In this document: positions 1 through 64,000 of the stretch, piece after piece
How positions within the stretch are numbered: position 1 is the stretch's first letter
Layout: each line of letters opens with the position of its first letter
DNA from: Prochlorococcus sp. AG-449-J16
Lineage (GTDB): Bacteria > Cyanobacteriota > Cyanobacteriia > PCC-6307 > Cyanobiaceae
DNA length: 64,000 nt
Assembly: GCA_003209565.1 (NCBI GenBank)
Contig: QCQK01000002.1
Span: 1-64,000 of the forward strand
Direction: 5' to 3'
Notes under the pieces: model-generated
Seen by the model: the letters and a program-made list of their open reading frames with translations, nothing else
Told to the model about the DNA's origin: nothing
The model's database searches: none
Translations under genes and position numbers: made by a program

Positions 1-564
1 TTTTCTGCCAAAAATATTTTCGTTTTCTGTAAGAGGGATTTCACTAATATATTTACCGTTTGGGACTTCTTTAATATCATCTTTTCGTCCATAGATTCCA
101 CAGAAACTTTCAATGAAATCATAGTGAGGGGAAAGTTCATCGTATGAAATAGGCCAGTTTGGTCCTAATCCATCTTTTTTAGCTGGTTGAAAATCTTCTG
201 AAGAAAATCTTAATGTTATGCCTCCCCAAGTTAATGATCTTCCCCCATATTGTTTACCTTGAGTCCAAAGGAAGGGTTTTTTCTTGGGGCAGTCATAAGG
301 ATGTTTCAATTCATTTGAATATAAATCAGGATTATTTTTCCAATAACCGGGATGTTGGCATTGATTTGCATGTTTTTTTGTTAAAACTCCTGATAATCTT
401 TTTAATGTACTTTTTGGCTCATAATTACTAGCCTCATGCCTTTTAATTTTTGGCCCAGCTTCTATTACTAAAACTTTTATCCCTTGTTCTGCCAATGTAA
501 GTGCTGCTATTCCTCCTGTAGCACCAGAACCAACAACAATTGCATCATAAGGACTTATATCCAA
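1..564 (-). CDS. GMC (glucose-methanol-choline) family oxidoreductase, truncated by window edge (TTG start)
   Basis: Reverse-strand translation LDISPYDAIVVGSGATGGIAALTLAEQGIKVLVIEAGP (FAD GxGxxG) then GGRSLTWGGITLRF; in-frame stop just upstream of TTG. Confidence 0.85.
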   Translation of the reverse strand, partial: MDISPYDAIVVGSGATGGIAALTLAEQGIKVLVIEAGPKIKRHEASNYEPKSTLKRLSGVLTKKHANQCQHPGYWKNNPDLYSNELKHPYDCPKKKPFLWTQGKQYGGRSLTWGGITLRFSSEDFQPAKKDGLGPNWPISYDELSPHYDFIESFCGIYGRKDDIKEVPNGKYISEIPLTENENIFGRK

Positions 565-670
565 AACCTACTTCATGATTTGTTATTTCAATAAATATAG
601 CATTCAGTAAATAATTTATTTTTAGATTTCAACTTAAGAAGTTAGAATTTGTTGAAATACCATTCAAACA

Positions 671-1138
671 ATGAGATTTATAATTTTAACTGTTTTAATG
701 ATTGTTTTAACTCTTCCTTCTAAAAGTTTCGCCGCATTGGATTATGGTAAACAATCCTTAGTAGGAGCCGATTTTTCTGGATCTGATTTAAAAGGAGCAA
801 CTTTCTATTTAACTGATTTACAAGACGCAAATTTATCAGATTGTGAGCTCCAAAATGCAACTCTTTATGGAGCAAAACTAAAAGATACTAATTTAAGTAA
901 CTCCAATTTAAGAGAAGTAACATTAGACTCAGCTGTTTTAGATGGAACAGATTTATCAAATACTAACTTAGAGGATTCTTTCGCTTATAGTACAAAGTTT
1001 GAAAATGTAAAAATAAAAGGTGCAGACTTCACAAATGTTTTTTTGCCAAAAGATGTAATTAGGAAATTTTGTGAAAGTGCTACAGGAACTAATCCAATCA
1101 CAAATAGAGAAACCAGAGAAACTTTAGAGTGCGATTAG
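671..1138 (+). CDS. Pentapeptide-repeat protein, secreted/lumenal
   Basis: Signal peptide plus A(D/N)LxX repeats (ADFSGSDLKGATFYLTDLQDANLS...). Confidence 0.85.
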   Translation: MRFIILTVLMIVLTLPSKSFAALDYGKQSLVGADFSGSDLKGATFYLTDLQDANLSDCELQNATLYGAKLKDTNLSNSNLREVTLDSAVLDGTDLSNTNLEDSFAYSTKFENVKIKGADFTNVFLPKDVIRKFCESATGTNPITNRETRETLECD

Positions 1139-1146
1139 ATTTAAAT

Positions 1147-1539
1147 TTATGCACATACAATTTCTTTTTTAATCTTCCTTTGTTTATAAAGTGATCTTCC
1201 AACAGGCCAACCTAAAGTAGATAAATGTCTCATTAAAGATCTTGAGTATTTGAAATAAAAATTGTCTGAATATTTGATACCAAGTTCTCTTAAAGTAGTT
1301 ATTAATAAAAATAGATCTTTCTTATTACCTTTTTTCATATCTAATAATATCAATGCTTCACTTGATAATTTTTTTTCTAGAACCTTATCATTTTCAGCAA
1401 AACCAACTTTAAGTGAATTAAATTGATCAGAATAAAGAGTATAAATTATGCCTTCTTTGAATCTATCTATAGAAGTATCTACATTAAACCTTGATGAAAT
1501 TAATGTTTTGTATCCTTTAATGAGTTTTCTGTTATGCAT
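1147..1539 (-). CDS. Conserved hypothetical protein
   Basis: 130-aa ORF downstream of and co-directional with the 1542-2039 gene. Confidence 0.6.
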   Translation of the reverse strand: MHNRKLIKGYKTLISSRFNVDTSIDRFKEGIIYTLYSDQFNSLKVGFAENDKVLEKKLSSEALILLDMKKGNKKDLFLLITTLRELGIKYSDNFYFKYSRSLMRHLSTLGWPVGRSLYKQRKIKKEIVCA

Positions 1540-1541
1540 AA

Positions 1542-2039
1542 TTATTTGATTTCATTCTGAGCTATTTCGTATTTCTCCAATAGATTGTTTACCTCTGCTA
1601 ATGCAATCCTCTTTTGACAGGCCGAGTCATATCTATTTACTGCTACTGAAGGTATTGAACCTTTGCTTTTCATTTCCCTTATACCAGTTTCTAAACACTG
1701 AAAAGCAACACTCGATAGATCTCTCCCTTCAGCAGCAGCCCAAACTTTCAGAAGATAAGTTAAATTTGATGGAACTGATATTTGTACTTTGTTTGAGTTT
1801 GAAGTATTTAATGCAATATCATCGATACTAATTTCTTTCGAGGAAATAGTTTCTTTAACCTTTTTCTTTAAAATTTTTACTTGACTTATAACGTCCTCTT
1901 TATTCCTGATTTTTTGTTCTATTTCAAATAACTCTTCTTCAGAATTAATTAAAGCTTCTAATGCCCATTTAGCATCATCTTTCGCAATGGCAGTTCTATC
2001 AAGCCATTCATCTCTTATTTTTGACCAATTACTAGGCAT
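1542..2039 (-). CDS. Hypothetical protein with ribbon-helix-helix-like segment
   Basis: VQISVPSNLTYLLKVWAAAEGRDLSSVAFQCLETGIREMK resembles a CopG/RHH fold; charged helical N-terminus. Confidence 0.55.
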   Translation of the reverse strand: MPSNWSKIRDEWLDRTAIAKDDAKWALEALINSEEELFEIEQKIRNKEDVISQVKILKKKVKETISSKEISIDDIALNTSNSNKVQISVPSNLTYLLKVWAAAEGRDLSSVAFQCLETGIREMKSKGSIPSVAVNRYDSACQKRIALAEVNNLLEKYEIAQNEIK

Positions 2040-2327
2040 AAGCTTTATGCGATAATTCTATAATAAATAAATCTAAATAGATTGTCTATACAATCTGTAT
2101 AGATTTAATATAGATTATATAAAGTTTACATAAAGCTTTTGAATTTGTTGTGTGTGCGTTTGTATACCTTATCTTAGAAATAATGTTTCATGGCAATTAA
2201 AATCGCAGAATCCATAAAATATGAGTCTATAGGGATTTTCCCCGTTGTATTGAAAAAGATTAGTTAGATAATTCAATCTTTTTTAAATTTTAGTTATTTG
2301 TTTATTTAATTAAAAACTTCTGAGCTT

Positions 2328-2717
2328 TTAATCTCTTTCAATAAGTTCAATTTTATAACCATCAGGATCCTCAACAAAAGCCAAGACAGTTGCACTGTTT
2401 TTCATTGTTTTAGGTTTGGTTGTTATTTTACAACCATTATTTTCTAATCCTTGGCAAATTAGATGAATATCTTTTACTCCAATAGCTATATGACCATATT
2501 TATCTCCAAGCTCATAGTCTTCAGACTTTTTGCCCCAGTTATAAGTTAATTCAATTACTGTGTTTTCTTTTTCTGAGCCATAACCAACAAACGCCAAAGT
2601 GAATTTCCCATGAGGGTAATCCTTTTTTCTTAATAAATTCATTCCTAATCTATTGACGTAGAAATCAATGGATTTATCTAAATCTCCAACCCTCAACATT
2701 GTATGTAGAATACGCAT
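2328..2717 (-). CDS. gloA: Lactoylglutathione lyase (glyoxalase I)
   Basis: [60 protein letters not shown]. Confidence 0.93.
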
Positions 2718-2849
2718 TTTGAATTATGAACCTTAATCAATTATCTAATATTTAATAACCATCTGCCAAAGTTGATTTTTCGAGGCTAAGTTTTCTATTA
2801 AGTTCAAAAAAATTAGGTTAAAATATAAATAAAAGGTTTTAATAATATA

Positions 2850-3284
2850 TTGAATCAGATATTCCAGAGACTCTCATCAGCATTTTTTTATACTTTGCCA
2901 TTAAAGGCATCAATACCTCTTGGATATTATTTGTTCTATAAATATTCATTTTTAAAAATACTATTATCACTCACTTTTCCCATAGCAATAATTGAAAAAT
3001 CTTTGCCTTTTGGTGGTTTTTTATTATTTTTAATTTTGTTTGCTGGATTAGTAAGAAATCCAAATGTTCCCTATTTCGTTAGATATAACGCATGCCAAGC
3101 ATTACTTATTGATATTGCTTTGATAATAATTTCATATTTCTTGAGAATATTTCCCATAGTTGAATTAGGCTCAATAATTTTTATATTTACACTATGTATT
3201 TTTATTTTTTCGATTTCTCAATGTACTTTTGGAGTTGAACCTGAAATACCATTAATTAGTAAATCTGTAAGAATGCAAATTTAA
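2850..3284 (+). CDS. Tic20 family membrane protein
   Basis: LPFGGFLLFLILFAGLVRNPNVPYFVRYNACQALLIDI motif; TTG start. Confidence 0.85.
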   Translation: MNQIFQRLSSAFFYTLPLKASIPLGYYLFYKYSFLKILLSLTFPIAIIEKSLPFGGFLLFLILFAGLVRNPNVPYFVRYNACQALLIDIALIIISYFLRIFPIVELGSIIFIFTLCIFIFSISQCTFGVEPEIPLISKSVRMQI

Positions 3285-3311
3285 AAATATTTATAGATTT
3301 ACTGACTTTCT

Positions 3312-3641
3312 TCAGCACTCATTCAGAATAGATTCCCATCTTTCTTGACTTGATATTATTGCTTGCATTGGTGGATTAGATCCCATAATTTCAAAGGCTT
3401 TAATTAATGATTTATTAGCTAATAGGCCTAATCTTGCAGCCTCTCTTTGTCTAGAGCATACTTTTTTTCTTGATCCCTCTTTTAGACTATTTTCGATTTC
3501 TTTAAGAATCTGGCTAGCTTCATTCGATTTAGAATAAAAATCATTCATATAAACATCAAGTGCCGAATCAGCGAAGATTTCAACTGGAGAGATTATTGTG
3601 ACTAGGCAAACTATAAAACCTATAAATACAAATATTTTCAT
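3312..3641 (-). CDS. Secreted hypothetical protein
   Basis: 109-aa ORF with N-terminal signal peptide. Confidence 0.6.
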   Translation of the reverse strand: MKIFVFIGFIVCLVTIISPVEIFADSALDVYMNDFYSKSNEASQILKEIENSLKEGSRKKVCSRQREAARLGLLANKSLIKAFEIMGSNPPMQAIISSQERWESILNEC

Positions 3642-3648
3642 AATAATC

Positions 3649-4233
3649 TTAAGTAATTTTTTTGTCCGATCTCTTTAAAACTAAATAAAAGGTAAGAACG
3701 CTAATTGTTCCTGATGGGCCTATTAAAACATGCCAAAATTGATCGCCACTAATTGAGAGCCTTGTTCCAAAGAAAGTCGTAAAAAAAATACCAAATATTG
3801 GATAAAGGATAAAAAGCCAATCTTTAAAAACTCTTTGCCAATTTATAATTAAAATAATACTTATTATTACTTGAAAAAGAAGAGCAATAGATTTATCAAA
3901 TAAAAAATATGAGATTATTGAGCATAAAGAAATGCAAAAATTAGTTTTTTGAATAAATTTATTTTTTATAACTGATATCGATAAACATGTCAGACCTAAA
4001 GATAAGAAAGAATAAAATAACCAATTAAATAAAGAGGAATGATCTACATAAATCCAAGATGTTTGGATATGATCTATCATTTCAGAAATCGATGCCAATC
4101 CTAAAAATAAAAAACCTAAAGGTATCAATTCATTCTTGCGTATGTGTTTGAATTTTTTGATCGATCTAATTCCTAATAATATAGGAATGATTGCGGCCTG
4201 CAAATGGGCTAATAATAAAATTGAAAAAAACAA
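3649..4233 (-). CDS. Polytopic membrane protein, hypothetical
   Basis: 194-aa ORF with multiple TM segments. Confidence 0.55.
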   Translation of the reverse strand: MFFSILLLAHLQAAIIPILLGIRSIKKFKHIRKNELIPLGFLFLGLASISEMIDHIQTSWIYVDHSSLFNWLFYSFLSLGLTCLSISVIKNKFIQKTNFCISLCSIISYFLFDKSIALLFQVIISIILIINWQRVFKDWLFILYPIFGIFFTTFFGTRLSISGDQFWHVLIGPSGTISVLTFYLVLKRSDKKIT

Positions 4234-4288
4234 AATAAATTCTCAAAATCAATTTATCTAAAATTTAAATATAAAATTCAGTTTTAGG

Positions 4289-4489
4289 TTATCTTAGTAA
4301 AGATAGATACCATTGCCCTATTACAATAATTAATATTGTAAGAACAAAAGGGAAAGCAGGATATCTTGTCTGAAAATTAGCAGGTGGCCAAGGTGACCAA
4401 GATATTAATCTTCCTTGAGGTTCATTTGAAGATACTGATTTTTTTGTTTTTGAAGATACTGATGAATTTACTGCGAATCCCTTATTCAT
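4289..4489 (-). CDS. Small single-TM hypothetical protein
   Basis: 66-aa ORF, C-terminal TM (FPFVLTILIIVIGQWYLSLL). Confidence 0.6.
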   Translation of the reverse strand: MNKGFAVNSSVSSKTKKSVSSNEPQGRLISWSPWPPANFQTRYPAFPFVLTILIIVIGQWYLSLLR

Positions 4490-4638
4490 ATATTTATTTA
4501 AATTTAAACTATAACAAGAAGATAAATTAACGGCGCGATTAAAATTAATTTATATATTTTATTAATTTATAATATCGGAGAAGTTAGATTATTTATTTAC
4601 TTTTTTGCTATTTAAAAATATATTTTCAAATAGTTTTT

Positions 4639-5319
4639 TTATTTTTTTAGTATATTTAGAGAACTTTTTAAGTTGTTCCAAAAATGCATAAAAAATCCAG
4701 TAGAAAGCAAAAATTCATAAATTTCTAAATCGTTTCTTATGTGTTCAACTGTTGAAGCCCATGATATTTCGTAATAGAAAATATAGAGAGCAGTTATCAA
4801 GAAAAATAAACTAAGGTTTTTACTTGGTATAGATGATAAATAAGGCCATTTTCTCCATCCTATCCATCCAAATAAAATGCAAATTGCTATCAGTAAAGGG
4901 TCTAGAAAATAATTATGAAAAAATGGAAGATTATGTAGATTAGTTTCCCCTTGGATACTTATTTCCGTTAGTGAATTTAAAGTAAAACCTGTTATTCGCT
5001 CTCCCCAACTAATTTCTTCAGCAGCAATAAAAAAGCAAAATGCGCTTAAAGTTAACCAAATGAATGAATTGAGCGAACTTTTATTTTTACTTTTAAAGAA
5101 TATTAAGATGCCAAAAATTGAAGATATGAAATATTCGGAAAACTGTAACCATTCCAAGGGACCATCCTCAACCTTTAATAAATTAAACCAAGTGGTACCA
5201 ACAATATTTTCTCCAAAAGGTAATATGTAAACGAATCCATATATAAATAGGACGTAATAAATAGGGAATAAATTTACTTCAGGAGAAATATTACCCCATG
5301 GTGTTTTAATTATTTTCAA
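4639..5319 (-). CDS. Polytopic membrane protein, hypothetical
   Basis: 226-aa ORF, EEISWGERITGF motif between TM helices. Confidence 0.6.
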   Translation of the reverse strand: MKIIKTPWGNISPEVNLFPIYYVLFIYGFVYILPFGENIVGTTWFNLLKVEDGPLEWLQFSEYFISSIFGILIFFKSKNKSSLNSFIWLTLSAFCFFIAAEEISWGERITGFTLNSLTEISIQGETNLHNLPFFHNYFLDPLLIAICILFGWIGWRKWPYLSSIPSKNLSLFFLITALYIFYYEISWASTVEHIRNDLEIYEFLLSTGFFMHFWNNLKSSLNILKK

Positions 5320-5454
5320 ATTTTTAATGATGATTTCTCTAATACCAGTATTTTATATTAATTTATTTCATAAAAAAAATGTTTTTCATTAATAGATAAT
5401 TTTAATAAAAAAAAACAAAAAAACTTTAAAAATAAAGAATAAAAAATCAGTGGT

Positions 5455-6009
5455 CTATCCTAATGCTGCACTCTTCATTATCAAAAAAATTGAGAAGTAG
5501 TAAAAATAACCACCTGCTAAAGAATAAAAAAATATTATCCTTTTTTTGATATCAGAGGATGCTATAAAAAAGCTTCCTATAGAGAAAGGTAATATAGGAA
5601 AAGTGCGAATTAATAAAATAAAATTTGGTTTTAAAGTGAAGTTTTTTATTGAGCTTAATATTTGGTTAGTTCTGATTTTTTTTGATAAAAAATTTTTCGA
5701 TAATTTGATATCTGTTCTTCTAAAAAATAGAACTTGAATTAAACCTAATAATGCTAAAACTGGTGTGAAAAATATTATATAAATTAAACCAAATGATTTT
5801 ATTAGTATTAAGTCAAACAATATTGATAATGGAAGTCCTAAAGATATAGAAATAATGTTTATTAATATTAAATATTTAAATTCAGTCTCTATTAATAAAT
5901 TATCAAGAATATTGCTATGTCTAAGAAAAAGTGAAAGCAAATAAATTAAAAAATATAAAAAAAATATTTTTACTATTGTCGATTTTAAACTTAAATTTTT
6001 TCTATACAT
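5455..6009 (-). CDS. VTT/DedA-like (TVP38-type) membrane protein
   Basis: FILLIRTFPILPFSIGSFFIA resembles the DedA/VTT conserved re-entrant segment. Confidence 0.5.
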   Translation of the reverse strand: MYRKNLSLKSTIVKIFFLYFLIYLLSLFLRHSNILDNLLIETEFKYLILINIISISLGLPLSILFDLILIKSFGLIYIIFFTPVLALLGLIQVLFFRRTDIKLSKNFLSKKIRTNQILSSIKNFTLKPNFILLIRTFPILPFSIGSFFIASSDIKKRIIFFYSLAGGYFYYFSIFLIMKSAALG

Positions 6010-6713
6010 ATAAGTTGAAACATCCCGAAATTTTTATCAAAGAAAAGTCTTTCAATTTTTCTTATGATTTTAATTATTCTACCTATGCGGGTATTGAAAG
6101 TATGCCCTCCGCTTATTAGATAAGATACTGGCATAATATTTTTTTTCTTAATAAGAGAAAGCATAGGAAATAAATTTTTAAATTTTTTGAAATCTCTCTC
6201 AAATATTATCCATGAGAGTGCTTGGTTTGAATCAAATAGAGGATCTTTGGATTCAAAATTCCAGTTAGATTGTTTTGTATCAAACTTTTCGTGTCCTATA
6301 AATTTATAGACTAATTTACTCCAGAAATTATTACTAGGTTCTATCATTATGATCCTTCCTCCTTCTAAAAGAGATTTTTCTGCCGATTTAAAAAATAATT
6401 CAGGATTACTTACATGATGAAATACGTTAACTAATATTAAATTTGATATTTTGTTCTCAAACTTTTCTCCTACTTCCATTGCATCAAGTTTGAAATCAGT
6501 ATTTGAGTTCAAGAAAACATCTGTCTTCTTAATACTTTGATTTATTTTATTAATAAAACTTGCTCCACATCCTAATTCAATATTAATTCCATCGATAACT
6601 GAAAGATCTTTTGAAATAAGTGAGTACCATTCTTCATAAAGCATACCTAGCGCGGTATTTACTTTTTCGAATCCAATCCTATCTAATGTTATTAATTCGC
6701 CTTGATTATTCAT
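5991..6713 (-). CDS. Class I SAM-dependent methyltransferase
   Basis: IELGCGASFIN (motif I), LVNVFHHVSNPELFFKSAEKSLLEGGRIIMIEP. Confidence 0.75.
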   Translation of the reverse strand: MNNQGELITLDRIGFEKVNTALGMLYEEWYSLISKDLSVIDGINIELGCGASFINKINQSIKKTDVFLNSNTDFKLDAMEVGEKFENKISNLILVNVFHHVSNPELFFKSAEKSLLEGGRIIMIEPSNNFWSKLVYKFIGHEKFDTKQSNWNFESKDPLFDSNQALSWIIFERDFKKFKNLFPMLSLIKKKNIMPVSYLISGGHTFNTRIGRIIKIIRKIERLFFDKNFGMFQLICIEKI

Positions 6714-6850
6714 TTTTTATTTAAAACTAAAAGGGGTTGTCGAAGCTTATAATTCTAGACTTTAACAGAAATTATAAATTACAAATATATTTCAAACTTG
6801 TTTTAAATATTTTAATTCAGCATGCATTTGCAAAATTTTTAATAAGTTTT

Positions 6851-7219
6851 TTAAATTTGACCAGGATCGTTATCTATAGAATTTACGTATAATTCATAAG
6901 CTGTTTCATTACTGTTAGATGCAATTGCATATGAATAAACTTCATAAGCTGTTTCACATCTAAAATTAAGACGGGCTTTCCTGAAGCTATTTATAGCAAA
7001 AACTCCTGCTCCATTAATTGGGTTGTCGTCATAAAGCACTTCTGTAACTGTAAAACCAGATGCTCTTGCAAATCGCCTCGCTTCACTTACGCATTCACTA
7101 GTAGATGAGTATAAACGACCACCAGTAGAGTATACCCACGGGGTTGCTTTTAACGGAAGAATGGTTTGAAATAATCCTGTAGAAAAGGTAAGCAGTAATG
7201 CTTTAAAAAATAATTTCAA
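6851..7219 (-). CDS. Secreted hypothetical protein with C-terminal 16-aa tandem duplication
   Basis: Signal peptide; ETAYEVYSYAIASNSN / ETAYELYVNSIDNDPG. Confidence 0.6.
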   Translation of the reverse strand: MKLFFKALLLTFSTGLFQTILPLKATPWVYSTGGRLYSSTSECVSEARRFARASGFTVTEVLYDDNPINGAGVFAINSFRKARLNFRCETAYEVYSYAIASNSNETAYELYVNSIDNDPGQI

Positions 7220-7377
7220 AATTCAAATAAATTATTATAAATCTTATCCTATAAGAGATTTGTTGTTAATTTTGTTAAAAGTTTAGTGATGTAATAAGGA
7301 TTAAAGATATAAATCTATATTTATGTAATTTTAATATTAATCAAAAATATCTTGAATTTACCTCTTAGATATTAAAG

Positions 7378-7393
7378 CGGAGGGGGTGGGATT
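7378..7393. repeat. Distal att-like copy of the tRNA-Ser 3' end
   Basis: Identical over 16 bp to 8645-8660. Confidence 0.75.
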
Positions 7394-7459
7394 GGCTTAT
7401 GTGCGAAATGACAAGCTATGAGAAGGGATGAGAACAATTTCTGAGTTCGACTTTCATTT

Positions 7460-7483
7460 CCCCTACCATTTCCCCTACCAAAA
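7460..7483. repeat. Iteron pair CCCCTACCATTTCCCCTACCAAAA (left copy)
   Basis: Exact 24-bp match to 8477-8500. Confidence 0.85.
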
Positions 7484-7487
7484 ATTT

Positions 7488-8051
7488 TTACTCAAATTTT
7501 GCATATTTTTTGCAAAGTTTTACTTTCATCGATTCGTAAGCAAGACCAGATAATTCTTTTGGCTGACGCTTACTAAGATTTAGATACTTATCTCCAAAAA
7601 CTTTTGTTAAATAGTTTTCTTTAAGACAGCTAAATTCTTCATAATCCAAAGCATTTTTCTTTTTATTTAAATCAATAAATATTGGTCTAAAAGTTATGTC
7701 GAACCATAATGTTTCATCACTTTTAACTTTGGAAGATTGAGATCTAATAAGATCCAAATCTACTGAATGTACATTTGAATAACCATTCCAAAAAGCGTAA
7801 GTATTCTCGCAATAAGAAAATTCTTGTGGATTTTTCCTTCCTCCTAAATTTCTAACACATCTAAAATAAGCTGCTCTATTTTTTAATTCGTCCTCTTTTA
7901 TAGATGCAATTAAATAATTTAAATTTCTTGGCGCAACCATTATTGCAGATTTTTTAGCTATGTATTTTTCACCTAAGTCAGTTTTCACAACAATGTCACT
8001 CGTGCAGCCTGATAATGCAATTAAAAGCGGTGCAAGTAGTAAGCGTTTCAT
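7488..8051 (-). CDS. Putative lipoprotein, hypothetical
   Basis: MKRLLLAPLLIALSGCTSD lipobox. Confidence 0.65.
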   Translation of the reverse strand: MKRLLLAPLLIALSGCTSDIVVKTDLGEKYIAKKSAIMVAPRNLNYLIASIKEDELKNRAAYFRCVRNLGGRKNPQEFSYCENTYAFWNGYSNVHSVDLDLIRSQSSKVKSDETLWFDITFRPIFIDLNKKKNALDYEEFSCLKENYLTKVFGDKYLNLSKRQPKELSGLAYESMKVKLCKKYAKFE

Positions 8052-8078
8052 TCGAGGAATTTAGTTTAATTAATACAT

Positions 8079-8399
8079 TTAATATTGGAAATTAAATTGA
8101 TTCATCGGTTTTGCATAGCCTGATTCCGTACACTCAAAGGTTATTGGCATTCGCATTCCAAAGGCATTTAGACCGCTCGCATAGATTTTGCCATCAAAGG
8201 CACTTTCTATTTTTGGCTTTCTAGCTATTTGTCTTTTTGCACTACCTTTACATTTTCTAAGAAGTTTTGCCTCATCACTAAAAGCACCTTCTTTTTTTGA
8301 ATTTGCATTAACTATGATTCCAACACCTATTGCTAGGAAAATCAATGTGACAACAGCAAAGGCTCTTTGTTGTTTTGCTTTTTTGGAGATTTCTACCAT
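8079..8399 (-). CDS. Single-TM hypothetical protein
   Basis: N-terminal TM (AFAVVTLIFLAIGVGIIV), 27 bp upstream of the lipoprotein gene. Confidence 0.6.
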   Translation of the reverse strand: MVEISKKAKQQRAFAVVTLIFLAIGVGIIVNANSKKEGAFSDEAKLLRKCKGSAKRQIARKPKIESAFDGKIYASGLNAFGMRMPITFECTESGYAKPMNQFNFQY

Positions 8400-8455
8400 A
8401 AAAAAAAGAGCTTATTGCCCCTTATTTTAGATCGAATTTTAAAACTGAACTCAAA

Positions 8456-8500
8456 CCCCTACCAATTACAACAAAACCCCTACCATTTCCCCTACCAAAA
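8456..8500. repeat. Three CCCCTACCA iterons (8456-8464, 8477-8485, 8489-8497)
   Basis: Direct reading; shares 24-mer with 7460-7483. Confidence 0.85.
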
Positions 8501-8644
8501 TGATGAGGAAATATGAAAACAAATGAGAAAGTATGAGAAGGCTAAATTAAGTTTAATTATTGATATATCTCCTTTTTGGAAGCTTTAAAATAATTTTGAG
8601 AACATATGAGAAGGTATGGTAACTTCTGAGAATATGTCTTGGTA

Positions 8645-8731
8645 CGGAGGGGGTGGGATTCGAACCCACGGTGCCCTTGCAGACACGCTAGTTTTCAAGA
8701 CTAGAGCCTTAAACCACTCGACCACCCCTCC
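8645..8731 (-). tRNA. tRNA-Ser(UGA)
   Basis: Reverse complement GGAGGGGTGGTCGAGTGGTTTAAGGCTCTAGTCTTGAAAACTAG...GTGGGTTCGAATCCCACCCCCTCCG; anticodon TGA, long variable arm. Confidence 0.97.
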
Positions 8732-9018
8732 AGTTGGTGGCGAAATTTAAATAACTTTTAAATTCTAGCAGAAGGGTTAATCAAATCCGAAGAGTTTAAT
8801 TAGAAATAATTAAATAAAAATTTACATTGAATTGTTTCCAGTTTAATTAGGAGCCAAATATATTTTGAATCTTTGATTTAAGTTGTTTAAAGTTTATCTG
8901 AGAAAGAAAGACATCCAATAAAAAAAGGTATTAAATCTAATAAAAGCCTTTAATCTAGTTTTTGGGGCTTTTATATGTTAAAAATAAATATTACTTTTAT
9001 TAATTGAAAAAATAAAAA

Positions 9019-9369
9019 ATGTCTTATTTTGAAAATTTAGGTCCACAATTTGATCAATGTATATCTTCAGTTAAAGAAGGTAAAAAGAATTATATTTTAC
9101 CTCTCATTTCTCTTCTGCTAAGCTTATTGCTGACCTTAACAGGATGGAGATATTTTGTTTTAAGCTTAATTTATATGATAAATTTATCTTTCTTTGCTTA
9201 TATTGTTAGAGATAGTTATTCGATAAGAAAAGAAAATGTTTTACCATTATTGACTATTTGTATAAGTATTGTTCTTACATCAATTCATGTAATTAATACA
9301 CTTGATGCTATTGCTGCACTGTCTAATCTTGGAGAAATGTTTTCTGATTTTGGGGATGCATTTGAATAG
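9019..9369 (+). CDS. Membrane protein, hypothetical
   Basis: 116-aa ORF with several TM segments. Confidence 0.55.
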   Translation: MSYFENLGPQFDQCISSVKEGKKNYILPLISLLLSLLLTLTGWRYFVLSLIYMINLSFFAYIVRDSYSIRKENVLPLLTICISIVLTSIHVINTLDAIAALSNLGEMFSDFGDAFE

Positions 9370-9433
9370 AGTATTAAATTCAAATAAAAGTTCACTTTAA
9401 TGAGCCTACTTTTTTAGAATTATCAAATTTAAA

Positions 9434-9470
9434 TTTCAAGATTAGAGCCTTAACCTTTTGACCACCCTCA
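9434..9470 (-). pseudogene. Degenerate 5'-half of tRNA-Ser
   Basis: TTTCAAGATTAGAGCCTTAA...GACCACCC versus TTTCAAGACTAGAGCCTTAA...GACCACCC in the intact tRNA (first 20 nt with one mismatch). Confidence 0.75.
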
Positions 9471-9621
9471 AACTTATTATTCAATTTTTTCTAATAAATT
9501 AGTAATACTTCAATGAGCTAGCTTTTTGATAGTTTGTAAAAACTTGAACTACTTTTAAATAAAATTTATATTTGAAACAGTTAAAAAATAATTTTAAAGT
9601 AATCGATTTTAGCGATTAATT

Positions 9622-9828
9622 ATGTCTTTTAAACTCAATATAAAATCTAAAAAATCACTTTTAAAATTTCTAAAGATATTAGGAATGTTTTTTTTAATAT
9701 CTTTAATTTCTTTTTTAATTTTCAAGAATGAAAAACTTTTAAACTCATATAAAATTAAATATTTAATAATTTTTGTTCTCACTCCTACAATTGGAGTAAT
9801 TTTATCTATTAGAAAAAATAGATTTTAG
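9622..9828 (+). CDS. Small two-TM hypothetical protein
   Basis: 68-aa hydrophobic ORF. Confidence 0.45.
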   Translation: MSFKLNIKSKKSLLKFLKILGMFFLISLISFLIFKNEKLLNSYKIKYLIIFVLTPTIGVILSIRKNRF

Positions 9829-9875
9829 TACATATACTTTTCCCGTTTGTAATTAAATTAGTTTTCTTTTTCTTT

Positions 9876-10571
9876 TTATCCACCAAAGATTGCAGTAATT
9901 ATTGAACCAATTATGACTGTTCCAATAAATAAAAGTATGCCTCCCATAATTACCCACATACAACCTTTGACTAATAGGCTTCCTTCTTTTTTCAATTTTT
10001 TAACTTCCTCTGTCTCTTCTGTAGTAGCGTATTTCTCAAAAGGAGCACTTGTACTAAATGGAATATTGTTTTCTATAGAAACTTGATTAAATGCTTTATT
10101 TATATCCTCCTGCAAATTATTGAAAGTTTCTTTGCCGTTATAAGTAAGATCTCCATTCATCTGCATTAGGGACTGTTTGGGGTTAATCGTTATAATACCT
10201 CTGACCTTATCTTCTGTATCTCCCTCAGGAGAAAAATCCCTGATAACAACTCCATCATTTCCTAATAAAAATATCTTGGAAAATTCTTTACCATTTCCTA
10301 AATTGATTTCTTTTACATCTTTCCAGTATATATTTTTCATATCAGCATTAAGAAAAGCTTGTTGCTTCATTGCTTTTGAAAGCTGTCTATTAGTTTGCTT
10401 AATGATTATTCTTTTATTAGTGATGAAAGCTATGCACATTAATGAACCAAATCCTACACCCAATTGAAATAAAAAAGAATCTACAAGTATTTTTTCATCT
10501 TTATCGAATTTAAACTTTAGTCCTTTAGGTGTTGTGTAATCATTCAACAAATTCGATGCATTATTAATCAT
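9876..10571 (-). CDS. PH-like (GRAM/bPH-type) domain protein with C-terminal TM, hypothetical
   Basis: FITNKRIIIKQTNRQ...YWKDVKEINL...FLLGNDGVVIRDF pattern plus C-terminal TM. Confidence 0.5.
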   Translation of the reverse strand: MINNASNLLNDYTTPKGLKFKFDKDEKILVDSFLFQLGVGFGSLMCIAFITNKRIIIKQTNRQLSKAMKQQAFLNADMKNIYWKDVKEINLGNGKEFSKIFLLGNDGVVIRDFSPEGDTEDKVRGIITINPKQSLMQMNGDLTYNGKETFNNLQEDINKAFNQVSIENNIPFSTSAPFEKYATTEETEEVKKLKKEGSLLVKGCMWVIMGGILLFIGTVIIGSIITAIFGG

Positions 10572-11143
10572 TTTAGGAAAGATTTTTTTTAAGAATTAAA
10601 TCATATTGAGGTTCTTTTTTTTATATTTTGTCAAACTTATTTTCTAAAAATATTGATTTTCATTTTTTTAGATATTTTGATTTCCTAAAGTTTTATGAAA
10701 AAAAGAATTTTAATTGCCCTTTATAAAATAATTTTTCTAAATAATTCTTCTAACAGAAAAGAAAATCTTAAGTTAAATAAAACTAAAAAATAAACTAATT
10801 AAGTTAACCTAACTTGTTAATTATTGAATGATATTTACAAGGCGCAAGTATTATCTTAATTAAAAGAAGTTTTAAATAATATAGCCTAAAATCATTTGAT
10901 CAATTCTCCAAAATGTTATTCGGTTTTAAACAACCAATTTCAATAGCAAAGTGAATTTAAAGTGCTAAAAGAGAGTTTTTGCCTTTTCATTTAGCTTTTT
11001 AGCTATAACTTCAATCTTTTATATCTGCTAGCAATTTATAGATAATTTTAGGCATAGTTTAAAGAAGATTCTGGAAAATATTTAGTAAATAATCTATAAA
11101 AAACATTAAGGCATTATAATTTTCTTAAAATTTTCAAAGTTAA

Positions 11144-11818
11144 TTGAAGAAATTTAGCTCACTTAAAAATTTATTTATAATCTTTGCAACTTCAGGATTA
11201 ACAATTTTTGGTACTTTTAATCGTCCCTTATACTCAATTCCTGAACCTATTACTGTTGCAGTTACAAAAGTACTTGATAGATCAAATGCCCCCTGGTTTA
11301 AAAAAAGTTTTGAAGATAAGTTCAAAACAATTCTTTCTACTGAACTTGCAAGTGCAGGCCACTTTATTGTTGTTGAGAGAGATCAAGAAGCATTAAAAGA
11401 ATTGCGAGCAGAATCAAGCTTATTTGAGGGTGAAGAAAATTTTAAAGAGATGGAATTATTAAAACCTAAATACATAATTAGAGCAGCTTTAAGTGACTAT
11501 GAAGATAATTATGTTTCCTTTGATCTGAAAGTTATAAACGCAAAAACTGCCGCAATAGCTTACAGCAGGTCTATTGAAGGTAATGTCTCAAATGTTTCAC
11601 AAAAGCAAAGTATAAAAATTAATAAAAATGACTTTAGCTTTAAAGAAGAGGTGGAGATCGTTAAAAAAACTGTTCCCTCAAGAGCTATCAGATCAGCTAT
11701 TAATGAAATAGCGGGATATTTAGATTGTGTTCTGTATCTAAAAGATGAATGCATAGCTGAATATGAGGCAAAGGAAGAAAGAAGGAAAAGAAGTAATGAT
11801 GCGCTTGACTTTTTCTAA
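11144..11818 (+). CDS. CsgG-family-like exported protein
   Basis: ITVAVTKVLDR...LSTELASAGHFIVVERDQ...KYIIRAALSDY...VINAKTAAIAYSRSIEG; signal peptide; TTG start. Confidence 0.75.
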   Translation: MKKFSSLKNLFIIFATSGLTIFGTFNRPLYSIPEPITVAVTKVLDRSNAPWFKKSFEDKFKTILSTELASAGHFIVVERDQEALKELRAESSLFEGEENFKEMELLKPKYIIRAALSDYEDNYVSFDLKVINAKTAAIAYSRSIEGNVSNVSQKQSIKINKNDFSFKEEVEIVKKTVPSRAIRSAINEIAGYLDCVLYLKDECIAEYEAKEERRKRSNDALDFF

Positions 11819-12202
11819 CTTTTAATCATTATCTTTAAACATCTTGTGAATTTATTTATATTTATATTTGACCTTTTTTATTCAAAAATAGGTAGTAATT
11901 GCAATCTCTTATCTATTTGTATTTATTATTTAGGATAACAAGGGCAGATCTACTTATCATTGGGAATTCCCAATTATGTAAATTACTAAATTTCTTTTTA
12001 AAATAAATCCCTTATCGATAATCTTTCTTATATTTCGATCAAACATGCATTATTGAATAAGTTTAATATTTTATGAAAAATTTTGGTTATTTAAATTTTT
12101 ATAAAGATAATTTAAAATTAAAGAAGGTATAAAATAATCTTTTTAGCTTAGATCTTTAGAATTGAAGATAAATGTTGCGAGTATAAGAAGCTGAGTATTT
12201 AG

Positions 12203-13075
12203 TTAGTAGGACCTAAACATATCAAATGCTTCTATTCTTTTAGCTTTTCTTTGTTCAATTTCTTTTACTCTGCTGAGTCTCTTGGCTTTGCTTTCTTTTG
12301 TTAAATCTTTCACTTTTTTGTTTTCACAAAAGGCAATTGTTTTAATCGCATCTGCATCAATTTTGTCAGCTATAACTTCATAATTCTCAAAAATTGAAAT
12401 TTCGTTAATAGTATTATCAACATATGCATTTAGTTCAGATATTACGGGTAAAGAGTCTTCATGCAATCCAGCAGCACATAAACCCATAATTCTTTCAGCT
12501 TTTCTTTCAACCTCTCTAGTGATTTTTCTGGAAAAACTCGGGCTTAAGCTGCTACCTGGTTTTCTTTTTTCTCCTAGATATAGACCTGTAGTTTTTCTCA
12601 ATGATAATTGCATTGCAGTAGCTTGACTCTCATCTTCAAGAATAAATAATAACTTCCTTGGTAAAAGATAATTATCTACATAATTTATAACGAATATATG
12701 TTCTCTTACTTTTTTTGATGTCGCATCAACTACCCATTTTGGTATTCCCTCTTTCTTTTTAAAGAATAAGAATCCTTTTGATTGTTCAGGAAAAAGACTT
12801 TGCCACTTTTCCAAATCCTGATTTACCTTAATAGTTTCTTTACTTGAAAGTGAAAAACTTTCAATCTGAGTAGGATAAATTCTTTCTTGAGGACCACCCT
12901 TTGGCATTATCGTTAGAATATCTTTATTAAAAAGTGCGTTACATTTCTCTCCAAATATATTTGATAGCAAAAATCCACATTTACCTTCATACAGTTGACT
13001 TCTAGCCAAAACTAAATTTGAAGGTAATAGAAAGCTTAAAATTATGTTTAGAAATATAAAATAATTTTTTGTCAT
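12203..13075 (-). CDS. Exported hypothetical protein
   Basis: 290-aa ORF with signal peptide; C-terminus KRIEAFDMFRSY. Confidence 0.6.
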   Translation of the reverse strand: MTKNYFIFLNIILSFLLPSNLVLARSQLYEGKCGFLLSNIFGEKCNALFNKDILTIMPKGGPQERIYPTQIESFSLSSKETIKVNQDLEKWQSLFPEQSKGFLFFKKKEGIPKWVVDATSKKVREHIFVINYVDNYLLPRKLLFILEDESQATAMQLSLRKTTGLYLGEKRKPGSSLSPSFSRKITREVERKAERIMGLCAAGLHEDSLPVISELNAYVDNTINEISIFENYEVIADKIDADAIKTIAFCENKKVKDLTKESKAKRLSRVKEIEQRKAKRIEAFDMFRSY

Positions 13076-13270
13076 TTAAAATTTCTTGAATAAAAAATTT
13101 CTTGTAATTTTTAATTATGCATAGAATATATATTTATATTACCTCAAATTAGTTTTTAATATTAACTCGGATTATCAAATTTTTTATTAAAACTTCTTAA
13201 GAAATATTTTTATAAATTAAGTAATTTTACCTCAATCTATTAAGTTTATAAGAAAATAGAATTTCTTTTT

Positions 13271-14068
13271 ATGAGAATTTCTTCGAAAATAATACATAAA
13301 GGTTTATTGGGATTGATAAATTTAATGTTTTTCATCCCTCCAAGCCCAGCATATTCTGAAGTTTCAAATCTTAAATTGAATGAGCCAGTGACAATTGCCG
13401 TTAGAAAATTTAAAAACTTTGCTGGCGATTTTGCTGAGAATGGAGTAATTGAAGGAGAAAATGGTGAAAAAATTAGGGTTGGTTTCTGGAAACCTTCTTT
13501 TGAAATTAAGCTTGCAGAAGTCTTAACTAATGAGCTAGCTAACACAGGACATTTTACAGTTGTTGAGAGGAATAATTTATATGAAGTTTTTGAAGAGCAG
13601 GCAATATCAGGTATTCAAAAAAATCTTACAAAAGCAAAATATATTGTTATTGCTTCTTTAAGCGACTATATACCTAACACAGCAGGTTCAAGATCTAACT
13701 CTGATGGACGTATCTTAATATTTAGAGCTGGTAATGATAGAACTCAGGTTGATACTTACGTTGCGGTTGATGTAAGAGTAATTAATACATCTACAGGCGC
13801 TATTGCATTAAGTAGAACTATTGAAGGAACTACTTCCTCTGTAGCCAAAGCAGATAGGTCTGGATTAGCGTTGGGTCTCATAGATACAACCTCAGAAAAG
13901 AAATCTTATGAAACCACCTCTGCAACAAGAGCACTTAGAGCTGCATTAATTAAAGTTGTAGATTACTTAGATTGCCATTTGTATCTTAAAGATGAGTGTA
14001 TTGCAGAATTTGAAGCGGAAGATGAAAGAAGAAAAAATTCAACTGAAGGAACATTAAATCTATTTTAA
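13271..14068 (+). CDS. CsgG-family-like exported protein (paralogue of 11144-11818)
   Basis: VTIAVRKFKNFAG...LTNELANTGHFTVVERNN...KYIVIASLSDY...VINTSTGAIALSRTIEG; LDCHLYLKDECIAEFEAEDERRK. Confidence 0.78.
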   Translation: MRISSKIIHKGLLGLINLMFFIPPSPAYSEVSNLKLNEPVTIAVRKFKNFAGDFAENGVIEGENGEKIRVGFWKPSFEIKLAEVLTNELANTGHFTVVERNNLYEVFEEQAISGIQKNLTKAKYIVIASLSDYIPNTAGSRSNSDGRILIFRAGNDRTQVDTYVAVDVRVINTSTGAIALSRTIEGTTSSVAKADRSGLALGLIDTTSEKKSYETTSATRALRAALIKVVDYLDCHLYLKDECIAEFEAEDERRKNSTEGTLNLF

Positions 14069-14070
14069 TT

Positions 14071-14925
14071 ATGAAAATTAAATTAAATCTAGCCATTTTA
14101 TTATCTACTGCTTCTTTACTTTTACTTCCAAACATTGATTTATTTGCATCAGAGTTAACTCAAAAAAAATCAAAACTTGAATTAATTGAAGAAGATTTAG
14201 AAAACTCAAGAAAAGATGTTTTATCTTCTAGACAATATTCCTTAAATAAGGATTTCTCTTCAGAACAATTAGATGTAGTAATTAGACCTTATCAATTATC
14301 TGCGGAACAATCTCCGGATTGGTGGTCTGAAAAACAATCATATGACATGTCATTTTTGTTAGTAAAAGCTTTAAATAATTATCCTGGTTTAAATGTTTCT
14401 TTAGAAAAAACTTGGGAGGAAAGGATTCTTGAAAAAGAAAACTTACTAATAAATAAAAAAGAATCATTAAACAATGATAAAAAGATAATTGTTACCCCAT
14501 TTTTAGAAGATTTTAAGTTTCAAGTCCTTAATCCGAAAAAAAGAGGAATCGGACTAGTTGTAATTTCTCTTAGTAGTAAGACTTGCATTAATGAAACATT
14601 CTTATCTACGAGATATGCATTTGATTTGCCTTCTGATTCAAATATTTTTATTGAAGATATTGAATCCAAACAACTATTAGTTAAAAAGAAAAGCGGATCA
14701 AGTCTAAATGCTAATCTTTTTTTTGTTAGTGCAGGGGGAGGTAAATTTAAGGCACCAGAAAAACCTGTAAAAGAGGTAGTTTATAATTCTGTAGTTGACT
14801 CTGCTGAGGGGTTATATTGTGCTTTAACTAATAAAGGAGATTGTCTTAAATACTATCAAGAAAGAGAGTATCAATTCCCTACTGTAGAAAAAAAGCGTAA
14901 AAAGAAAAAAGATAAATCTTGTTGA
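14071..14925 (+). CDS. Exported protein, probable divergent third CsgG-like paralogue
   Basis: Signal peptide; C-terminal VDSAEGLYCALTNKGDCLKYYQERE aligns to the LDCxLYLKDECIAEYEAKEER motif of its neighbours. Confidence 0.55.
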   Translation: MKIKLNLAILLSTASLLLLPNIDLFASELTQKKSKLELIEEDLENSRKDVLSSRQYSLNKDFSSEQLDVVIRPYQLSAEQSPDWWSEKQSYDMSFLLVKALNNYPGLNVSLEKTWEERILEKENLLINKKESLNNDKKIIVTPFLEDFKFQVLNPKKRGIGLVVISLSSKTCINETFLSTRYAFDLPSDSNIFIEDIESKQLLVKKKSGSSLNANLFFVSAGGGKFKAPEKPVKEVVYNSVVDSAEGLYCALTNKGDCLKYYQEREYQFPTVEKKRKKKKDKSC

Positions 14926-15269
14926 AATTTAATCTAGTTTTCAAGTAGTTAATACTAATTTTATTAATGTAAACTATATTGAAGAGTAATCAAATTAGAC
15001 CTCTTTCTCCTTTATATCTTCCCAATTGAAAATGGTCTTTAAGAAACATTCAAAAATACTTTAAAAATTAGCTACATATTGGAAATCCTATAGATCCATC
15101 CCATTATTATATTTTAAGTTTTAATTAGAAGTTAATTTTTTAGAATTAAGGAATTAAGGTACACTTTATATCGCCAAAAAAAGTGGGTTAATTAGAAATG
15201 GATAACATAAGGATTAGAGTAAAATAAAAATTCTATAAATTACAAAATCATCAAATTAGAATAAATATT

Positions 15270-15866
15270 TTATAAATTTATATTCTTTAAATTGTTTATA
15301 AATTCTTGAACAATATCTCGATAAATTACATATTCAATTAATTTAGGTCCAATAAAACAAACGCAAGCACCATAAAGTAAATCAATCTTAAGATAGGAGG
15401 AACCAAAATTAATTAAGTATATTAATAAAACTAGGGGGGTTATTGTTATTTGAGCAAATAACTTAAGTAAAAAATTCATGTCACTTTCACTAATATAACT
15501 CCAAATACTTAAACCATCACCTTTGCTGGGTATTGCATTCATTCCAATTGAAATAGAAATTATAAGGTTAAAAATGTCTTGCCAGTTTAAACTTATGATT
15601 CCTAATATTGAAAGTTTATTAATTATTGTAGGATAAGCAATTAAGCTTCCTATTAATGAATTGAGAAAAAAAGGAGCAGTTGCTATAAGCACATCTTGAT
15701 ACAAATGTTTTGGCCTTTCATGAAGTACATAGCCTGATGATTTCCTGAAATTGTAGTAGCAAACATCTTTTACTTTTGCGTTGAAAATTATACAAAAAAA
15801 GTGATGTGATAATTCATGGATTATTACACCTGGCATATAAAAAAGAGATCTTAATATTGCCTGCAT
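15270..15866 (-). CDS. HExxH membrane metallopeptidase-like protein (M50B-like)
   Basis: GVIIHELSHHFFCIIFNAKV plus multiple TM segments. Confidence 0.55.
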   Translation of the reverse strand: MQAILRSLFYMPGVIIHELSHHFFCIIFNAKVKDVCYYNFRKSSGYVLHERPKHLYQDVLIATAPFFLNSLIGSLIAYPTIINKLSILGIISLNWQDIFNLIISISIGMNAIPSKGDGLSIWSYISESDMNFLLKLFAQITITPLVLLIYLINFGSSYLKIDLLYGACVCFIGPKLIEYVIYRDIVQEFINNLKNINL

Positions 15867-15890
15867 TGCTTAATTAAAATTTATTTGTTA

Positions 15891-16049
15891 TTAATTTTTA
15901 TTTTTTATTCTGATATATGGCTTTTCAAATTTTGGGTCGCTTTGATGTTTATGATCTGCAAAGTGGGAAGGTAATTTATGAGCAAGAGAATAAGAAATAT
16001 TTAAAATATTAATTATCGAGAGAAGTTTAAGAAAAATAATAAGTTTCAT
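15891..16049 (-). CDS. Short exported His-containing peptide, hypothetical
   Basis: MKLIIFLKLLSIINILNISYSLAHKLPSHFADHKHQSDPKFEKPYIRIKNKN; signal peptide; absent from supplied ORF track. Confidence 0.4.
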   Translation of the reverse strand: MKLIIFLKLLSIINILNISYSLAHKLPSHFADHKHQSDPKFEKPYIRIKNKN

Positions 16050-16258
16050 ATGGTACGAGTCAAAAAAAATTGATTGAATTGATTAAATCTTTTAGAAACA
16101 TCATTCTGACGATTATCTTTTAAGATGTGAATCTCATAAAGATGCTTCTCTATGAGTAATTAGCAAATTAAGATTGCTCAATTGTAGTTACAAATACATG
16201 AAAATTTGACAAAAGATATTATTAAATTAGAGAATATTCATAAAATTTAATTGACATA

Positions 16259-16888
16259 GTGAAACTAAAAGGATTTTTGACAAGCCTCATAGCAGGTGCC
16301 TCTCTTCTTACAGCTAGTAATACGACCCCCGTACTAGCAGGAAGTTGTGAAAATGCTCCTGCTACTGGAACTGTTTTTAAGTGGACTGGTCCAGATACAT
16401 GGAAAATCATGACTACAGTTAGACAACCAATTACATCTGCTAACGAGCGTAAAGTAGCATTTGCTTACAAAAAGTTGGATCTAAAAGCTCAAAGGGAACT
16501 AGCAAGGTGGGTTGAAGTAAATGTAAAAAATGCATCTAGTTTGACTGAAGCCGAGAAGGCTAAATTTGTTGTAGACGCAAATGACGATGTTACGGAGGAC
16601 TCTCTTGAGGGGTTTGAAGAGTTTGTAGATACTTTTTCTAGTTCCACTGACGCACTTCTTGTTGGAATGATTAATCTTGGCGACTGTCATACTTTAGGTG
16701 AAGAAGTAAGATTAACTAAAGGAATAAATTCTGAGAATATAGTTGCGGCTCAAAGCATGAAAAATAAAAATTTTGGTGGAAGTACTGCAAGCACCAATGA
16801 CAGTAATAATTTAAGTTCGCCTACACAAACTTATAGAAGAGACCTTAATAAAGGTTATTCAGGTTATGGAAATCTAGATGACTTCTAA
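16259..16888 (+). CDS. Exported hypothetical protein
   Basis: Signal peptide (GTG start); C-terminus GYGNLDDF. Confidence 0.6.
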   Translation: MKLKGFLTSLIAGASLLTASNTTPVLAGSCENAPATGTVFKWTGPDTWKIMTTVRQPITSANERKVAFAYKKLDLKAQRELARWVEVNVKNASSLTEAEKAKFVVDANDDVTEDSLEGFEEFVDTFSSSTDALLVGMINLGDCHTLGEEVRLTKGINSENIVAAQSMKNKNFGGSTASTNDSNNLSSPTQTYRRDLNKGYSGYGNLDDF

Positions 16889-16909
16889 AATGATTTAAAA
16901 ACTTATGAT

Positions 16910-17089
16910 TCAATAGGTTGATGAACCTGATTCAAGTATGGTCTCTGTATCTTTTTCGATTTTCTCTTCTTTTGGAAGTTCTTTTATGAAATTTGTAATT
17001 GATTGAAGTCCCTCTAATGTATATGATCTAAAAGTTGAATTTGTGTAGAGTAAAAATATAACCAAAGCGGCTATTACAAAATTTCGCAT
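16910..17089 (-). CDS. Small exported/single-TM hypothetical protein
   Basis: 59-aa ORF MRNFVIAALVIFLLYTNSTFRSYTLEGLQSITNFIKELPKEEKIEKDTETILESGSSTY. Confidence 0.45.
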   Translation of the reverse strand: MRNFVIAALVIFLLYTNSTFRSYTLEGLQSITNFIKELPKEEKIEKDTETILESGSSTY

Positions 17090-17186
17090 AATTTCAAGAT
17101 TTATACTATTAATAATATAATTTTAGATTAATTAGTAGTTAATCTAAAAATTAATAATCAAACTATACAAAATTAAAATTCATTTT

Positions 17187-18059
17187 ATGAATATATTTGG
17201 CTTAATCTATTTATTTATATTACTAATTTCGGTTAATCAGGATTATATACACGCATCCAACTTTAAAAAAAAGTATCTAGATTTAACTTCTAAAAATAAA
17301 CATTTTTTAAACAGGACTTTATTAGTTCAAAATGATAATATCAAAACTATTGTTGTAACTGGTAAAGGAACATCAGAAGAAAAAGCTGCAATGAATGCTG
17401 CTCAAAATGCATTATTGATGGCTTCCCCTATGTATATAAAAAAAAGAAGAGTAAGTCTTTATAAAGAAACCTCTATTGATGGGGATTTAATTCCTGAAGA
17501 GAGTATTGATAGTTACAGAGAAAGTAGCTACGGGTTTAATCAAGGATCTATATTGTCATTTAAAGTAACTAAAACTTCTTTCAAGAATGGAGTGTATACC
17601 TTAGTCGCAGTTGCAAAGGTTAGTTATGGATTAAACAATCAAGAATTTCATCCATTATTTAAACCACCAGAAGTAAATACCAAAGAAATGGGAATTCAAA
17701 AAATATTCAAAATTGGGACTGGTCTTTCAGAAGAAGAGGCTATTGAAGATGCAATAGAACAAGCACTTCTTTTTGTAGTGGGAGAAAGAATAAATGTTCA
17801 GACTAATTTTAAAGAAATTGAACAACTTAATTACTTTATAGATAATTCGATAGCAAAAGAAGATTTTTATACTAAAGAAACTTTAGATGATTTAACTAGT
17901 GGATATAGTGAGGGTTACATTGAATCATTCAAAAAATTAAATTCATTTAAAGAAGATGGTTTGTATAAAGTAGAAGCAGATATAGTTGTTAGAAGAAAAA
18001 CTTTTTCTTCCTATATTGACGAAAAATTAAGCCCAACAGGTATAAGAATTAATGATTAA
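17187..18059 (+). CDS. Exported protein with two LPP20/FlgT-like domains
   Basis: VVTGKGTSEEKAAMNAAQNALLMA...VAKV and FKIGTGLSEEEAIEDAIEQALLFVVGERINVQT...VEADIVVRR. Confidence 0.5.
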   Translation: MNIFGLIYLFILLISVNQDYIHASNFKKKYLDLTSKNKHFLNRTLLVQNDNIKTIVVTGKGTSEEKAAMNAAQNALLMASPMYIKKRRVSLYKETSIDGDLIPEESIDSYRESSYGFNQGSILSFKVTKTSFKNGVYTLVAVAKVSYGLNNQEFHPLFKPPEVNTKEMGIQKIFKIGTGLSEEEAIEDAIEQALLFVVGERINVQTNFKEIEQLNYFIDNSIAKEDFYTKETLDDLTSGYSEGYIESFKKLNSFKEDGLYKVEADIVVRRKTFSSYIDEKLSPTGIRIND

Positions 18060-18083
18060 AGATAATAAAACGAACATCTATTT

Positions 18084-19097
18084 ATGAAATTTATAATTAA
18101 AAATTCAATTAGATATATAATTTTTCTTCTTATTGCAAGTTCATTTTTAGATTTTCTAAAAAATGATAATCTAAGTTTAAAAACTTTAGCATCTGATAAT
18201 ACAGGCGTTGATATAAATTTTGGAGATTCAATAGGAGTAAATCAAAATATTAAGAATTTAAAAAATAGGAAAAAAATTTATGAAAAAGAAATTATTGAGA
18301 AAGTTAAGGGAGGTATGGCTATAGATCCAAGAATGGGTAAAGCAATTTTTGGAATAAATAGTTTTTTCAGCGAGGATTATTGTAGAGAAATTGGAGAGTA
18401 TTCCATTATTGGAACAGTACCCTATCCTACGTGGTGCAATAGAGATAGTGGCCCTTTCAGCAATGTGGATAATCCAAACAGTGTAATTATTATTCCTCTA
18501 ACTCTTGAATTGAAAGCTGGATTTAAAGAGAATCTAATAGACACATTGTCTGATGGTCTCGAAGCTGATTATATAGGGGTGATAAAAGGATCTAGTCATA
18601 CCCCAACAAAACTTACAGGGCCAGATTTTAAATTCGGCCAAGATCAATTATTAGGGATTGTAGATCACTCTAAAAAACTGATGTTGTTATATCAAATAAA
18701 TGACGCTGGAATTTATCAAAAAAATCAATTAAATAAATTTATAAAAGGAAGCTCCTATGTTCTCGCAATTGATTTAATTAATAAAAAAGGAGAAATAGAT
18801 GGAGGTGTTTCATTTACTGAGAATAAAAAATCTTGTGTAAACCATTTTAAAAACTGCCTTTTAAATAACATTCATTTAATGGAGTATCAAGTCAAAAACC
18901 ATTCTCCTGAGATTATTAATGACAAAAATTGGGGTATTACAACTGGGAAAATATCTCCTCCCCATGCACTTTTAGAGGATTATGGTAGTTTCCAAAAAAT
19001 ATTCTTAAGTAGAAATTATTATGTGATGATTGATATTAATGAGAAACAATTAAAAAAACTTTCTAGAATTAATGTTAGAAAGATTACCAATGAATAG
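18084..19097 (+). CDS. Exported hypothetical protein
   Basis: 337-aa ORF with N-terminal hydrophobic segment; 25 bp after the previous gene. Confidence 0.55.
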   Translation: MKFIIKNSIRYIIFLLIASSFLDFLKNDNLSLKTLASDNTGVDINFGDSIGVNQNIKNLKNRKKIYEKEIIEKVKGGMAIDPRMGKAIFGINSFFSEDYCREIGEYSIIGTVPYPTWCNRDSGPFSNVDNPNSVIIIPLTLELKAGFKENLIDTLSDGLEADYIGVIKGSSHTPTKLTGPDFKFGQDQLLGIVDHSKKLMLLYQINDAGIYQKNQLNKFIKGSSYVLAIDLINKKGEIDGGVSFTENKKSCVNHFKNCLLNNIHLMEYQVKNHSPEIINDKNWGITTGKISPPHALLEDYGSFQKIFLSRNYYVMIDINEKQLKKLSRINVRKITNE

Positions 19098-19530
19098 TTT
19101 TACATTTCTTAGAAAATATATTTTTATTCTATTGATGATTAACTTTGTAAATACTTCTGTTCTTGGAGAAGAAAGTAATTGTTTAAATTATCCCTATCCA
19201 GATGGTATATACTTTAAAAATAAATTTAGTAATAAAAAACAATTAATTTATACCCAATCAGGATCCATTCAAAGTAAAAATATAAAAAAAATAGAATTTT
19301 TTAAAAAGAAAAATAATTTATATGCCATCTCTTCTTTAAATAAATATATAAAAATTCATTTCCCAAATTTGGAGGAAGGGGATATTGGAATTTATAACTT
19401 ATATTCTTGCTTTGATAGCGATGGTACTTATAAGATATCTTATGCTCAAAGAAATGTTAACTTGAAGAACATGAATATTTTTCAAAAAGTAAAAAACTTT
19501 ATGGATAAGAAATTTTTCAATGATTTATAA
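19090..19530 (+). CDS. Exported hypothetical protein
   Basis: In-frame ATG at 19090 gives a clean signal peptide MNSFTFLRKYIFILLMINFVNTSVLG; overlaps previous stop. Confidence 0.5.
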   Translation: MNSFTFLRKYIFILLMINFVNTSVLGEESNCLNYPYPDGIYFKNKFSNKKQLIYTQSGSIQSKNIKKIEFFKKKNNLYAISSLNKYIKIHFPNLEEGDIGIYNLYSCFDSDGTYKISYAQRNVNLKNMNIFQKVKNFMDKKFFNDL

Positions 19531-19764
19531 CTCTAATTGTTCAGAAATAAATTTTTTTATGTAGAAACTATTTAAGCAATTTAAAAAAAACATTAATTTT
19601 TAAAATATTTTTGTGTGGTAATTTAATGTTTTAATAAAATTAATCAATATAGCTAATAGAAACAGGGTGCTTTTCTATAAAATTTTTTTGATAAAATTTT
19701 CTCAAGTATAATTTATTTTAAATTGAACAAGACTACATTTTTAATTTTTTAAATCTGAAAGTTT

Positions 19765-21393
19765 ATGAAATTTATCTCGAAAGCTTTTTTAATAACATTT
19801 CTTATTTTTTTTTCTAATAATTTTTTAGAGGCAGTTGAAATAAATTGCTCATTGCCAGTCAACAAAAATAAAGCAATATGTAAAGGTAAATTAAAAAATG
19901 AAGTTAAATTTAATCCCAAAGAACTTATAGAAAAAGTTACTGTCTCAATAGTTGGAATAAATGGAGATAAGCAGCCTGGCTCAGGCGTAATTGTAAAAAA
20001 AGAAAATAATATTTACAGTGTTTTAACAGCTGCTCATGTTGTTTGTGGTTTAAGCAACCAATCTTTTGATACTTCAGAATTTGAGGTAATAACATTTGAT
20101 GATTTAGTACATGATTCATATGGAGAATCAAATTTGAATGTTAAATGCCCTCCAATTTTAAAAGGGCAAAAAAAAATGAATAGTTCATTTTGCAGCGCAT
20201 CAATTAGTAAAGCTTATCCATGGCCAATAGATCTTGCAGTTTTAGAGTTCAAATCAGATAAAGAATATTTAGTAGCTAAAAGACCAAGTTCAATAAGACG
20301 ATTCGGTAGTGATGTTTATGTTTCTGGCTATCCAATATCTCAAGATGGAAAATTTGTTATAAGAGAAAGTCAGGGTACTGTAGATTTACCACCATCATCT
20401 ATCAATGAAACTTGTAAAGGTTATGGCCTCAGATATATTGTTCAAACTGAAATTGGCATGGACGGTGGAGGAGTTTGGTCAAAAAAGGGAAAATTAGTTG
20501 GTATTCACGGTTATCGTGAAGTTAGTAGAGGCGATAATATTGTATTAAATCGAGGAAGTTATGGAACTGGAATTCATATTCCATATTGGAAACAATTAGT
20601 TGATCCATTTGATCCTTCTAAAGGGTTCCCAGAAAATTTAAAAAAATACGACAGTGAAGATGATGCATCAGCATATATAAGTAGAGCCAAGGCATTTATA
20701 AATATTGCAAGGTCTGAAAAAGTTAATAATAATCCTAATTTTCTAATAGAAGAAGCTTCTACTCCTATATTGGAGGACTTAAAAAAAGCAGAAAAGATAG
20801 ATAGCAAACGACCATTAATTCCAGCATTGATAGCCCAAATTTATATTCGTAGATATGAAGATGGATCTAAACAAAAAAAATATTTAACTGAGGCTCTTAA
20901 AAATATTAATAGGGCCATTATTCTACAAAATCCTAACTGGTTAGGGCCCAAGGCCTCTTTTGATGGAAGTTTTGAGGCGATAAGAGCTTATATTCATTTT
21001 TTATATGGTGAATTTATTAACAATAGCGATTCTATTTTGTCTTATCGTTATGCCATAGCAGATATAGAGACTAGGTTGTCTTTAAAACCTGATGATGTGG
21101 AATCCTGGAAAGATAAAGCAAAATATCAGTTTTTTGCGAAACAATTAGGAGAAGCTTATGCTTCACTTATAAAAGCTTCAAAACTAGCGCCAAATGACCC
21201 AAGTATTTATATTGATATGGGAATTATATTAGCTACAAATGAAGAATATGGAAAAGCATGTAAAGACTTCAATAGAGCTAGTAAACTTATTGATGAGGGA
21301 TTATCAAGACAAGGCAAACAAGGTGCATTTGCTAAAGATTATAAACAACAAATGACTCGCATCAAACCATGGAAAGACTACTTAGGTTGTTAA
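19765..21393 (+). CDS. Exported trypsin-fold + TPR protein, probable catalytically dead serine protease
   Basis: SGVIVKKENNIYSVLTAAHVV (His), DLAVLEF (Asp), but QTEIGMDGGGVWSKKGKLVGIHG has Asp where G-x-S-G-G is expected; C-terminal TPR-like repeats. Confidence 0.75.
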   Translation: MKFISKAFLITFLIFFSNNFLEAVEINCSLPVNKNKAICKGKLKNEVKFNPKELIEKVTVSIVGINGDKQPGSGVIVKKENNIYSVLTAAHVVCGLSNQSFDTSEFEVITFDDLVHDSYGESNLNVKCPPILKGQKKMNSSFCSASISKAYPWPIDLAVLEFKSDKEYLVAKRPSSIRRFGSDVYVSGYPISQDGKFVIRESQGTVDLPPSSINETCKGYGLRYIVQTEIGMDGGGVWSKKGKLVGIHGYREVSRGDNIVLNRGSYGTGIHIPYWKQLVDPFDPSKGFPENLKKYDSEDDASAYISRAKAFINIARSEKVNNNPNFLIEEASTPILEDLKKAEKIDSKRPLIPALIAQIYIRRYEDGSKQKKYLTEALKNINRAIILQNPNWLGPKASFDGSFEAIRAYIHFLYGEFINNSDSILSYRYAIADIETRLSLKPDDVESWKDKAKYQFFAKQLGEAYASLIKASKLAPNDPSIYIDMGIILATNEEYGKACKDFNRASKLIDEGLSRQGKQGAFAKDYKQQMTRIKPWKDYLGC

Positions 21394-21509
21394 AAAATAA
21401 ATTTTTTTTAGTGTTTATTAAGTAAAAATTTATTCAAACATAATTTAAATACACTTGACCAAAAGTTCATTGATAAGCAAATATATTAAAATAATCCATA
21501 AAAAAAATA

Positions 21510-21938
21510 ATGGCTCGTTCACTATTAGCTTCGGCCTCATATGTTTTACTCATTGGAACATTAGGAATTGGTGAGGCATTTGCATTCGGAGTACCGAAAA
21601 TTCCTGGTGGAGGTCAACTCCCAGGACTTGGCGGAGGAGGCGGTGGCACGAATGCCATTACTGACAAGGCAAAAACAAAAGCTGCAAAAACTATTTTGAA
21701 GGATGTTGGCAAAATTGCGTTTAGAGGAGGAAAGATTGTTGCATCAAAACAAAAATGGGCATGTGATAAACTTGGAAAAGCTCAAAAGATTGTAGTAGCA
21801 ATTAACAATGCTGATCTTTTAGAACAAGTTTCTGATTTACGTGAAACATTATATTGTGGTCTAACAGATCCTATTCCGGCAGAATTACTAGCACCTGAGG
21901 AAATCAAAGGTGATGAGAAGGAGAATTTTGCATCTTAG
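21510..21938 (+). CDS. Exported Gly-rich hypothetical protein
   Basis: Signal peptide; PGGGQLPGLGGGGGG. Confidence 0.55.
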   Translation: MARSLLASASYVLLIGTLGIGEAFAFGVPKIPGGGQLPGLGGGGGGTNAITDKAKTKAAKTILKDVGKIAFRGGKIVASKQKWACDKLGKAQKIVVAINNADLLEQVSDLRETLYCGLTDPIPAELLAPEEIKGDEKENFAS

Positions 21939-22018
21939 ATTAAATGCTCTAAATTTTAATGATATTTTTAAAATTTCAGGCTAATTAATAAGCTTAGTTT
22001 AAAACACTAGATTAATAT

Positions 22019-22789
22019 TTATTGGTAGCAGTTTGCTTTTCTAATTAAGCTTGCTCCTCCACCAATAGGTCCTGGTTTTGGTGCCATCCATTCACCTGAA
22101 GTAGGAGTGCTTAATTTTCTAAATACGGAACTAAGATTAGTTTTACAGCTAACAGCAATCCATCCATAATCAGACTTTTGTTCATTAAATGGGTTCTTTC
22201 TTAATGATTGCTTTTTTTGATAAAAGTATGCAGCTAAAATATAACCATCTTTCTTTTTTATATTCGAATTATATTTAAACTCGCTGGAGTTATTTTTATA
22301 TAAAGTAATCCAATCCCCTTGATGATTTGAAGCTGGATATGAAGGTTTTTCGATATCCCATAGGTATTTAGTTGCTGATGTATAACCCCAAACTGATGCC
22401 GCAGCTGTATTTTTACAGTAGAATTGAGCTACCTCTTCAAAGCTTGTTCCTTTTTCAAGGCTATTCCAAGTACCTCTTTGAGACATTTCTTTTCTTTTTC
22501 TTAGATAGTAATCCTTATTTCGACAATTAATATCTAAACGACCAAGAATTTGTTTATTTCCTTCTACAAGTTTCATCTGCATTCTAAATGAATCATTATT
22601 TAGCGTCTTATAACTTAAGAGATTTATCCATTGTGTGATATTTCCATAATTATCAACCCCAACTGGATGCCACTCAAAAGTATTTTTTTTTGCTAATAAT
22701 TTTTCACTTAAGCTTAAATTGTGAAAAAGTAAAAAACTAAATAGAGATAATAATTTAATATAAAAAATTTTCACTTTAAAAGTTCTCAT
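22019..22789 (-). CDS. Exported protein, possibly surface-adhesin-E-like
   Basis: W..V..DNYGNITQWINLLSYK...FRMQMKLVEGNKQILGRLDINCRNKDY arrangement; signal peptide. Confidence 0.4.
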   Translation of the reverse strand: MRTFKVKIFYIKLLSLFSFLLFHNLSLSEKLLAKKNTFEWHPVGVDNYGNITQWINLLSYKTLNNDSFRMQMKLVEGNKQILGRLDINCRNKDYYLRKRKEMSQRGTWNSLEKGTSFEEVAQFYCKNTAAASVWGYTSATKYLWDIEKPSYPASNHQGDWITLYKNNSSEFKYNSNIKKKDGYILAAYFYQKKQSLRKNPFNEQKSDYGWIAVSCKTNLSSVFRKLSTPTSGEWMAPKPGPIGGGASLIRKANCYQ

Positions 22790-22872
22790 TGTTCTATTAT
22801 TGCATTATATTTTTTTTTATGAAACAAGTAAAATTTTGACTTCCTGCAAAGACTTCGTCAAAGATTACTAAA

Positions 22873-23022
22873 TCATCCAAAATTGACATTTTGCTGAAAT
22901 AAACCAAATAAGTTATTGCCAACTATTGCCGCGATTATTAAAACGAATGCCACTATTGCAAAAAGAGCACTTACATCTTTGATATCATAAGGAGCTTTAA
23001 ATAAAGGTTTTTGGTCTGCCAT
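22873..23022 (-). CDS. Small single-TM protein
   Basis: 49-aa ORF MADQKPLFKAPYDIKDVSALFAIVAFVLIIAAIVGNNLFGLFQQNVNFG; absent from ORF track. Confidence 0.6.
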   Translation of the reverse strand: MADQKPLFKAPYDIKDVSALFAIVAFVLIIAAIVGNNLFGLFQQNVNFG

Positions 23023-23228
23023 GGCTATAAAGTCTGAAGTTGCAATTAAATCATATTATTCTAAAGCTTGTAAGAAGGACCATGTTATTTTTGGAAATTT
23101 CAGAATTTTTATTATCAATAACCTTAGGAATCAATCTTGAAACCTTAATGTGAAATCTAAATTACCCATGATTATCTTCGCAGAATATATGTTGCTTAAT
23201 CTTTTTTTACTCTAAAATTGGACAATAA

Positions 23229-23252
23229 AAAAGCCACTTTTCGTGGCTTTAT
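23229..23252. terminator. Hairpin AAAGCCAC-TTTTC-GTGGCTTT
   Basis: Perfect 8-bp stem next to the DUF4278 gene. Confidence 0.65.
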
Positions 23253-23272
23253 TTATTAATAGGTCAAATGAA

Positions 23273-23374
23273 CTAGCTTGTATAAGCTTTGCCTCTGTAA
23301 GTTAGTTGATTATGCTGTTTCTTGGCTGCTTCTTTGTTTTGGACGTACTTTTGTCCCCTGTAAATTAGAGTCAT
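23273..23374 (-). CDS. DUF4278-like small protein
   Basis: MTLIYRGQKYVQNKEAAKKQHNQLTYRGKAYTS (33 aa); LxYRGxxY motifs. Confidence 0.75.
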   Translation of the reverse strand: MTLIYRGQKYVQNKEAAKKQHNQLTYRGKAYTS

Positions 23375-23680
23375 TTTTTAAGCTCCGGTTTCGCTTAAGT
23401 CCCCGTTCCATGGCTTAAGTCGATTTGCGGCTTGCTATACGCAAGTTGAACGTTTTGGTAGCGGTTGCTACAGTTTGATAATAACATTCAAGGAAATTAT
23501 TTGTCTAGGTCTTTAATAAATAAACTTAATACTTCAAAAATAAAATAAACTCTATTAAAGGAATTGATTTTTTTCTCTATAGTAGTTTCTTTGCAGGTTA
23601 CATTTTGTTCGTTTTTGAGAAGTATTTTTTATTTAATGAACTTTTAAATGTAAAATTCTTAAGATTATAAAATTTGTTTT

Positions 23681-23875
23681 ATGTTTTCTAGAAGCAAAAA
23701 ACCTACAGTAAAAAAATCTGCAATAGTTGAAGAGACTCCATTATTTGCTCAATTATTACCATTCGCAAATAGAATGAATGATAAAGTTCAATTGGTAAAT
23801 GCTTTGGCTTTTACTTTTATAATGGGATTCTCAATTTTTGGAATTGCCCTATGGAAACTATCAGGGCTGACCTAA
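23681..23875 (+). CDS. Small TM protein, hypothetical
   Basis: 64-aa ORF with C-terminal TM. Confidence 0.6.
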   Translation: MFSRSKKPTVKKSAIVEETPLFAQLLPFANRMNDKVQLVNALAFTFIMGFSIFGIALWKLSGLT

Positions 23876-24138
23876 TTATTTAATTTTTGCAAACCATTAA
23901 TTTTTGATTCTTTGTTTTCAATTATGGTTATTAACCATCTAGAGGCTAACCCTCTTGATATTGATCTATTTTTTAGAAATCTACATATATAAATGTGTAG
24001 ATTTTTTTCGTTTTTGGAGTTAAATTTTTCCTCAAAATCTAAAATATCCTCTTCTGATGTTCTTTTTCTTAGCTCATCCACTAATGCATGACTAGAGGAA
24101 TCATTAAAAAAGTTTCCAATATTTAAGCTTAATGTCAT
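23872..24138 (-). CDS. Hypothetical protein
   Basis: 88-aa ORF. Confidence 0.5.
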   Translation of the reverse strand: MTLSLNIGNFFNDSSSHALVDELRKRTSEEDILDFEEKFNSKNEKNLHIYICRFLKNRSISRGLASRWLITIIENKESKINGLQKLNN

Positions 24139-24226
24139 AAGTAATTTATGTCCCTATTTAAGAGGTAGCCATAAATTAAATTTTTAAAAACTAATTTATA
24201 TTTTTTATTAACAAATAATTCAAAAT

Positions 24227-26560
24227 TTAATCTTTCGGTTTAGCCAGAGGAAGTAGGCACTTATCTGAATCACATCCTGCTGGTCCTGCTTCAGATAGTT
24301 CTCCAACATCATATTTGTTAAGAGCATCAAAGAAATCGTTATTAACTTTCCTCTCTATTACTTTATTTTGCAATGATATATATTCCTCTTTACTTATTGG
24401 TTCAAAAGGTAATCTAGGGAAAGTAGCATTAGCACTAAATCGAGCAAGCAATGCCGCTGAAATATATCCTTCATTATTTTCTATTGCATTATGAATAGCT
24501 TTCGCTAAATCCTCGATTTCATTTTCTCTAAATTCAACGGTTGCAGAAGTGTTATGCTCTGTGTAAAATTTCTGCACCTGCATATAAAAATCAAATTGGG
24601 CTAATGCTGAGAAATTATTGATGTCTATTTGGTCTGCACCCTCTATATTCGCCCAGCTAACTTCTGTAGGGATTTCAACTAACCATTCTGTACATCTTGG
24701 ATCAAATGGATTATCGAGCAAGCAACCATTTTCATCTTTATCAGATTGAGATGGAACAACTGAGTAACCATAATCCATGCAAGCTAAAGCAATTGGGTCA
24801 TTTTTCCTAAAAGTTATTCTTCTTATGAATCTTTGAGCCTTTGGAGGATGCCATCCAGGAGCTGCTCCAGTAAGAAGACTTTTAGTTCCAGCTGGCTGAA
24901 CTGTCGTGCATCTATTTGGTCTCCTTAGATTATGCTTATCACAATATTCCCATACAGTTTCTTTTACTATATTTCTCCAAGAATCTAAGAATTTAGCTTC
25001 CTTTTCTTTGAAGGCCCTCCCTTCTTCGTTGTTTGGCCTTCCTGCTTCCCACCATTTCAACCATGGTGTCCCAAAGGCATGGACACAAAAATCAAATAAT
25101 CCAGTGAAACTTACTCCTACAATAGGATCATATTCCCTACTTTTTCTGTAACGCTCAACTTCAAATTCATGATTAAGCAAGCATGCTACAGAAAGAGCGG
25201 CTGCTTTAAAAGCTTTTTTTTGCTCTTCAAAATTTCCTGGGTCAATCTGATTTAAATGAACTTCAGCCAAATTGCAGTGGAAATCATTTCCCAAGATCTC
25301 ACCACAAGGGTTAAGTCCATATCGGCTCATCCTATGGTCTAACTCTTCTTCTGAAAAAGGACCATAACTACTATTTATCCAATTTCTCGCTTCATCCTTG
25401 CCTTGTTCTGAGTAGATTTCAACAAATTCCTTTCTCAGTTCATCATCTTTGAGAATATCTGCATTTGACCTTGCGATTGCTTCTGGAGCAAATTGAATGG
25501 CTCCCTCACCTGAATGGAATTGCTTTGTAACTGCATCCAAAACGGTTTGGTAAGTGGGTTTTGTATGGTAAACCCTTGTATGATTGGCCATTCTGAGGGC
25601 ATCTTTTTCAGGATCTATTCTCCAGTTACCCTTCTCATCTTGACTCCATAAATTTTCTTTTGCTGATGCTGCTTCCTTATCATCTGAAGCAAATTGTCTC
25701 ATTCCAGCACTTCTTCTTATATTCCCAGCAACTATGGTTACTGCAGCTTCATCAATTAATAAACAACACTCTACTGTACTTAATTTTCTGCCAATTGCCT
25801 TTCCAAGAAGTGATGCGACTCTAGAGTAAAGATCTTTCAATTTGATAGGATTTGCCATACCACCAAAACCTTTTAATGATTCTCCAGCAGGCCTAATATC
25901 TTCCAAATCAATATAAACATCAATTTCTCTTTCAAGACTCTCGTTGCTTGATGCCTCAAGAAGATATTTATAGCTATCTACCCATCCTCTTCTGCTATCT
26001 CCAACTTTGATATGAAGGTCTTTCCCTTTGATTTCTAATGAAGATTTTTCTCCCCTTTGATCTTTAGGAGTGATTCCAACATCACTAACTGATTTAATAT
26101 TTATTTTGTTTATTACCGTAGGTAAATTGTTTATAAAATGAGGCTCAATTATTGCACCTGTTCCACATCCCATCATTGCTAAGTCCATCATCAAAGCAAA
26201 AGCTTCCCAATCAATTAAGTTCGTTGAAGTACAGTTGTATGCACCAGAGAAATTTTGGTTTTTATTAATCCAAGGAGTTCCTCCAATCCACAACCATCTC
26301 CCTGAAGGTTGGGCTTTTTGGTTAGTTTGCATCTCTCTCATTAGGATCAATTCTTCATCAGAAAGTTTTCCTAATTCTTTTAGGCCTGATAAATTTCTTT
26401 CACCTACTTCACTCCAGTTTTCCCTTTTGCCAGAAGTAGTTTTCCTACTGTAAGACCTGAAAAAAACAGGATAAGCAGCTGGCGCAGTCTTTGGGAAGTC
26501 ATCTTTTTTAAGATTATTGGAATTGCTCTCTGAAGAAGCTTTATTTGGTGCAACAGTCAC
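24227..26560 (-). CDS. nrdJ: Adenosylcobalamin-dependent (class II) ribonucleotide reductase; GTG start at 26560 preferred
   Basis: TSTNLIDWEAFALMMDLAMMGCGTG, NPCGEILG, QPAGTKSLLTGAAPGWHPPKAQRFIRR. Confidence 0.93.
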   Translation of the reverse strand: MTVAPNKASSESNSNNLKKDDFPKTAPAAYPVFFRSYSRKTTSGKRENWSEVGERNLSGLKELGKLSDEELILMREMQTNQKAQPSGRWLWIGGTPWINKNQNFSGAYNCTSTNLIDWEAFALMMDLAMMGCGTGAIIEPHFINNLPTVINKINIKSVSDVGITPKDQRGEKSSLEIKGKDLHIKVGDSRRGWVDSYKYLLEASSNESLEREIDVYIDLEDIRPAGESLKGFGGMANPIKLKDLYSRVASLLGKAIGRKLSTVECCLLIDEAAVTIVAGNIRRSAGMRQFASDDKEAASAKENLWSQDEKGNWRIDPEKDALRMANHTRVYHTKPTYQTVLDAVTKQFHSGEGAIQFAPEAIARSNADILKDDELRKEFVEIYSEQGKDEARNWINSSYGPFSEEELDHRMSRYGLNPCGEILGNDFHCNLAEVHLNQIDPGNFEEQKKAFKAAALSVACLLNHEFEVERYRKSREYDPIVGVSFTGLFDFCVHAFGTPWLKWWEAGRPNNEEGRAFKEKEAKFLDSWRNIVKETVWEYCDKHNLRRPNRCTTVQPAGTKSLLTGAAPGWHPPKAQRFIRRITFRKNDPIALACMDYGYSVVPSQSDKDENGCLLDNPFDPRCTEWLVEIPTEVSWANIEGADQIDINNFSALAQFDFYMQVQKFYTEHNTSATVEFRENEIEDLAKAIHNAIENNEGYISAALLARFSANATFPRLPFEPISKEEYISLQNKVIERKVNNDFFDALNKYDVGELSEAGPAGCDSDKCLLPLAKPKD

Positions 26561-26693
26561 GATAAAAAAATGTATGTAAATAACCCGTACTGGAAGAATA
26601 ACTCTACCTGTGGCGTCTGCAACCATTCTTACCACTATTTAACGGTTTGTGTAGAATTATGTTTAATATGAAATCTTTGTTTCAAGAAAGGAT

Positions 26694-27389
26694 ATGGAAA
26701 GGGTCCCCGAACCTGAATTAATGGAAGAAAAAGAGCAGGTCATTTCTTATGACGAAGCTGATTTTTCAGAAGGGGAAGCTAATCTAATTAATCAAATAAA
26801 TCATTATCTTTTAAGAAAAAATATTTTTTTAGATGAAAAAGATTTAATAGTTGATTTAGGATGTGGTCCAGGAAATATTTCTGAGAAGTTAGCAATAAAA
26901 TGGCCTAACACTGAAGTAATTGGGGTAGATGGTTCTAAGGAGATGATTTTGAGAGCAGAATATAATAAAAAGATTTCTACTAATGAAAAAAAATTAAAAA
27001 ATTTAAGCTATATCTGTTCAGATATTAAAAACATTGAATCTAATTCTTTTTTAATTAAAAAAAGAATTAGTTTACTTGTAAGTAATAGTTTGATCCATCA
27101 CATTACCAAACTTGAAGATTTCTTCAGGACAATAAGAAGTTTGTCTAGTAATATCACTGTAAATTTTCATAAGGACTTGAAAAGGCCATTAGATGAAAAG
27201 TCAGCTCTAGAACTCAAAGCACAATGTTCAAAAAAATATAATAAGACTTTAACAAATGATTATTATGCATCTTTAAGAGCTTCATATACTTTTAAAGAAT
27301 TAAAGAATTTTACTTTAGAGAATGATTTATCCTCTTTAGATGTGTTTGAAGAAGGTGATAATTATTTAATAGTCTATGGTAATGTTTAA
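26694..27389 (+). CDS. Class I SAM-dependent methyltransferase
   Basis: IVDLGCGPGNISEKLAIKWPNTEVIGVDGSKEMI. Confidence 0.85.
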   Translation: MERVPEPELMEEKEQVISYDEADFSEGEANLINQINHYLLRKNIFLDEKDLIVDLGCGPGNISEKLAIKWPNTEVIGVDGSKEMILRAEYNKKISTNEKKLKNLSYICSDIKNIESNSFLIKKRISLLVSNSLIHHITKLEDFFRTIRSLSSNITVNFHKDLKRPLDEKSALELKAQCSKKYNKTLTNDYYASLRASYTFKELKNFTLENDLSSLDVFEEGDNYLIVYGNV

Positions 27390-27420
27390 GAACTAAGTGA
27401 AAAATGCTTATATTATATAA

Positions 27421-29058
27421 ATGAGCTTAGATACCAAAATTCTAAATAATAAAGAAATAAAGGATGCGGTTAATAAAAGAAGAAATTTTGCTATTATTTC
27501 ACATCCAGATGCTGGAAAAACTACTCTTACAGAGAAGCTTCTTTTGTATGGAGGTGCCATTCAACAGGCAGGAGCAGTAAAAGCTAGGGGAAATCAGAGA
27601 AAAGCTACCTCAGACTGGATGGAACTAGAGAAACAGAGAGGTATTTCTATCACTTCAACTGTATTGCAATTTGAATATGAAAGATCAGTAATCAATCTAT
27701 TAGATACACCAGGACATCAAGATTTCTCCGAAGATACTTATAGAACATTAGCTGCAGCTGATAATGCAGTTATGTTGGAAGATGCTGCTAAAGGACTAGA
27801 ACCTCAAACTAGAAAATTGTTTGAAGTTTGTAAGATGCGAAAAATACCAATATTTACTTTCATAAATAAAATGGATAGACCAGGAAGAGAGCCATTTTCT
27901 TTACTTGATGAAATCGAATCAGAACTTGGATTAAATACTTTACCTATTAACTGGCCAATTGGGAGTGGCGAGGAATTTAGAGGAGTTATTGATAGATTTT
28001 CGAGAGAGGTGATTTTATTTGATAAAGCTGTGAGAGGGAAACAATCGAATGAGAAAAGATTAAGTCTTGAAGATAAAGAACTATCAAAATATGTAGAAAG
28101 AGATTTACTTGAAAACTCACTTGAAGAATTGGAGGTTCTTGATGAGGCCGGATCGAAATTTGATAAAGAAAAAGTTTTTAATGGCTCTTTAACCCCAGTT
28201 TTCTTTGGATCTGCCATGACTAATTTTGGTGTAAGACCATTTTTAGATAGTTTTTTAAAAATGGCACAAAAACCAACTTCAAGAAATAGTAATAAAGGGG
28301 ATATTGAACCTGCAAGCGATGAATTTAGTGGGTTTGTTTTTAAGCTTCAGGCAAATATGGATCCAAAGCACAGAGATAGGGTTGCTTTTATAAGAGTTTG
28401 TAGTGGCAAATTTGAAAAGGATATGTCAGTTAAACATTCCAGAACTGGGAAAACAATCAGATTATCAAGACCACAAAAAATATTTGGGCAAGATAGAGAA
28501 GTAGTTGATGATGCCTATCCTGGAGATGTTATTGGTTTAAATAATCCAGGGATGTTTTCTATTGGAGATACTCTTTATACGGGTGCTCATCTGGAATATG
28601 AGGGTATACCATCCTTTAGTCCTGAAATATTTAGCTGGCTAAGAAATCCAAATCCCTCAGCATTTAAAAACTTTAGAAAGGGTGTTAATGAACTTCGAGA
28701 AGAAGGTGCGGTTCAGATTCTTTATGACTTTGATGAGAGCAAAAGAGATCCTATACTCGCAGCGGTTGGTCAATTGCAGTTGGAAGTAGTAACTCATAGG
28801 TTAAAAAGTGAATATGGTGTAGATGCAAATCTTGAATCAATGCCATATCAATTGGCTAGGTGGGTTTCTGATGGATGGCCAGCTATTGAAAAACTAGGAA
28901 GAATATTCAATTGTAAGATAGTTAAAGATTGTTGGAGTAGGCCAGTTATTCTTTTTAAAAATGATTGGAATCTAAATCAATTTGTTGAAGACAATAATCA
29001 ATTAAATTTAAACAAAGTTGCTCCTGTTGTTAGTGGAGTCGAACCAATTGTTTTATAA
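27421..29058 (+). CDS. prfC: Peptide chain release factor 3
   Basis: [67 protein letters not shown]. Confidence 0.97.
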
Positions 29059-29109
29059 AGTCTTAATGGATTATAAAATTAGTTAATCTGTTAATATTGG
29101 TAAAAAATT

Positions 29110-29781
29110 TTGGATTCAAACAGTAGTAAAAACAATAAAGAAAAATCACCTTATGAAATTTTAGGTGTAAAAGAAGGTGTTGCTTTTGAGGATATTCAGA
29201 AGGCTAGAGATATTAAAATTAAAGAGGCTGGCGAAGATTTGATTTTAAAAGCGAAAATAGAATCCTCCTTTGATCAATTACTTATGGGAAGTTTGAAAGC
29301 AAGGCAATCAGGGAATGTAAGTTATGAAGCTGTGAGTGCCTCAAAAAAAGAAAAACAAATTAATCAATTAACCAATAATTTCCCACTTCTTTCTAAGATA
29401 AAAAATTTAAATAACAACTCTAAGAGCTCAAGTCAGTATAGTCTGCCAAAAATAACCACTCCCTCATTTGATAATCTTTCAATAAAAATATCTGTTGGGC
29501 TATTATTTTTAATTTTATTATTTATCAGTCCAGACTCTAATAATAGACTTTTACTCTCTATCTCAACATTAATACTTACCTATACTCAAATTAAATCAGG
29601 GAAAAGATTTATAGGTTCTCTTGGTTGGAGTGTTACCTTTCTTTCTATAGGATTAATATTTGGTGGATTGCTTGAAAATAATTCTTTCATTCAGGAAGTA
29701 TCAGACAATTCTTTATCAATACAAAAAATTCAAAGTATTCCAGCTATGGTTATTTTATGGTTAGGTGTAATTTTCTTATAA
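29110..29781 (+). CDS. CPP1-like J-domain-related membrane protein
   Basis: [32 protein letters not shown] plus C-terminal TM helices. Confidence 0.75.
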
Positions 29782-30684
29782 TTGATTTTCTATCATCGAT
29801 TTTATTTCTTCGTAATTTATAAGATATTTATTCTTACAAAATTCACAAACTAATTCTGCTTTGCCATCTTTCTTGAGGATATCCTCCAACTCACTCTTAT
29901 CAAGCATTTTCATCGCATTTAAACTTCTTTGTTTGGAACACTTGCATTTAAAACTAACTTCTTGGGAACGAGCTTTTTCAGAGACTGATTTATCGTCAAT
30001 ATCGGGAAATATATTTCTAATTAAAGAAAGAAGATTATCTTTTGACTTAAATAAGTCTTCGCTGAAAGAATTAATTTCTTTACATCTTTCTTCAAGTATT
30101 GAGACAAGTAGAGGGTCAGTATCTTTTTTAGGTAGAACTTGAGCTAATAAGCCACCAGTACAAATAACACTTTTATTTTGAATTTTTTCACCAATAAATA
30201 CAGCAGAGGGAGTTTGCTCTGAATGAAATAAATATGAAGCCAAGTCTTCAGCAATATTTCCATTTACTAATTCAACAGTGCTTGTAAAGGGTTCTCCAAA
30301 TCCATTATCTCTAATTACATTTAAATATCCTGTACCTAATGCTTTTGTAAAATCAAAAGAATATTTATTATTGCCTATTTTGACTAGGTCTAATTCTAAA
30401 TTAGGATTTCCCACATACCCCCTAACTTTTCCGTCTCTGCCTGCGTCAACCAGTAATCCTTTTAAAGGCCCCTCAGATCTAACTCTTAAAGTAACTCTCC
30501 CATGCATTATCTTCATTGAACTTGCTAAAAGCAGTGAGGCACTAAATGCTCTTCCTAAGATACAGGTGGTTAAATAAGAAAGACCGTGTCTTTTTTTTGC
30601 CTCTAAAGAAGATTCTGTTGTTAAGACTGCAACTAATCTGATTCCTCCATTTGCTGCAGTAGCCCGAACTATCCTATCCTGCAT
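29776..30684 (-). CDS. hslO: Hsp33 family redox chaperone
   Basis: [27 protein letters not shown]...CEFC zinc motif. Confidence 0.95.
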
Positions 30685-31321
30685 GATTTTCTTTCATAAT
30701 ATTTTTGATTTTCCCTTTTTCCAAGAATAATATCTTAGAAGGAATTCCTTCAAATAAGGCAGGTTCATGAGTAACAATAATAATTGTATTTTTATTTTTT
30801 AAATCAAGAATTAAATTCTTCACATCATTTCTCATTGAATGGTCTAATCCAGCAGTTGGTTCATCAAGTAAAAGAATTGAGGGATTTCTAAGTAGTTGAA
30901 CTGCAACAGCTAATCGCCTTTGTTGTCCTCCACTTAGTTGTTCTGGTGGTTGGGTTAGATCAATTTTTTTCAAACCAACTTTATTTAAAACTATTTCTAT
31001 ATTTTTTTCTCTTAAAGATTTATGGCCTATTTTTAATTCTTTCCCAATGGTTGTACCTATAAAGTATCTCTCAGGAAATTGGAATACTACCCCACAAAAC
31101 CATCTTCTTTGTCTAGAAGATAAAATTTTATTCTTCCAAGTAATTTTTCCTTTTTGTGGATTTGTTAATCCGCTTATTATTTCGAGAAGTGTTGTTTTCC
31201 CAGAACCACTATTGCCACAAATTAAAATAATTTCATTTTCATGAACTTTTAAATTTAAATTGTCTATTATTTTTCTTTCACCAGTTTGGGGTTGATAAGA
31301 TATTTCTTTTAAATCAAGCAT
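30674..31321 (-). CDS. ABC transporter ATP-binding protein
   Basis: [12 protein letters not shown] Walker A, LSGGQQRR signature, [11 protein letters not shown]. Confidence 0.95.
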
Positions 31322-31404
31322 TATTAATTAAGTTTTAGGTATTAATTTTAATCTAGTAATAACTTACTTATAATAGCTTTAGATCTAAAAAGCTATTAGT
31401 TAAT

Positions 31405-31848
31405 ATGAATATTATTTTTAGGGAAGTTGATCCTTTTAATTGTTGGATTTGGATCAGATTTTCAGAATCACCGACTCAAGATGAAAAAAATTATTTAGAT
31501 GGCCTTTTTGATAGTTGGTACGTTTTAGGAAGGTTAGGTGGATTTAATTCTGAAAATTTGCAAACTCATGAAGAGGGTTCCGATTTAAGTTGGATGTCCT
31601 ACGATAATGACCAAAAAAATGCATCTCTTCCAGCCTTAATGCATAATTTAGGAATTATGGAATATCAAAACCTGTGGGGAAGATGTTGGGTTGATTTTGG
31701 AACTTCAGACTCCATTTCAATAGATATATTAATTAATTCTTTGAATGAGATATCAAATAATTATGTAAAAATTGAAGAGTTAATTATTGGGGGTGAAAAT
31801 AATGATTGGGCAATTGAAGAACATGAAGATTTAGTTTTCAAAGATTAA
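31405..31848 (+). CDS. DUF3531-like conserved cyanobacterial protein
   Basis: FREVDPFNCWIWIRFSESPTQDEKNYLDGLFDSWYVLGRLGGFN. Confidence 0.75.
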   Translation: MNIIFREVDPFNCWIWIRFSESPTQDEKNYLDGLFDSWYVLGRLGGFNSENLQTHEEGSDLSWMSYDNDQKNASLPALMHNLGIMEYQNLWGRCWVDFGTSDSISIDILINSLNEISNNYVKIEELIIGGENNDWAIEEHEDLVFKD

Positions 31849-31857
31849 GTGTTTTAG

Positions 31858-32631
31858 ATGGAAGACTTAACAAGATTAATTATTTCCCATGAAAGAATTG
31901 AAAATATTAAGAAAAATAATTTAGAACTTTCTAACGAAGAGGCTCATTATATAAATAAAGTAATGAGGATAAAAAATGGCAAAGAAATATTTATAACTAA
32001 CGGAATGGGTTCATTATGGAAAGCTATTAAAGTTAAAAATGATTGTTTAGAAATAATTCACTTAAAAAAACCTTACTTGTTTCAAGAACAAGAAACTTAC
32101 TTATTAGGTATAGCTGTTGTTATACCAAAAAGTGGTTTTGAGGATATTTTAAAAATGTGTACTGAAATAGGAATTGATTTTATACAGCCATTATTTTCAG
32201 AAAGACAGGTACACAAAAATTTAAACTTTTCTAGAAAACTTTTGAGATGGAATTCAATTATCAAAGAAGCAGTTGAGCAAAGTGAGAGATTATGGAAACC
32301 ATCTATTTTAAATGGTATGGATATTATTGAATGGCTAAAAAGCAGAGATAATCAAGAAAGAGTTTCAATTTCAATAACTAGAGAAGAAACACTATATGAC
32401 TTAAATCAATGGTTAAGAAAAAAACAAGAATTTGTAGATAAAAAAGGAGGTATTTTTTGGAATGTAATTGGCCCTGAAGGAGGTTGGTCTTCCAAAGAAA
32501 TTGATTTTTTTAATAAAAATAGTATTACCTTTGTTAAACTTTCTGACACTATCTTAAGAACCTCAACGGCTAGTATTAATGCATCATCAATCCTAAATCA
32601 ATGGAGAATTGATTTGAAATTAAGGAATTAG
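31858..32631 (+). CDS. rsmE: 16S rRNA (uracil(1498)-N(3))-methyltransferase
   Basis: IGPEGGWSSKEIDFF...LSDTILRTSTASINA. Confidence 0.92.
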   Translation: MEDLTRLIISHERIENIKKNNLELSNEEAHYINKVMRIKNGKEIFITNGMGSLWKAIKVKNDCLEIIHLKKPYLFQEQETYLLGIAVVIPKSGFEDILKMCTEIGIDFIQPLFSERQVHKNLNFSRKLLRWNSIIKEAVEQSERLWKPSILNGMDIIEWLKSRDNQERVSISITREETLYDLNQWLRKKQEFVDKKGGIFWNVIGPEGGWSSKEIDFFNKNSITFVKLSDTILRTSTASINASSILNQWRIDLKLRN

Positions 32632-32637
32632 ATAAAT

Positions 32638-33375
32638 ATGGATTTAATTAGCAATCAATTTTTTATAGGTTTTTGCATTAATTTTATTTTGATTTTTATA
32701 TTTTGTAAGATTCCTTTGATGACAAAAAGTGGTTGGATAAGTGCAGGAATTTTAGGCACAATTTTGTGGGCGTGTTTGTCTTGGCAGGGCTGGATGTCAG
32801 TTGTAATTTATCTATTATTGGGATCTCTAGTTACCAAAATAGGTTTTAAATTTAAAAAAGAACAAGGAATAGCTGAAAAAAGAGAAGGAAGAAGAGGTCC
32901 TGAGAATGTATGGGGCTCTGCAGCTACAGGATTATTTCTTGCCATTATGACCAAATTTAATGCTGCCAACGTAGTGATGTTTAAAGTAGGTTTCGCTGCA
33001 AGTTTTACTGCAAAGTTGGCGGATACTTTTGGCAGCGAAATTGGAAAAAGATTTGGTAAAGACACATATTTAATTACCTCACTGAAAAAGGTTGAGAGAG
33101 GAACTGAAGGAGGAATAAGTATAGAAGGAACATTAGCTAGTGTTGTGGGATCAATATTTATGGCTTTTGTAATGCTACGTCTATCAATTATTTCTACAAA
33201 ATACCATTTCATAGTTGTTGCAGTTTCGGGATTTTTGGCCACACTTTCTGAGAGTATTATTGGTGCTAAATTTCAAAACAAATATAAATTAAGTAATGAA
33301 TTGGTAAATGCTATTCAGACAAGTATTGCTTCTGTTTTTGCTATCTTTGCTCTTATTTTATATTCATATTTTTAA
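32638..33375 (+). CDS. DUF92/TIGR00297 family membrane protein
   Basis: GRRGPENVWGSAATGLFLA...AASFTAKLADTFGSEIGKRFGK...RGTEGGISIEGT. Confidence 0.9.
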   Translation: MDLISNQFFIGFCINFILIFIFCKIPLMTKSGWISAGILGTILWACLSWQGWMSVVIYLLLGSLVTKIGFKFKKEQGIAEKREGRRGPENVWGSAATGLFLAIMTKFNAANVVMFKVGFAASFTAKLADTFGSEIGKRFGKDTYLITSLKKVERGTEGGISIEGTLASVVGSIFMAFVMLRLSIISTKYHFIVVAVSGFLATLSESIIGAKFQNKYKLSNELVNAIQTSIASVFAIFALILYSYF

Positions 33376-33396
33376 ATTAAAAATATTTGTAAAGAC

Positions 33397-34041
33397 TTAG
33401 GATTCCTTCCACTTTGTAAGAATCTCCCAGCTCTTAAGTCTTTGGAAAATCCAGAAATGACCTTCGGAATTTAGATGAATTCCATCATGCGTAATCCAAT
33501 TTTTACTCCTATTATCAGAGTACATTTCTCTAAAAGTAGGCAGAAATGGGACATTCTGATTGAGGCATACTTCCTCCATTCTTCTTTCATAAGAATTACA
33601 AAAATCATTTGAGTACCATAGACATCCTGCAAACGGCATTTTGCTTTCGTCAACAGGTGTGAGACCAATAACAAAGACATTTGTTTGAGAGTTCATTTCA
33701 TTAATTAGTCTCTCTAGTCCATATTCAAATCCATCTATATCTAATTGATGTCTTCCGTTTTTCTGACCAATTGCGGCAGTGTCGTTAAGACCAACATTAA
33801 GCAGGATTGCTTTAGGTTTATTTCTTCTCGTTTCTCCTCTAGATGACCATTCTTTTTCCCATCTAGCTGAAACTTTTTCTATCCCATCTCCCCTTACGCC
33901 AAGTTGATAAATTACTGGCCCATTTTGGTTGTCGCACCAATCTTTTCTAAGCCTCTCGCACCATCCGCCACCTTCCTTATCTCCCCATCCATAAACTGAG
34001 CTATCTCCAATTACAACTAGTTGTTTTGGTAAACTAATCAC
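33397..34041 (-). CDS. SGNH/GDSL-type hydrolase
   Basis: VVIGDSSVYGWGDKEGGGWCERL; LNVGLNDTA; THDGIHLNSEGH. Confidence 0.88.
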   Translation of the reverse strand: MISLPKQLVVIGDSSVYGWGDKEGGGWCERLRKDWCDNQNGPVIYQLGVRGDGIEKVSARWEKEWSSRGETRRNKPKAILLNVGLNDTAAIGQKNGRHQLDIDGFEYGLERLINEMNSQTNVFVIGLTPVDESKMPFAGCLWYSNDFCNSYERRMEEVCLNQNVPFLPTFREMYSDNRSKNWITHDGIHLNSEGHFWIFQRLKSWEILTKWKES

Positions 34042-34090
34042 TATAACCGGAAAAAAATAATTACTTGATTTAACAAATTATTCTTACAAA

Positions 34091-35593
34091 TCAAGTTAAA
34101 CTATTTTTGATTTTACCATTTATTAATTCGCCAACTATTGCGATGGAGCTATAAGCTATCAAAACTATCGTAACTTCTTGCCATGCGAAGGAACTTAGTG
34201 ACTCTTGCAATTGCCAACCTAAACCAACACTTCCAATAACCCCAACTATTGCAGTTTCTCTAATAATTATGTCAGACCTATAAGCGCAATAAGATAAGTA
34301 ACTTTTTGCTTGTTGAGAAAATAAACCTAAAAGCCAACTAGTCTTTTTTGAGATTCCTAACGATCTCATTGCAATATAATTTCTCTTATCTTGGCTATCT
34401 AGATTTGTAAAAAGTAATTTGCTTGTAATTCCAGCGTTATGAAGACCTAATGTTAAAGCTGCTATAGATAAAGAAGGATTATTAAAAGTTAACAGAGTTA
34501 GAAGTATTACAGGTGTGGGTATTAAACGTAATAAAAATGCAAAAATTTTTATAAAAATTTTAGAAGTATTGTCGTTAAAAATTCCTATTAATAATGGAGG
34601 TACACTAATTGCGATTCCTGTTGATAAAAGACTTAAAATTATTGTTTCCAATATAAGTTTTAAGAAATCAAATAATCCTAAATCTGAGCTTGATTTAAAT
34701 AGAGAACTAACAGAATTAAAATTTTCAAAATTCTTATTAAAAAGAAAATAAAGACAGTATGAAAAAGAAAATAAAATTGTTATTAAAAAAACTGCTGTAA
34801 AAAAAATAGATAGGATTTTATTTGTATTATTAAATTTTATTTTTTTGAATATTAATCCAGAAAGAATTATCAAAATTGCTAAGGACCATAAATAAGTCCA
34901 AAACTCTCTAAAATTCAAAGTCTGAAGAGATAAATAAATACTAGTACCTATTCCTCCAATCCCAAAAATTCCTAAAATTACTGTACTTCTTATTGAACAT
35001 TCTAACCGATATAAACCAAAGTTTTTAAATGTATTTATTATAGGATTCCATATTAAAGTTAATAAAGAAGAAAATTTAGGTGCATTTATTTGGTTTATAG
35101 ATTCAATACTTTTATAGTCTATAGTTTCTAATTGTTCAGCAAAAACTTTTGAATTTATAGCAATATAAGGAATACATATAGCTATGATTCCTATTGAAAA
35201 ATTTATGCCATATATTTGCATTAGTAGTATTCCCCAAAGTACTTCATGAATTGATCTAATTATTGTTAAAAAAAACCTTATTATGTAGTAGAAAAAATTT
35301 GGAATATTAAAAATTTTATAAAAAATATTAGAGGATAATATTCCAAAAATTGTCCCAAAAATAATACTTACTAACCAACTAAAAAAACCAATTAAGATAG
35401 TTTCATTTAATCGATTAATTACGGTAATAATAATTTCATTATCGATCTTGGGATTAAATGCAGAAATTAAGAATTCTTGGAATAATTTTAATCCTCCAAA
35501 ATGAATATTGGTTATGAATTGATACCCTAGAGGGATGCAAACCAAAATTGGAAGAAAAGATAATGAGGTATAGTTTAATTTTAATTTATTCAA
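34091..35593 (-). CDS. Phosphonate-type ABC transporter permease, duplicated/fused PhnE-like
   Basis: Two permease modules; second contains RSLGISKKTSWLLGLFSQQAKSYLSYCAYRSDIIIRETAIVGVIGSVGLG. Confidence 0.85.
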   Translation of the reverse strand: MNKLKLNYTSLSFLPILVCIPLGYQFITNIHFGGLKLFQEFLISAFNPKIDNEIIITVINRLNETILIGFFSWLVSIIFGTIFGILSSNIFYKIFNIPNFFYYIIRFFLTIIRSIHEVLWGILLMQIYGINFSIGIIAICIPYIAINSKVFAEQLETIDYKSIESINQINAPKFSSLLTLIWNPIINTFKNFGLYRLECSIRSTVILGIFGIGGIGTSIYLSLQTLNFREFWTYLWSLAILIILSGLIFKKIKFNNTNKILSIFFTAVFLITILFSFSYCLYFLFNKNFENFNSVSSLFKSSSDLGLFDFLKLILETIILSLLSTGIAISVPPLLIGIFNDNTSKIFIKIFAFLLRLIPTPVILLTLLTFNNPSLSIAALTLGLHNAGITSKLLFTNLDSQDKRNYIAMRSLGISKKTSWLLGLFSQQAKSYLSYCAYRSDIIIRETAIVGVIGSVGLGWQLQESLSSFAWQEVTIVLIAYSSIAIVGELINGKIKNSLT

Positions 35594-35597
35594 CTAA

Positions 35598-36338
35598 TTA
35601 ATATATTTTGTCTAAATGAAGCTTCTTTAAGTTAGTTCTTTTGATATTGAAAGAAATTCTTCCATCCTTTATTCCAATAACTTTATCGAAATCGTTCAGT
35701 AAATCTAATCTATGTAGTGCAACTAATGTTGTCTTAGAGGATTTTTTTTGATTATTTTTATCTACATTTTCTAGCAGCAGGTTTTTAATTGTTGTTATCA
35801 ATTTGGGATCTAAATTATTAAAAGGCTCATCTGCAAGCAATATATTCGATTCTTGAATTAAAGACCTAGCTATAGCTACCCTTTGTTTTTGGCCCCCAGA
35901 TAGCTTACTGATTTTTTTATCGTAAATAGAGTTATGAAGTCTACATAATTGCATATATTTATGCGCCTTCTTAAAAGAACTTGTATTTAGCAAATTTTTA
36001 AAAGCGAAATAAAAATTGTTTTCCGCTAGTAGTCCACAATTAACATTTTGTTCTGCTGAGAGATCTTCTATTAATCTTAAATCTTGCCATATAGTTGTTA
36101 TCCTTCGTTTCTGGTTTCTATTTAATTCATCGAAACTTTTATTGAATAATTTAACCTCGCCATGAGTTGGCTTGATAGTGCCATTAAGCACTGATATAAG
36201 AGTAGTTTTTCCTGAACCGCTTTTACCTAAAAGTGCAATTTTCTCACCTGGATTGATTTTTAAATTTATATCATTTAAGATCAGATTATTTTTGTATTTA
36301 TAAGATATATTTCTTAATTCTAAGAGAGTATTATTCAT
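35598..36338 (-). CDS. phnC: Phosphonate ABC transporter ATP-binding protein
   Basis: [39 protein letters not shown]; beside PhnD/PhnE-like genes. Confidence 0.85.
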   Translation of the reverse strand: MNNTLLELRNISYKYKNNLILNDINLKINPGEKIALLGKSGSGKTTLISVLNGTIKPTHGEVKLFNKSFDELNRNQKRRITTIWQDLRLIEDLSAEQNVNCGLLAENNFYFAFKNLLNTSSFKKAHKYMQLCRLHNSIYDKKISKLSGGQKQRVAIARSLIQESNILLADEPFNNLDPKLITTIKNLLLENVDKNNQKKSSKTTLVALHRLDLLNDFDKVIGIKDGRISFNIKRTNLKKLHLDKIY

Positions 36339-37270
36339 CTAATTTTATTTAATTTCCTCCCGATGTCCTCTATATTTTTATACTGTTTTGCTTCTGCATT
36401 TATAAACCTTTTTGCATTGAACATATCTAATATCTCTTTGTGTGATTTTTGATTAATATCTAAATTTAGAATTACTGATTTAAGTTTTTTTGTAAACCCT
36501 TCCCCGAATCTATCCTCAAGATCCCCTTGAGCTATCCAGTGATAGTCTACATATTCTGGGGTGATCCAGAATAATTCTAAATTACTTGTTCTTTTGGGAT
36601 TATTTTTAAGATTATTTTCCCAAACTTGTTTATTTAAAGCTCCAGCATCAAATGCCCCACTATTAACTAAAGCTATAGTGGCATCATGACTCCCACTAAA
36701 ACCTGCTTTTTTCCCTTTAAAATGTTTAATTTCTACTCCTGCTTGATTTAAAAAATATTCTGGCATTAATCTTCCAGAAGTTGAGTTATCAGAGCCAAAA
36801 GTAAATCTTAAATTCTTTAGTTTTTTAAGTCCTTTAATGTTTGAAATTGAGTTAAGTTCTAAATTCTTGTTTACTATAAAAACACTTTTAAATTCCTTAT
36901 CAATATCTCTTTGAGCTATGACAATTGAATTAGGAGTTTGTAATCTTGCTTGAACTCCTGATAAACCGCCAAACCAAACCAGATCTAAATCTTTAGTTCT
37001 AAATCCAGTTACTGCTGCAACATAATTAATAACAGGAATGTATTTAACTTCTACATCAAGTTGCTTGGATAATTCTTTTGAAAATAAATTAAATCTTTTA
37101 TCCAAAATATCTTGGTTTTGATCAGGTATTGCTCCAACTTTTAAAATTTCGGGATTTGAAAATACAGGTGATGAAAAAATAGAAAATAATAGAGATGAAC
37201 TTATTAGGAAATTTTTGAAATTAATCATAAATTTTTTAAAGTCAATAATATCTAGAAACTGCTTTTTCAA
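36335..37270 (-). CDS. phnD: Phosphonate/phosphite ABC transporter substrate-binding protein
   Basis: LKVGAIPDQNQDILDKRFNLFSKELSKQLDVEVKYIPVINYVAAVTGFRTKDLDLVWFGGLSGVQAR. Confidence 0.88.
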   Translation of the reverse strand: MKKQFLDIIDFKKFMINFKNFLISSSLLFSIFSSPVFSNPEILKVGAIPDQNQDILDKRFNLFSKELSKQLDVEVKYIPVINYVAAVTGFRTKDLDLVWFGGLSGVQARLQTPNSIVIAQRDIDKEFKSVFIVNKNLELNSISNIKGLKKLKNLRFTFGSDNSTSGRLMPEYFLNQAGVEIKHFKGKKAGFSGSHDATIALVNSGAFDAGALNKQVWENNLKNNPKRTSNLELFWITPEYVDYHWIAQGDLEDRFGEGFTKKLKSVILNLDINQKSHKEILDMFNAKRFINAEAKQYKNIEDIGRKLNKIR

Positions 37271-38438
37271 GTCTCTCTAGTCCATCTTTTATTTTAAACT
37301 CTGAAGCTGCACAAGAAATTCTTATACAATCGTCGGCACCAAATGCTTTTCCAGGTACAACAACTAATCCGTAATCTTGAAGAGCTTTATTGCAGAAATC
37401 AACAGAAGTAATTGAGGAGTTAGGTAATCTTGGAAATGCGTAAAATGCTCCATTAGGTTCCTCAATATATGTCCCATTTATGTTTTTAAGGCCCTCATAG
37501 AGAATTCTTCTTCTTTGATCATAATGACTATTTATCATTGAGAAAAACTCATTATTAATTTGTAAAGCCTGTAAAGCACCTTTTTGAACAAAAGAACAAA
37601 CATTACTTGTACTTTGACTTTGCAATGCTGAGGATGCTTTGATTACATCTTTGGTACCCACTAAATAACCTATCCTCCAGCCAGTCATAGCCCACCCTTT
37701 CGCGAACCCATTTACTATAAAAATCCTATCTTTTAAGTCATTTGCTAATGTAGATAAACTGTAGTGTTTAAATTCTTTTTTAAGGATAAGCTCGTAAATC
37801 TCATCAGAAAGAATATTGATATTTGGATATTCTCTGGCTAAATCGGCAATTTGCAATAATTCTTCCTTTGACATAACTCTTCCAGTAGGGTTATTAGGAG
37901 AATTGATAATTATAAATTTTGTTTTTGGAGATATTTTAGACTTCAAATCTTTTATATCTATTTTAAATCCATCTTCTGCAGAAGAATTTGTAAAGATTGG
38001 CTTTCCTCCCGCCAGCCTTACCATCTGGGGATAACTTAACCAGTATGGAGAAGGAATAATCACTTCATCTCCAGTATTTAGCAAAACTTGGAAAAGATTA
38101 TAAATTGCTTGCTTAGCACCATTTGTGACCATTACATTTTTAAATTCATAATTTAAATTGTTTTGAATTTGAAGTTTATTTGCAATTGCTTTTCGGAGAT
38201 CTAAATTGCCTGCTGCGGGCCCGTACTTTGTGAATCCATCAAATATAGCTTTACTCGTAGCCTCTATAACTTCTTTTGGGGCATTAAAGTCTGGTTCTCC
38301 TGCACTTAAATTGCAAATATCTACTCCTTCTGCAGCTAATTGATTAGCTTTGGCACTTATTTGCAGTGTAAGAGAAGGCTCAATTGAAAGTGCCCGTTCA
38401 GATAAATTAACTTGGCTCATTGACTTATAACTTTTCAA
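37242..38438 (-). CDS. aspC: Aspartate aminotransferase (class I/II)
   Basis: LSAGEPDFNAPKEV...NSPNNPTGRVMS...FAKGWAMTGWRIGY. Confidence 0.95.
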   Translation of the reverse strand: MKSYKSMSQVNLSERALSIEPSLTLQISAKANQLAAEGVDICNLSAGEPDFNAPKEVIEATSKAIFDGFTKYGPAAGNLDLRKAIANKLQIQNNLNYEFKNVMVTNGAKQAIYNLFQVLLNTGDEVIIPSPYWLSYPQMVRLAGGKPIFTNSSAEDGFKIDIKDLKSKISPKTKFIIINSPNNPTGRVMSKEELLQIADLAREYPNINILSDEIYELILKKEFKHYSLSTLANDLKDRIFIVNGFAKGWAMTGWRIGYLVGTKDVIKASSALQSQSTSNVCSFVQKGALQALQINNEFFSMINSHYDQRRRILYEGLKNINGTYIEEPNGAFYAFPRLPNSSITSVDFCNKALQDYGLVVVPGKAFGADDCIRISCAASEFKIKDGLERLEKAVSRYY

Positions 38439-38581
38439 ATATGTCTTTTAATAATGACAAATGCATAAATTAAGAATAAATAAAACTATCACATTATGGT
38501 TTAATTTAGTTCATTTTCTTAATCTAATTTATTTTCATGTTTTGAGTTCTTAAGATAAAAATATATAAAGTTTTATTTTCG

Positions 38582-39085
38582 GTGAAAAGGTTAGTTATTG
38601 GGAGAGGAAGTGTATTTGCAGATTTGTTAATAATTGGGGAGGCACCTGGAGCACAGGAAGACTTAGAAGGAAAACCATATGTAGGTAAATCCGGAAAATT
38701 GTTAGACGAATTATTGATAAAAGCGGGGATTAACTATAAAAAGGATGTTTATTTTTGCAATGTAATTAAATGTCGTCCACCAAATAATAGAAAACCCACT
38801 GCTAGAGAAATTAATATTCATAAACCTTGGTTATTACAGCAAATAAAGCTAATTGATCCAAAATTTATATTACTTACTGGTTCGACTGCTATGAGAGCTA
38901 TTTTAGAAGTTAGAGATCCTATAAGCAATTTAAGAGGTCAATGGATTAAAAAAGATGGTAGAGAAATTATGGTAATTTTTCATCCATCTTATTTGTTGAG
39001 ATTTCCCTCAAAAGAAATCAATAAACCTTATTATTTAACTTTGAAAGACCTAGAGAATGTTAGTGGTAAACTATATGCCCTATAA
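38582..39085 (+). CDS. Uracil-DNA glycosylase, family 4
   Basis: LLIIGEAPGAQEDLEGKPYVGKSGKLLDELL; CNVIKCRPPNNRKPTARE. Confidence 0.93.
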   Translation: MKRLVIGRGSVFADLLIIGEAPGAQEDLEGKPYVGKSGKLLDELLIKAGINYKKDVYFCNVIKCRPPNNRKPTAREINIHKPWLLQQIKLIDPKFILLTGSTAMRAILEVRDPISNLRGQWIKKDGREIMVIFHPSYLLRFPSKEINKPYYLTLKDLENVSGKLYAL

Positions 39086-39119
39086 TTTAGTGAATCCTTT
39101 TTGAATATCAAGAATTTTA

Positions 39120-40337
39120 ATGTCATTAACTCAATCAAAAGAGGTTAATAATCTCGACAAAAGGTATTCAACTCATATTGAAAGGAGGATAACTAGAACA
39201 GTTATGGTTGGTGATGTAGCTATTGGAAGTGATTATCCAGTAAGAGTTCAATCTATGATAAATGAAGATACCATGGATGTCGAAAATGCTTACCAAGCTA
39301 TCAAAAGACTTGATGAGGTAGGTTGTGAAATAGTAAGGTTAACAGTTCCATCATTAGCACACGCAAAAGCAGTAGGAGATATAAAAGCAAAATTATTAGA
39401 AAATAATATCAATACCCCCTTGGTAGCTGATGTTCACCATAATGGTATGAAAATTGCCATGGAGGTTGCAAAACATGTTGATAAAGTAAGAATTAATCCT
39501 GGTTTGTTTGTGTTTGAAAAATCAGACCCTTCAAGAACTGAATATACAGATGAAGAATTTGAAACTATTAAAAAAACAATATTAAAAAGATTTACTCCTT
39601 TAGTTGAAGTTTTAAAGTCTGAAAATAAAGCTCTAAGGATTGGAGTTAATCATGGTTCTCTATCTGAGAGGATGCTTTTTACTTATGGGGATACACCTTT
39701 AGGAATGACAGAATCTGCGATGGAGTTTGTCAAAATTTGTGATGAGCTTGATTTCCATAACATAATTATTTCTATGAAAGCTTCTAGGGCTCCAGTCATG
39801 ATGGCGGCTTACAGAATGATTGCAGATAGACTTGACTCAGAGGGATATAACTATCCCTTACATTTAGGAGTGACTGAAGCTGGAGATGGTGATTATGGAA
39901 GGATAAAAAGTACTGCTGGGATCGGAACGCTTCTAGCAGAGGGATTAGGAGATACCATTAGGGTTTCTTTAACAGAAGCCCCAGAGAAGGAAATTCCGGT
40001 TTGCTATTCAATTTTGCAATCTTTAGGATTAAGAAAAACGATGGTTGAATATATCAGTTGCCCTAGTTGTGGGAGAACACTTTTCAATTTAGAAGAAGTT
40101 GTAGACAAAGTAAGGAATGCTACTTCGCATTTGACTGGATTAGATATAGCAATAATGGGATGTATAGTAAATGGACCAGGAGAAATGGCAGATGCTGATT
40201 ATGGTTATGTTGGGAAAGGTAAAGGAACAATTGCCTTATATAGAAGGAAAGAAGAGATAAAAAGAGTACCTGAAGATGAGGGGGTTGATGCTTTAATCCA
40301 ACTTATTAAGGATGATGGGAAGTGGATTGATCCTTAA
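39120..40337 (+). CDS. ispG: 4-hydroxy-3-methylbut-2-enyl-diphosphate synthase
   Basis: [67 protein letters not shown]. Confidence 0.97.
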
Positions 40338-40413
40338 GGATTTGTCAAATTTTTGAAATTATAAATAAATTCTTTTTATAATGTAGAAAAATAATTATTT
40401 GTAAATAAGAAAA

Positions 40414-41733
40414 TTGCTTAAAAAAAATTTTATTATTTTATTAGCGACAACCTTTTCTGGGATATTTTTTAATAATTTTGCAGAAGCAACCGTTTTAAAT
40501 AATAGTTATAAGGAAGTAATTGATCATGTTTGGCAAATTGTATATAGAGATTTTCTTGATTCAAGTGGAAAGTTTCAAAAGTCTAATTGGATTAAGCTAA
40601 GAAAGGAATTTTTGTCAAAAACATATTCAGATAGCAATGAAGCATATGATGCTATAAGAGATATGCTTTCGAGTTTAGATGATTCTTACACAAGATTTTT
40701 AGAGCCCAGAGAATTTAATCAAATGAGAATAGATACCTCTGGAGAATTAACAGGAGTTGGGATCCAAATAGTTAAAGATGAAGAATCTGATGATTTAATA
40801 ATTATTTCTCCTATAGAGGGCACACCCGCTTATGAAGCTGGCATCAAAGCAAGAGATAAAATATTATCTATAGATGATATTTCTACTAAAAGTATGAATA
40901 TTGAGGAGGCCGTTAAATTAATAAGAGGACAAAGAGGTACTAAAGTTAAACTTGAAATCCTTAGAGATTCCAGATCTTTTTTTAAGGTTTTATTAAGAGA
41001 AAAGATAGAAATAAAAACTGTTTCAAGTAAAGTTAATACAACCAAAAACGGCTTATTAATTGGCTATGTAAGAATTAAACAATTTAATGCTAATGCATCA
41101 AAAGAGACGAGAGATGCTATTAAGGATTTAGAAACAAAAAGAGTCTCTGGATATGTTCTTGACTTGAGAAGTAATCCAGGAGGTTTATTAGAATCAAGCA
41201 TTGATATCTCAAGACACTTCATTAATAAAGGAGTAATAGTAAGTACAGTAAGCAAAGATGGTTTAAAAGAAACAAAAAGAGGAAATGGTCAAGCTCTAAC
41301 AAAAAAGCCCTTAGTTGTTTTAGTTAATGAAGGCTCTGCGAGTGCTAGTGAAATAGTTTCTGGTGCAATAAAAGATAACAAAAGAGGAAAATTAGTTGGG
41401 AAGAAAACGTTTGGTAAAGGTCTAGTTCAATCTATGAGAACACTGGTTGATGGTTCAGGATTAACTGTTACAGTCGCTAAGTATTTAACTCCCAACGGCA
41501 CTGATATAAACAAATCTGGAATTATTCCAGATATAGAAGTAAAAATGAATATTAATCCTATTCTCCAAAGAGAGATTGGAACTAGAAAAGATAAACAATA
41601 TAGAGCTGGTGAAAAAGAGCTAATAAAAATAATTAATAGAAAGAATCAGATAAGTGAATTTAAACCTAACACTACAAACCTTAATGCATTCCTGGGAATT
41701 AATAAGGAAGATAAAGTATTTAAATTTAATTAA
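40414..41733 (+). CDS. ctpA: C-terminal processing peptidase (S41, PDZ)
   Basis: LDDSYTRFLEPREF; GVGIQIV; YVLDLRSNPGGLLESSIDIS; GSASASEIVSGAIKDNKRGKLVGKKTFGKG; TTG start. Confidence 0.93.
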   Translation: MLKKNFIILLATTFSGIFFNNFAEATVLNNSYKEVIDHVWQIVYRDFLDSSGKFQKSNWIKLRKEFLSKTYSDSNEAYDAIRDMLSSLDDSYTRFLEPREFNQMRIDTSGELTGVGIQIVKDEESDDLIIISPIEGTPAYEAGIKARDKILSIDDISTKSMNIEEAVKLIRGQRGTKVKLEILRDSRSFFKVLLREKIEIKTVSSKVNTTKNGLLIGYVRIKQFNANASKETRDAIKDLETKRVSGYVLDLRSNPGGLLESSIDISRHFINKGVIVSTVSKDGLKETKRGNGQALTKKPLVVLVNEGSASASEIVSGAIKDNKRGKLVGKKTFGKGLVQSMRTLVDGSGLTVTVAKYLTPNGTDINKSGIIPDIEVKMNINPILQREIGTRKDKQYRAGEKELIKIINRKNQISEFKPNTTNLNAFLGINKEDKVFKFN

Positions 41734-42644
41734 TTACTCATATCAAGCATTCTTTTTATTGGTACATAGGCTCTTCTTATTATTTCTTCGTCAAGTTCGA
41801 TAGACGGGGAATTATTTTTCAAACAATCTAGAATCTTTTCTAAAGTATTTAATTTCATATATGGACACTCGTTACACTTACAGCCTTCTATATCTGGAAC
41901 CTCTATAAAAATTTTGTTAGGTTCTTTCTTTTTCATTTGATGGATTATTCCAGGTTCAGTTAATACTATGTAAGTTTTAGATGAATCTTTACTTATGAAA
42001 TCAAGCAGTTTACTTGTTGATCCAATAAAGTCTGAGAGGATTAGTAAATTTTGACTACATTCTGGATGAGCAATTACTTTTGATCCTGGATTTTGATATT
42101 TTAATTTTAGAAGTGCTTCTTCACTAAATGATTCATGAACAATGCAGCTGCCAGGCCATAATTTAAGTTCTCTTCCTGAATTTTTCTGTACCCATCTCCC
42201 AAGGTTCTGATCTGGCGCAAATATTATCTTTTTATCCTTAGGTATTTTTTTAATTAATGAGACTGCATTGCTGCTTGTACATATCAGATCACTTTGCGCT
42301 TTTACTTCTGCAGTACAATTTATATAACTTACGACATAGTGATCTGGATTTTCTTCCCTAAATTTTTGAAATTTATCTGAGGGGCAATCATCTGCTAATG
42401 AGCATCCCGCATCAATATCTGGTAAAAGGACTGTTTTATTTGGGCTAAGTATTTTTGCAGTTTCGGCCATAAAGTGTACACCGCAAAAAATTATTATATC
42501 TGCATCATTATTTGCAGCTTTCCTAGATAGATCTAATGAATCGCCAATAAAATCTGCAATTTCTTGAATTTCTGGAGCTTGATAATAGTGCGCAAGAATA
42601 ATAGCATTAGCGTTTTTGCAACGCTCCTTTATTTCAGAAATCAA
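41730..42644 (-). CDS. nadA: Quinolinate synthase
   Basis: ANAIILAHYYQAPEIQEIADFIGDSLDLSRKAA; CKCNECPYM. Confidence 0.95.
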   Translation of the reverse strand: MISEIKERCKNANAIILAHYYQAPEIQEIADFIGDSLDLSRKAANNDADIIIFCGVHFMAETAKILSPNKTVLLPDIDAGCSLADDCPSDKFQKFREENPDHYVVSYINCTAEVKAQSDLICTSSNAVSLIKKIPKDKKIIFAPDQNLGRWVQKNSGRELKLWPGSCIVHESFSEEALLKLKYQNPGSKVIAHPECSQNLLILSDFIGSTSKLLDFISKDSSKTYIVLTEPGIIHQMKKKEPNKIFIEVPDIEGCKCNECPYMKLNTLEKILDCLKNNSPSIELDEEIIRRAYVPIKRMLDMSN

Positions 42645-42747
42645 ATCCTCTTCGTTTTGAACTGATTTCTGTTTTGCAGTAGAAGTTATACTGGTCAGGA
42701 TTTAGAATATCTCTAAATAGATTATATGCCTTTAAACAGAAAAAATT

Positions 42748-43581
42748 CTGACAAATTTAAAAATTGCTATTGTTGGTGACTGTCATGGTCAATGGTCTGA
42801 AATAGACTTGAAAGTCTTATCGATTATTAAACCAAATATTGTTTTATTTGTTGGTGATATTTCTGATGGGAGTGTCAAAATAATAAAAAAAATCAATGAG
42901 ATAAGAATTCCTACTTTCGTGATTTTAGGAAATCATGATAGAGGTAAAGATTCCACAGGCGAAACTCTTTCAAAGCAGATACGTGTTCTTGGTGGAAAAT
43001 ATTGTGCATGGGATTTGAAGGTTTTTAATAATCAAATAAATTTACTATCTGCAAGACCATGTAGTTCTGGCGGCGGCTATTATCTTTCAAAAGAAGTTAA
43101 AGGCGTTTATGGACCCATTACCGAACAAGATTCAATAAATAAAATCATTAAATGTTCAGAAGAGAGTGTCGAAGATATACCTTTAATAATTATGTCTCAT
43201 GCTGGCCCTTCGGGTTTAGGCTCAGAACCTAAAAGCATTTGTGGTAAAGACTGGAAATTACCCTCTTTAGATTGGGGAGATAGAGATTTGTCTGTAGCTA
43301 TTTCTCAAATACAAAAGAGAAGAAAAATTGATCTTGTGATTTTTGGTCATATGCACAATCGGCTTAAAAGAAATCTTGGTTTAAGAGAGATGTTTAAAAT
43401 TGATAGCAAAGGGACAATTTATTTCAATACTGCTGTAGTTCCAAGATATAAAACTGATGAAGATGGGAAATTACTAATTAACTTTTCATGGATTGAGTTT
43501 AAAAAAAAGGAATTAAGACATGTTTCTCACCGATGGTACTCAGAGTCTGGGGAAATTTGTGAAGAAGATAAATTTTTTTAG
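42748..43581 (+). CDS. Metallophosphoesterase (cyanobacterial/plant calcineurin-like); probable CTG start
   Basis: Upstream extension LTNLKIAIVGDCHGQWSEID carries the GDxHG motif; GNHDRG, GHMHNRL. Confidence 0.8.
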   Translation: MTNLKIAIVGDCHGQWSEIDLKVLSIIKPNIVLFVGDISDGSVKIIKKINEIRIPTFVILGNHDRGKDSTGETLSKQIRVLGGKYCAWDLKVFNNQINLLSARPCSSGGGYYLSKEVKGVYGPITEQDSINKIIKCSEESVEDIPLIIMSHAGPSGLGSEPKSICGKDWKLPSLDWGDRDLSVAISQIQKRRKIDLVIFGHMHNRLKRNLGLREMFKIDSKGTIYFNTAVVPRYKTDEDGKLLINFSWIEFKKKELRHVSHRWYSESGEICEEDKFF

Positions 43582-43604
43582 GATTAGATATTTTTGATCA
43601 TATT

Positions 43605-44402
43605 TTAAGTATTTTTGGGCTTTTCATATCTTGAAAATAATGTTTGAGATAAAATATAACCCGCAATTCCTGCTGCTGTAAAAGCTAAACTATTTTTGAA
43701 TAATGGTAATAAATCATTTGTTCTAGATATTATTGGTGCCAGACCAAAAATTCCAAATAACATTCCCCATAAAGGAGAAAGAAGAGCTAAAAATCCAAAT
43801 GATATTATTTGACCTTCTTTTCGTGGGGCAGATGCAAAACCTGCTACTAAACCTCCAAGAATAGATGTACATAAAGTCCATATATATTGTTCTTTGGGTA
43901 GGCCAGGAACAACTTGACATCCTCCTCTTTCAAGACAAATCTTTACTGAATCAATTGCATCTAATACTGCGCCATCCTCACCGTGATCTTTCACATAATA
44001 TTGATTACCAAATCTTGTTTGAAGTTCAACCCAAAATAACCTTGGCATAAAATTAAAATAAGCCTCTCCGACGTTAAAGTTAAGTAAATTGCCTCCTCTA
44101 GGATCAGCGACTATCAATAAACTTGTCTCATCTAAATCCCAATAGTCCTTTATTGCACTACCAGGAGAACTCTCAAACTGAGATAAATATTTAATTTTCC
44201 ACCCACTTTCAATTTCAAGATTATTGAGCTTGTCTTCCAAAGATCTTTTCTGATCAGGGCTTAATGTTTTAGCTAAATCAATTACAGGTGTTTTTTCTTC
44301 TGGTAAGAGATTTGGATTATTTATAGCGAAAACGGGTTTATGTGAAATTAAAACTAATATAGATAGAAATATTCCCAATAAATAGTTAATCTTTGAAGGC
44401 AT
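43605..44402 (-). CDS. TPM-domain protein (Psb32/TLP18.3-like)
   Basis: VIDLAKTLSPDQKRSLEDKLNNLEIESGWKIKYLSQFESSPGSAIKDYWDLDETSLLIVADPRGGNLLNFNVG. Confidence 0.85.
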   Translation of the reverse strand: MPSKINYLLGIFLSILVLISHKPVFAINNPNLLPEEKTPVIDLAKTLSPDQKRSLEDKLNNLEIESGWKIKYLSQFESSPGSAIKDYWDLDETSLLIVADPRGGNLLNFNVGEAYFNFMPRLFWVELQTRFGNQYYVKDHGEDGAVLDAIDSVKICLERGGCQVVPGLPKEQYIWTLCTSILGGLVAGFASAPRKEGQIISFGFLALLSPLWGMLFGIFGLAPIISRTNDLLPLFKNSLAFTAAGIAGYILSQTLFSRYEKPKNT

Positions 44403-44433
44403 AAATAAGTTTTGTCTCTTTATATTTTCGCCG

Positions 44434-45624
44434 ATGAATAGCTTACCCGCGAATAATCCAGATTGGTTAGTAAAAAAAATAATAAAAATGGGTGGGACTA
44501 TAAGTTTTTATGACTTTATGAATTTTGCTTTAAATGATCCTATTAATGGTTATTACGGCAGCGGTAAAGCTGAGTTAGGCGTTGGAGGAGATTTTGTCAC
44601 ATCATCCTCTTTATCTTATGATTTTGCTTTTTTGGCTGGCAAACAAATAGAAGATTGGCTAATTCAGTTCAAAAATAGTTTTTTATCAAATCAGAAATTA
44701 GCTGTAATTGAATTTGGAGCTGGAGATGGAAGCTTTATTAGTGGATTAATTAAATATTTTTTAGAAAATAATAGGAATTTTTTGGAAGGAGTTTCTTTTG
44801 TAATTATTGAACCAAATGAAGGGATGGTAGAAAAACAAAAAAATAAATTGGAGGAATTTTTAAACTTAGGTATCGATATTTTATGGAAAGAATTGGAAGA
44901 AGTAGAGGAAAATAATATAAATGGAATAGTTATTGCAAATGAGGTTTTGGATGCTTTGCCAGTAGAGAGAATAACCTTCTCAAAAGGAAAATTACTTCGA
45001 CAAGCAGTTTCTATAGACAAAAAATCTCATAAATTATTTTTTGATGAAATGCCAATTACAAGTGAATTAGAAAAAAGTATTGAACTTGCTAAAAGTGAGT
45101 TGGGAATTACTATCCCGCCTCAAGATGCTCTTGAAGGATGGACGACAGAATGGCATATAGATAACTCAAAATGGTTAAAAAATATTTATGGAAAAATTAA
45201 TAATGGTATTTTATTGATAATTGATTATGCTAAAGAAGCTAAAAAATACTATACCTCTAAGAATTCTGATGGGACGATAGTTTCATATGAAAATCAAAAA
45301 ATGACGAATAATGTTCTAAATTCTCCTGGAAATTGCGATTTAACATCTCATGTTTGCATAGAAACTTTAATTAATGATGCTGAGAATCTTGGATTTAATA
45401 CTGTTGGAATAACTAAACAAGGAGAGGCCTTGTTGGCACTAGGATTAGCAGAGAGACTTTATGGAATTCAGAAAGAATTTAAGGATGATTTATCAAATGC
45501 CCTTTTAAGAAGAGAGGCATTACTTAGACTCGTTGATCCTGTTTGTTTAGGTGATTTTAAGTGGTTTGTTTTTAAAAAGTTTAATGAGAAGAAAATGGAT
45601 ATAAATTCAACCTGTTTGCGTTAA
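44434..45624 (+). CDS. MidA/NDUFAF7-like SAM-dependent methyltransferase
   Basis: [52 protein letters not shown]. Confidence 0.9.
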
Positions 45625-46712
45625 GAAAAAAACTTTAAAAATAATGAATCTTCTACGTCATCATATATATCTACAGCACCAATTTTTTTCGGTAATATAA
45701 ATCTCATTTTGCCATCACGAACTTTCTTGTCGCCCATAAGTATTGTTAGAACCTCCTTTTTATTTATTTTAGGGATCTCGGTAGGAAGATCGTAACTTTC
45801 TAAGAGAATTTGCTGTCTTTCTAATTCTTCTTTAGACCATAACCCTTTCTCAATTGCTATTTCCCCCGCAATATTCATACCAATTGATATTGCCTCACCA
45901 TGGAGAAATTTGCCGTATCCACATAAATTTTCAATAACGTGACCAAAAGAATGGCCATAATTCAATATTGCTCTAACACCATTTTCATGTTCGTCTTGAG
46001 AAACAATATGAGACTTTGTTTTTATTGAACTATTGATTATTTTAATTAGATATTCATTATTGAGATTTATAATTTCATTCTTGGTTTTTTCAATTTCTAA
46101 ATATTCGAAAAGTTCTTTGTCTCTTATTACTCCGTATTTAATAACTTCGGCCATGCCTGCATTAAATTCTCGTTGGGGCAAACTTTTTAAAGTTTCTGGA
46201 TCAATAAAGACTGCTTTAGGTTGATTAAAAGCCCCAATTAAATTCTTACCTTTTGGATGATTTACTCCTGTTTTCCCTCCTACAGATGAATCAACCATTG
46301 ATAATAATGTTGTTGGAATCTGAATATATTCGATACCTCTCAGCCAAGTAGCAGCCGCGAAACCACTTACGTCTCCAACAATTCCTCCTCCAAGAGCAAT
46401 AATTATTGAATTTCTATCTAAGCCAAATTCAAATGCAATGTCATATATTTCACTTAAGGTTTTTAAGTTTTTATATGATTCCCCAGCCTTGATAAGGAAC
46501 ATTTTGGCCTGAAATTGATTATCTTTTAAATTTTTTAAGAATTTTTCTCCATACAAATTCGATATTTCTTCATTTGAAATCACAAGTATTTTTCTATTCT
46601 TTGTTATTCCAATTTTTAAGAGTTCTTCGCTGATATTATTCAGTATCCCTGCTTCTAGAGTTACTTCATATGACTTCTCACCTAATGGTACTAATATTTT
46701 TCTCTTATTCAC
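45621..46712 (-). CDS. aroB: 3-dehydroquinate synthase
   Basis: [45 protein letters not shown]. Confidence 0.97.
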
Positions 46713-46837
46713 AATTGATTACCTATTTAAAATTTATAAATACTTGGTATTAAATACTTTACATATTAGCAAAATCCTAGCTCTAGATACTTAAAAATTC
46801 AGTTGTTAAGAATTAGAAATGGTAATAAAATCATGCT

Positions 46838-48028
46838 ATGAGTTTAAAAAAAAATATAAACGATATTAAGAAAAATTATTCCCTAGGAATAATTGGAGGT
46901 GGTCAACTGGCCTTGATGTTAACCGAGGCAGCAAAAAAAAGAGATTTAGAAGTCTGTGTGCAAACAAAATCTTGTGATGATCCTGCTGGTTCAAAAGCAG
47001 ATCATGTCATAGAAGCTGATCCTTTAAAGATAAGAGGTAATAAATCATTAATTAGTGAGTGTGAGAAAATAATTTTTGAAAATGAATGGATAAAAATTGA
47101 CAAACTAAATCTACTTGCCAATAATGATATTTTTGTTCCAAGCCTTAGTGCAATTAAGCCATTAGTAGATAGGTTTTCTCAAAAAAAATTAATAGATAGA
47201 ATGAATATTCCCTGTCCAAAATGGATAAGTATTGAAGATCTTAAAAATCTCCCGGATGAAGAAATCAATAATTGGACTTTTCCTCTAATGGCAAAATCAA
47301 ACAAAGGTGGATATGACGGCAAAGGGAACAGAAAAATAAAGACTAAAGAAGATTTAGATTCTTTTTTAACAGAGAATAATTCTGATGAATGGTTAATAGA
47401 AGAATGGATAGAGTATGAAAAAGAACTGGCTCTTGTTGGTTCGAGAGATAGGACCGGCAAGATAAGATTCTTTCCAATAGTTGAGACGTTCCAATTAAAC
47501 CATGTTTGTGATTGGGTTCTTGCACCTGGAACAAATGAATATGATTTGAACTTATTTGCAATAAATATTTTCTCTTCAATAGTCAATGAACTTAATTACG
47601 TTGGAGTTTTAGCCATTGAATTCTTCTATGGAGATAATGGTCTTTTAATTAATGAAATAGCTCCTAGAACGCATAATTCAGCTCATTTCTCTATTGAAGC
47701 TTGCACTTCAAGTCAGTTTGATCAATATGTTTGCATTTCTTCTGGGATAATGCCACCTGAAATTAAAATGAATAGTGAAGGGGCAATTATGATAAATCTA
47801 CTGGGATTAAGAAAGAATTTCCCAATCTCAATGGAAACCAGAATTAAAATGTTATCTGAAATTGAGGGTTCTAATATTCATTGTTATGGTAAATCTCGCG
47901 AAATTCTTGGAAGAAAAATGGCTCACATCACATTTTTATTAAATGGTAAAACGCATTCAGAAAGATATGATGAGGCTCAAGTTTTATTAACTACGGTAAG
48001 AGACATTTGGCCATCTCCAAATGCTTAA
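46838..48028 (+). CDS. purK: 5-(carboxyamino)imidazole ribonucleotide synthase
   Basis: LGIIGGGQLALMLTEAAKKRDLEV; KSNKGGYDGKGN; LLINEIAPRTHNSAHFSIEAC. Confidence 0.96.
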   Translation: MSLKKNINDIKKNYSLGIIGGGQLALMLTEAAKKRDLEVCVQTKSCDDPAGSKADHVIEADPLKIRGNKSLISECEKIIFENEWIKIDKLNLLANNDIFVPSLSAIKPLVDRFSQKKLIDRMNIPCPKWISIEDLKNLPDEEINNWTFPLMAKSNKGGYDGKGNRKIKTKEDLDSFLTENNSDEWLIEEWIEYEKELALVGSRDRTGKIRFFPIVETFQLNHVCDWVLAPGTNEYDLNLFAINIFSSIVNELNYVGVLAIEFFYGDNGLLINEIAPRTHNSAHFSIEACTSSQFDQYVCISSGIMPPEIKMNSEGAIMINLLGLRKNFPISMETRIKMLSEIEGSNIHCYGKSREILGRKMAHITFLLNGKTHSERYDEAQVLLTTVRDIWPSPNA

Positions 48029-48045
48029 AAAAATAAGTTAGAGTT

Positions 48046-48231
48046 AGGTTGCTGGATCTTTGGTTAAGTTCTTCTTTATGTGCTCTGATCTGACTCTCTT
48101 TCGACATGAGGAGACTGTCGTGATGCGGTAGTAAACCGATCTTGTAATCGGAAACGAAAGCCCACTTTGAATCCTCTTCTGGCATTTCCAGGTCGATGCA
48201 GCAGAGGACTGACGGGGATCCGGTGTTACCT
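48046..48231 (+). ncRNA. ssrS: 6S RNA
   Basis: Downstream of purK (known cyanobacterial location); GC-rich; closing stem AGGTTGCTGGATC (48046-48058) pairs with GATCCGGTGTTACCT (48217-48231). Confidence 0.85.
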
Positions 48232-48337
48232 ATCAAAATGCTTGTTATCACAGGCTTTTGGTAGGTATTTCATTTTTTAGGGATAACTTAGCTGTCTTTA
48301 TTCTCTATCATTGTAAATAATATATTTGCCAAAATAC

Positions 48338-48366
48338 TTGACGATCCATTTCTTATGTATTTAAAT
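48338..48366 (+). promoter_or_regulatory. Sigma70-type promoter for 48393 mini-operon
   Basis: TTGACG (48338-48343), 17-nt spacer, TTAAAT (48361-48366). Confidence 0.5.
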
Positions 48367-48370
48367 TGAT

Positions 48371-48385
48371 AGTACACATGTATTA
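48371..48385. promoter_or_regulatory. LexA-like box AGTACACATGTATTA
   Basis: Near-palindromic AGTACA-NN-TGTATT; one mismatch from the cyanobacterial LexA consensus as I recall it (RGTACNNNDGTWCB). Confidence 0.6.
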
Positions 48386-48392
48386 CTAAGTA

Positions 48393-48692
48393 ATGACTTT
48401 AGGAGGAGCTAATGTTTGGACTAATTTTTCTTACGGTTATCGTAATGAGTCCCCAAGTGGTTGGTTGCTTAGCCCAGACCGCAGCAGATTAATTTTATTT
48501 ATAAGGAATAAAAAATCTCCAAGAAATAGTATGAGAATTTTTGCTCATACATATTATGTAAATGATCTTGGTGAGCCAATGGCAATTAAATCATCCACTC
48601 AAATGTATTTGGATAATGCTTGGGATAAATGGCATGACCTTCAATTAGAAGGTTGGACTTTTGAAGAACTTGAATTACCTGAATCAGTATGA
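48393..48692 (+). CDS. Hypothetical protein, paralogue of 50851-51141
   Basis: ANVWTNF..G...E.P.GWLL.....LILF.........RIFAHTYYVNDLGEPMAIKSS. Confidence 0.65.
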   Translation: MTLGGANVWTNFSYGYRNESPSGWLLSPDRSRLILFIRNKKSPRNSMRIFAHTYYVNDLGEPMAIKSSTQMYLDNAWDKWHDLQLEGWTFEELELPESV

Positions 48693-48829
48693 CTAACTTA
48701 AATCCAATCAAAAAGAAACTATCAAAAGTAGATAGAAAGATTTCTACACAAGACTCATCAAAATTATTAGCAGAATTTTTTAATGGTGTTGTCATTGAAC
48801 TTGATGAAGAATGTAAATATGACTCATAA
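48689..48829 (+). CDS. Small hypothetical protein (46 aa)
   Basis: ATGA overlap with 48393-48692; MTNLNPIKKKLSKVDRKISTQDSSKLLAEFFNGVVIELDEECKYDS. Confidence 0.5.
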   Translation: MTNLNPIKKKLSKVDRKISTQDSSKLLAEFFNGVVIELDEECKYDS

Positions 48830-48968
48830 AGAATTGATAGATCAAGTTTCCGCAAATTTATTTAAACAAAGCGGAAAGTTAGAAAGCAGAAGATCATGGT
48901 TAGCAATGAGAAATTATCTCGAGCAATTAGATAGCGAACAACTTAAGTCCATGCTTAAGGATCATTGA
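48819..48968 (+). CDS. Small hypothetical protein (49 aa)
   Basis: Overlaps upstream ORF by 11 bp; MTHKELIDQVSANLFKQSGKLESRRSWLAMRNYLEQLDSEQLKSMLKDH. Confidence 0.55.
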   Translation: MTHKELIDQVSANLFKQSGKLESRRSWLAMRNYLEQLDSEQLKSMLKDH

Positions 48969-48992
48969 TGATTTTGAAACTTTATTTGTGAA

Positions 48993-49109
48993 TTATTTTT
49001 TGGTTTTTATTTTTTTCTTAATTCTTAGAAAACCATAAATTCCAAAGCCAAGCAAAAACATGTCCAAGTAAATATGCCAAGTAGGAAAAATCTGGTGTAT
49101 TAATTCCAT
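48993..49109 (-). CDS. Small TM protein (38 aa) coupled to mini-ligase
   Basis: TAATG stop/start overlap; MELIHQIFPTWHIYLDMFLLGFGIYGFLRIKKKIKTKK. Confidence 0.5.
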   Translation of the reverse strand: MELIHQIFPTWHIYLDMFLLGFGIYGFLRIKKKIKTKK

Positions 49110-49858
49110 TAACTTTTTATTGCTACTTGCCAATAAGGATAATCTAAATTTGATTTTTCTCTAATTAATTGTAATTTTCTAGAATTTATCTTTACTACTA
49201 TTCCATCTGTTGGATATTTCTTAAAAAGCTTCCCTTTTAACCACTCTTTTCTTAACACTTGAACTTGGCTAGTAAAGTTGCATGAAATATCCTGAGGAAT
49301 CGTGAAGCCTAGCTTAGAAAGATTTTTTTTGGACTCATATTGGTTAAGTGTTGAATTAAGTATTTGAAATGCGCAGAAGCTAAGACTTCCAGGAAATCCT
49401 TCTTTAGCTCTGAGAAATCCAGAAGCGATTCTCTGGGAGATATTTGGACTTTGGTTGGGAGCGTATAGTTCACCTCTAACTTGAAGCACTCCTCGAACAG
49501 GGAGATTATTGGGAATGTCTTGAACTTTTATAAGTTTACTAGTAACGTCATTCCCTTTTCTTGAAATTGCTTTCTTCAAAGTTCCATTGCTATATTGCAA
49601 AGCAACTGCACAACCATCAATTTTAGGTTCAATTAATAATCTGGTATCTACTAATAGTCCTTTCAAAAATTCATCTAATGAATTCTTTTCTAATGAAGGT
49701 AAAAATAATTTATTTTTCTTTTTAAAGTAATCACAATCAGGGTTTGTTCTTAATAAATTCTTTTCAAGGTGGTCGAACTGCCTATCAGAGATTAAAGCAT
49801 TACCATTCCTATAATTATAGTCATACCAATCAATTCGTTCTTCTAAATAAGTCTTCAT
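49109..49858 (-). CDS. Stand-alone NAD+-dependent DNA ligase Ia + adenylation domain
   Basis: YDYNYRNGNALISDRQFDHLE (Ia), IEPKIDGCAVAL (KxDG), PTDGIVVKIN, ends YPYWQVAIKS with no OB/HhH/BRCT. Confidence 0.85.
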   Translation of the reverse strand: MKTYLEERIDWYDYNYRNGNALISDRQFDHLEKNLLRTNPDCDYFKKKNKLFLPSLEKNSLDEFLKGLLVDTRLLIEPKIDGCAVALQYSNGTLKKAISRKGNDVTSKLIKVQDIPNNLPVRGVLQVRGELYAPNQSPNISQRIASGFLRAKEGFPGSLSFCAFQILNSTLNQYESKKNLSKLGFTIPQDISCNFTSQVQVLRKEWLKGKLFKKYPTDGIVVKINSRKLQLIREKSNLDYPYWQVAIKS

Positions 49859-49954
49859 TTAATAGGGAGTCTTAAGTTTTTGGCTAGGTATCCAACTTGG
49901 TTTATCTATGATCAATTTTTCTTTGTCTCCATGTTTAACAGTCCATAAAAGAAA

Positions 49955-50065
49955 TTAAGAAATTTGTTTTAGAGATATGCCAACCAAATATCTAGTTTTT
50001 GGACTTATTGATATAAATCCAATTAATAATATTAAAAAAGTGAGTTTAACCATAAGCTTTATCAT
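49955..50065 (-). CDS. Small TM peptide (36 aa)
   Basis: MIKLMVKLTFLILLIGFISISPKTRYLVGISLKQIS. Confidence 0.35.
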   Translation of the reverse strand: MIKLMVKLTFLILLIGFISISPKTRYLVGISLKQIS

Positions 50066-50094
50066 TTTAAACTCAGCGTAATTTTTGCAAACTT

Positions 50095-50352
50095 TTATTT
50101 AATACAATTTTTGTAACCTTCAATCTTGGCTAGTTCATCAATTTTCAAACCTGTTTCTTGTAAAAGAGTTTCTCCTATATCATCTTTATTAAATTTAGTT
50201 AATGCTCCACTGGTAGAGTACTTAATACACTGGTTTTTATATCTTGCTTCTTTGACAATAGGAGATAAATAAAAACCAAATAAGATGATAAAAGCCCCAT
50301 AAGTTACAACTTTTCTGTGGTTTTTCCACCATTCATAAAATTTATTGGCCAC
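50095..50352 (-). CDS. Small single-TM hypothetical protein
   Basis: 85-aa ORF. Confidence 0.55.
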   Translation of the reverse strand: MANKFYEWWKNHRKVVTYGAFIILFGFYLSPIVKEARYKNQCIKYSTSGALTKFNKDDIGETLLQETGLKIDELAKIEGYKNCIK

Positions 50353-50428
50353 TAAAAAACTTACTAACTAATTTCTATTTTAAATTGATTGTCAACAAAT
50401 TACTTTAGTATTTGAAGAAATTTTTAAT

Positions 50429-50659
50429 TTATAGTTTTTCATTAATAGATCTAACCCAAGAATAATACCTTGATTTTCTAATCCTTTGTTCTTGCGAAAC
50501 TAATCTATCCGCAGATTCTGAGGGAGATTCTCCTTTCTCAACTTTTGTTGTAATGGATATACCAAAACCTCTTGCTTCAATTTTTGCAATGCCACCCTCT
50601 AAAAAAAATAAAAAAGACCAACCTTTATTCCATCCTAAATAGAAGGGATTTCGATGCAT
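50429..50659 (-). CDS. Hypothetical protein
   Basis: 76-aa ORF. Confidence 0.5.
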   Translation of the reverse strand: MHRNPFYLGWNKGWSFLFFLEGGIAKIEARGFGISITTKVEKGESPSESADRLVSQEQRIRKSRYYSWVRSINEKL

Positions 50660-50798
50660 TACATCCTTCCAGATATACTCTTTAATGTTATTTTCCTTTT
50701 TAAGGTATTACTTGTATACAGTATTACCAAATAAGAATTTTAGGCAGACTATTTTTGCGAAGTAATTTTCGTAATTAAATAATTTCTTGGATGAATAC

Positions 50799-50827
50799 TT
50801 GACGCCCACTACTAGTACATTTATATT
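50799..50827 (+). promoter_or_regulatory. Sigma70-type promoter for 50851 mini-operon
   Basis: TTGACG (50799-50804), 17-nt spacer, TATATT (50822-50827). Confidence 0.6.
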
Positions 50828-50830
50828 AAT

Positions 50831-50845
50831 AGTACAACTGTATTA
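50831..50845. promoter_or_regulatory. LexA-like box AGTACAACTGTATTA
   Basis: Same box and position relative to start codon as 48371-48385. Confidence 0.6.
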
Positions 50846-50850
50846 TCTTA

Positions 50851-51141
50851 ATGGCACAAGGAGTAGCAAATGTTCGGACTAATTTTTATAGTGGCAGCCT
50901 TATTGACCCCCCAACTGGCTGGTTGTTTAACAAAAAAAGTGGTTTATTAATTCTTTTTGAGAGTTATGAGAAATCTGTATCTAATAACTTAAAAGTATAT
51001 ACTCATCTTTTCTATGCAAATGAATTAGGTGAACCAGCCCAAATTAAAAATTCAAGACTTCATTCTATTGAGTGTGCTTGTGAAACATGGAATGAATTAA
51101 TTTCAGGAGGTTGGCAAATTGTTACTAATAAATTCCAGTAA
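50851..51141 (+). CDS. Hypothetical protein, paralogue of 48393-48692
   Basis: ANVRTNFYSGSLIDPPTGWLFNKKSGLLILFESYEKSVSNNLKVYTHLFYANELGEPAQIKNS. Confidence 0.65.
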   Translation: MAQGVANVRTNFYSGSLIDPPTGWLFNKKSGLLILFESYEKSVSNNLKVYTHLFYANELGEPAQIKNSRLHSIECACETWNELISGGWQIVTNKFQ

Positions 51142-51143
51142 TC

Positions 51144-51377
51144 ATGATCAAGGTAAATCCGTCAAAATGGGAATATCTAAAAGAATCTACACTAAAACGA
51201 AAACGAATAAAGATTTGTATTACTTGCAATCACTTTCGCTACAGCACTACAGAAACTTTTGCTACTATCTTGATCTGTCCAAAATACGAAAAACGTATAC
51301 CACAGGGTGATCACTTACTTAAAGGTTGTGAGTATTGGCAAAAAAATAGTACGATATTTTCTCCTGAAGCATCTTAA
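51144..51377 (+). CDS. Cys-rich (zinc-ribbon-like) small protein
   Basis: ICITCNHF...ICPKYEKRIPQGDHLLKGCEYW; directly follows 50851-51141. Confidence 0.5.
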   Translation: MIKVNPSKWEYLKESTLKRKRIKICITCNHFRYSTTETFATILICPKYEKRIPQGDHLLKGCEYWQKNSTIFSPEAS

Positions 51378-51476
51378 TTATTCTCTAATTAAACTCTCTA
51401 GGTAAAGATATTTAATTATGTAAATAAAGCATTATTTTATACAACTTAAAAAATTCTTTTTAAGTAATTTTGAACC

Positions 51477-51578
51477 ATGATTCAATTCTACTTTTCCATA
51501 TTTTTATTAGTTGTGCTTACATTTTTTGCACTTTTATTAGATGCACCAGAATTGGCTTCTTTAATTCAAACATTTTAG
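51477..51578 (+). CDS. Small TM peptide (33 aa)
   Basis: MIQFYFSIFLLVVLTFFALLLDAPELASLIQTF. Confidence 0.45.
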   Translation: MIQFYFSIFLLVVLTFFALLLDAPELASLIQTF

Positions 51579-51728
51579 AAAATAATAAATCAGCATTTTT
51601 ACTGATTTACTTTCTTAATAAGTAAGGCGTAGGTTTAACTTGTTGAATAGGAGGGATCTAATGATTGACAGTCCACCAGAGAAGTTTAATTATAAAATTT
51701 AAATCTTGATAAAACTAATGCTAAATCT

Positions 51729-51766
51729 GGAATGAATCTTCTATTTGAGATTCATTCCTTTTTAAT
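51729..51766. terminator. Intrinsic terminator GGAATGAATC...GATTCATTCCTTTTT
   Basis: Perfect 10-bp stem followed by T-tract. Confidence 0.75.
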
Positions 51767-51872
51767 TTCTTTCTAAAAAATGTAAATTATAAATATTAAA
51801 TTTTAAAAGTAAAAAATCTGTCCATATTAAAATGATTTTAGGCCAAAGTCTCTTCTTAGAAAGTGGCTAACT

Positions 51873-52055
51873 TTACCTGAATCCAAAACCAGTTTTTTGT
51901 TCATCTTTTTCTTCCCATTCATTAATAATTATTTTTAGTAAACTTTTAAGTTCTGAATTCGAAGCATTAGTATCTTTTTGAAGATTTATACAAATCTTTT
52001 TTATTTCCTCATAAGCATTATCAATTAATATTGTTTTTTGATCTGGATTAGCCAT
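51873..52055 (-). CDS. Small hypothetical protein
   Basis: 60-aa ORF. Confidence 0.45.
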   Translation of the reverse strand: MANPDQKTILIDNAYEEIKKICINLQKDTNASNSELKSLLKIIINEWEEKDEQKTGFGFR

Positions 52056-52061
52056 AGAATT

Positions 52062-52259
52062 TTAAAATGCTCCATTGCAGTTGAACCCACTGCAGTTAAT
52101 AATCCTGAAAATATTCATTACTAAGTTGTGGAATCTTTCATCATAAAAGAACGCCCAGGTTGTAAATATAGCAAAACCAGAGACAGCAAAAGCAGCATAT
52201 TGAAGCCAATGTATGCCATAGCTGTCTAATCCATTTTTATCAAAATCAGAATTACTCAA
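52062..52259 (-). CDS. Small TM hypothetical protein
   Basis: 65-aa ORF with TM. Confidence 0.5.
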   Translation of the reverse strand: MSNSDFDKNGLDSYGIHWLQYAAFAVSGFAIFTTWAFFYDERFHNLVMNIFRIINCSGFNCNGAF

Positions 52260-52358
52260 TTGCTTTTTTACTTATAATAAAAATTTTTTTTTTAAAAGGA
52301 GAGTTTGTTTTGAACGAGAGATTTATTTTTTTCTTTAAGACCTTAATGTATTCATAGT

Positions 52359-52613
52359 TTAAATAAAACCAGGTATTATCCACCCAAAAAAACCGTAGTT
52401 TATTATCAAAGCTAAAAAACCAATCATAGCTAATCTCCCATTTGTAATTTCGGCATTTTTCCAAAATTTACCCATGTAGTTTTTAATTTTTTTTGAATTT
52501 TTATCAATCAAATAATTTGGTTCTAAAGGTTCCTGCAACCTTTTGATGGCGTATAAAGTAAATTGAATTGTAATTGCGATGATAACAACTATAAAACTAG
52601 TAAGTGCATCCAT
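52359..52613 (-). CDS. High-light-inducible (HLIP/CAB) protein
   Basis: FWKNAEITNGRLAMIGFLALIINYGFFGWIIPGF (ExxNGRxAMxGF); ATG at 52613 preferred. Confidence 0.9.
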   Translation of the reverse strand: MDALTSFIVVIIAITIQFTLYAIKRLQEPLEPNYLIDKNSKKIKNYMGKFWKNAEITNGRLAMIGFLALIINYGFFGWIIPGFI

Positions 52614-52961
52614 TTTTAGATTTAGTATGTAATCATTTAGTAAGCTAAAAAGTGAATGACAATTGTATGTATCAAACATTTCCTAAATCGACTTTATTGA
52701 CAGAGGAAACCTTAACTTGAAATATTAATTAATGTAACATATTTAAAAAAAAATTAGTATGAATTCTTACTTTTTCTTTCGATTTCACATTATTAAGAAC
52801 TTTACTGTTACGTTTATGTGTCAGTTTTCAAGAGTAGTCTTAATTCAAATGCAATATTAGTTTTAATTCTTGTTTCTCCAGTTTAGATTGAGTATTGGGA
52901 TTTTTTAGAAATTTATTTTCAATGTTATTTATTTTAATTAATTTTTAAAAAATAGAAATTA

Positions 52962-53081
52962 TTACTTTTGTTTGGTTTCTGGAAGGTAAAATTTATTCCC
53001 TAAGGTATAACCAATTGACATAAGTACGAACCCGATAAGTTGAGGTAAATGAGAATTTGCTAGAGAGATTTTTTCAATCAT
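52962..53081 (-). CDS. Small TM peptide (39 aa)
   Basis: MIEKISLANSHLPQLIGFVLMSIGYTLGNKFYLPETKQK. Confidence 0.45.
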   Translation of the reverse strand: MIEKISLANSHLPQLIGFVLMSIGYTLGNKFYLPETKQK

Positions 53082-53122
53082 TTCCCAATCTATAAAATAA
53101 TATAATAATAAAAAAATTTTAA

Positions 53123-53305
53123 TTATGTAAATCTATTTTTTTTTGATTCTTTAATTTCCCCAGATTTTTTTAGTGAATTAACAAGCCTTTCATTTTCTGT
53201 TTTTAAATTTTCTAATGCAGATTTTGTGAATTGTTCTTTAGCCTCAAATTTTGCTGAACTTATAACTTTTTTATTAGGCAGTTTTTTCTTCGGTTCTGGC
53301 TTCAT
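53123..53305 (-). CDS. Small hypothetical protein, related to 57112-57237
   Basis: 60-aa ORF; ENLKTENERLVNSLKKSG. Confidence 0.5.
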   Translation of the reverse strand: MKPEPKKKLPNKKVISSAKFEAKEQFTKSALENLKTENERLVNSLKKSGEIKESKKNRFT

Positions 53306-53403
53306 ATTAAACAGGTTTTAAAAAATCTTAGAAGTTATTTTTTTTGTATTAGGTATTATTTTTTACAATTTACTGGTTAATAATATTTGTTTACATAAAC
53401 AAA

Positions 53404-53616
53404 TTAATCTTTATCTTTTGGGAGCCTTAACCATCCAGTAGTCCATTCTGATTTTAGTTTTGCCCATGAGATCCTTTTAATATCTTTTTTATTTTTGGTA
53501 GGAAAAATATCAACCCACCTATCTTCATTTTTCCCACCATAATCTTTAACTTGAAAATGCCTATTACCATTAATAGTTTTTGGTGCTGTCCAACACAAAG
53601 TAGGAGGCCATTTCAT
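53404..53616 (-). CDS. TIGR02450-like Trp-rich protein
   Basis: KWPPTLCWTAPKTINGNRHFQVKDYGG...WAKLKSEWTTGWLRLP. Confidence 0.7.
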   Translation of the reverse strand: MKWPPTLCWTAPKTINGNRHFQVKDYGGKNEDRWVDIFPTKNKKDIKRISWAKLKSEWTTGWLRLPKDKD

Positions 53617-53640
53617 GAGAAATTTTAAAAGTTAAAAAAA

Positions 53641-53727
53641 CTAAAGGTTGCTTTGCCCAGTCAGAACTAAGCCATAATATGCAATCGTACCAAGAATAAG
53701 TACTATACCTAGTATTCTAATAATCAT
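53641..53727 (-). CDS. Small TM peptide (28 aa)
   Basis: MIIRILGIVLILGTIAYYGLVLTGQSNL. Confidence 0.4.
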   Translation of the reverse strand: MIIRILGIVLILGTIAYYGLVLTGQSNL

Positions 53728-53750
53728 GATTTAATATTTTTAAATTCAGA

Positions 53751-54005
53751 TTATCTTAAAGAGTTTTTATAAATTTGAGTTGAAGATTTAATATTTTCTA
53801 ATTTTTTTTTTTTATTTCTAACTATGGAGTGGCAAGATTCAGGATGCCATTCATTTTGTATCTTGCCAATAAAATCATAAATAAATGAATCGGGACATCC
53901 AGTTTTTTTTTGAAGTTCTAAAAGTTCTTCTTTAATGAATTCATATACACTCGTTATTACCCCTAAATTTTCTTCTTGGGAGGGAATCCATTTTTTATTC
54001 TTCAT
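53751..54005 (-). CDS. Hypothetical protein
   Basis: 84-aa ORF. Confidence 0.5.
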   Translation of the reverse strand: MKNKKWIPSQEENLGVITSVYEFIKEELLELQKKTGCPDSFIYDFIGKIQNEWHPESCHSIVRNKKKKLENIKSSTQIYKNSLR

Positions 54006-54201
54006 TAATGTTTTTTAAATTATTTTCCACAATATCGTAATAAGTTATGTCTTCATAATCAGCATCTGAACAACATAAATCTCCATAAAGTTCCTCTAAC
54101 AAATCGTACGCATCTGAATATTTATCAAAACTTTGAGCTGTTAATTCGTCATCTTTCCCATCAATTCTAATTATTTTGTAGTTCATATTACTTAGATGCA
54201 A
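53995..54201 (-). CDS. Acidic hypothetical protein
   Basis: 68-aa ORF overlapping downstream gene by 11 bp. Confidence 0.5.
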   Translation of the reverse strand: MHLSNMNYKIIRIDGKDDELTAQSFDKYSDAYDLLEELYGDLCCSDADYEDITYYDIVENNLKNINEE

Positions 54202-54244
54202 AAAGTATTTTTTGATTCATTAGATCATCTTATAAATAAAAATC

Positions 54245-54451
54245 TTATTTAGGAGTATTAGTTGGGTAAAGCTTCTGAATTTTATTTTTCTGAATTTCTA
54301 TTTTTCTTCTTTCATATTTTTTTTCCATTATTTTTCTGATAAATAATTGTGGGATAAGCCAAACTAAAGCAATAGCTATTGCCATGAAAGGAGGATTTCT
54401 CCACGTTAACTTAATAATCTCTTGTATAAATTCTTGATTGAAAATTTCCAT
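54245..54451 (-). CDS. Small TM hypothetical protein
   Basis: 68-aa ORF with TM. Confidence 0.5.
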   Translation of the reverse strand: MEIFNQEFIQEIIKLTWRNPPFMAIAIALVWLIPQLFIRKIMEKKYERRKIEIQKNKIQKLYPTNTPK

Positions 54452-54625
54452 AAATTAAATTTTGATGATAAATATATCTTTGCTTTCTTTTATAAAATCT
54501 TTTAAATTTCACAACTTATCATAACCTTAAAAAAGGTAATAAGGAATTTTATAAATTTTTTCTTTTTCTAGTTCGTTTTCTTTTATATTTGGATTTAGAT
54601 TGATTTTTTATTTTTTAGTTTAGAG

Positions 54626-55291
54626 ATGTCGACTTACCTAATTACAGGATCAAATAGGGGTATTGGATTAGAACTATGTAGGCAAATTCATAAGAGGGGA
54701 GATAATGTAATTGCTACTTGTAGGAAGGCTTCAAAAGAACTTAGAGATTTAGGAGTGAGAATTGAAGAGAATATAGAAATTTCTTCTGATGAGTCGATAA
54801 CAAATTTGTGCAAAAATCTATCTGGAGTTAATTTAGATTGCTTAATTCATAATGCAGGAATTTATGAATTTAATTCTTTCGAAAACTTAGATAAAAAAAG
54901 TATTTTGCGGCAATTTGAAGTCAATGCATTGAGCCCAATATGTATGACTCAATCACTTAAACATTTTTTAAAAAGATCTTCTAAAGTTGCTTTTATCACA
55001 AGTAGAATGGGATCTATTGAAGATAATACATCTGGAAGTTCTTATGGTTACAGGATGTCCAAAGTCGCTTTGTCCATGGCAGCAAAATCACTTTCTATAG
55101 ATTTATCAAGAGAAGATATTTATGTAGCTATTTTGCATCCTGGGTTAGTGAGTACAAGAATGACTGGCTTTACAAGAAATGGAATTAGTCCTGAAGAATC
55201 AGCAAATGGCCTTTTAAAACGTATAGATTCTTTAAATAAAAATAACTCGGGTACGTTTTGGCATGCCAACGGAGAAGTTTTGCCTTGGTAA
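54626..55291 (+). CDS. SDR family oxidoreductase
   Basis: YLITGSNRGIGLELCRQI; IHNAGIY; SSYGYRMSKVAL. Confidence 0.93.
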   Translation: MSTYLITGSNRGIGLELCRQIHKRGDNVIATCRKASKELRDLGVRIEENIEISSDESITNLCKNLSGVNLDCLIHNAGIYEFNSFENLDKKSILRQFEVNALSPICMTQSLKHFLKRSSKVAFITSRMGSIEDNTSGSSYGYRMSKVALSMAAKSLSIDLSREDIYVAILHPGLVSTRMTGFTRNGISPEESANGLLKRIDSLNKNNSGTFWHANGEVLPW

Positions 55292-55423
55292 AATCTATAT
55301 TTTTACTTTTAAGAGATTTATATCGTTAATTTGTTAAAAAACTTTTAAATTTTTAAAGAATTTCTTTCCTTGTTTAGTTCTTTTAGTTATCTTGAGAAAA
55401 ATATTAGTAAAGGAGGTGATTCA

Positions 55424-55546
55424 TTGTCGTATCTACCGAAAAATGCGGTTATTCAAGGGGCCGTGAATTCAAAATCTTCATCACATTCATCGGTCTCTTT
55501 TTCTTTGATTAAGAAAAAAGGTTTTATAATTAACAGATTTATATAA
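55424..55546 (+). CDS. Small protein (40 aa, TTG start) with extended Shine-Dalgarno
   Basis: AAAGGAGGTGAT at 55409-55420 just upstream; LSYLPKNAVIQGAVNSKSSSHSSVSFSLIKKKGFIINRFI. Confidence 0.5.
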   Translation: MSYLPKNAVIQGAVNSKSSSHSSVSFSLIKKKGFIINRFI

Positions 55547-55563
55547 ATCAGTTACTTAATAGT

Positions 55564-55603
55564 AAAAAGCTCTGCATCTCATGAAGTTGCAGAGCTTTTT
55601 TTA
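55564..55603. terminator. Intrinsic terminator AAAAAGCTCTGCA...TGCAGAGCTTTTTTT
   Basis: Long near-perfect stem with T-tract, downstream of 55424 ORF. Confidence 0.85.
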
Positions 55604-55632
55604 TGAATTTAAATAATCTTTCAAAATTTACT

Positions 55633-55734
55633 CTATCTTTTTTGGCCGAAGTAAATTAAGGCTAAAAAAGATAAAGTGCTTACTAAAGCGATTAAGTACC
55701 ATCCAGTTGAGGAGTTGCTAGTTACTTCTGTCAT
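55633..55734 (-). CDS. Small TM peptide (33 aa)
   Basis: MTEVTSNSSTGWYLIALVSTLSFLALIYFGQKR. Confidence 0.5.
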   Translation of the reverse strand: MTEVTSNSSTGWYLIALVSTLSFLALIYFGQKR

Positions 55735-55826
55735 TTATTTTGATATTTATCGGAGGAATTGATTATTTGAGTGAAAATCAAAATTGACATCATTAAAAAA
55801 AATAAAAGGATGTAAGTTACATTCAT

Positions 55827-56081
55827 TTATAGAAAAATGCTAATAATCAAAAAGATTATTCCTAGAACTACCGTAACAATTGCTCCATCTACTAATAAGT
55901 CCTTCCATGTATAACTTTTAAGCATTCTTGTTTTATCTTCTTCACTCATAAGGTTCTTTAACCACGTCCAATCTAAAAGCTTTGTCAATGCAACACCAAA
56001 AATTAAATGACCAAACAAAATCCCAACTAGATCAATTCTAGAAATATCTTTAGTGAGACTTGTAATAATAAAAAAGTCCAC
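55827..56081 (-). CDS. Membrane protein, hypothetical
   Basis: 84-aa ORF with TMs. Confidence 0.55.
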   Translation of the reverse strand: MDFFIITSLTKDISRIDLVGILFGHLIFGVALTKLLDWTWLKNLMSEEDKTRMLKSYTWKDLLVDGAIVTVVLGIIFLIISIFL

Positions 56082-56308
56082 TAGCTTTTTTCTTTATTAG
56101 ATAAGGCACCACCTTCTTCTTTGTATTTTTCCCAAGCTTCGCTTATTTTTGATTTAGAGAAATTTTGTTTTCCCTCAGAGAATTTATTTTTGATGTTATT
56201 TAAACTATTAGTCAGTTCTTTTTTTGTTGGTTCATCAAGAAAGTTTGATGTTAATTTCCATAAATACCAGCTACTAGCTAGAAGGAGAATTAATCCGAGT
56301 AATTGCAT
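56081..56308 (-). CDS. Small TM hypothetical protein
   Basis: 75-aa ORF; 1-bp overlap with downstream gene. Confidence 0.55.
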   Translation of the reverse strand: MQLLGLILLLASSWYLWKLTSNFLDEPTKKELTNSLNNIKNKFSEGKQNFSKSKISEAWEKYKEEGGALSNKEKS

Positions 56309-56399
56309 ATTAGTTTTTTACCATCCTACAACTTTTCAAATGGTTTCGATAAATTAATTTATTTAATACCTGCAGAAATGTTTTTGACCTAAATAAAAA

Positions 56400-56555
56400 T
56401 TAAAACTTTAACCAGTGGAAAAATATTCTATCCAGCAGCCATATAGTTAGACCCCCTTCCAGGAAAGCTAACCAATACATCCCATAATCAGAAAATCCCA
56501 TTTGTTCTTTTACTGTTTTAATTAATTTTTTGTGAGCTTGAATGAGATCTTTCAT
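56400..56555 (-). CDS. Small TM hypothetical protein (51 aa)
   Basis: MKDLIQAHKKLIKTVKEQMGFSDYGMYWLAFLEGGLTIWLLDRIFFHWLKF. Confidence 0.5.
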   Translation of the reverse strand: MKDLIQAHKKLIKTVKEQMGFSDYGMYWLAFLEGGLTIWLLDRIFFHWLKF

Positions 56556-56570
56556 GAACAATCAAATTTT

Positions 56571-56822
56571 TTAAACCTGCTGAATTTCTTTAATTAAAAA
56601 ACCTTTCCCGTAGCAAGATAGACATGTTTTAGTCTCATCTAGTGAAATTCTTAGAAATCCTGCTCCATTACATCTAAAGCAATTTACTTTAGTGTTTAAA
56701 TAGATTTTTGATTTAATTTTAGCCGCACGATTTAAGTAAGAAACAGTTTCTTTCCGGCCATTTGCTTTGGCAGCTTTGTTTAGGAGCTTTTTGTAGTTGA
56801 CTTTAAGTTCTTGGATATTCAT
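56571..56822 (-). CDS. Small protein with DnaJ-type zinc-finger-like repeats
   Basis: CFRCNGAGFLRI...CLSCYGKGFL (two CxxCxGxG-type motifs). Confidence 0.65.
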   Translation of the reverse strand: MNIQELKVNYKKLLNKAAKANGRKETVSYLNRAAKIKSKIYLNTKVNCFRCNGAGFLRISLDETKTCLSCYGKGFLIKEIQQV

Positions 56823-57111
56823 CTTTTATTTAAGCTATGATGGGAATATAGGAAAACTAAATTTTTAAAAGAATTATAAAAAGTTTGAAAATCCCAACGA
56901 TATTTCTAATCTGAGCTCTTGCTGAGATATGGATAATATAACTAGAATTTGTTTTGTATGTTTGGTGTAAAGATTATAATTTGTATATTTAATAGAAATT
57001 TTATATTTGGCAAATAATATTTTGGGTTTTCATTCAAGAAATCATTATTTCACCGTAGAAAGAAATTTTTGGAAAATTTGTTGTTTAAAATTATTTTTTA
57101 GCTTTAATAAA

Positions 57112-57237
57112 TCAGCCAGCCTTTTTGAGATTTTTTACTAAAAAATCATTTTCATTAGTAAGCACTTTGAGTTTAGATTTTTCCAATTCTTTTTTGATTT
57201 CGGGATTTAAATTCTTTTTTGTATCATTTAAATTCAT
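57112..57237 (-). CDS. Small hypothetical protein (41 aa), related to 53123-53305
   Basis: KVLTNENDFLVKNLKKAG versus ENLKTENERLVNSLKKSG. Confidence 0.4.
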   Translation of the reverse strand: MNLNDTKKNLNPEIKKELEKSKLKVLTNENDFLVKNLKKAG

Positions 57238-57770
57238 AAGATTTGTACTTTTAAATATTTAAAATCCAAAAGCGATCATAGTGATCCCAAAGAAAAATTG
57301 TGGATAGTTTTTTCTTAAAAGAAGATAATATTTTATTTTGCACATAGAAATTCAAATTTATTCAACATATTGTGGAAAACCCTGTTGAAAAACGCTTAAA
57401 AAGTGGATAACTCTTCGGGAGCATTACCAAAACAAGCTTTTCTGGAAAAATTTTTAAGTATTAATACTTCATTAAATAAAATAAAATATAGTTTAAAAAG
57501 TATCATAATCTCTTGTTATAACAGTGGGATCATTGCTTTTTAAAAAAGATAAAATATCTATACCAGAAGCTCATGTTGATAAAAAATTTAAAAAGTTTTT
57601 TCTTCATCATGTATCAAATTGAAAATTAAAGTGAAGAAAAATCAATTTAAACTTGAAATTTTAAATTTTTGCCATAGCTAGTTAATAATTGTTTAATTCG
57701 GTTTTCTCCATGCAAATATTTCTCAAACCTAAAATTAATCAAATAAATTAGTTTAAGTTAATTATTCAAA

Positions 57771-58007
57771 ATGACAGAAGAAAAAAAGGATTCAAAAAAA
57801 TGTTCTGGAAAGAAAAACATCATGTTTGCCTATGGTTTTATACAACTGGGTTCTAGTTTCGTATCGGCAATAGCTTTAGCTGCAATCGCTTTTGGATTCT
57901 GTTCAGTAAAAAAGGAATCTAAACTTTTTAATAAATGTGTTACAGAAATTATTGAAGATGGTGGCACCAACTCTGAGGCCGTAAGGTATTGCAATGGGGG
58001 CAATTAA
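57771..58007 (+). CDS. Small TM Cys-containing hypothetical protein
   Basis: 78-aa ORF. Confidence 0.55.
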   Translation: MTEEKKDSKKCSGKKNIMFAYGFIQLGSSFVSAIALAAIAFGFCSVKKESKLFNKCVTEIIEDGGTNSEAVRYCNGGN

Positions 58008-58028
58008 AATCTCTCTCAGATTAATTAA

Positions 58029-58271
58029 ATGGATTCAACCTGTGATTTGATTATTGATTCTTTAAAAGAAGAGCCTATTGGAGAAACTGATCATTTTATT
58101 TGGTTCATAACAGATATTGGCATTGTTGCCTTATTTAAAAGAGAGGAAAACTTAGTAACTTATAGTTCGAATGTCGAAATTGAGGCAAATAAAATAGCTT
58201 TGGATATAACCAAAGAAGAGAAAGAGTACCTCAAAATAAAAGAGAAACAGCTTTTTTTGTTTTATTCATAA
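58029..58271 (+). CDS. Hypothetical protein
   Basis: 80-aa ORF. Confidence 0.5.
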   Translation: MDSTCDLIIDSLKEEPIGETDHFIWFITDIGIVALFKREENLVTYSSNVEIEANKIALDITKEEKEYLKIKEKQLFLFYS

Positions 58272-58291
58272 TCTAGGATTTAATTCTTAAT

Positions 58292-58486
58292 TTAGTAAGA
58301 TGGCTCAAGGCCGAAAGCTGGCTCCATAATATTGTTTTCGCTAATTAATTCGTAGGTAAGTTCTTTATTTAGGGCATTTATATAAGATGTATAAAGTTTT
58401 TCCCAAACAAATTCAAATTCATCTTTACTTAAATTCTTGAAAAGAATTTCTCCTTTGAAGTAAATGTGATAAGAATCATTCATCAT
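58292..58486 (-). CDS. Hypothetical protein
   Basis: 64-aa ORF. Confidence 0.45.
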   Translation of the reverse strand: MMNDSYHIYFKGEILFKNLSKDEFEFVWEKLYTSYINALNKELTYELISENNIMEPAFGLEPSY

Positions 58487-58581
58487 GGAAAATTAATCTT
58501 ACCCTTTTTAACGCAGTGAGATATGTATGTAGTATTAGGTGCTACTAAAAAGAAATTTATATTTAGGAGTTAGAAATACTT

Positions 58582-58893
58582 TTAGACTATCCGCGTATTC
58601 ATTTTTTGTTTTTTGAATAATCCGACTGTCTCATCAAGATCCATACACGGCTGAATACTTATATCCATTAACCTTCTCCAGGGATGCCATTGCTTCCAAA
58701 TTGTCTCAAGAGAATCTGCACTTACTACAGAATGTCCAATCCCATTTTGAACCATAAAAATCCAAGAATGTACCTCATAGTTTTCAGGCCTGTTTTGGGG
58801 TCCACCTGATTCGTACCAATTAATTAGCATTTCTGCCCCTTCTTCTTGATCCTCGCCATCTGTAAATTCGTAGGAAATCAAATACCTTTGCAT
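58582..58893 (-). CDS. DUF3303-like protein
   Basis: MQRYLISYEFTDGEDQEEGAEMLINWYESGGPQNRPENYEVHSWIFMVQNGIGHSVVSADS. Confidence 0.6.
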   Translation of the reverse strand: MQRYLISYEFTDGEDQEEGAEMLINWYESGGPQNRPENYEVHSWIFMVQNGIGHSVVSADSLETIWKQWHPWRRLMDISIQPCMDLDETVGLFKKQKMNTRIV

Positions 58894-59176
58894 ATAGATT
58901 ATTATTAAAATCTCTAAACTATTTTAACTCTAGATTTAGATATTGCCTTTCAATATAATTAATGCTAAGAAGTTAATAGAGGTAATTGTATTAAATGACC
59001 GAAAGATTTGGGAAAATTAAAAAGATTATTTTGACTAATTTATCTTTTATAAATAAGACAATCTTGAAATATTTTCAAAACCATGATCTATTCGTATAGC
59101 TCAAGTTAACTGAAAAAATTTGATACTTTTGAAAATACCTTTTATTAGTTACGATATTTATGATTAACAGATTTTA

Positions 59177-59560
59177 ATGAAAAATAATAAGGACAACAGT
59201 GATCCAATTGATAATTTAGAGTACGAAAAAGTTCTAGAAGAAGAAATAATTAATTCATACGAAAGTAAATTCCTGAAAGATACTCAACAAGACAAAAAAA
59301 AGACTAAATTTTACAGACTTAAAAGAAGTCCATTAGAAATAGTAAATAGGACATTTTTCTTTTTCTTTATTGGAAGTTTTCTTTTCTCTTTGTTTTTAGC
59401 TTATTCAGAAAGTAAGTTGTGGTTCATACTTTATGTAATAAGTGCATTGTCATGTGTATTCTATACTCCTAATAGAAAAGCACTTAAAGAATTAATAGCA
59501 GCTTGGCCAAATATAGAGGATCTCATTAAAGGTAGGAGTATGTGGAGAAAAGGCAAGTAA
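59177..59560 (+). CDS. Membrane protein, hypothetical
   Basis: 127-aa ORF with two TMs. Confidence 0.55.
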   Translation: MKNNKDNSDPIDNLEYEKVLEEEIINSYESKFLKDTQQDKKKTKFYRLKRSPLEIVNRTFFFFFIGSFLFSLFLAYSESKLWFILYVISALSCVFYTPNRKALKELIAAWPNIEDLIKGRSMWRKGK

Positions 59561-59567
59561 ATAGATT

Positions 59568-59660
59568 ATGAAACCGTTAAGTTCATTTAAAAAATGGTTA
59601 TTAAATATCCTTGTGCCATACATAGAGGGCACCAACAAGAAAAAAGAGAATAAAAAATGA
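59568..59660 (+). CDS. Small peptide (30 aa)
   Basis: MKPLSSFKKWLLNILVPYIEGTNKKKENKK; ATGA-coupled to next ORF. Confidence 0.35.
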   Translation: MKPLSSFKKWLLNILVPYIEGTNKKKENKK

Positions 59661-59794
59661 GTTTAATAAAGGTTGTAATTATTGTTGAGATTTTTTTGTT
59701 TTTGGGAGTTTTTTTATGGGTTAGGAAACTAAAAAGTAAAAAAAGTAGGCAACCATCTTTATCAAGAAAAATAATAAAAAATCTCGAATTTTAG
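59657..59794 (+). CDS. Small TM peptide (45 aa)
   Basis: MSLIKVVIIVEIFLFLGVFLWVRKLKSKKSRQPSLSRKIIKNLEF. Confidence 0.4.
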   Translation: MSLIKVVIIVEIFLFLGVFLWVRKLKSKKSRQPSLSRKIIKNLEF

Positions 59795-59914
59795 AATTTT
59801 GATCGCAAAATAAGGAATTTTTATAAAGAGATCAAATTTATGGGAAAATTATTTACTTTTTTCTCTCGATTTGCGTATGAAATCGGTTAGAACATCTATA
59901 TCGTTCATAAAAAT

Positions 59915-60268
59915 ATGGTTTCCTCCATTCAAGGTCTTGCTCCAATAACCAATCCATTAAATAGTGTCTTAATAGAAAAGAAACTAATAAATGTTGATCA
60001 AAAGTTCATTCAACTTGTTTCTCTAGCAGAAGGTTTACCTCGCACAGAAGTTATTGAAAGTGGTAGAAATTATTGGAGAGGTGTTTGTAGAAGCTTAATT
60101 TTTAGATTCCCAGATGACCTCGAAATTTTGAAGCTTGATGTAAGAAGTTATGTAGATAGATCTAAAGGAATCATTCAAATAAGATCTGCAGCAAGATTAG
60201 GTCAATCAGATTTAGGGGTAAATCTCAGAAGAGTGGAATACTTGTTTAATCAATTAGAGAAATTTTAA
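59915..60268 (+). CDS. DUF1499 family protein
   Basis: IIQIRSAARLGQSDLGVNLRRVEYLFNQLEK. Confidence 0.8.
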   Translation: MVSSIQGLAPITNPLNSVLIEKKLINVDQKFIQLVSLAEGLPRTEVIESGRNYWRGVCRSLIFRFPDDLEILKLDVRSYVDRSKGIIQIRSAARLGQSDLGVNLRRVEYLFNQLEKF

Positions 60269-60345
60269 TTATTCTGTTTTTTATAAATTAAAGGTTCTTT
60301 TTACTAAATAGTTGTGCTTTAATTCATAAGAATATTTGAATTGTC

Positions 60346-60477
60346 ATGGTAAAGATAATCTTAATTGGAATTATTTTCGCGCTTGTATATTCTCAACCTG
60401 ACCTTCGTCTTACAGTCGCAGATTGGTTAAAAACAGCTTCTGATTTTCTTATTGAATCAGTGCAAGTAAACCCTTGA
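60346..60477 (+). CDS. Small TM peptide (43 aa)
   Basis: MVKIILIGIIFALVYSQPDLRLTVADWLKTASDFLIESVQVNP. Confidence 0.5.
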   Translation: MVKIILIGIIFALVYSQPDLRLTVADWLKTASDFLIESVQVNP

Positions 60478-60660
60478 ATTAATTTTTAATGAAGCACTAA
60501 AAAAGGCCTGAGACACTAATCATTTGTTTAATGCATACAGCTACGAAAATAAATATTATTAACCTGCTTAATATGTATTTCACTTAAACAAATAAATAGT
60601 TTTAGGAACATAATAGAAAATTTTTTTGAAATTTTTGAATAGTTAACGATAATAAGGGAT

Positions 60661-61716
60661 ATGAAGCTTAGATTATTCGAGTTCTATTTTATTAAAGACT
60701 ATTTAAGGCCTTGGTTTGGTCTTATATATTCTTTATTCTTTCTGTTTTTTTTAGGTGCAATTGGTTATCGAATAACAGAGGGATGGGAATGGAGTGATTG
60801 CTTATGGATGGTTCTGATCACAATAACCACTATTGGTTTTGGAGAAGTTCAACCTTTAAGTCCTGAAGGCAGGATCGTAACTGTTTTAGTAATCGTGGGC
60901 GGATTGATCTTTATTCAATTTACTTTTCAAAAAGCTGTTAGATTATTCGAATCCGGCTATTTTCAAAGAGTAAACGAATTACGTTTTAAAAGAATTCTTA
61001 GAAAAATGGAAAATCATGTAATTTTGTGCGGATATGGGAGAGTAGGTCAGGAAATATCTAACCAGATAAAAACACAAAATATTCCAATTATTGTTGTTGA
61101 GAGTGATGAAGATAGAAAAAAGATTGCTGAAGAAAATGGTTTAGAAGTACTTTGTGCCGACGCCACTCTTGATGAGACTTTAAAACTGGCAGGATTAGAA
61201 AAATGCAAAAGTTTAGTTGTAACCTTACCTAATGATGCTGCTAATTTATATGTTGTTTTAAGCGCTAAAGGGATAAGAAGTTCTATAAGAGTTATAGCAA
61301 GAGCTGGAACTGAAGAAGCCGCAAGTAAATTGAGATTAGCCGGGGCAAGTATAGTTGTAAGCCCTTATATCGCAGCAGGAAGAGCAATGGCATCAATGGC
61401 TTTAAGACCAATAGCTATTGATTTCTTAGATCTTTTAGCAGGAAGTGAATGTGAAATTGAAGAATTTGAATTAAGTAATGATATTAGTCTTTTTGAAACA
61501 GCAGAGAAAAGATCACTTTCGGAACTTGGAATAGGCAAAAAGAGTGGGGCTAAAATATTAGCAATTAAAGAAAATGAAAAGTTGTTTACTAATCCCGGAG
61601 GTAATTTTATACTTCAACCAGGTCAGGTATTAATAGCATTTGGTAGTAAAGAACAGCTTAATATTTTGAACGGACTACTAGGAAATCTCGTTGTAGCAGT
61701 AGAGCTATTAAAGTAG
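60661..61716 (+). CDS. Potassium channel with RCK/TrkA-N domain
   Basis: TTIGFGEVQPLSPEGR selectivity filter; HVILCGYGRVGQEI Rossmann motif; TrkA-C-like tail. Confidence 0.92.
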   Translation: MKLRLFEFYFIKDYLRPWFGLIYSLFFLFFLGAIGYRITEGWEWSDCLWMVLITITTIGFGEVQPLSPEGRIVTVLVIVGGLIFIQFTFQKAVRLFESGYFQRVNELRFKRILRKMENHVILCGYGRVGQEISNQIKTQNIPIIVVESDEDRKKIAEENGLEVLCADATLDETLKLAGLEKCKSLVVTLPNDAANLYVVLSAKGIRSSIRVIARAGTEEAASKLRLAGASIVVSPYIAAGRAMASMALRPIAIDFLDLLAGSECEIEEFELSNDISLFETAEKRSLSELGIGKKSGAKILAIKENEKLFTNPGGNFILQPGQVLIAFGSKEQLNILNGLLGNLVVAVELLK

Positions 61717-61770
61717 ATAAATCGAGATTTAGAATTAATTGCTAAATTGATTGTGTGTGAAATAAATCAA

Positions 61771-62124
61771 ATGAAAATATCTAAATTTCTATTTGTAATT
61801 CCTTTAATAACTTTAATAATTATTCTTCAAACCTCTTTACATAATAGATATCTAATGGCTTCGGATATTAGAGATGGAGAAACAGTTTTTAGAAATGTTT
61901 GTGCAGGTTGCCATGTAAAAGGTGGATCAGTTGTTCTTAAAGGATCCAAATCATTAAAACTTTCAGACCTTGAAAAAAGAGGAATAGCAGATGTAAATTC
62001 AATAACAATAATTGCTAATGATGGGATTGGATTTATGAAGGGTTACAAAAATAAATTGAGGGATGGAGAGGATAAGGTTCTTGCACAATGGATTATTCAA
62101 AATGCAGAAAAGGGTTGGAAGTAA
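61771..62124 (+). CDS. petJ: Cytochrome c6-like protein
   Basis: GETVFRNVCAGCHVKGGSVV (CxxCH), GFMKGYKNKLRDGEDKVLAQWI. Confidence 0.8.
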   Translation: MKISKFLFVIPLITLIIILQTSLHNRYLMASDIRDGETVFRNVCAGCHVKGGSVVLKGSKSLKLSDLEKRGIADVNSITIIANDGIGFMKGYKNKLRDGEDKVLAQWIIQNAEKGWK

Positions 62125-62493
62125 ATGAAAAGCTTATTTTTTGCATCGTTTTTATTTTTATTAGCTGAATATTCTTTTGCTGAGGAATTAATTAATTACA
62201 CAATTACTTCTGACTCTCAAGTAAATACTTTAGAAGGTGATTTAGAGGCTATTGGAAATGTAGTCATTAAAAGTAATAGTGGTAATTTTGAGGCTTATTC
62301 TGACAAGCTTTCTTTTGACAAGGATGATAAATCTCTAAAACTTATTGGTAATGTTTATGTTAAAAATTTAGAGTCTGAGGGAATTGCAATTGAAGAAACA
62401 TCTGGAGATGAATTGACAATATTTACTGATAAAGGACTTTTTGAATTCAAATCTCAAAATAAAAACAGAGTAACAACAAAAATTAAATTCTAA
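62125..62493 (+). CDS. LptA/OstA-like domain protein, exported
   Basis: ITSDSQVNTLEGDLEAIGNVVIKSNSGNFEAYSDKLSFDKDDKSLKLIGNV. Confidence 0.75.
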   Translation: MKSLFFASFLFLLAEYSFAEELINYTITSDSQVNTLEGDLEAIGNVVIKSNSGNFEAYSDKLSFDKDDKSLKLIGNVYVKNLESEGIAIEETSGDELTIFTDKGLFEFKSQNKNRVTTKIKF

Positions 62494-62661
62494 ATAAAGA
62501 GTAGATATTTAATTGAGAATTTTAATTTCTAGCTGAGCTCTTAATGCCGATATATACATAATAATTTTATATATCAAAATAATTTGATTTTTATATCATT
62601 GAATTTTTAAATCACCTCTTGGCTGTAATTTATATTTAATAGACTGATTTCTCATTACAAA

Positions 62662-63633
62662 GTGGGCATTTTAAAAAAAATCCTTATTATTTTTTCTGCT
62701 ATCTCATTAGTTCTCTATCAAGAAGCGATTGCTTCAAAAAGATTGAGCGGAGCAGGCGCTACATTTCCCTCTAAAATTTATACTAGGTGGTTTTTTGACT
62801 TAGCCAAATCAGGTGGACCAAGGGTTAATTACCAAGCAGTAGGTTCGGGCTCTGGAAGAAAAGCTTTTATAGACCAAACCGTAAACTTTGGTGCTTCTGA
62901 TGATCCTATGAAGGCTAAGGATATAGAAAAGGTATCAAGAGGTTTAGTACAGATTCCTATGGTTGGAGGAACTATTGCTTTTGGTTATAACTATGATTGC
63001 GATTTGAAACTTACTCAAGAGCAAGCAGTACGAGTTGCAATGGGTATGGTTAAAAACTGGAAAGAATTAGGCTGTAAATCAGGAAAGTTAACTTGGACAC
63101 ATCGTTCTGATGGTTCAGGAACTACTAAGGCTTTCACAAACTCTATGGAAGCATTTTCACCAACATGGACTTTAGGAACTGGTAAATCAGTTAAGTGGCT
63201 ATCAGGCGTTGGTGCAAAAGGAAATTCTGGTGTTGCAGGTGTAATTCAAAACACTCCAGGAGCAATTGGTTATGTAAATCAGTCATATATTAAAGGTAAT
63301 GTTAAGGCTGCTGCACTTCAAAATCTTTCAGGGGAGTTTCTAAAACCATCTGCAGAAGCAGGAGCTAAGGCTCTTAATGGTATTACTTTAGATGAAAATC
63401 TTGCGGGTAAAAATCCTAATCCAACAGCAAAAGGAGCGTACCCTATCGCTTCATTGACATGGATACTTGCTTACGAAAAAGGTAATGGTAGAAACACTAA
63501 AGCAATCAAACAAGCCTTTAAAACATTGTTAAGTGATGAGTATCAAAATAAGGCTTCATCCCTTGGATTTATCCCCTTAAAAGGGAATATCCTTTTGAAA
63601 TCAAGAGCTGCCGTTGAAAAAATAGGTAGTTAA
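62662..63633 (+). CDS. pstS: Phosphate ABC transporter substrate-binding protein
   Basis: LSGAGATFPSKIYTRWFFDL; GSGSGRKAFIDQTVNFGASDDPM; RSDGSGTTKAFT; GTG start. Confidence 0.96.
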   Translation: MGILKKILIIFSAISLVLYQEAIASKRLSGAGATFPSKIYTRWFFDLAKSGGPRVNYQAVGSGSGRKAFIDQTVNFGASDDPMKAKDIEKVSRGLVQIPMVGGTIAFGYNYDCDLKLTQEQAVRVAMGMVKNWKELGCKSGKLTWTHRSDGSGTTKAFTNSMEAFSPTWTLGTGKSVKWLSGVGAKGNSGVAGVIQNTPGAIGYVNQSYIKGNVKAAALQNLSGEFLKPSAEAGAKALNGITLDENLAGKNPNPTAKGAYPIASLTWILAYEKGNGRNTKAIKQAFKTLLSDEYQNKASSLGFIPLKGNILLKSRAAVEKIGS

Positions 63634-63737
63634 ATTTTTTAATAGATGTCAAATTATCATGACTTTCATATACCTTTAAGTTCTCTTAAAGTCTTTTACA
63701 GCATTTAGTAGTAGATTTATAGAGATATTCTTTTTTT

Positions 63738-64000
63738 ATGGAAGAGAAATTAACTCTTTTCAAGAATCGTAAAAGATTCGGTATCGAAAAAAATATAGAT
63801 ATTATCTTCAAGAATACTGCTCTAGTCTTGTCTAGTTTCGTTGCAATAATACTTTTAGGAATAATTTTAGTGGTCTTTTTTCAGTCATTTGAATCCTTTT
63901 CAAGGTATGGATTGAAGTTTCTCGTAACCTCTGAATGGAATCCTGTAAAAGATGAATACGGAGCTTTTACTGCAATATATGGCACATTGGTAACTTCATT
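63738..64000 (+). CDS. pstC: Phosphate ABC transporter permease, truncated by window edge
   Basis: MEEKLTLFKNRKRFGIEKNIDIIFKNTALVLSSFVAIILLGIILVVFFQSFESFSRYGLKFLVTSEWNPVKDEYGAFTAIYGTLVTS. Confidence 0.85.
   Translation, partial: MEEKLTLFKNRKRFGIEKNIDIIFKNTALVLSSFVAIILLGIILVVFFQSFESFSRYGLKFLVTSEWNPVKDEYGAFTAIYGTLVTS

Follow-up and report, generated by a model that had tools for sequence, protein, structure and literature searches.

A small cassette at tRNA-Ser(TGA) in Prochlorococcus with putative lambda-type attL and attR ends and family-specific iterons

Introduction

Lambda-type (heterobivalent) tyrosine integrases, such as IntS of KplE1, contact two kinds of site: arms through the N-terminal domain and core through the C-terminal domain (PMC2951348). 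Cis-mobilizable elements (CIMEs) have att sites and lack genes for integration and transfer; they occur in tandem arrays at an RNA gene, beside autonomous relatives (PMC5704250). The ssrA islands of Dehalococcoides, which are also integrase-less, use a serine recombinase (PMC3146451). Within Prochlorococcus itself, tycheposons are tRNA-associated cargo islands of 4-200 kb with a tyrosine recombinase (described second-hand in PMC10872708). The same paper describes the additive island fGI-2 of the Methylophilaceae, in which variable cargo units (330 bp upwards) each follow a repeat of the last 20 bp of the tRNA gene.

Here we analyze an element of 1.27 kb, measured core to core, at the 3' end of a tRNA-Ser(TGA) gene of Prochlorococcus sp. 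AG-449-J16, located in a contig stretch of 64,000 nucleotides (hereafter, the window). Like lambda-type att sites, the element has a core-type site at both ends and arm-type repeats on each side; unlike them, it has no integrase, many families with differing arms share its tRNA core, and its arm sites are putative. By analogy, the element works like a CIME, in that it retains attL and attR without integrase or transfer genes, and the tandem arrays at one RNA gene and the adjoining autonomous relatives are further points of likeness. Its ends differ from those of the Dehalococcoides ssrA islands in being of the tyrosine-integrase type with matched iterons. With tycheposons it shares the Prochlorococcus host and tRNA-associated cargo, its own insertion at a tRNA being confirmed. 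However, because it is smaller than the 4-200 kb given in PMC10872708 and encodes no recombinase, we have not filed it as a tycheposon, and the account of tycheposons in that paper makes no mention of iteron address tags. The arrays of variable cargo behind tRNA-end repeats also recall fGI-2, which differs in its target (tRNA-Lys) and taxon, and for which the description in PMC10872708 reports no iterons. The end structure is different again from that of an integron gene cassette, with its attC site and IntI integrase. What our comparison adds is that the iterons appear to behave as family-specific tags at conserved positions, with tag identity going with the N-terminal region of the integrase.

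Results

The element extends from 7378 to 8660, and its features are collected in Table 1. All five copies of CCCCTACCA in the window fall within 7460-8497, compared to 0.11 copies expected, and five or more copies were reached in none of 100 shuffles. For TATGAGAAGG, which is part of a less strict group of five ATGAGAA-like direct repeats, 0.23 copies were expected and three were reached in 1 of 100 shuffles. The 24-bp blocks at 7460-7483 and 8477-8500 are identical. A recount over the 64 kb reproduced exactly the iteron coordinates, the 24-bp block, and the TATGAGAAGG positions of the initial annotation. Elsewhere in the same genome there are five further CCCCTACCA sites, all single (0/5 paired), in 16S/23S rRNA or apparently protein-coding sequence.

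Table 1. Features of the element at tRNA-Ser(TGA), in window coordinates
Feature	Position	Strand	Observation
Left core, displaced copy of the tRNA-Ser(TGA) 3' end, CGGAGGGGGTGGGATT	7378-7393	+	Identical to 8645-8660 (16 bp); backbone flank of relatives stops here and element begins
Left arm (P'-like), core to iterons; contains ATGAGAA-type repeats, one of them TATGAGAAGG (7417-7426)	7394-7459	+	Kept in 7 elements with unrelated cargo
Left pair of iterons, CCCCTACCA at 7460 and 7472 (period 12 bp); putative arm-type sites for an integrase	7460-7480	+	+82/+94 from core start in 7/7 family elements measured
Cargo ORF, 187 aa, lipoprotein-like start (MKRLLLAPLLIALSGC)	7488-8051	-	No Pfam or PHROG match; missing from the G179 element
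Cargo ORF, 106 aa	8079-8399	-	The G179 element has this protein sequence too; Pfam gave no match
Three iterons on the right, CCCCTACCA at 8456, 8477, and 8489; putative arm-type sites for an integrase	8456-8497	+	-189/-168/-156 from right core in 6/7 measured family members
Right arm (P-like); contains ATGAGAA-type repeats, two of them TATGAGAAGG (8532-8541 and 8605-8614)	8498-8644	+	Kept in 7 elements with unrelated cargo
Intact tRNA-Ser(TGA), with right core and integration target at its 3' end (8645-8660)	8644-8732	-	ARAGORN

Neither of the two ORFs has integrase similarity, so that no integrase was found inside the element, and it encodes no transfer genes. A search of phage DNA gave no match. 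An IS element or MITE was rejected, as terminal inverted repeats are absent: the ends carry direct repeats, and no inverted repeat pairs them.

Two other features of the neighborhood were observed. At 9434-9470, ~740 bp from the matching half of the intact gene, lies a degraded 5'-half copy of tRNA-Ser; roughly a dozen other loci have a 5'-half copy at +165 to +167 bp. On the other side, 4576-7378 is a possible older neighboring element, with a degenerate core (CGGAGAAGTTAGATT) at 4576, after a backbone gene, and a methyltransferase-like ORF at 5991-6713; no iterons were recognized in it by eye.

Among 266 genomes of the genus, the CCCCTACC pair (at most one mismatch) occurs 15 times in eight genomes, every time beside a tRNA-Ser(TGA) 3'-end core. 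No pair was seen at an unrelated locus in this set; wide occurrence at such loci was what the initial annotation had named as speaking against a role in integration. The position of the pair is constant, 82 nt inside the left core and ~168 nt ahead of the right core, and both ends are conserved in the seven elements compared (66 bp from core to iterons on the left, 147 bp from iterons to core on the right). Empty sites also exist in relatives (e.g., G300, L074); there, the left flank matches that of occupied sites (e.g., G480, L120) up to CGGAGGGGGTG, the element start, which constitutes the first 11 nt of the left core and is the part of it common to the whole class. Thus, as in lambda-type attL and attR, identical cores match the end of the target gene and relatives have the empty site. 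Tandem neighboring elements are present at this tRNA as well.

The cargo between these ends, 0.8-4.8 kb from iterons to iterons, is unrelated across most members of the family, whose elements measure 0.25-5.1 kb core to core. It includes lipoprotein-like and small secreted proteins, a TPR protein, a T5orf172 protein, a PD-(D/E)XK/Cas4-like protein, and a SHOCT-domain protein. The only overlap among the elements compared is the 106-aa ORF, common to the window and G179, in which the left-hand cargo differs. The G509 element is cargo-less, 249 bp core to core, with the left pair directly joined to the right arm; the seventh measured family member in Table 1 is cargo-less and has no separate right triple. 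Conserved ends around unrelated cargo suggest that a cassette format has been reused, rather than that a single ICE or IME has decayed.

Cargo-less elements of exactly 249 bp were in fact observed twice, in different iteron families (L121 13657-13906 in G509 and L084 11207-11456 in G238). Both have the right arm fused onto the left iteron pair, as would result if identical iteron pairs had recombined and the cargo had been lost.

Other elements at the same tRNA carry CTGCCAACA, CCCAAACACA, CCCCCAGTA, CACCCAACA, or CCACCAACA in the equivalent positions. The comparison of iterons across tRNA-linked islands, which had been proposed from the window alone, thereby yielded 19 elements in six iteron families with one layout. 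The longest string common to an element's own left and right ends was 12-26 nt (median 21), versus a median of 8 and a maximum of 12 nt when ends were compared across families (n=272). In 19 of 19 elements, 82-85 nt separate the core start from the beginning of the left pair, whose period is 11-12 bp, and the right-end sites lie ~110-200 nt from the core; the same motif is therefore present on both sides at fixed spacing, as it is in lambda-type attL and attR. The core-proximal ATGAGAA repeats vary between families in parallel with the iterons. Such constancy of spacing with changing sequence is expected if the sites bind protein within a nucleoprotein complex of fixed architecture.

An 8.85-kb integrase-less element with CACCCAACA iterons (L088 2495-11345, G229) has ORFs that by eye resemble a type I restriction-modification system, together with a metal-dependent hydrolase-like ORF. 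At L060-L069, L078, L092, L093, and L095, we observed tandem partial tRNA-Ser copies that end at the anticodon loop and have a shorter class of iterons with an 11-bp period (TATGACCG, GTGAGCC, GTTCACC, TACCCG), implying that crossover may also take place at a second point of this tRNA.

At tRNA-Asn(GTT), tRNA-Ser(CGA), tRNA-Ser(GCT), and tRNA-Ser(TGA), the layout recurs in elements with a tyrosine integrase gene, and each displaced core equals the final 11-12 nt of the tRNA in question. The example at the window's own tRNA-Ser(TGA), in G375, has an AlpA gene and an integrase: the AlpA-family protein (Pfam PF05930, above cut-off) is encoded between the left pair and the integrase, which matches PHROG 1 (integrase) at 2e-36. 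Thus, same-layout relatives are associated with tyrosine recombinases, with iterons other than CCCCTACCA. The closest integrase-linked iteron to CCCCTACCA is TCCCCACCA, at tRNA-Asn, which accompanies the integrase of G516; this integrase and that of G375 rank as the closest of the AlpA-linked class. A second integrase family (L124-L146) flanks tRNA-Ser(TGA) at its 5' side and has iterons of its own close upstream of the integrase gene.

The initial annotation had reasoned that the element may be recognized by a recombinase encoded elsewhere. In agreement with this, the element is integrase-less, and its own genome (81% complete) yielded no integrase of the AlpA-linked class. However, an integrase with exactly CCCCTACCA iterons was not found in the 266 genus genomes, and a search for the iterons next to a tyrosine recombinase gene of the same genome failed: both candidate helpers, C4 near tRNA-Arg and C12, were rejected, since neither neighborhood contains the CCCCTACCA iterons.

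C12 (L018 2653-3813) is a 386-aa chromosomal tyrosine recombinase. Matches of similar length (386-404 aa) are present in most genus genomes, away from the tRNA-Ser loci fetched, and the N-terminal stretch of C12 resembles that of the 5'-side integrases (SLPSK...ISLGLKAD).

A scan of viral contigs found the CCCCTACC pair with 12-bp spacing in only three (L054, L055, and L056), which are high-GC and interrelated. Here the pair immediately precedes a small gene for a helix-turn-helix (excisionase-like) protein, HTH_17 in the one scanned, and no tRNA was found beside these pairs. We set these contigs aside as evidence for the role of the iterons, as the similarity may be convergent.

We compared iterons with the putatively arm-binding N-terminal region of the integrase (its first 92-97 residues) by partial Mantel tests in two integrase families. 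Iteron similarity correlated with N-terminal similarity when the rest of the protein was controlled for (partial r 0.54, p 0.0004, n=12 and partial r 0.54, p 0.0006, n=11), p-values that are indicative, as the element and protein sets and the iteron strings were hand-chosen after viewing the data. With control for the N-terminal part, there was no correlation between iteron similarity and the rest of the integrase in either family. No named arm-binding domain was recognized in the N-terminal region in Pfam.

The 5'-side family provides a natural exchange of these regions. Its backbone A, 92-97% identical beyond the N-terminal region, is found with three N-terminal types, two of which are also present on backbone B, which is ~62-65% identical to A. 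Named by iteron, the N-terminal types of the integrases include AGTCCACC, AGGCCACC, and AGTCCACG; on both backbones, AGTCCACC and AGGCCACC iterons are each tied to their own N-terminal type. Linkage may explain part of this pattern, as iterons lie close upstream of the N-terminal codons in this family. In the AlpA-linked class, matched iterons are also present kilobases away, at the other element end, and for this reason linkage does not explain the pattern there.

Individual residues of the 5'-side integrases were also observed to change with the iteron: VTIQ together with QQR accompanies GGCC, and VTIY together with QQW or QQY accompanies GTCC or GTTC. This co-variation is suggestive of a readable recognition code.

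Discussion

At 7378-8660, the core is duplicated, the iterons match between the ends at fixed spacing, the same ends surround unrelated cargo in relatives, and no integrase is encoded inside. We regard it as highly probable that this is a small, non-autonomous cassette bounded by the attL and attR of a lambda-type tyrosine-integrase reaction, with the iterons as arm sites and mobilization in trans. The proposal that core plus flanking iterons represent attL and attR of the lambda type was already made in the initial annotation; it is now strengthened by the left-right match within elements, the difference between families, the fixed distance to the core, and the occurrence of the same layout on integrase-encoding relatives.

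How this would work can be proposed. The CCCCTACCA copies would serve as arm-type sites, to which an integrase would bind through its N-terminal domain. Ends of this element's type are known from integrated copies only; joined on an excised circle, they would read three iterons, ~156 bp, core, ~66 bp, and two iterons, which would be the P/core/P' order of an attP-like site. The core-proximal ATGAGAA repeats are plausible sites for an excisionase, AlpA-like in relatives, or for another bending protein. Because the element has no integrase, integration and excision would be catalyzed in trans by the cognate integrase of another element, probably one of the AlpA-linked class; given that no integrase with CCCCTACCA iterons was found, mobilization in trans is a step that we infer.

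Other readings of the same data were considered. The att sites could be genuine and the cassette a fixed remnant of a former integrase-bearing element that is immobile now, as might be expected from the failure to find a cognate integrase among the 266 genus genomes and from the att remnants common at this locus, such as the degraded tRNA 5' half at 9434 and the cargo-less 249-bp elements in two families. Yet arms and iterons are conserved over eight species-level genomes while the cargo differs, which fits repeated reuse of the ends and not one decaying ancestor, and we consider the remnant explanation rather unlikely, though the most serious of those weighed here. Conserved ends with different cargo would also arise if RecA exchanged cargo between conserved tRNA-flanking ends by homologous recombination and the iterons had no integrase role. 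The right-hand ORF that is common to G179 and the window, with a different left side, would fit such an exchange, and the identical 24-bp block would permit deletions such as the 249-bp forms. However, exchange by RecA leaves unexplained the sequence-independent spacing, the left-right match in six unrelated iteron families, and the association with the integrase N-terminal region; it is improbable as the full account and may operate in addition to site-specific movement.

Plasmid origins, too, typically have short direct repeats spaced by about one helical turn, and so the iterons might be bound by a replication initiator (Rep), or be operators of another regulator, rather than serve as integrase arm sites. 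We find this very improbable, as the element has no recognizable initiator gene, copies are present at both ends at fixed distances from the att core, and iteron similarity tracks integrase N-terminal sequence. Finally, the region is AT-rich and short repeats are frequent in it, but an origin by chance or from common low-complexity repeats is refuted by five copies versus 0.11 expected and by conserved positions in eight genomes, leaving it a negligible probability.

Returning to a cassette moved by a lambda-type integrase, the different iterons of families that have a common tRNA target make the iteron a candidate address tag of its family. We therefore propose, with the balance of probability at its midpoint, that families at one tRNA are kept separate by their own arm iteron, read by an exchangeable N-terminal domain of the integrase, and that integrase-less cassettes ride on the integrase of the family with the matching tag.

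In marine picocyanobacteria, genomes are small, yet the pool of variable genes at tRNA loci is very large. Should the mobile unit be defined by its ends and not by its genes, many apparently anonymous tRNA-side ORFs would become cassettes, and a 9-bp tag could reveal their family and potential helper. The natural pairing of N-terminal type with iteron type, including the same two types on two catalytic backbones, would make the arm-recognition code of tyrosine integrases directly testable.

Follow-up and report, generated by a model that had tools for sequence, protein, structure and literature searches.

Twelve genes, numbered g1 to g12 in order, occupy positions 11144 to 22789 of a 64,000-nucleotide stretch of DNA (the window) from a Prochlorococcus genome of 1.32 Mb (52 contigs, 81% complete). 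Orthologous loci are found in Prochlorococcus (AH-716-J09, P. marinus MIT 9107, and single-cell genomes), and the block is made up of two discrete cassettes, A and B, inside a hypervariable site that runs from tRNA-Ser to nrdJ. The left landmark of this site is tRNA-Ser(UGA) (8644 to 8732, minus strand), and the same site is filled by A only, B only, or A and B together, depending on the genome. Eleven of the 12 proteins (g1 to g4 and g6 to g12) begin with a hydrophobic segment and have no further transmembrane-like segment (simple hydropathy count, not a signal-peptide predictor); with g5 as a membrane protein, this bears out the original prediction that nearly every gene starts with a signal peptide or transmembrane segment. 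Pfam assigned g1 and g3 to CsgG and g10 to a trypsin-like fold with tetratricopeptide repeats (TPRs), and placed g5 near the M50 zincins below the cutoff; the other proteins matched no credible family.

Cassette A (11144 to 14925) comprises g1, g2, g3, and g4, and lacks g2b, an exported-protein gene and CsgG partner that lies between g1 and g2 in relatives. DNA homology covers window positions 11084 to 14929 in MIT 9107, where it lies at an unrelated locus, and 11099 to 14959 in AH-716-J09, where it lies at the same site as in the window; the nearly equal limits define the cassette. Both of these named genomes carry it intact. In AH-716-J09, g4-g3, g2-g2b, and g1 lie between nrdJ and tRNA-Ser, with g5 to g12 all absent, and in MIT 9107 the same five genes (g1, g2b, g2, g3, and g4) adjoin transporter and urease-type genes (open reading frames [ORFs] read by eye).

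Three CsgG-related proteins had been proposed here, and three were found, g1 and g3 by passing PF03783 (curated cutoff, 20.8 bits) and g4 only through profile comparison. The g3 protein (13271 to 14068, plus strand; E value, 1.7e-24; 87 bits) appears from the alignment to have both hairpin segments, along with an enlarged loop, and g1 (11144 to 11818, plus strand; E value, 1.2e-13; 51 bits) is without the first hairpin segment, which aligns in g3; hairpin 2 could not be aligned by sequence to Escherichia coli CsgG. The hairpin 1 deletion in g1 is common to AH-716-J09, MIT 9107, and the closest relatives, so g1 probably cannot build a complete CsgG barrel. The divergent CsgG-like g4 (14071 to 14925, plus strand) always follows g3 immediately and had no Pfam match, but reached 95% probability against the CsgG profile (hhalign; P = 2.7e-8); the g3-g4 tandem also occurs at L035, L036, L037, L060, and L061. 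Neither g1 nor g3 has any cysteine, including that of a lipobox, in its N-terminal part. The structural model of g3 (from eight sequences) was of low confidence (mean pLDDT, 55); its best Foldseek match was CsgG (E value, 8e-10), followed by FlgT (2e-6), the Vibrio LPHT ring (9e-6), and PelC (2.5e-5). All four are envelope ring proteins.

The partner gene g2 (12203 to 13075, minus strand) encodes an exported protein and is kept beside CsgG at six other loci (L036, L038, L039, L041, L060, and L061). Its model (pLDDT, 75) has a predicted PH-like beta domain plus helices, and a fold search of the PDB returned PH/PTB-like matches only, none of them significant. The gap between g1 and g2 (11819 to 12202) corresponds to g2b in relatives (L060, 10880 to 11674; L061, 4521 to 5315); no g2b remnant was detected there by tblastn, and by this comparison the window has lost the gene without trace. 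The absence of g2b had been missed in the original prediction, as had the nature of g8 (half of a fusion) and g9 (a paralogue of g6), both described below.

Between the cassettes lies g5 (15270 to 15866, minus strand), a membrane protein with the motif HELSHH, as the expected HExxH protein, and M50/DUF3267-like below the Pfam cutoff. A homologue of g5 (75% identical) adjoins cassette B only at L079; among the B carriers, G309 has g5.

Cassette B (16259 to 22789) consists of g6 to g11 and the convergent g12, and its seven genes are colinear in five other genomes of the genus (L079, L080, L081, L082, and L083/L084, the last split over two contigs). The set g6 to g12 lies at the nrdJ site in G309, G377, MIT 9107 (G333), and G273, where it is divided between two contigs, and in G271 it is on a contig with tRNA-Ser; cassette A is adjacent in none of them. 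These five genomes, with g6 to g12 but without A beside them, define cassette B.

Two of its genes are related: g6 (16259 to 16888, plus strand) encodes a small secreted protein with a Ser/Asn/Gly-rich tail and a terminal DF, whose homologues lie beside g7-g8 genes in other genera, and g9 (19072 to 19530, plus strand) is its paralogue (hhalign; P = 8.6e-8). An LPP20 fold for g6, suggested by apparent layout alone, was rejected: against g7, profile comparison reached a probability of 4.5%, and nothing relevant emerged from a search of the PDB. Elsewhere, g7 and g8 are fused, with g7 (17187 to 18059, plus strand) as the N-terminal part and g8 (18084 to 19097, plus strand) as the C-terminal half (profile-profile comparison; hhalign P = 1e-17 for g8). 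The g7 protein holds two copies of one domain (residues 51 to 146 and 169 to 277), so the duplication in the proposed LPP20/FlgT-like protein is real; the likeness itself remains below threshold, full-length g7 scoring under the curated Pfam cutoffs for both families. Over 14 domain copies, LPP20 was matched in 9 (best E value, 2.7e-5) and FlgT_N in 5 (best E value, 0.0021), always weakly, and a short match to a double-stranded RNA-binding motif scored about equally. Both g7 and its relatives carry a segment of 30 to 40 residues between the helix and the second strand (sequence alignment). In a recent flagellar-motor structure with this fold, an insert at that point correlates with ring formation (PMC12222027), and we infer that the g7 segment takes the position of that ring-linked insert.

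Downstream, g10 (19765 to 21393, plus strand) combines a trypsin-like fold (Pfam Trypsin_2; E value, 5e-11) with TPRs. In the family alignment, His91 and Asp156 are invariant; at the position of the catalytic Ser, the window protein and three relatives have Asp, and two other relatives have Ser. Catalysis has therefore probably been lost in part of the family, the protein still being under selection; the description "pseudoprotease-TPR" fits the window protein. The highly conserved exported protein g11 (21510 to 21938, plus strand; 75 to 87% identity; dN/dS, 0.08 to 0.14) has a short N-terminal Gly run, but the rest of it is not rich in glycine as had been proposed. No adhesin-E likeness was recovered for g12 (22019 to 22789, minus strand), an exported protein of no assigned family and without a Pfam match up to an E value of 1; the gene is kept in all B cassettes and has a homologue beside CsgG at L086. 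In the family-wide sample, g10, g11, and g12 had looked nearly unique to the window genome, a view overturned by denser sampling of the genus.

Every one of the 12 genes had a dN/dS of 0.07 to 0.35 (simple pairwise counts), and all twelve are under purifying selection. Measured in the same way against relatives, dS was about 0.5 to 1.2 for most cassette genes (higher for g6) and 0.1 to 0.5 for the flanking genes, as expected if the cassettes move between strains. With its variable content beside a tRNA gene and cassettes more divergent than their flanks, the site resembles the tRNA-flanked flexible genomic islands of marine bacteria; it differs from them in that no integrase was recognized and no attachment repeat was found bounding the cassettes. 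Integration at the tRNA 3' end was rejected, the sole (short) tRNA-end repeat lying across the tRNA from the cassettes. A viral origin was set aside (no relatives of the window's CsgG type in IMG/VR; one weak PHROG match for g3), as was a defense system (no PADLOC match). Promoter and terminator scans gave chance-level results.

Co-occurrence was counted in a family sample of 201 genomes and a genus sample of 195 genomes for g2, the marker of A, and 190 for the split g7/g8 form that marks B. Within the genus, the A marker was present in 4/195 genomes and the B marker in 6/190, with both in two genomes (P = 0.005, ignoring kinship and genome incompleteness). In the family sample, g6 was present in all seven g7-positive genomes, and g2 and g7 occurred together in three genomes (P = 5e-4, or 0.007 without the window genome, kinship ignored). 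Conservation of the genes as a set, on which the original prediction depended, is thus strong within each cassette (five further genomes for B and two for A) but weak between A and B. The single contiguous system of 12 genes is rejected because relatives carry A and B separately. The best-supported part of this analysis, and one that is very nearly certain, is that the block holds two discrete cassettes, inherited independently of each other, whose exported proteins are under selection.

Whether the cassettes act together is a separate matter. They may be functionally unrelated accessory units, A for CsgG-type export and B a periplasmic or surface scaffold, that are neighbors because the site is a hotspot. 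Such independence is favored by two of the four A genomes in which B was not detected (AH-716-J09 and G067) and four of the six B genomes in which A was not detected (G309, G377, G271, and G273), several carriers being incomplete genomes, and by MIT 9107, where the two cassettes occupy separate loci. It is opposed by co-occurrence above chance and by neighborhoods in which CsgG adjoins or lies within 10 kb of B-type genes: CsgG and a g7-g8 fusion gene converge at L045 (gap of about 45 bp) and at L086 (about 30 bp), with g6 next in line and, at L086, the g12 homologue also present, and a 10-kb stretch at L036 contains two g7-g8 fusion genes together with g6, g3, g4, g2, and g2b. Because of these three loci, a shared function of A and B is supported, although not proven. 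The CsgG of L045 and L086 differs in subtype from g1 and g3, and no CsgG match was found in three g7-positive genomes of the family sample (G136, G039, and G078); the opposing evidence is further tempered by the incomplete carriers and by P values that ignore kinship. Unrelated units are possible, if somewhat doubtful.

The reading that we prefer is an accessory outer-membrane ring or pore assembly, for export or anchoring, at a probability of about one half; oligomerization, membrane insertion, joint action, and substrate are all inferred. Two accessory envelope cassettes would use one hypervariable chromosomal site. Cassette A would encode a CsgG-type outer-membrane assembly in which g3 probably forms a beta-barrel ring, g1 and g4 probably either cap that barrel or make rings of the CsgG fold that lack a full barrel, and g2 (with g2b where present) would supply exported partners. 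In cassette B, g7 with g8 probably polymerizes into a ring scaffold beneath the outer membrane, g6 and g9 would be small secreted proteins, g11 and g12 would be two more exported proteins, and g10 would be a protease-fold/TPR protein whose nucleophile is lost here. Such an assembly would likely serve the export or anchoring of some component of the cell surface, by a logic like that of curli CsgG, PelC, and the flagellar H-ring. The earlier idea of an envelope system therefore keeps its CsgG core, which fits the data, but as two cassettes and not one system. A stronger version, in which A and B form a single machine of the outer membrane that has not been described before (a heteromeric pore of the CsgG-fold proteins g1, g3, and g4 on or inside a g7-g8 ring scaffold, with g6, g9, g11, and g12 secreted or as a cap, and the cassettes as swappable modules of an open-ocean cyanobacterium), seems unlikely.

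Comparison with known systems places this assembly near several of them. Like curli CsgG (PF03783; PDB 4uv3 and 6l7a), cassette A has family members in g1 and g3, apparently both hairpin segments in g3, and CsgG as the best match of the g3 model; unlike it, this one cassette has three CsgG-like genes, g1 is without hairpin 1, and the lipobox cysteine of a lipoprotein such as E. coli CsgG (PDB titles) is missing from g1 and g3. A CsgG/TolB-like fold that occurs together with LPP20/FlgT_N-like domains recalls the Vibrio H-ring (FlgO/FlgP/FlgT), Campylobacter FlgP, and Helicobacter pylori Lpp20, and FlgT and the Vibrio LPHT ring were among the matches of the low-confidence g3 model; however, the LPP20/FlgT_N matches are below the cutoff, the tandem domain is paired with g8, an unrelated C-terminal half, and no flagellar genes were recognized within the block.

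A divergent curli-type (type VIII) secretion system exporting an unrecognized amyloid would account for CsgG homologues with hairpin segments and for the Ser/Asn/Gly-rich tail of g6, but it is improbable: as had been noted for CsgA and CsgB, no curlin repeat was matched by Pfam among the 12 block proteins, nor were CsgE and CsgF, which some curli systems lack (PMC3521004); the partners are instead the unrelated g2 and g2b, and PF03783 also matches many noncurli paralogues (PMC3521004). A PelC-like ring for polysaccharide export in cassette A is very improbable: the g3 model also resembles PelC, which sits on the PelB barrel as a 12-fold ring in the periplasm (PMC12141448), but the model is of low confidence and closer to CsgG, and no Pel-type gene (synthase, PelB, or other porin) was recognized among the cassette proteins. 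A further difference from PelC is that g1 and g3 have no lipobox; as a related ring without its own barrel, PelC offers a precedent that g1 and g4 might follow.

In the open-access papers searched, neither such loci in Prochlorococcus nor CsgG together with LPP20 were found. For a genome as small as that of Prochlorococcus, 10 kb of accessory genes for exported proteins, kept under purifying selection, is probably worth the cost. A pore or ring assembly of the preferred kind would be a surface trait, rarely carried and open to gain, loss, and exchange among strains, and it might affect grazing, phage attachment, or aggregation. Because A and B lie at separate loci in MIT 9107, which is a named strain of P. 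marinus, separate roles of the two cassettes are testable there. One smaller feature of cassette B is a 59-amino-acid ORF on the opposite strand between g6 and g7 (16910 to 17089, minus strand), with one predicted transmembrane segment and similar ORFs in the same place at L079, L080, and L082.

Of 12 sequences of the CsgG family (g1 and g3), 11 end in an aromatic residue, as do all five of g2, the exported partner of the CsgG genes, and all six cassette-B sequences of the small secreted protein g6, compared with 18% of background ORFs. Judged from sequence, the aromatic C terminus of these four gene families is perhaps a common sorting or docking signal. As a candidate exported substrate, two very large repeat proteins (764 and 1,929 amino acids; L038:52-8618) are possible; in G067, a genome with cassette A and no detected cassette B, their genes lie immediately upstream of the CsgG genes.

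A family of small exported proteins is encoded near g6/g7 genes (L050:11808, L053:11419, L054:11978, L051:413, and L063:9339); four of the five members carry a glycine-zipper-like tail, and the fifth adjoins g2. Between g6 and g7 (tandem LPP20/FlgT_N-like domains), a conserved 59-amino-acid ORF with one predicted transmembrane segment lies on the opposite strand (16910-17089, minus), with counterparts at L079, L080, and L082. The window genome holds a second, fused g7-g8 type gene (L056:5911-7200, contig C20), away from its cassette B copy, and in genome G259 matches lie on four contigs.

Sixteen terminal bases of tRNA-Ser (8644-8732), excluding the final base, recur exactly at 7378-7393, ~1.25 kb past the tRNA 3′ end; by its sequence, this repeat resembles an attachment-site scar. 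The cassettes are on the opposite side of the tRNA. Immediately outside cassette B is a glutamine-II riboswitch (23394-23455, minus), followed by a 33-amino-acid ORF (23273-23374).
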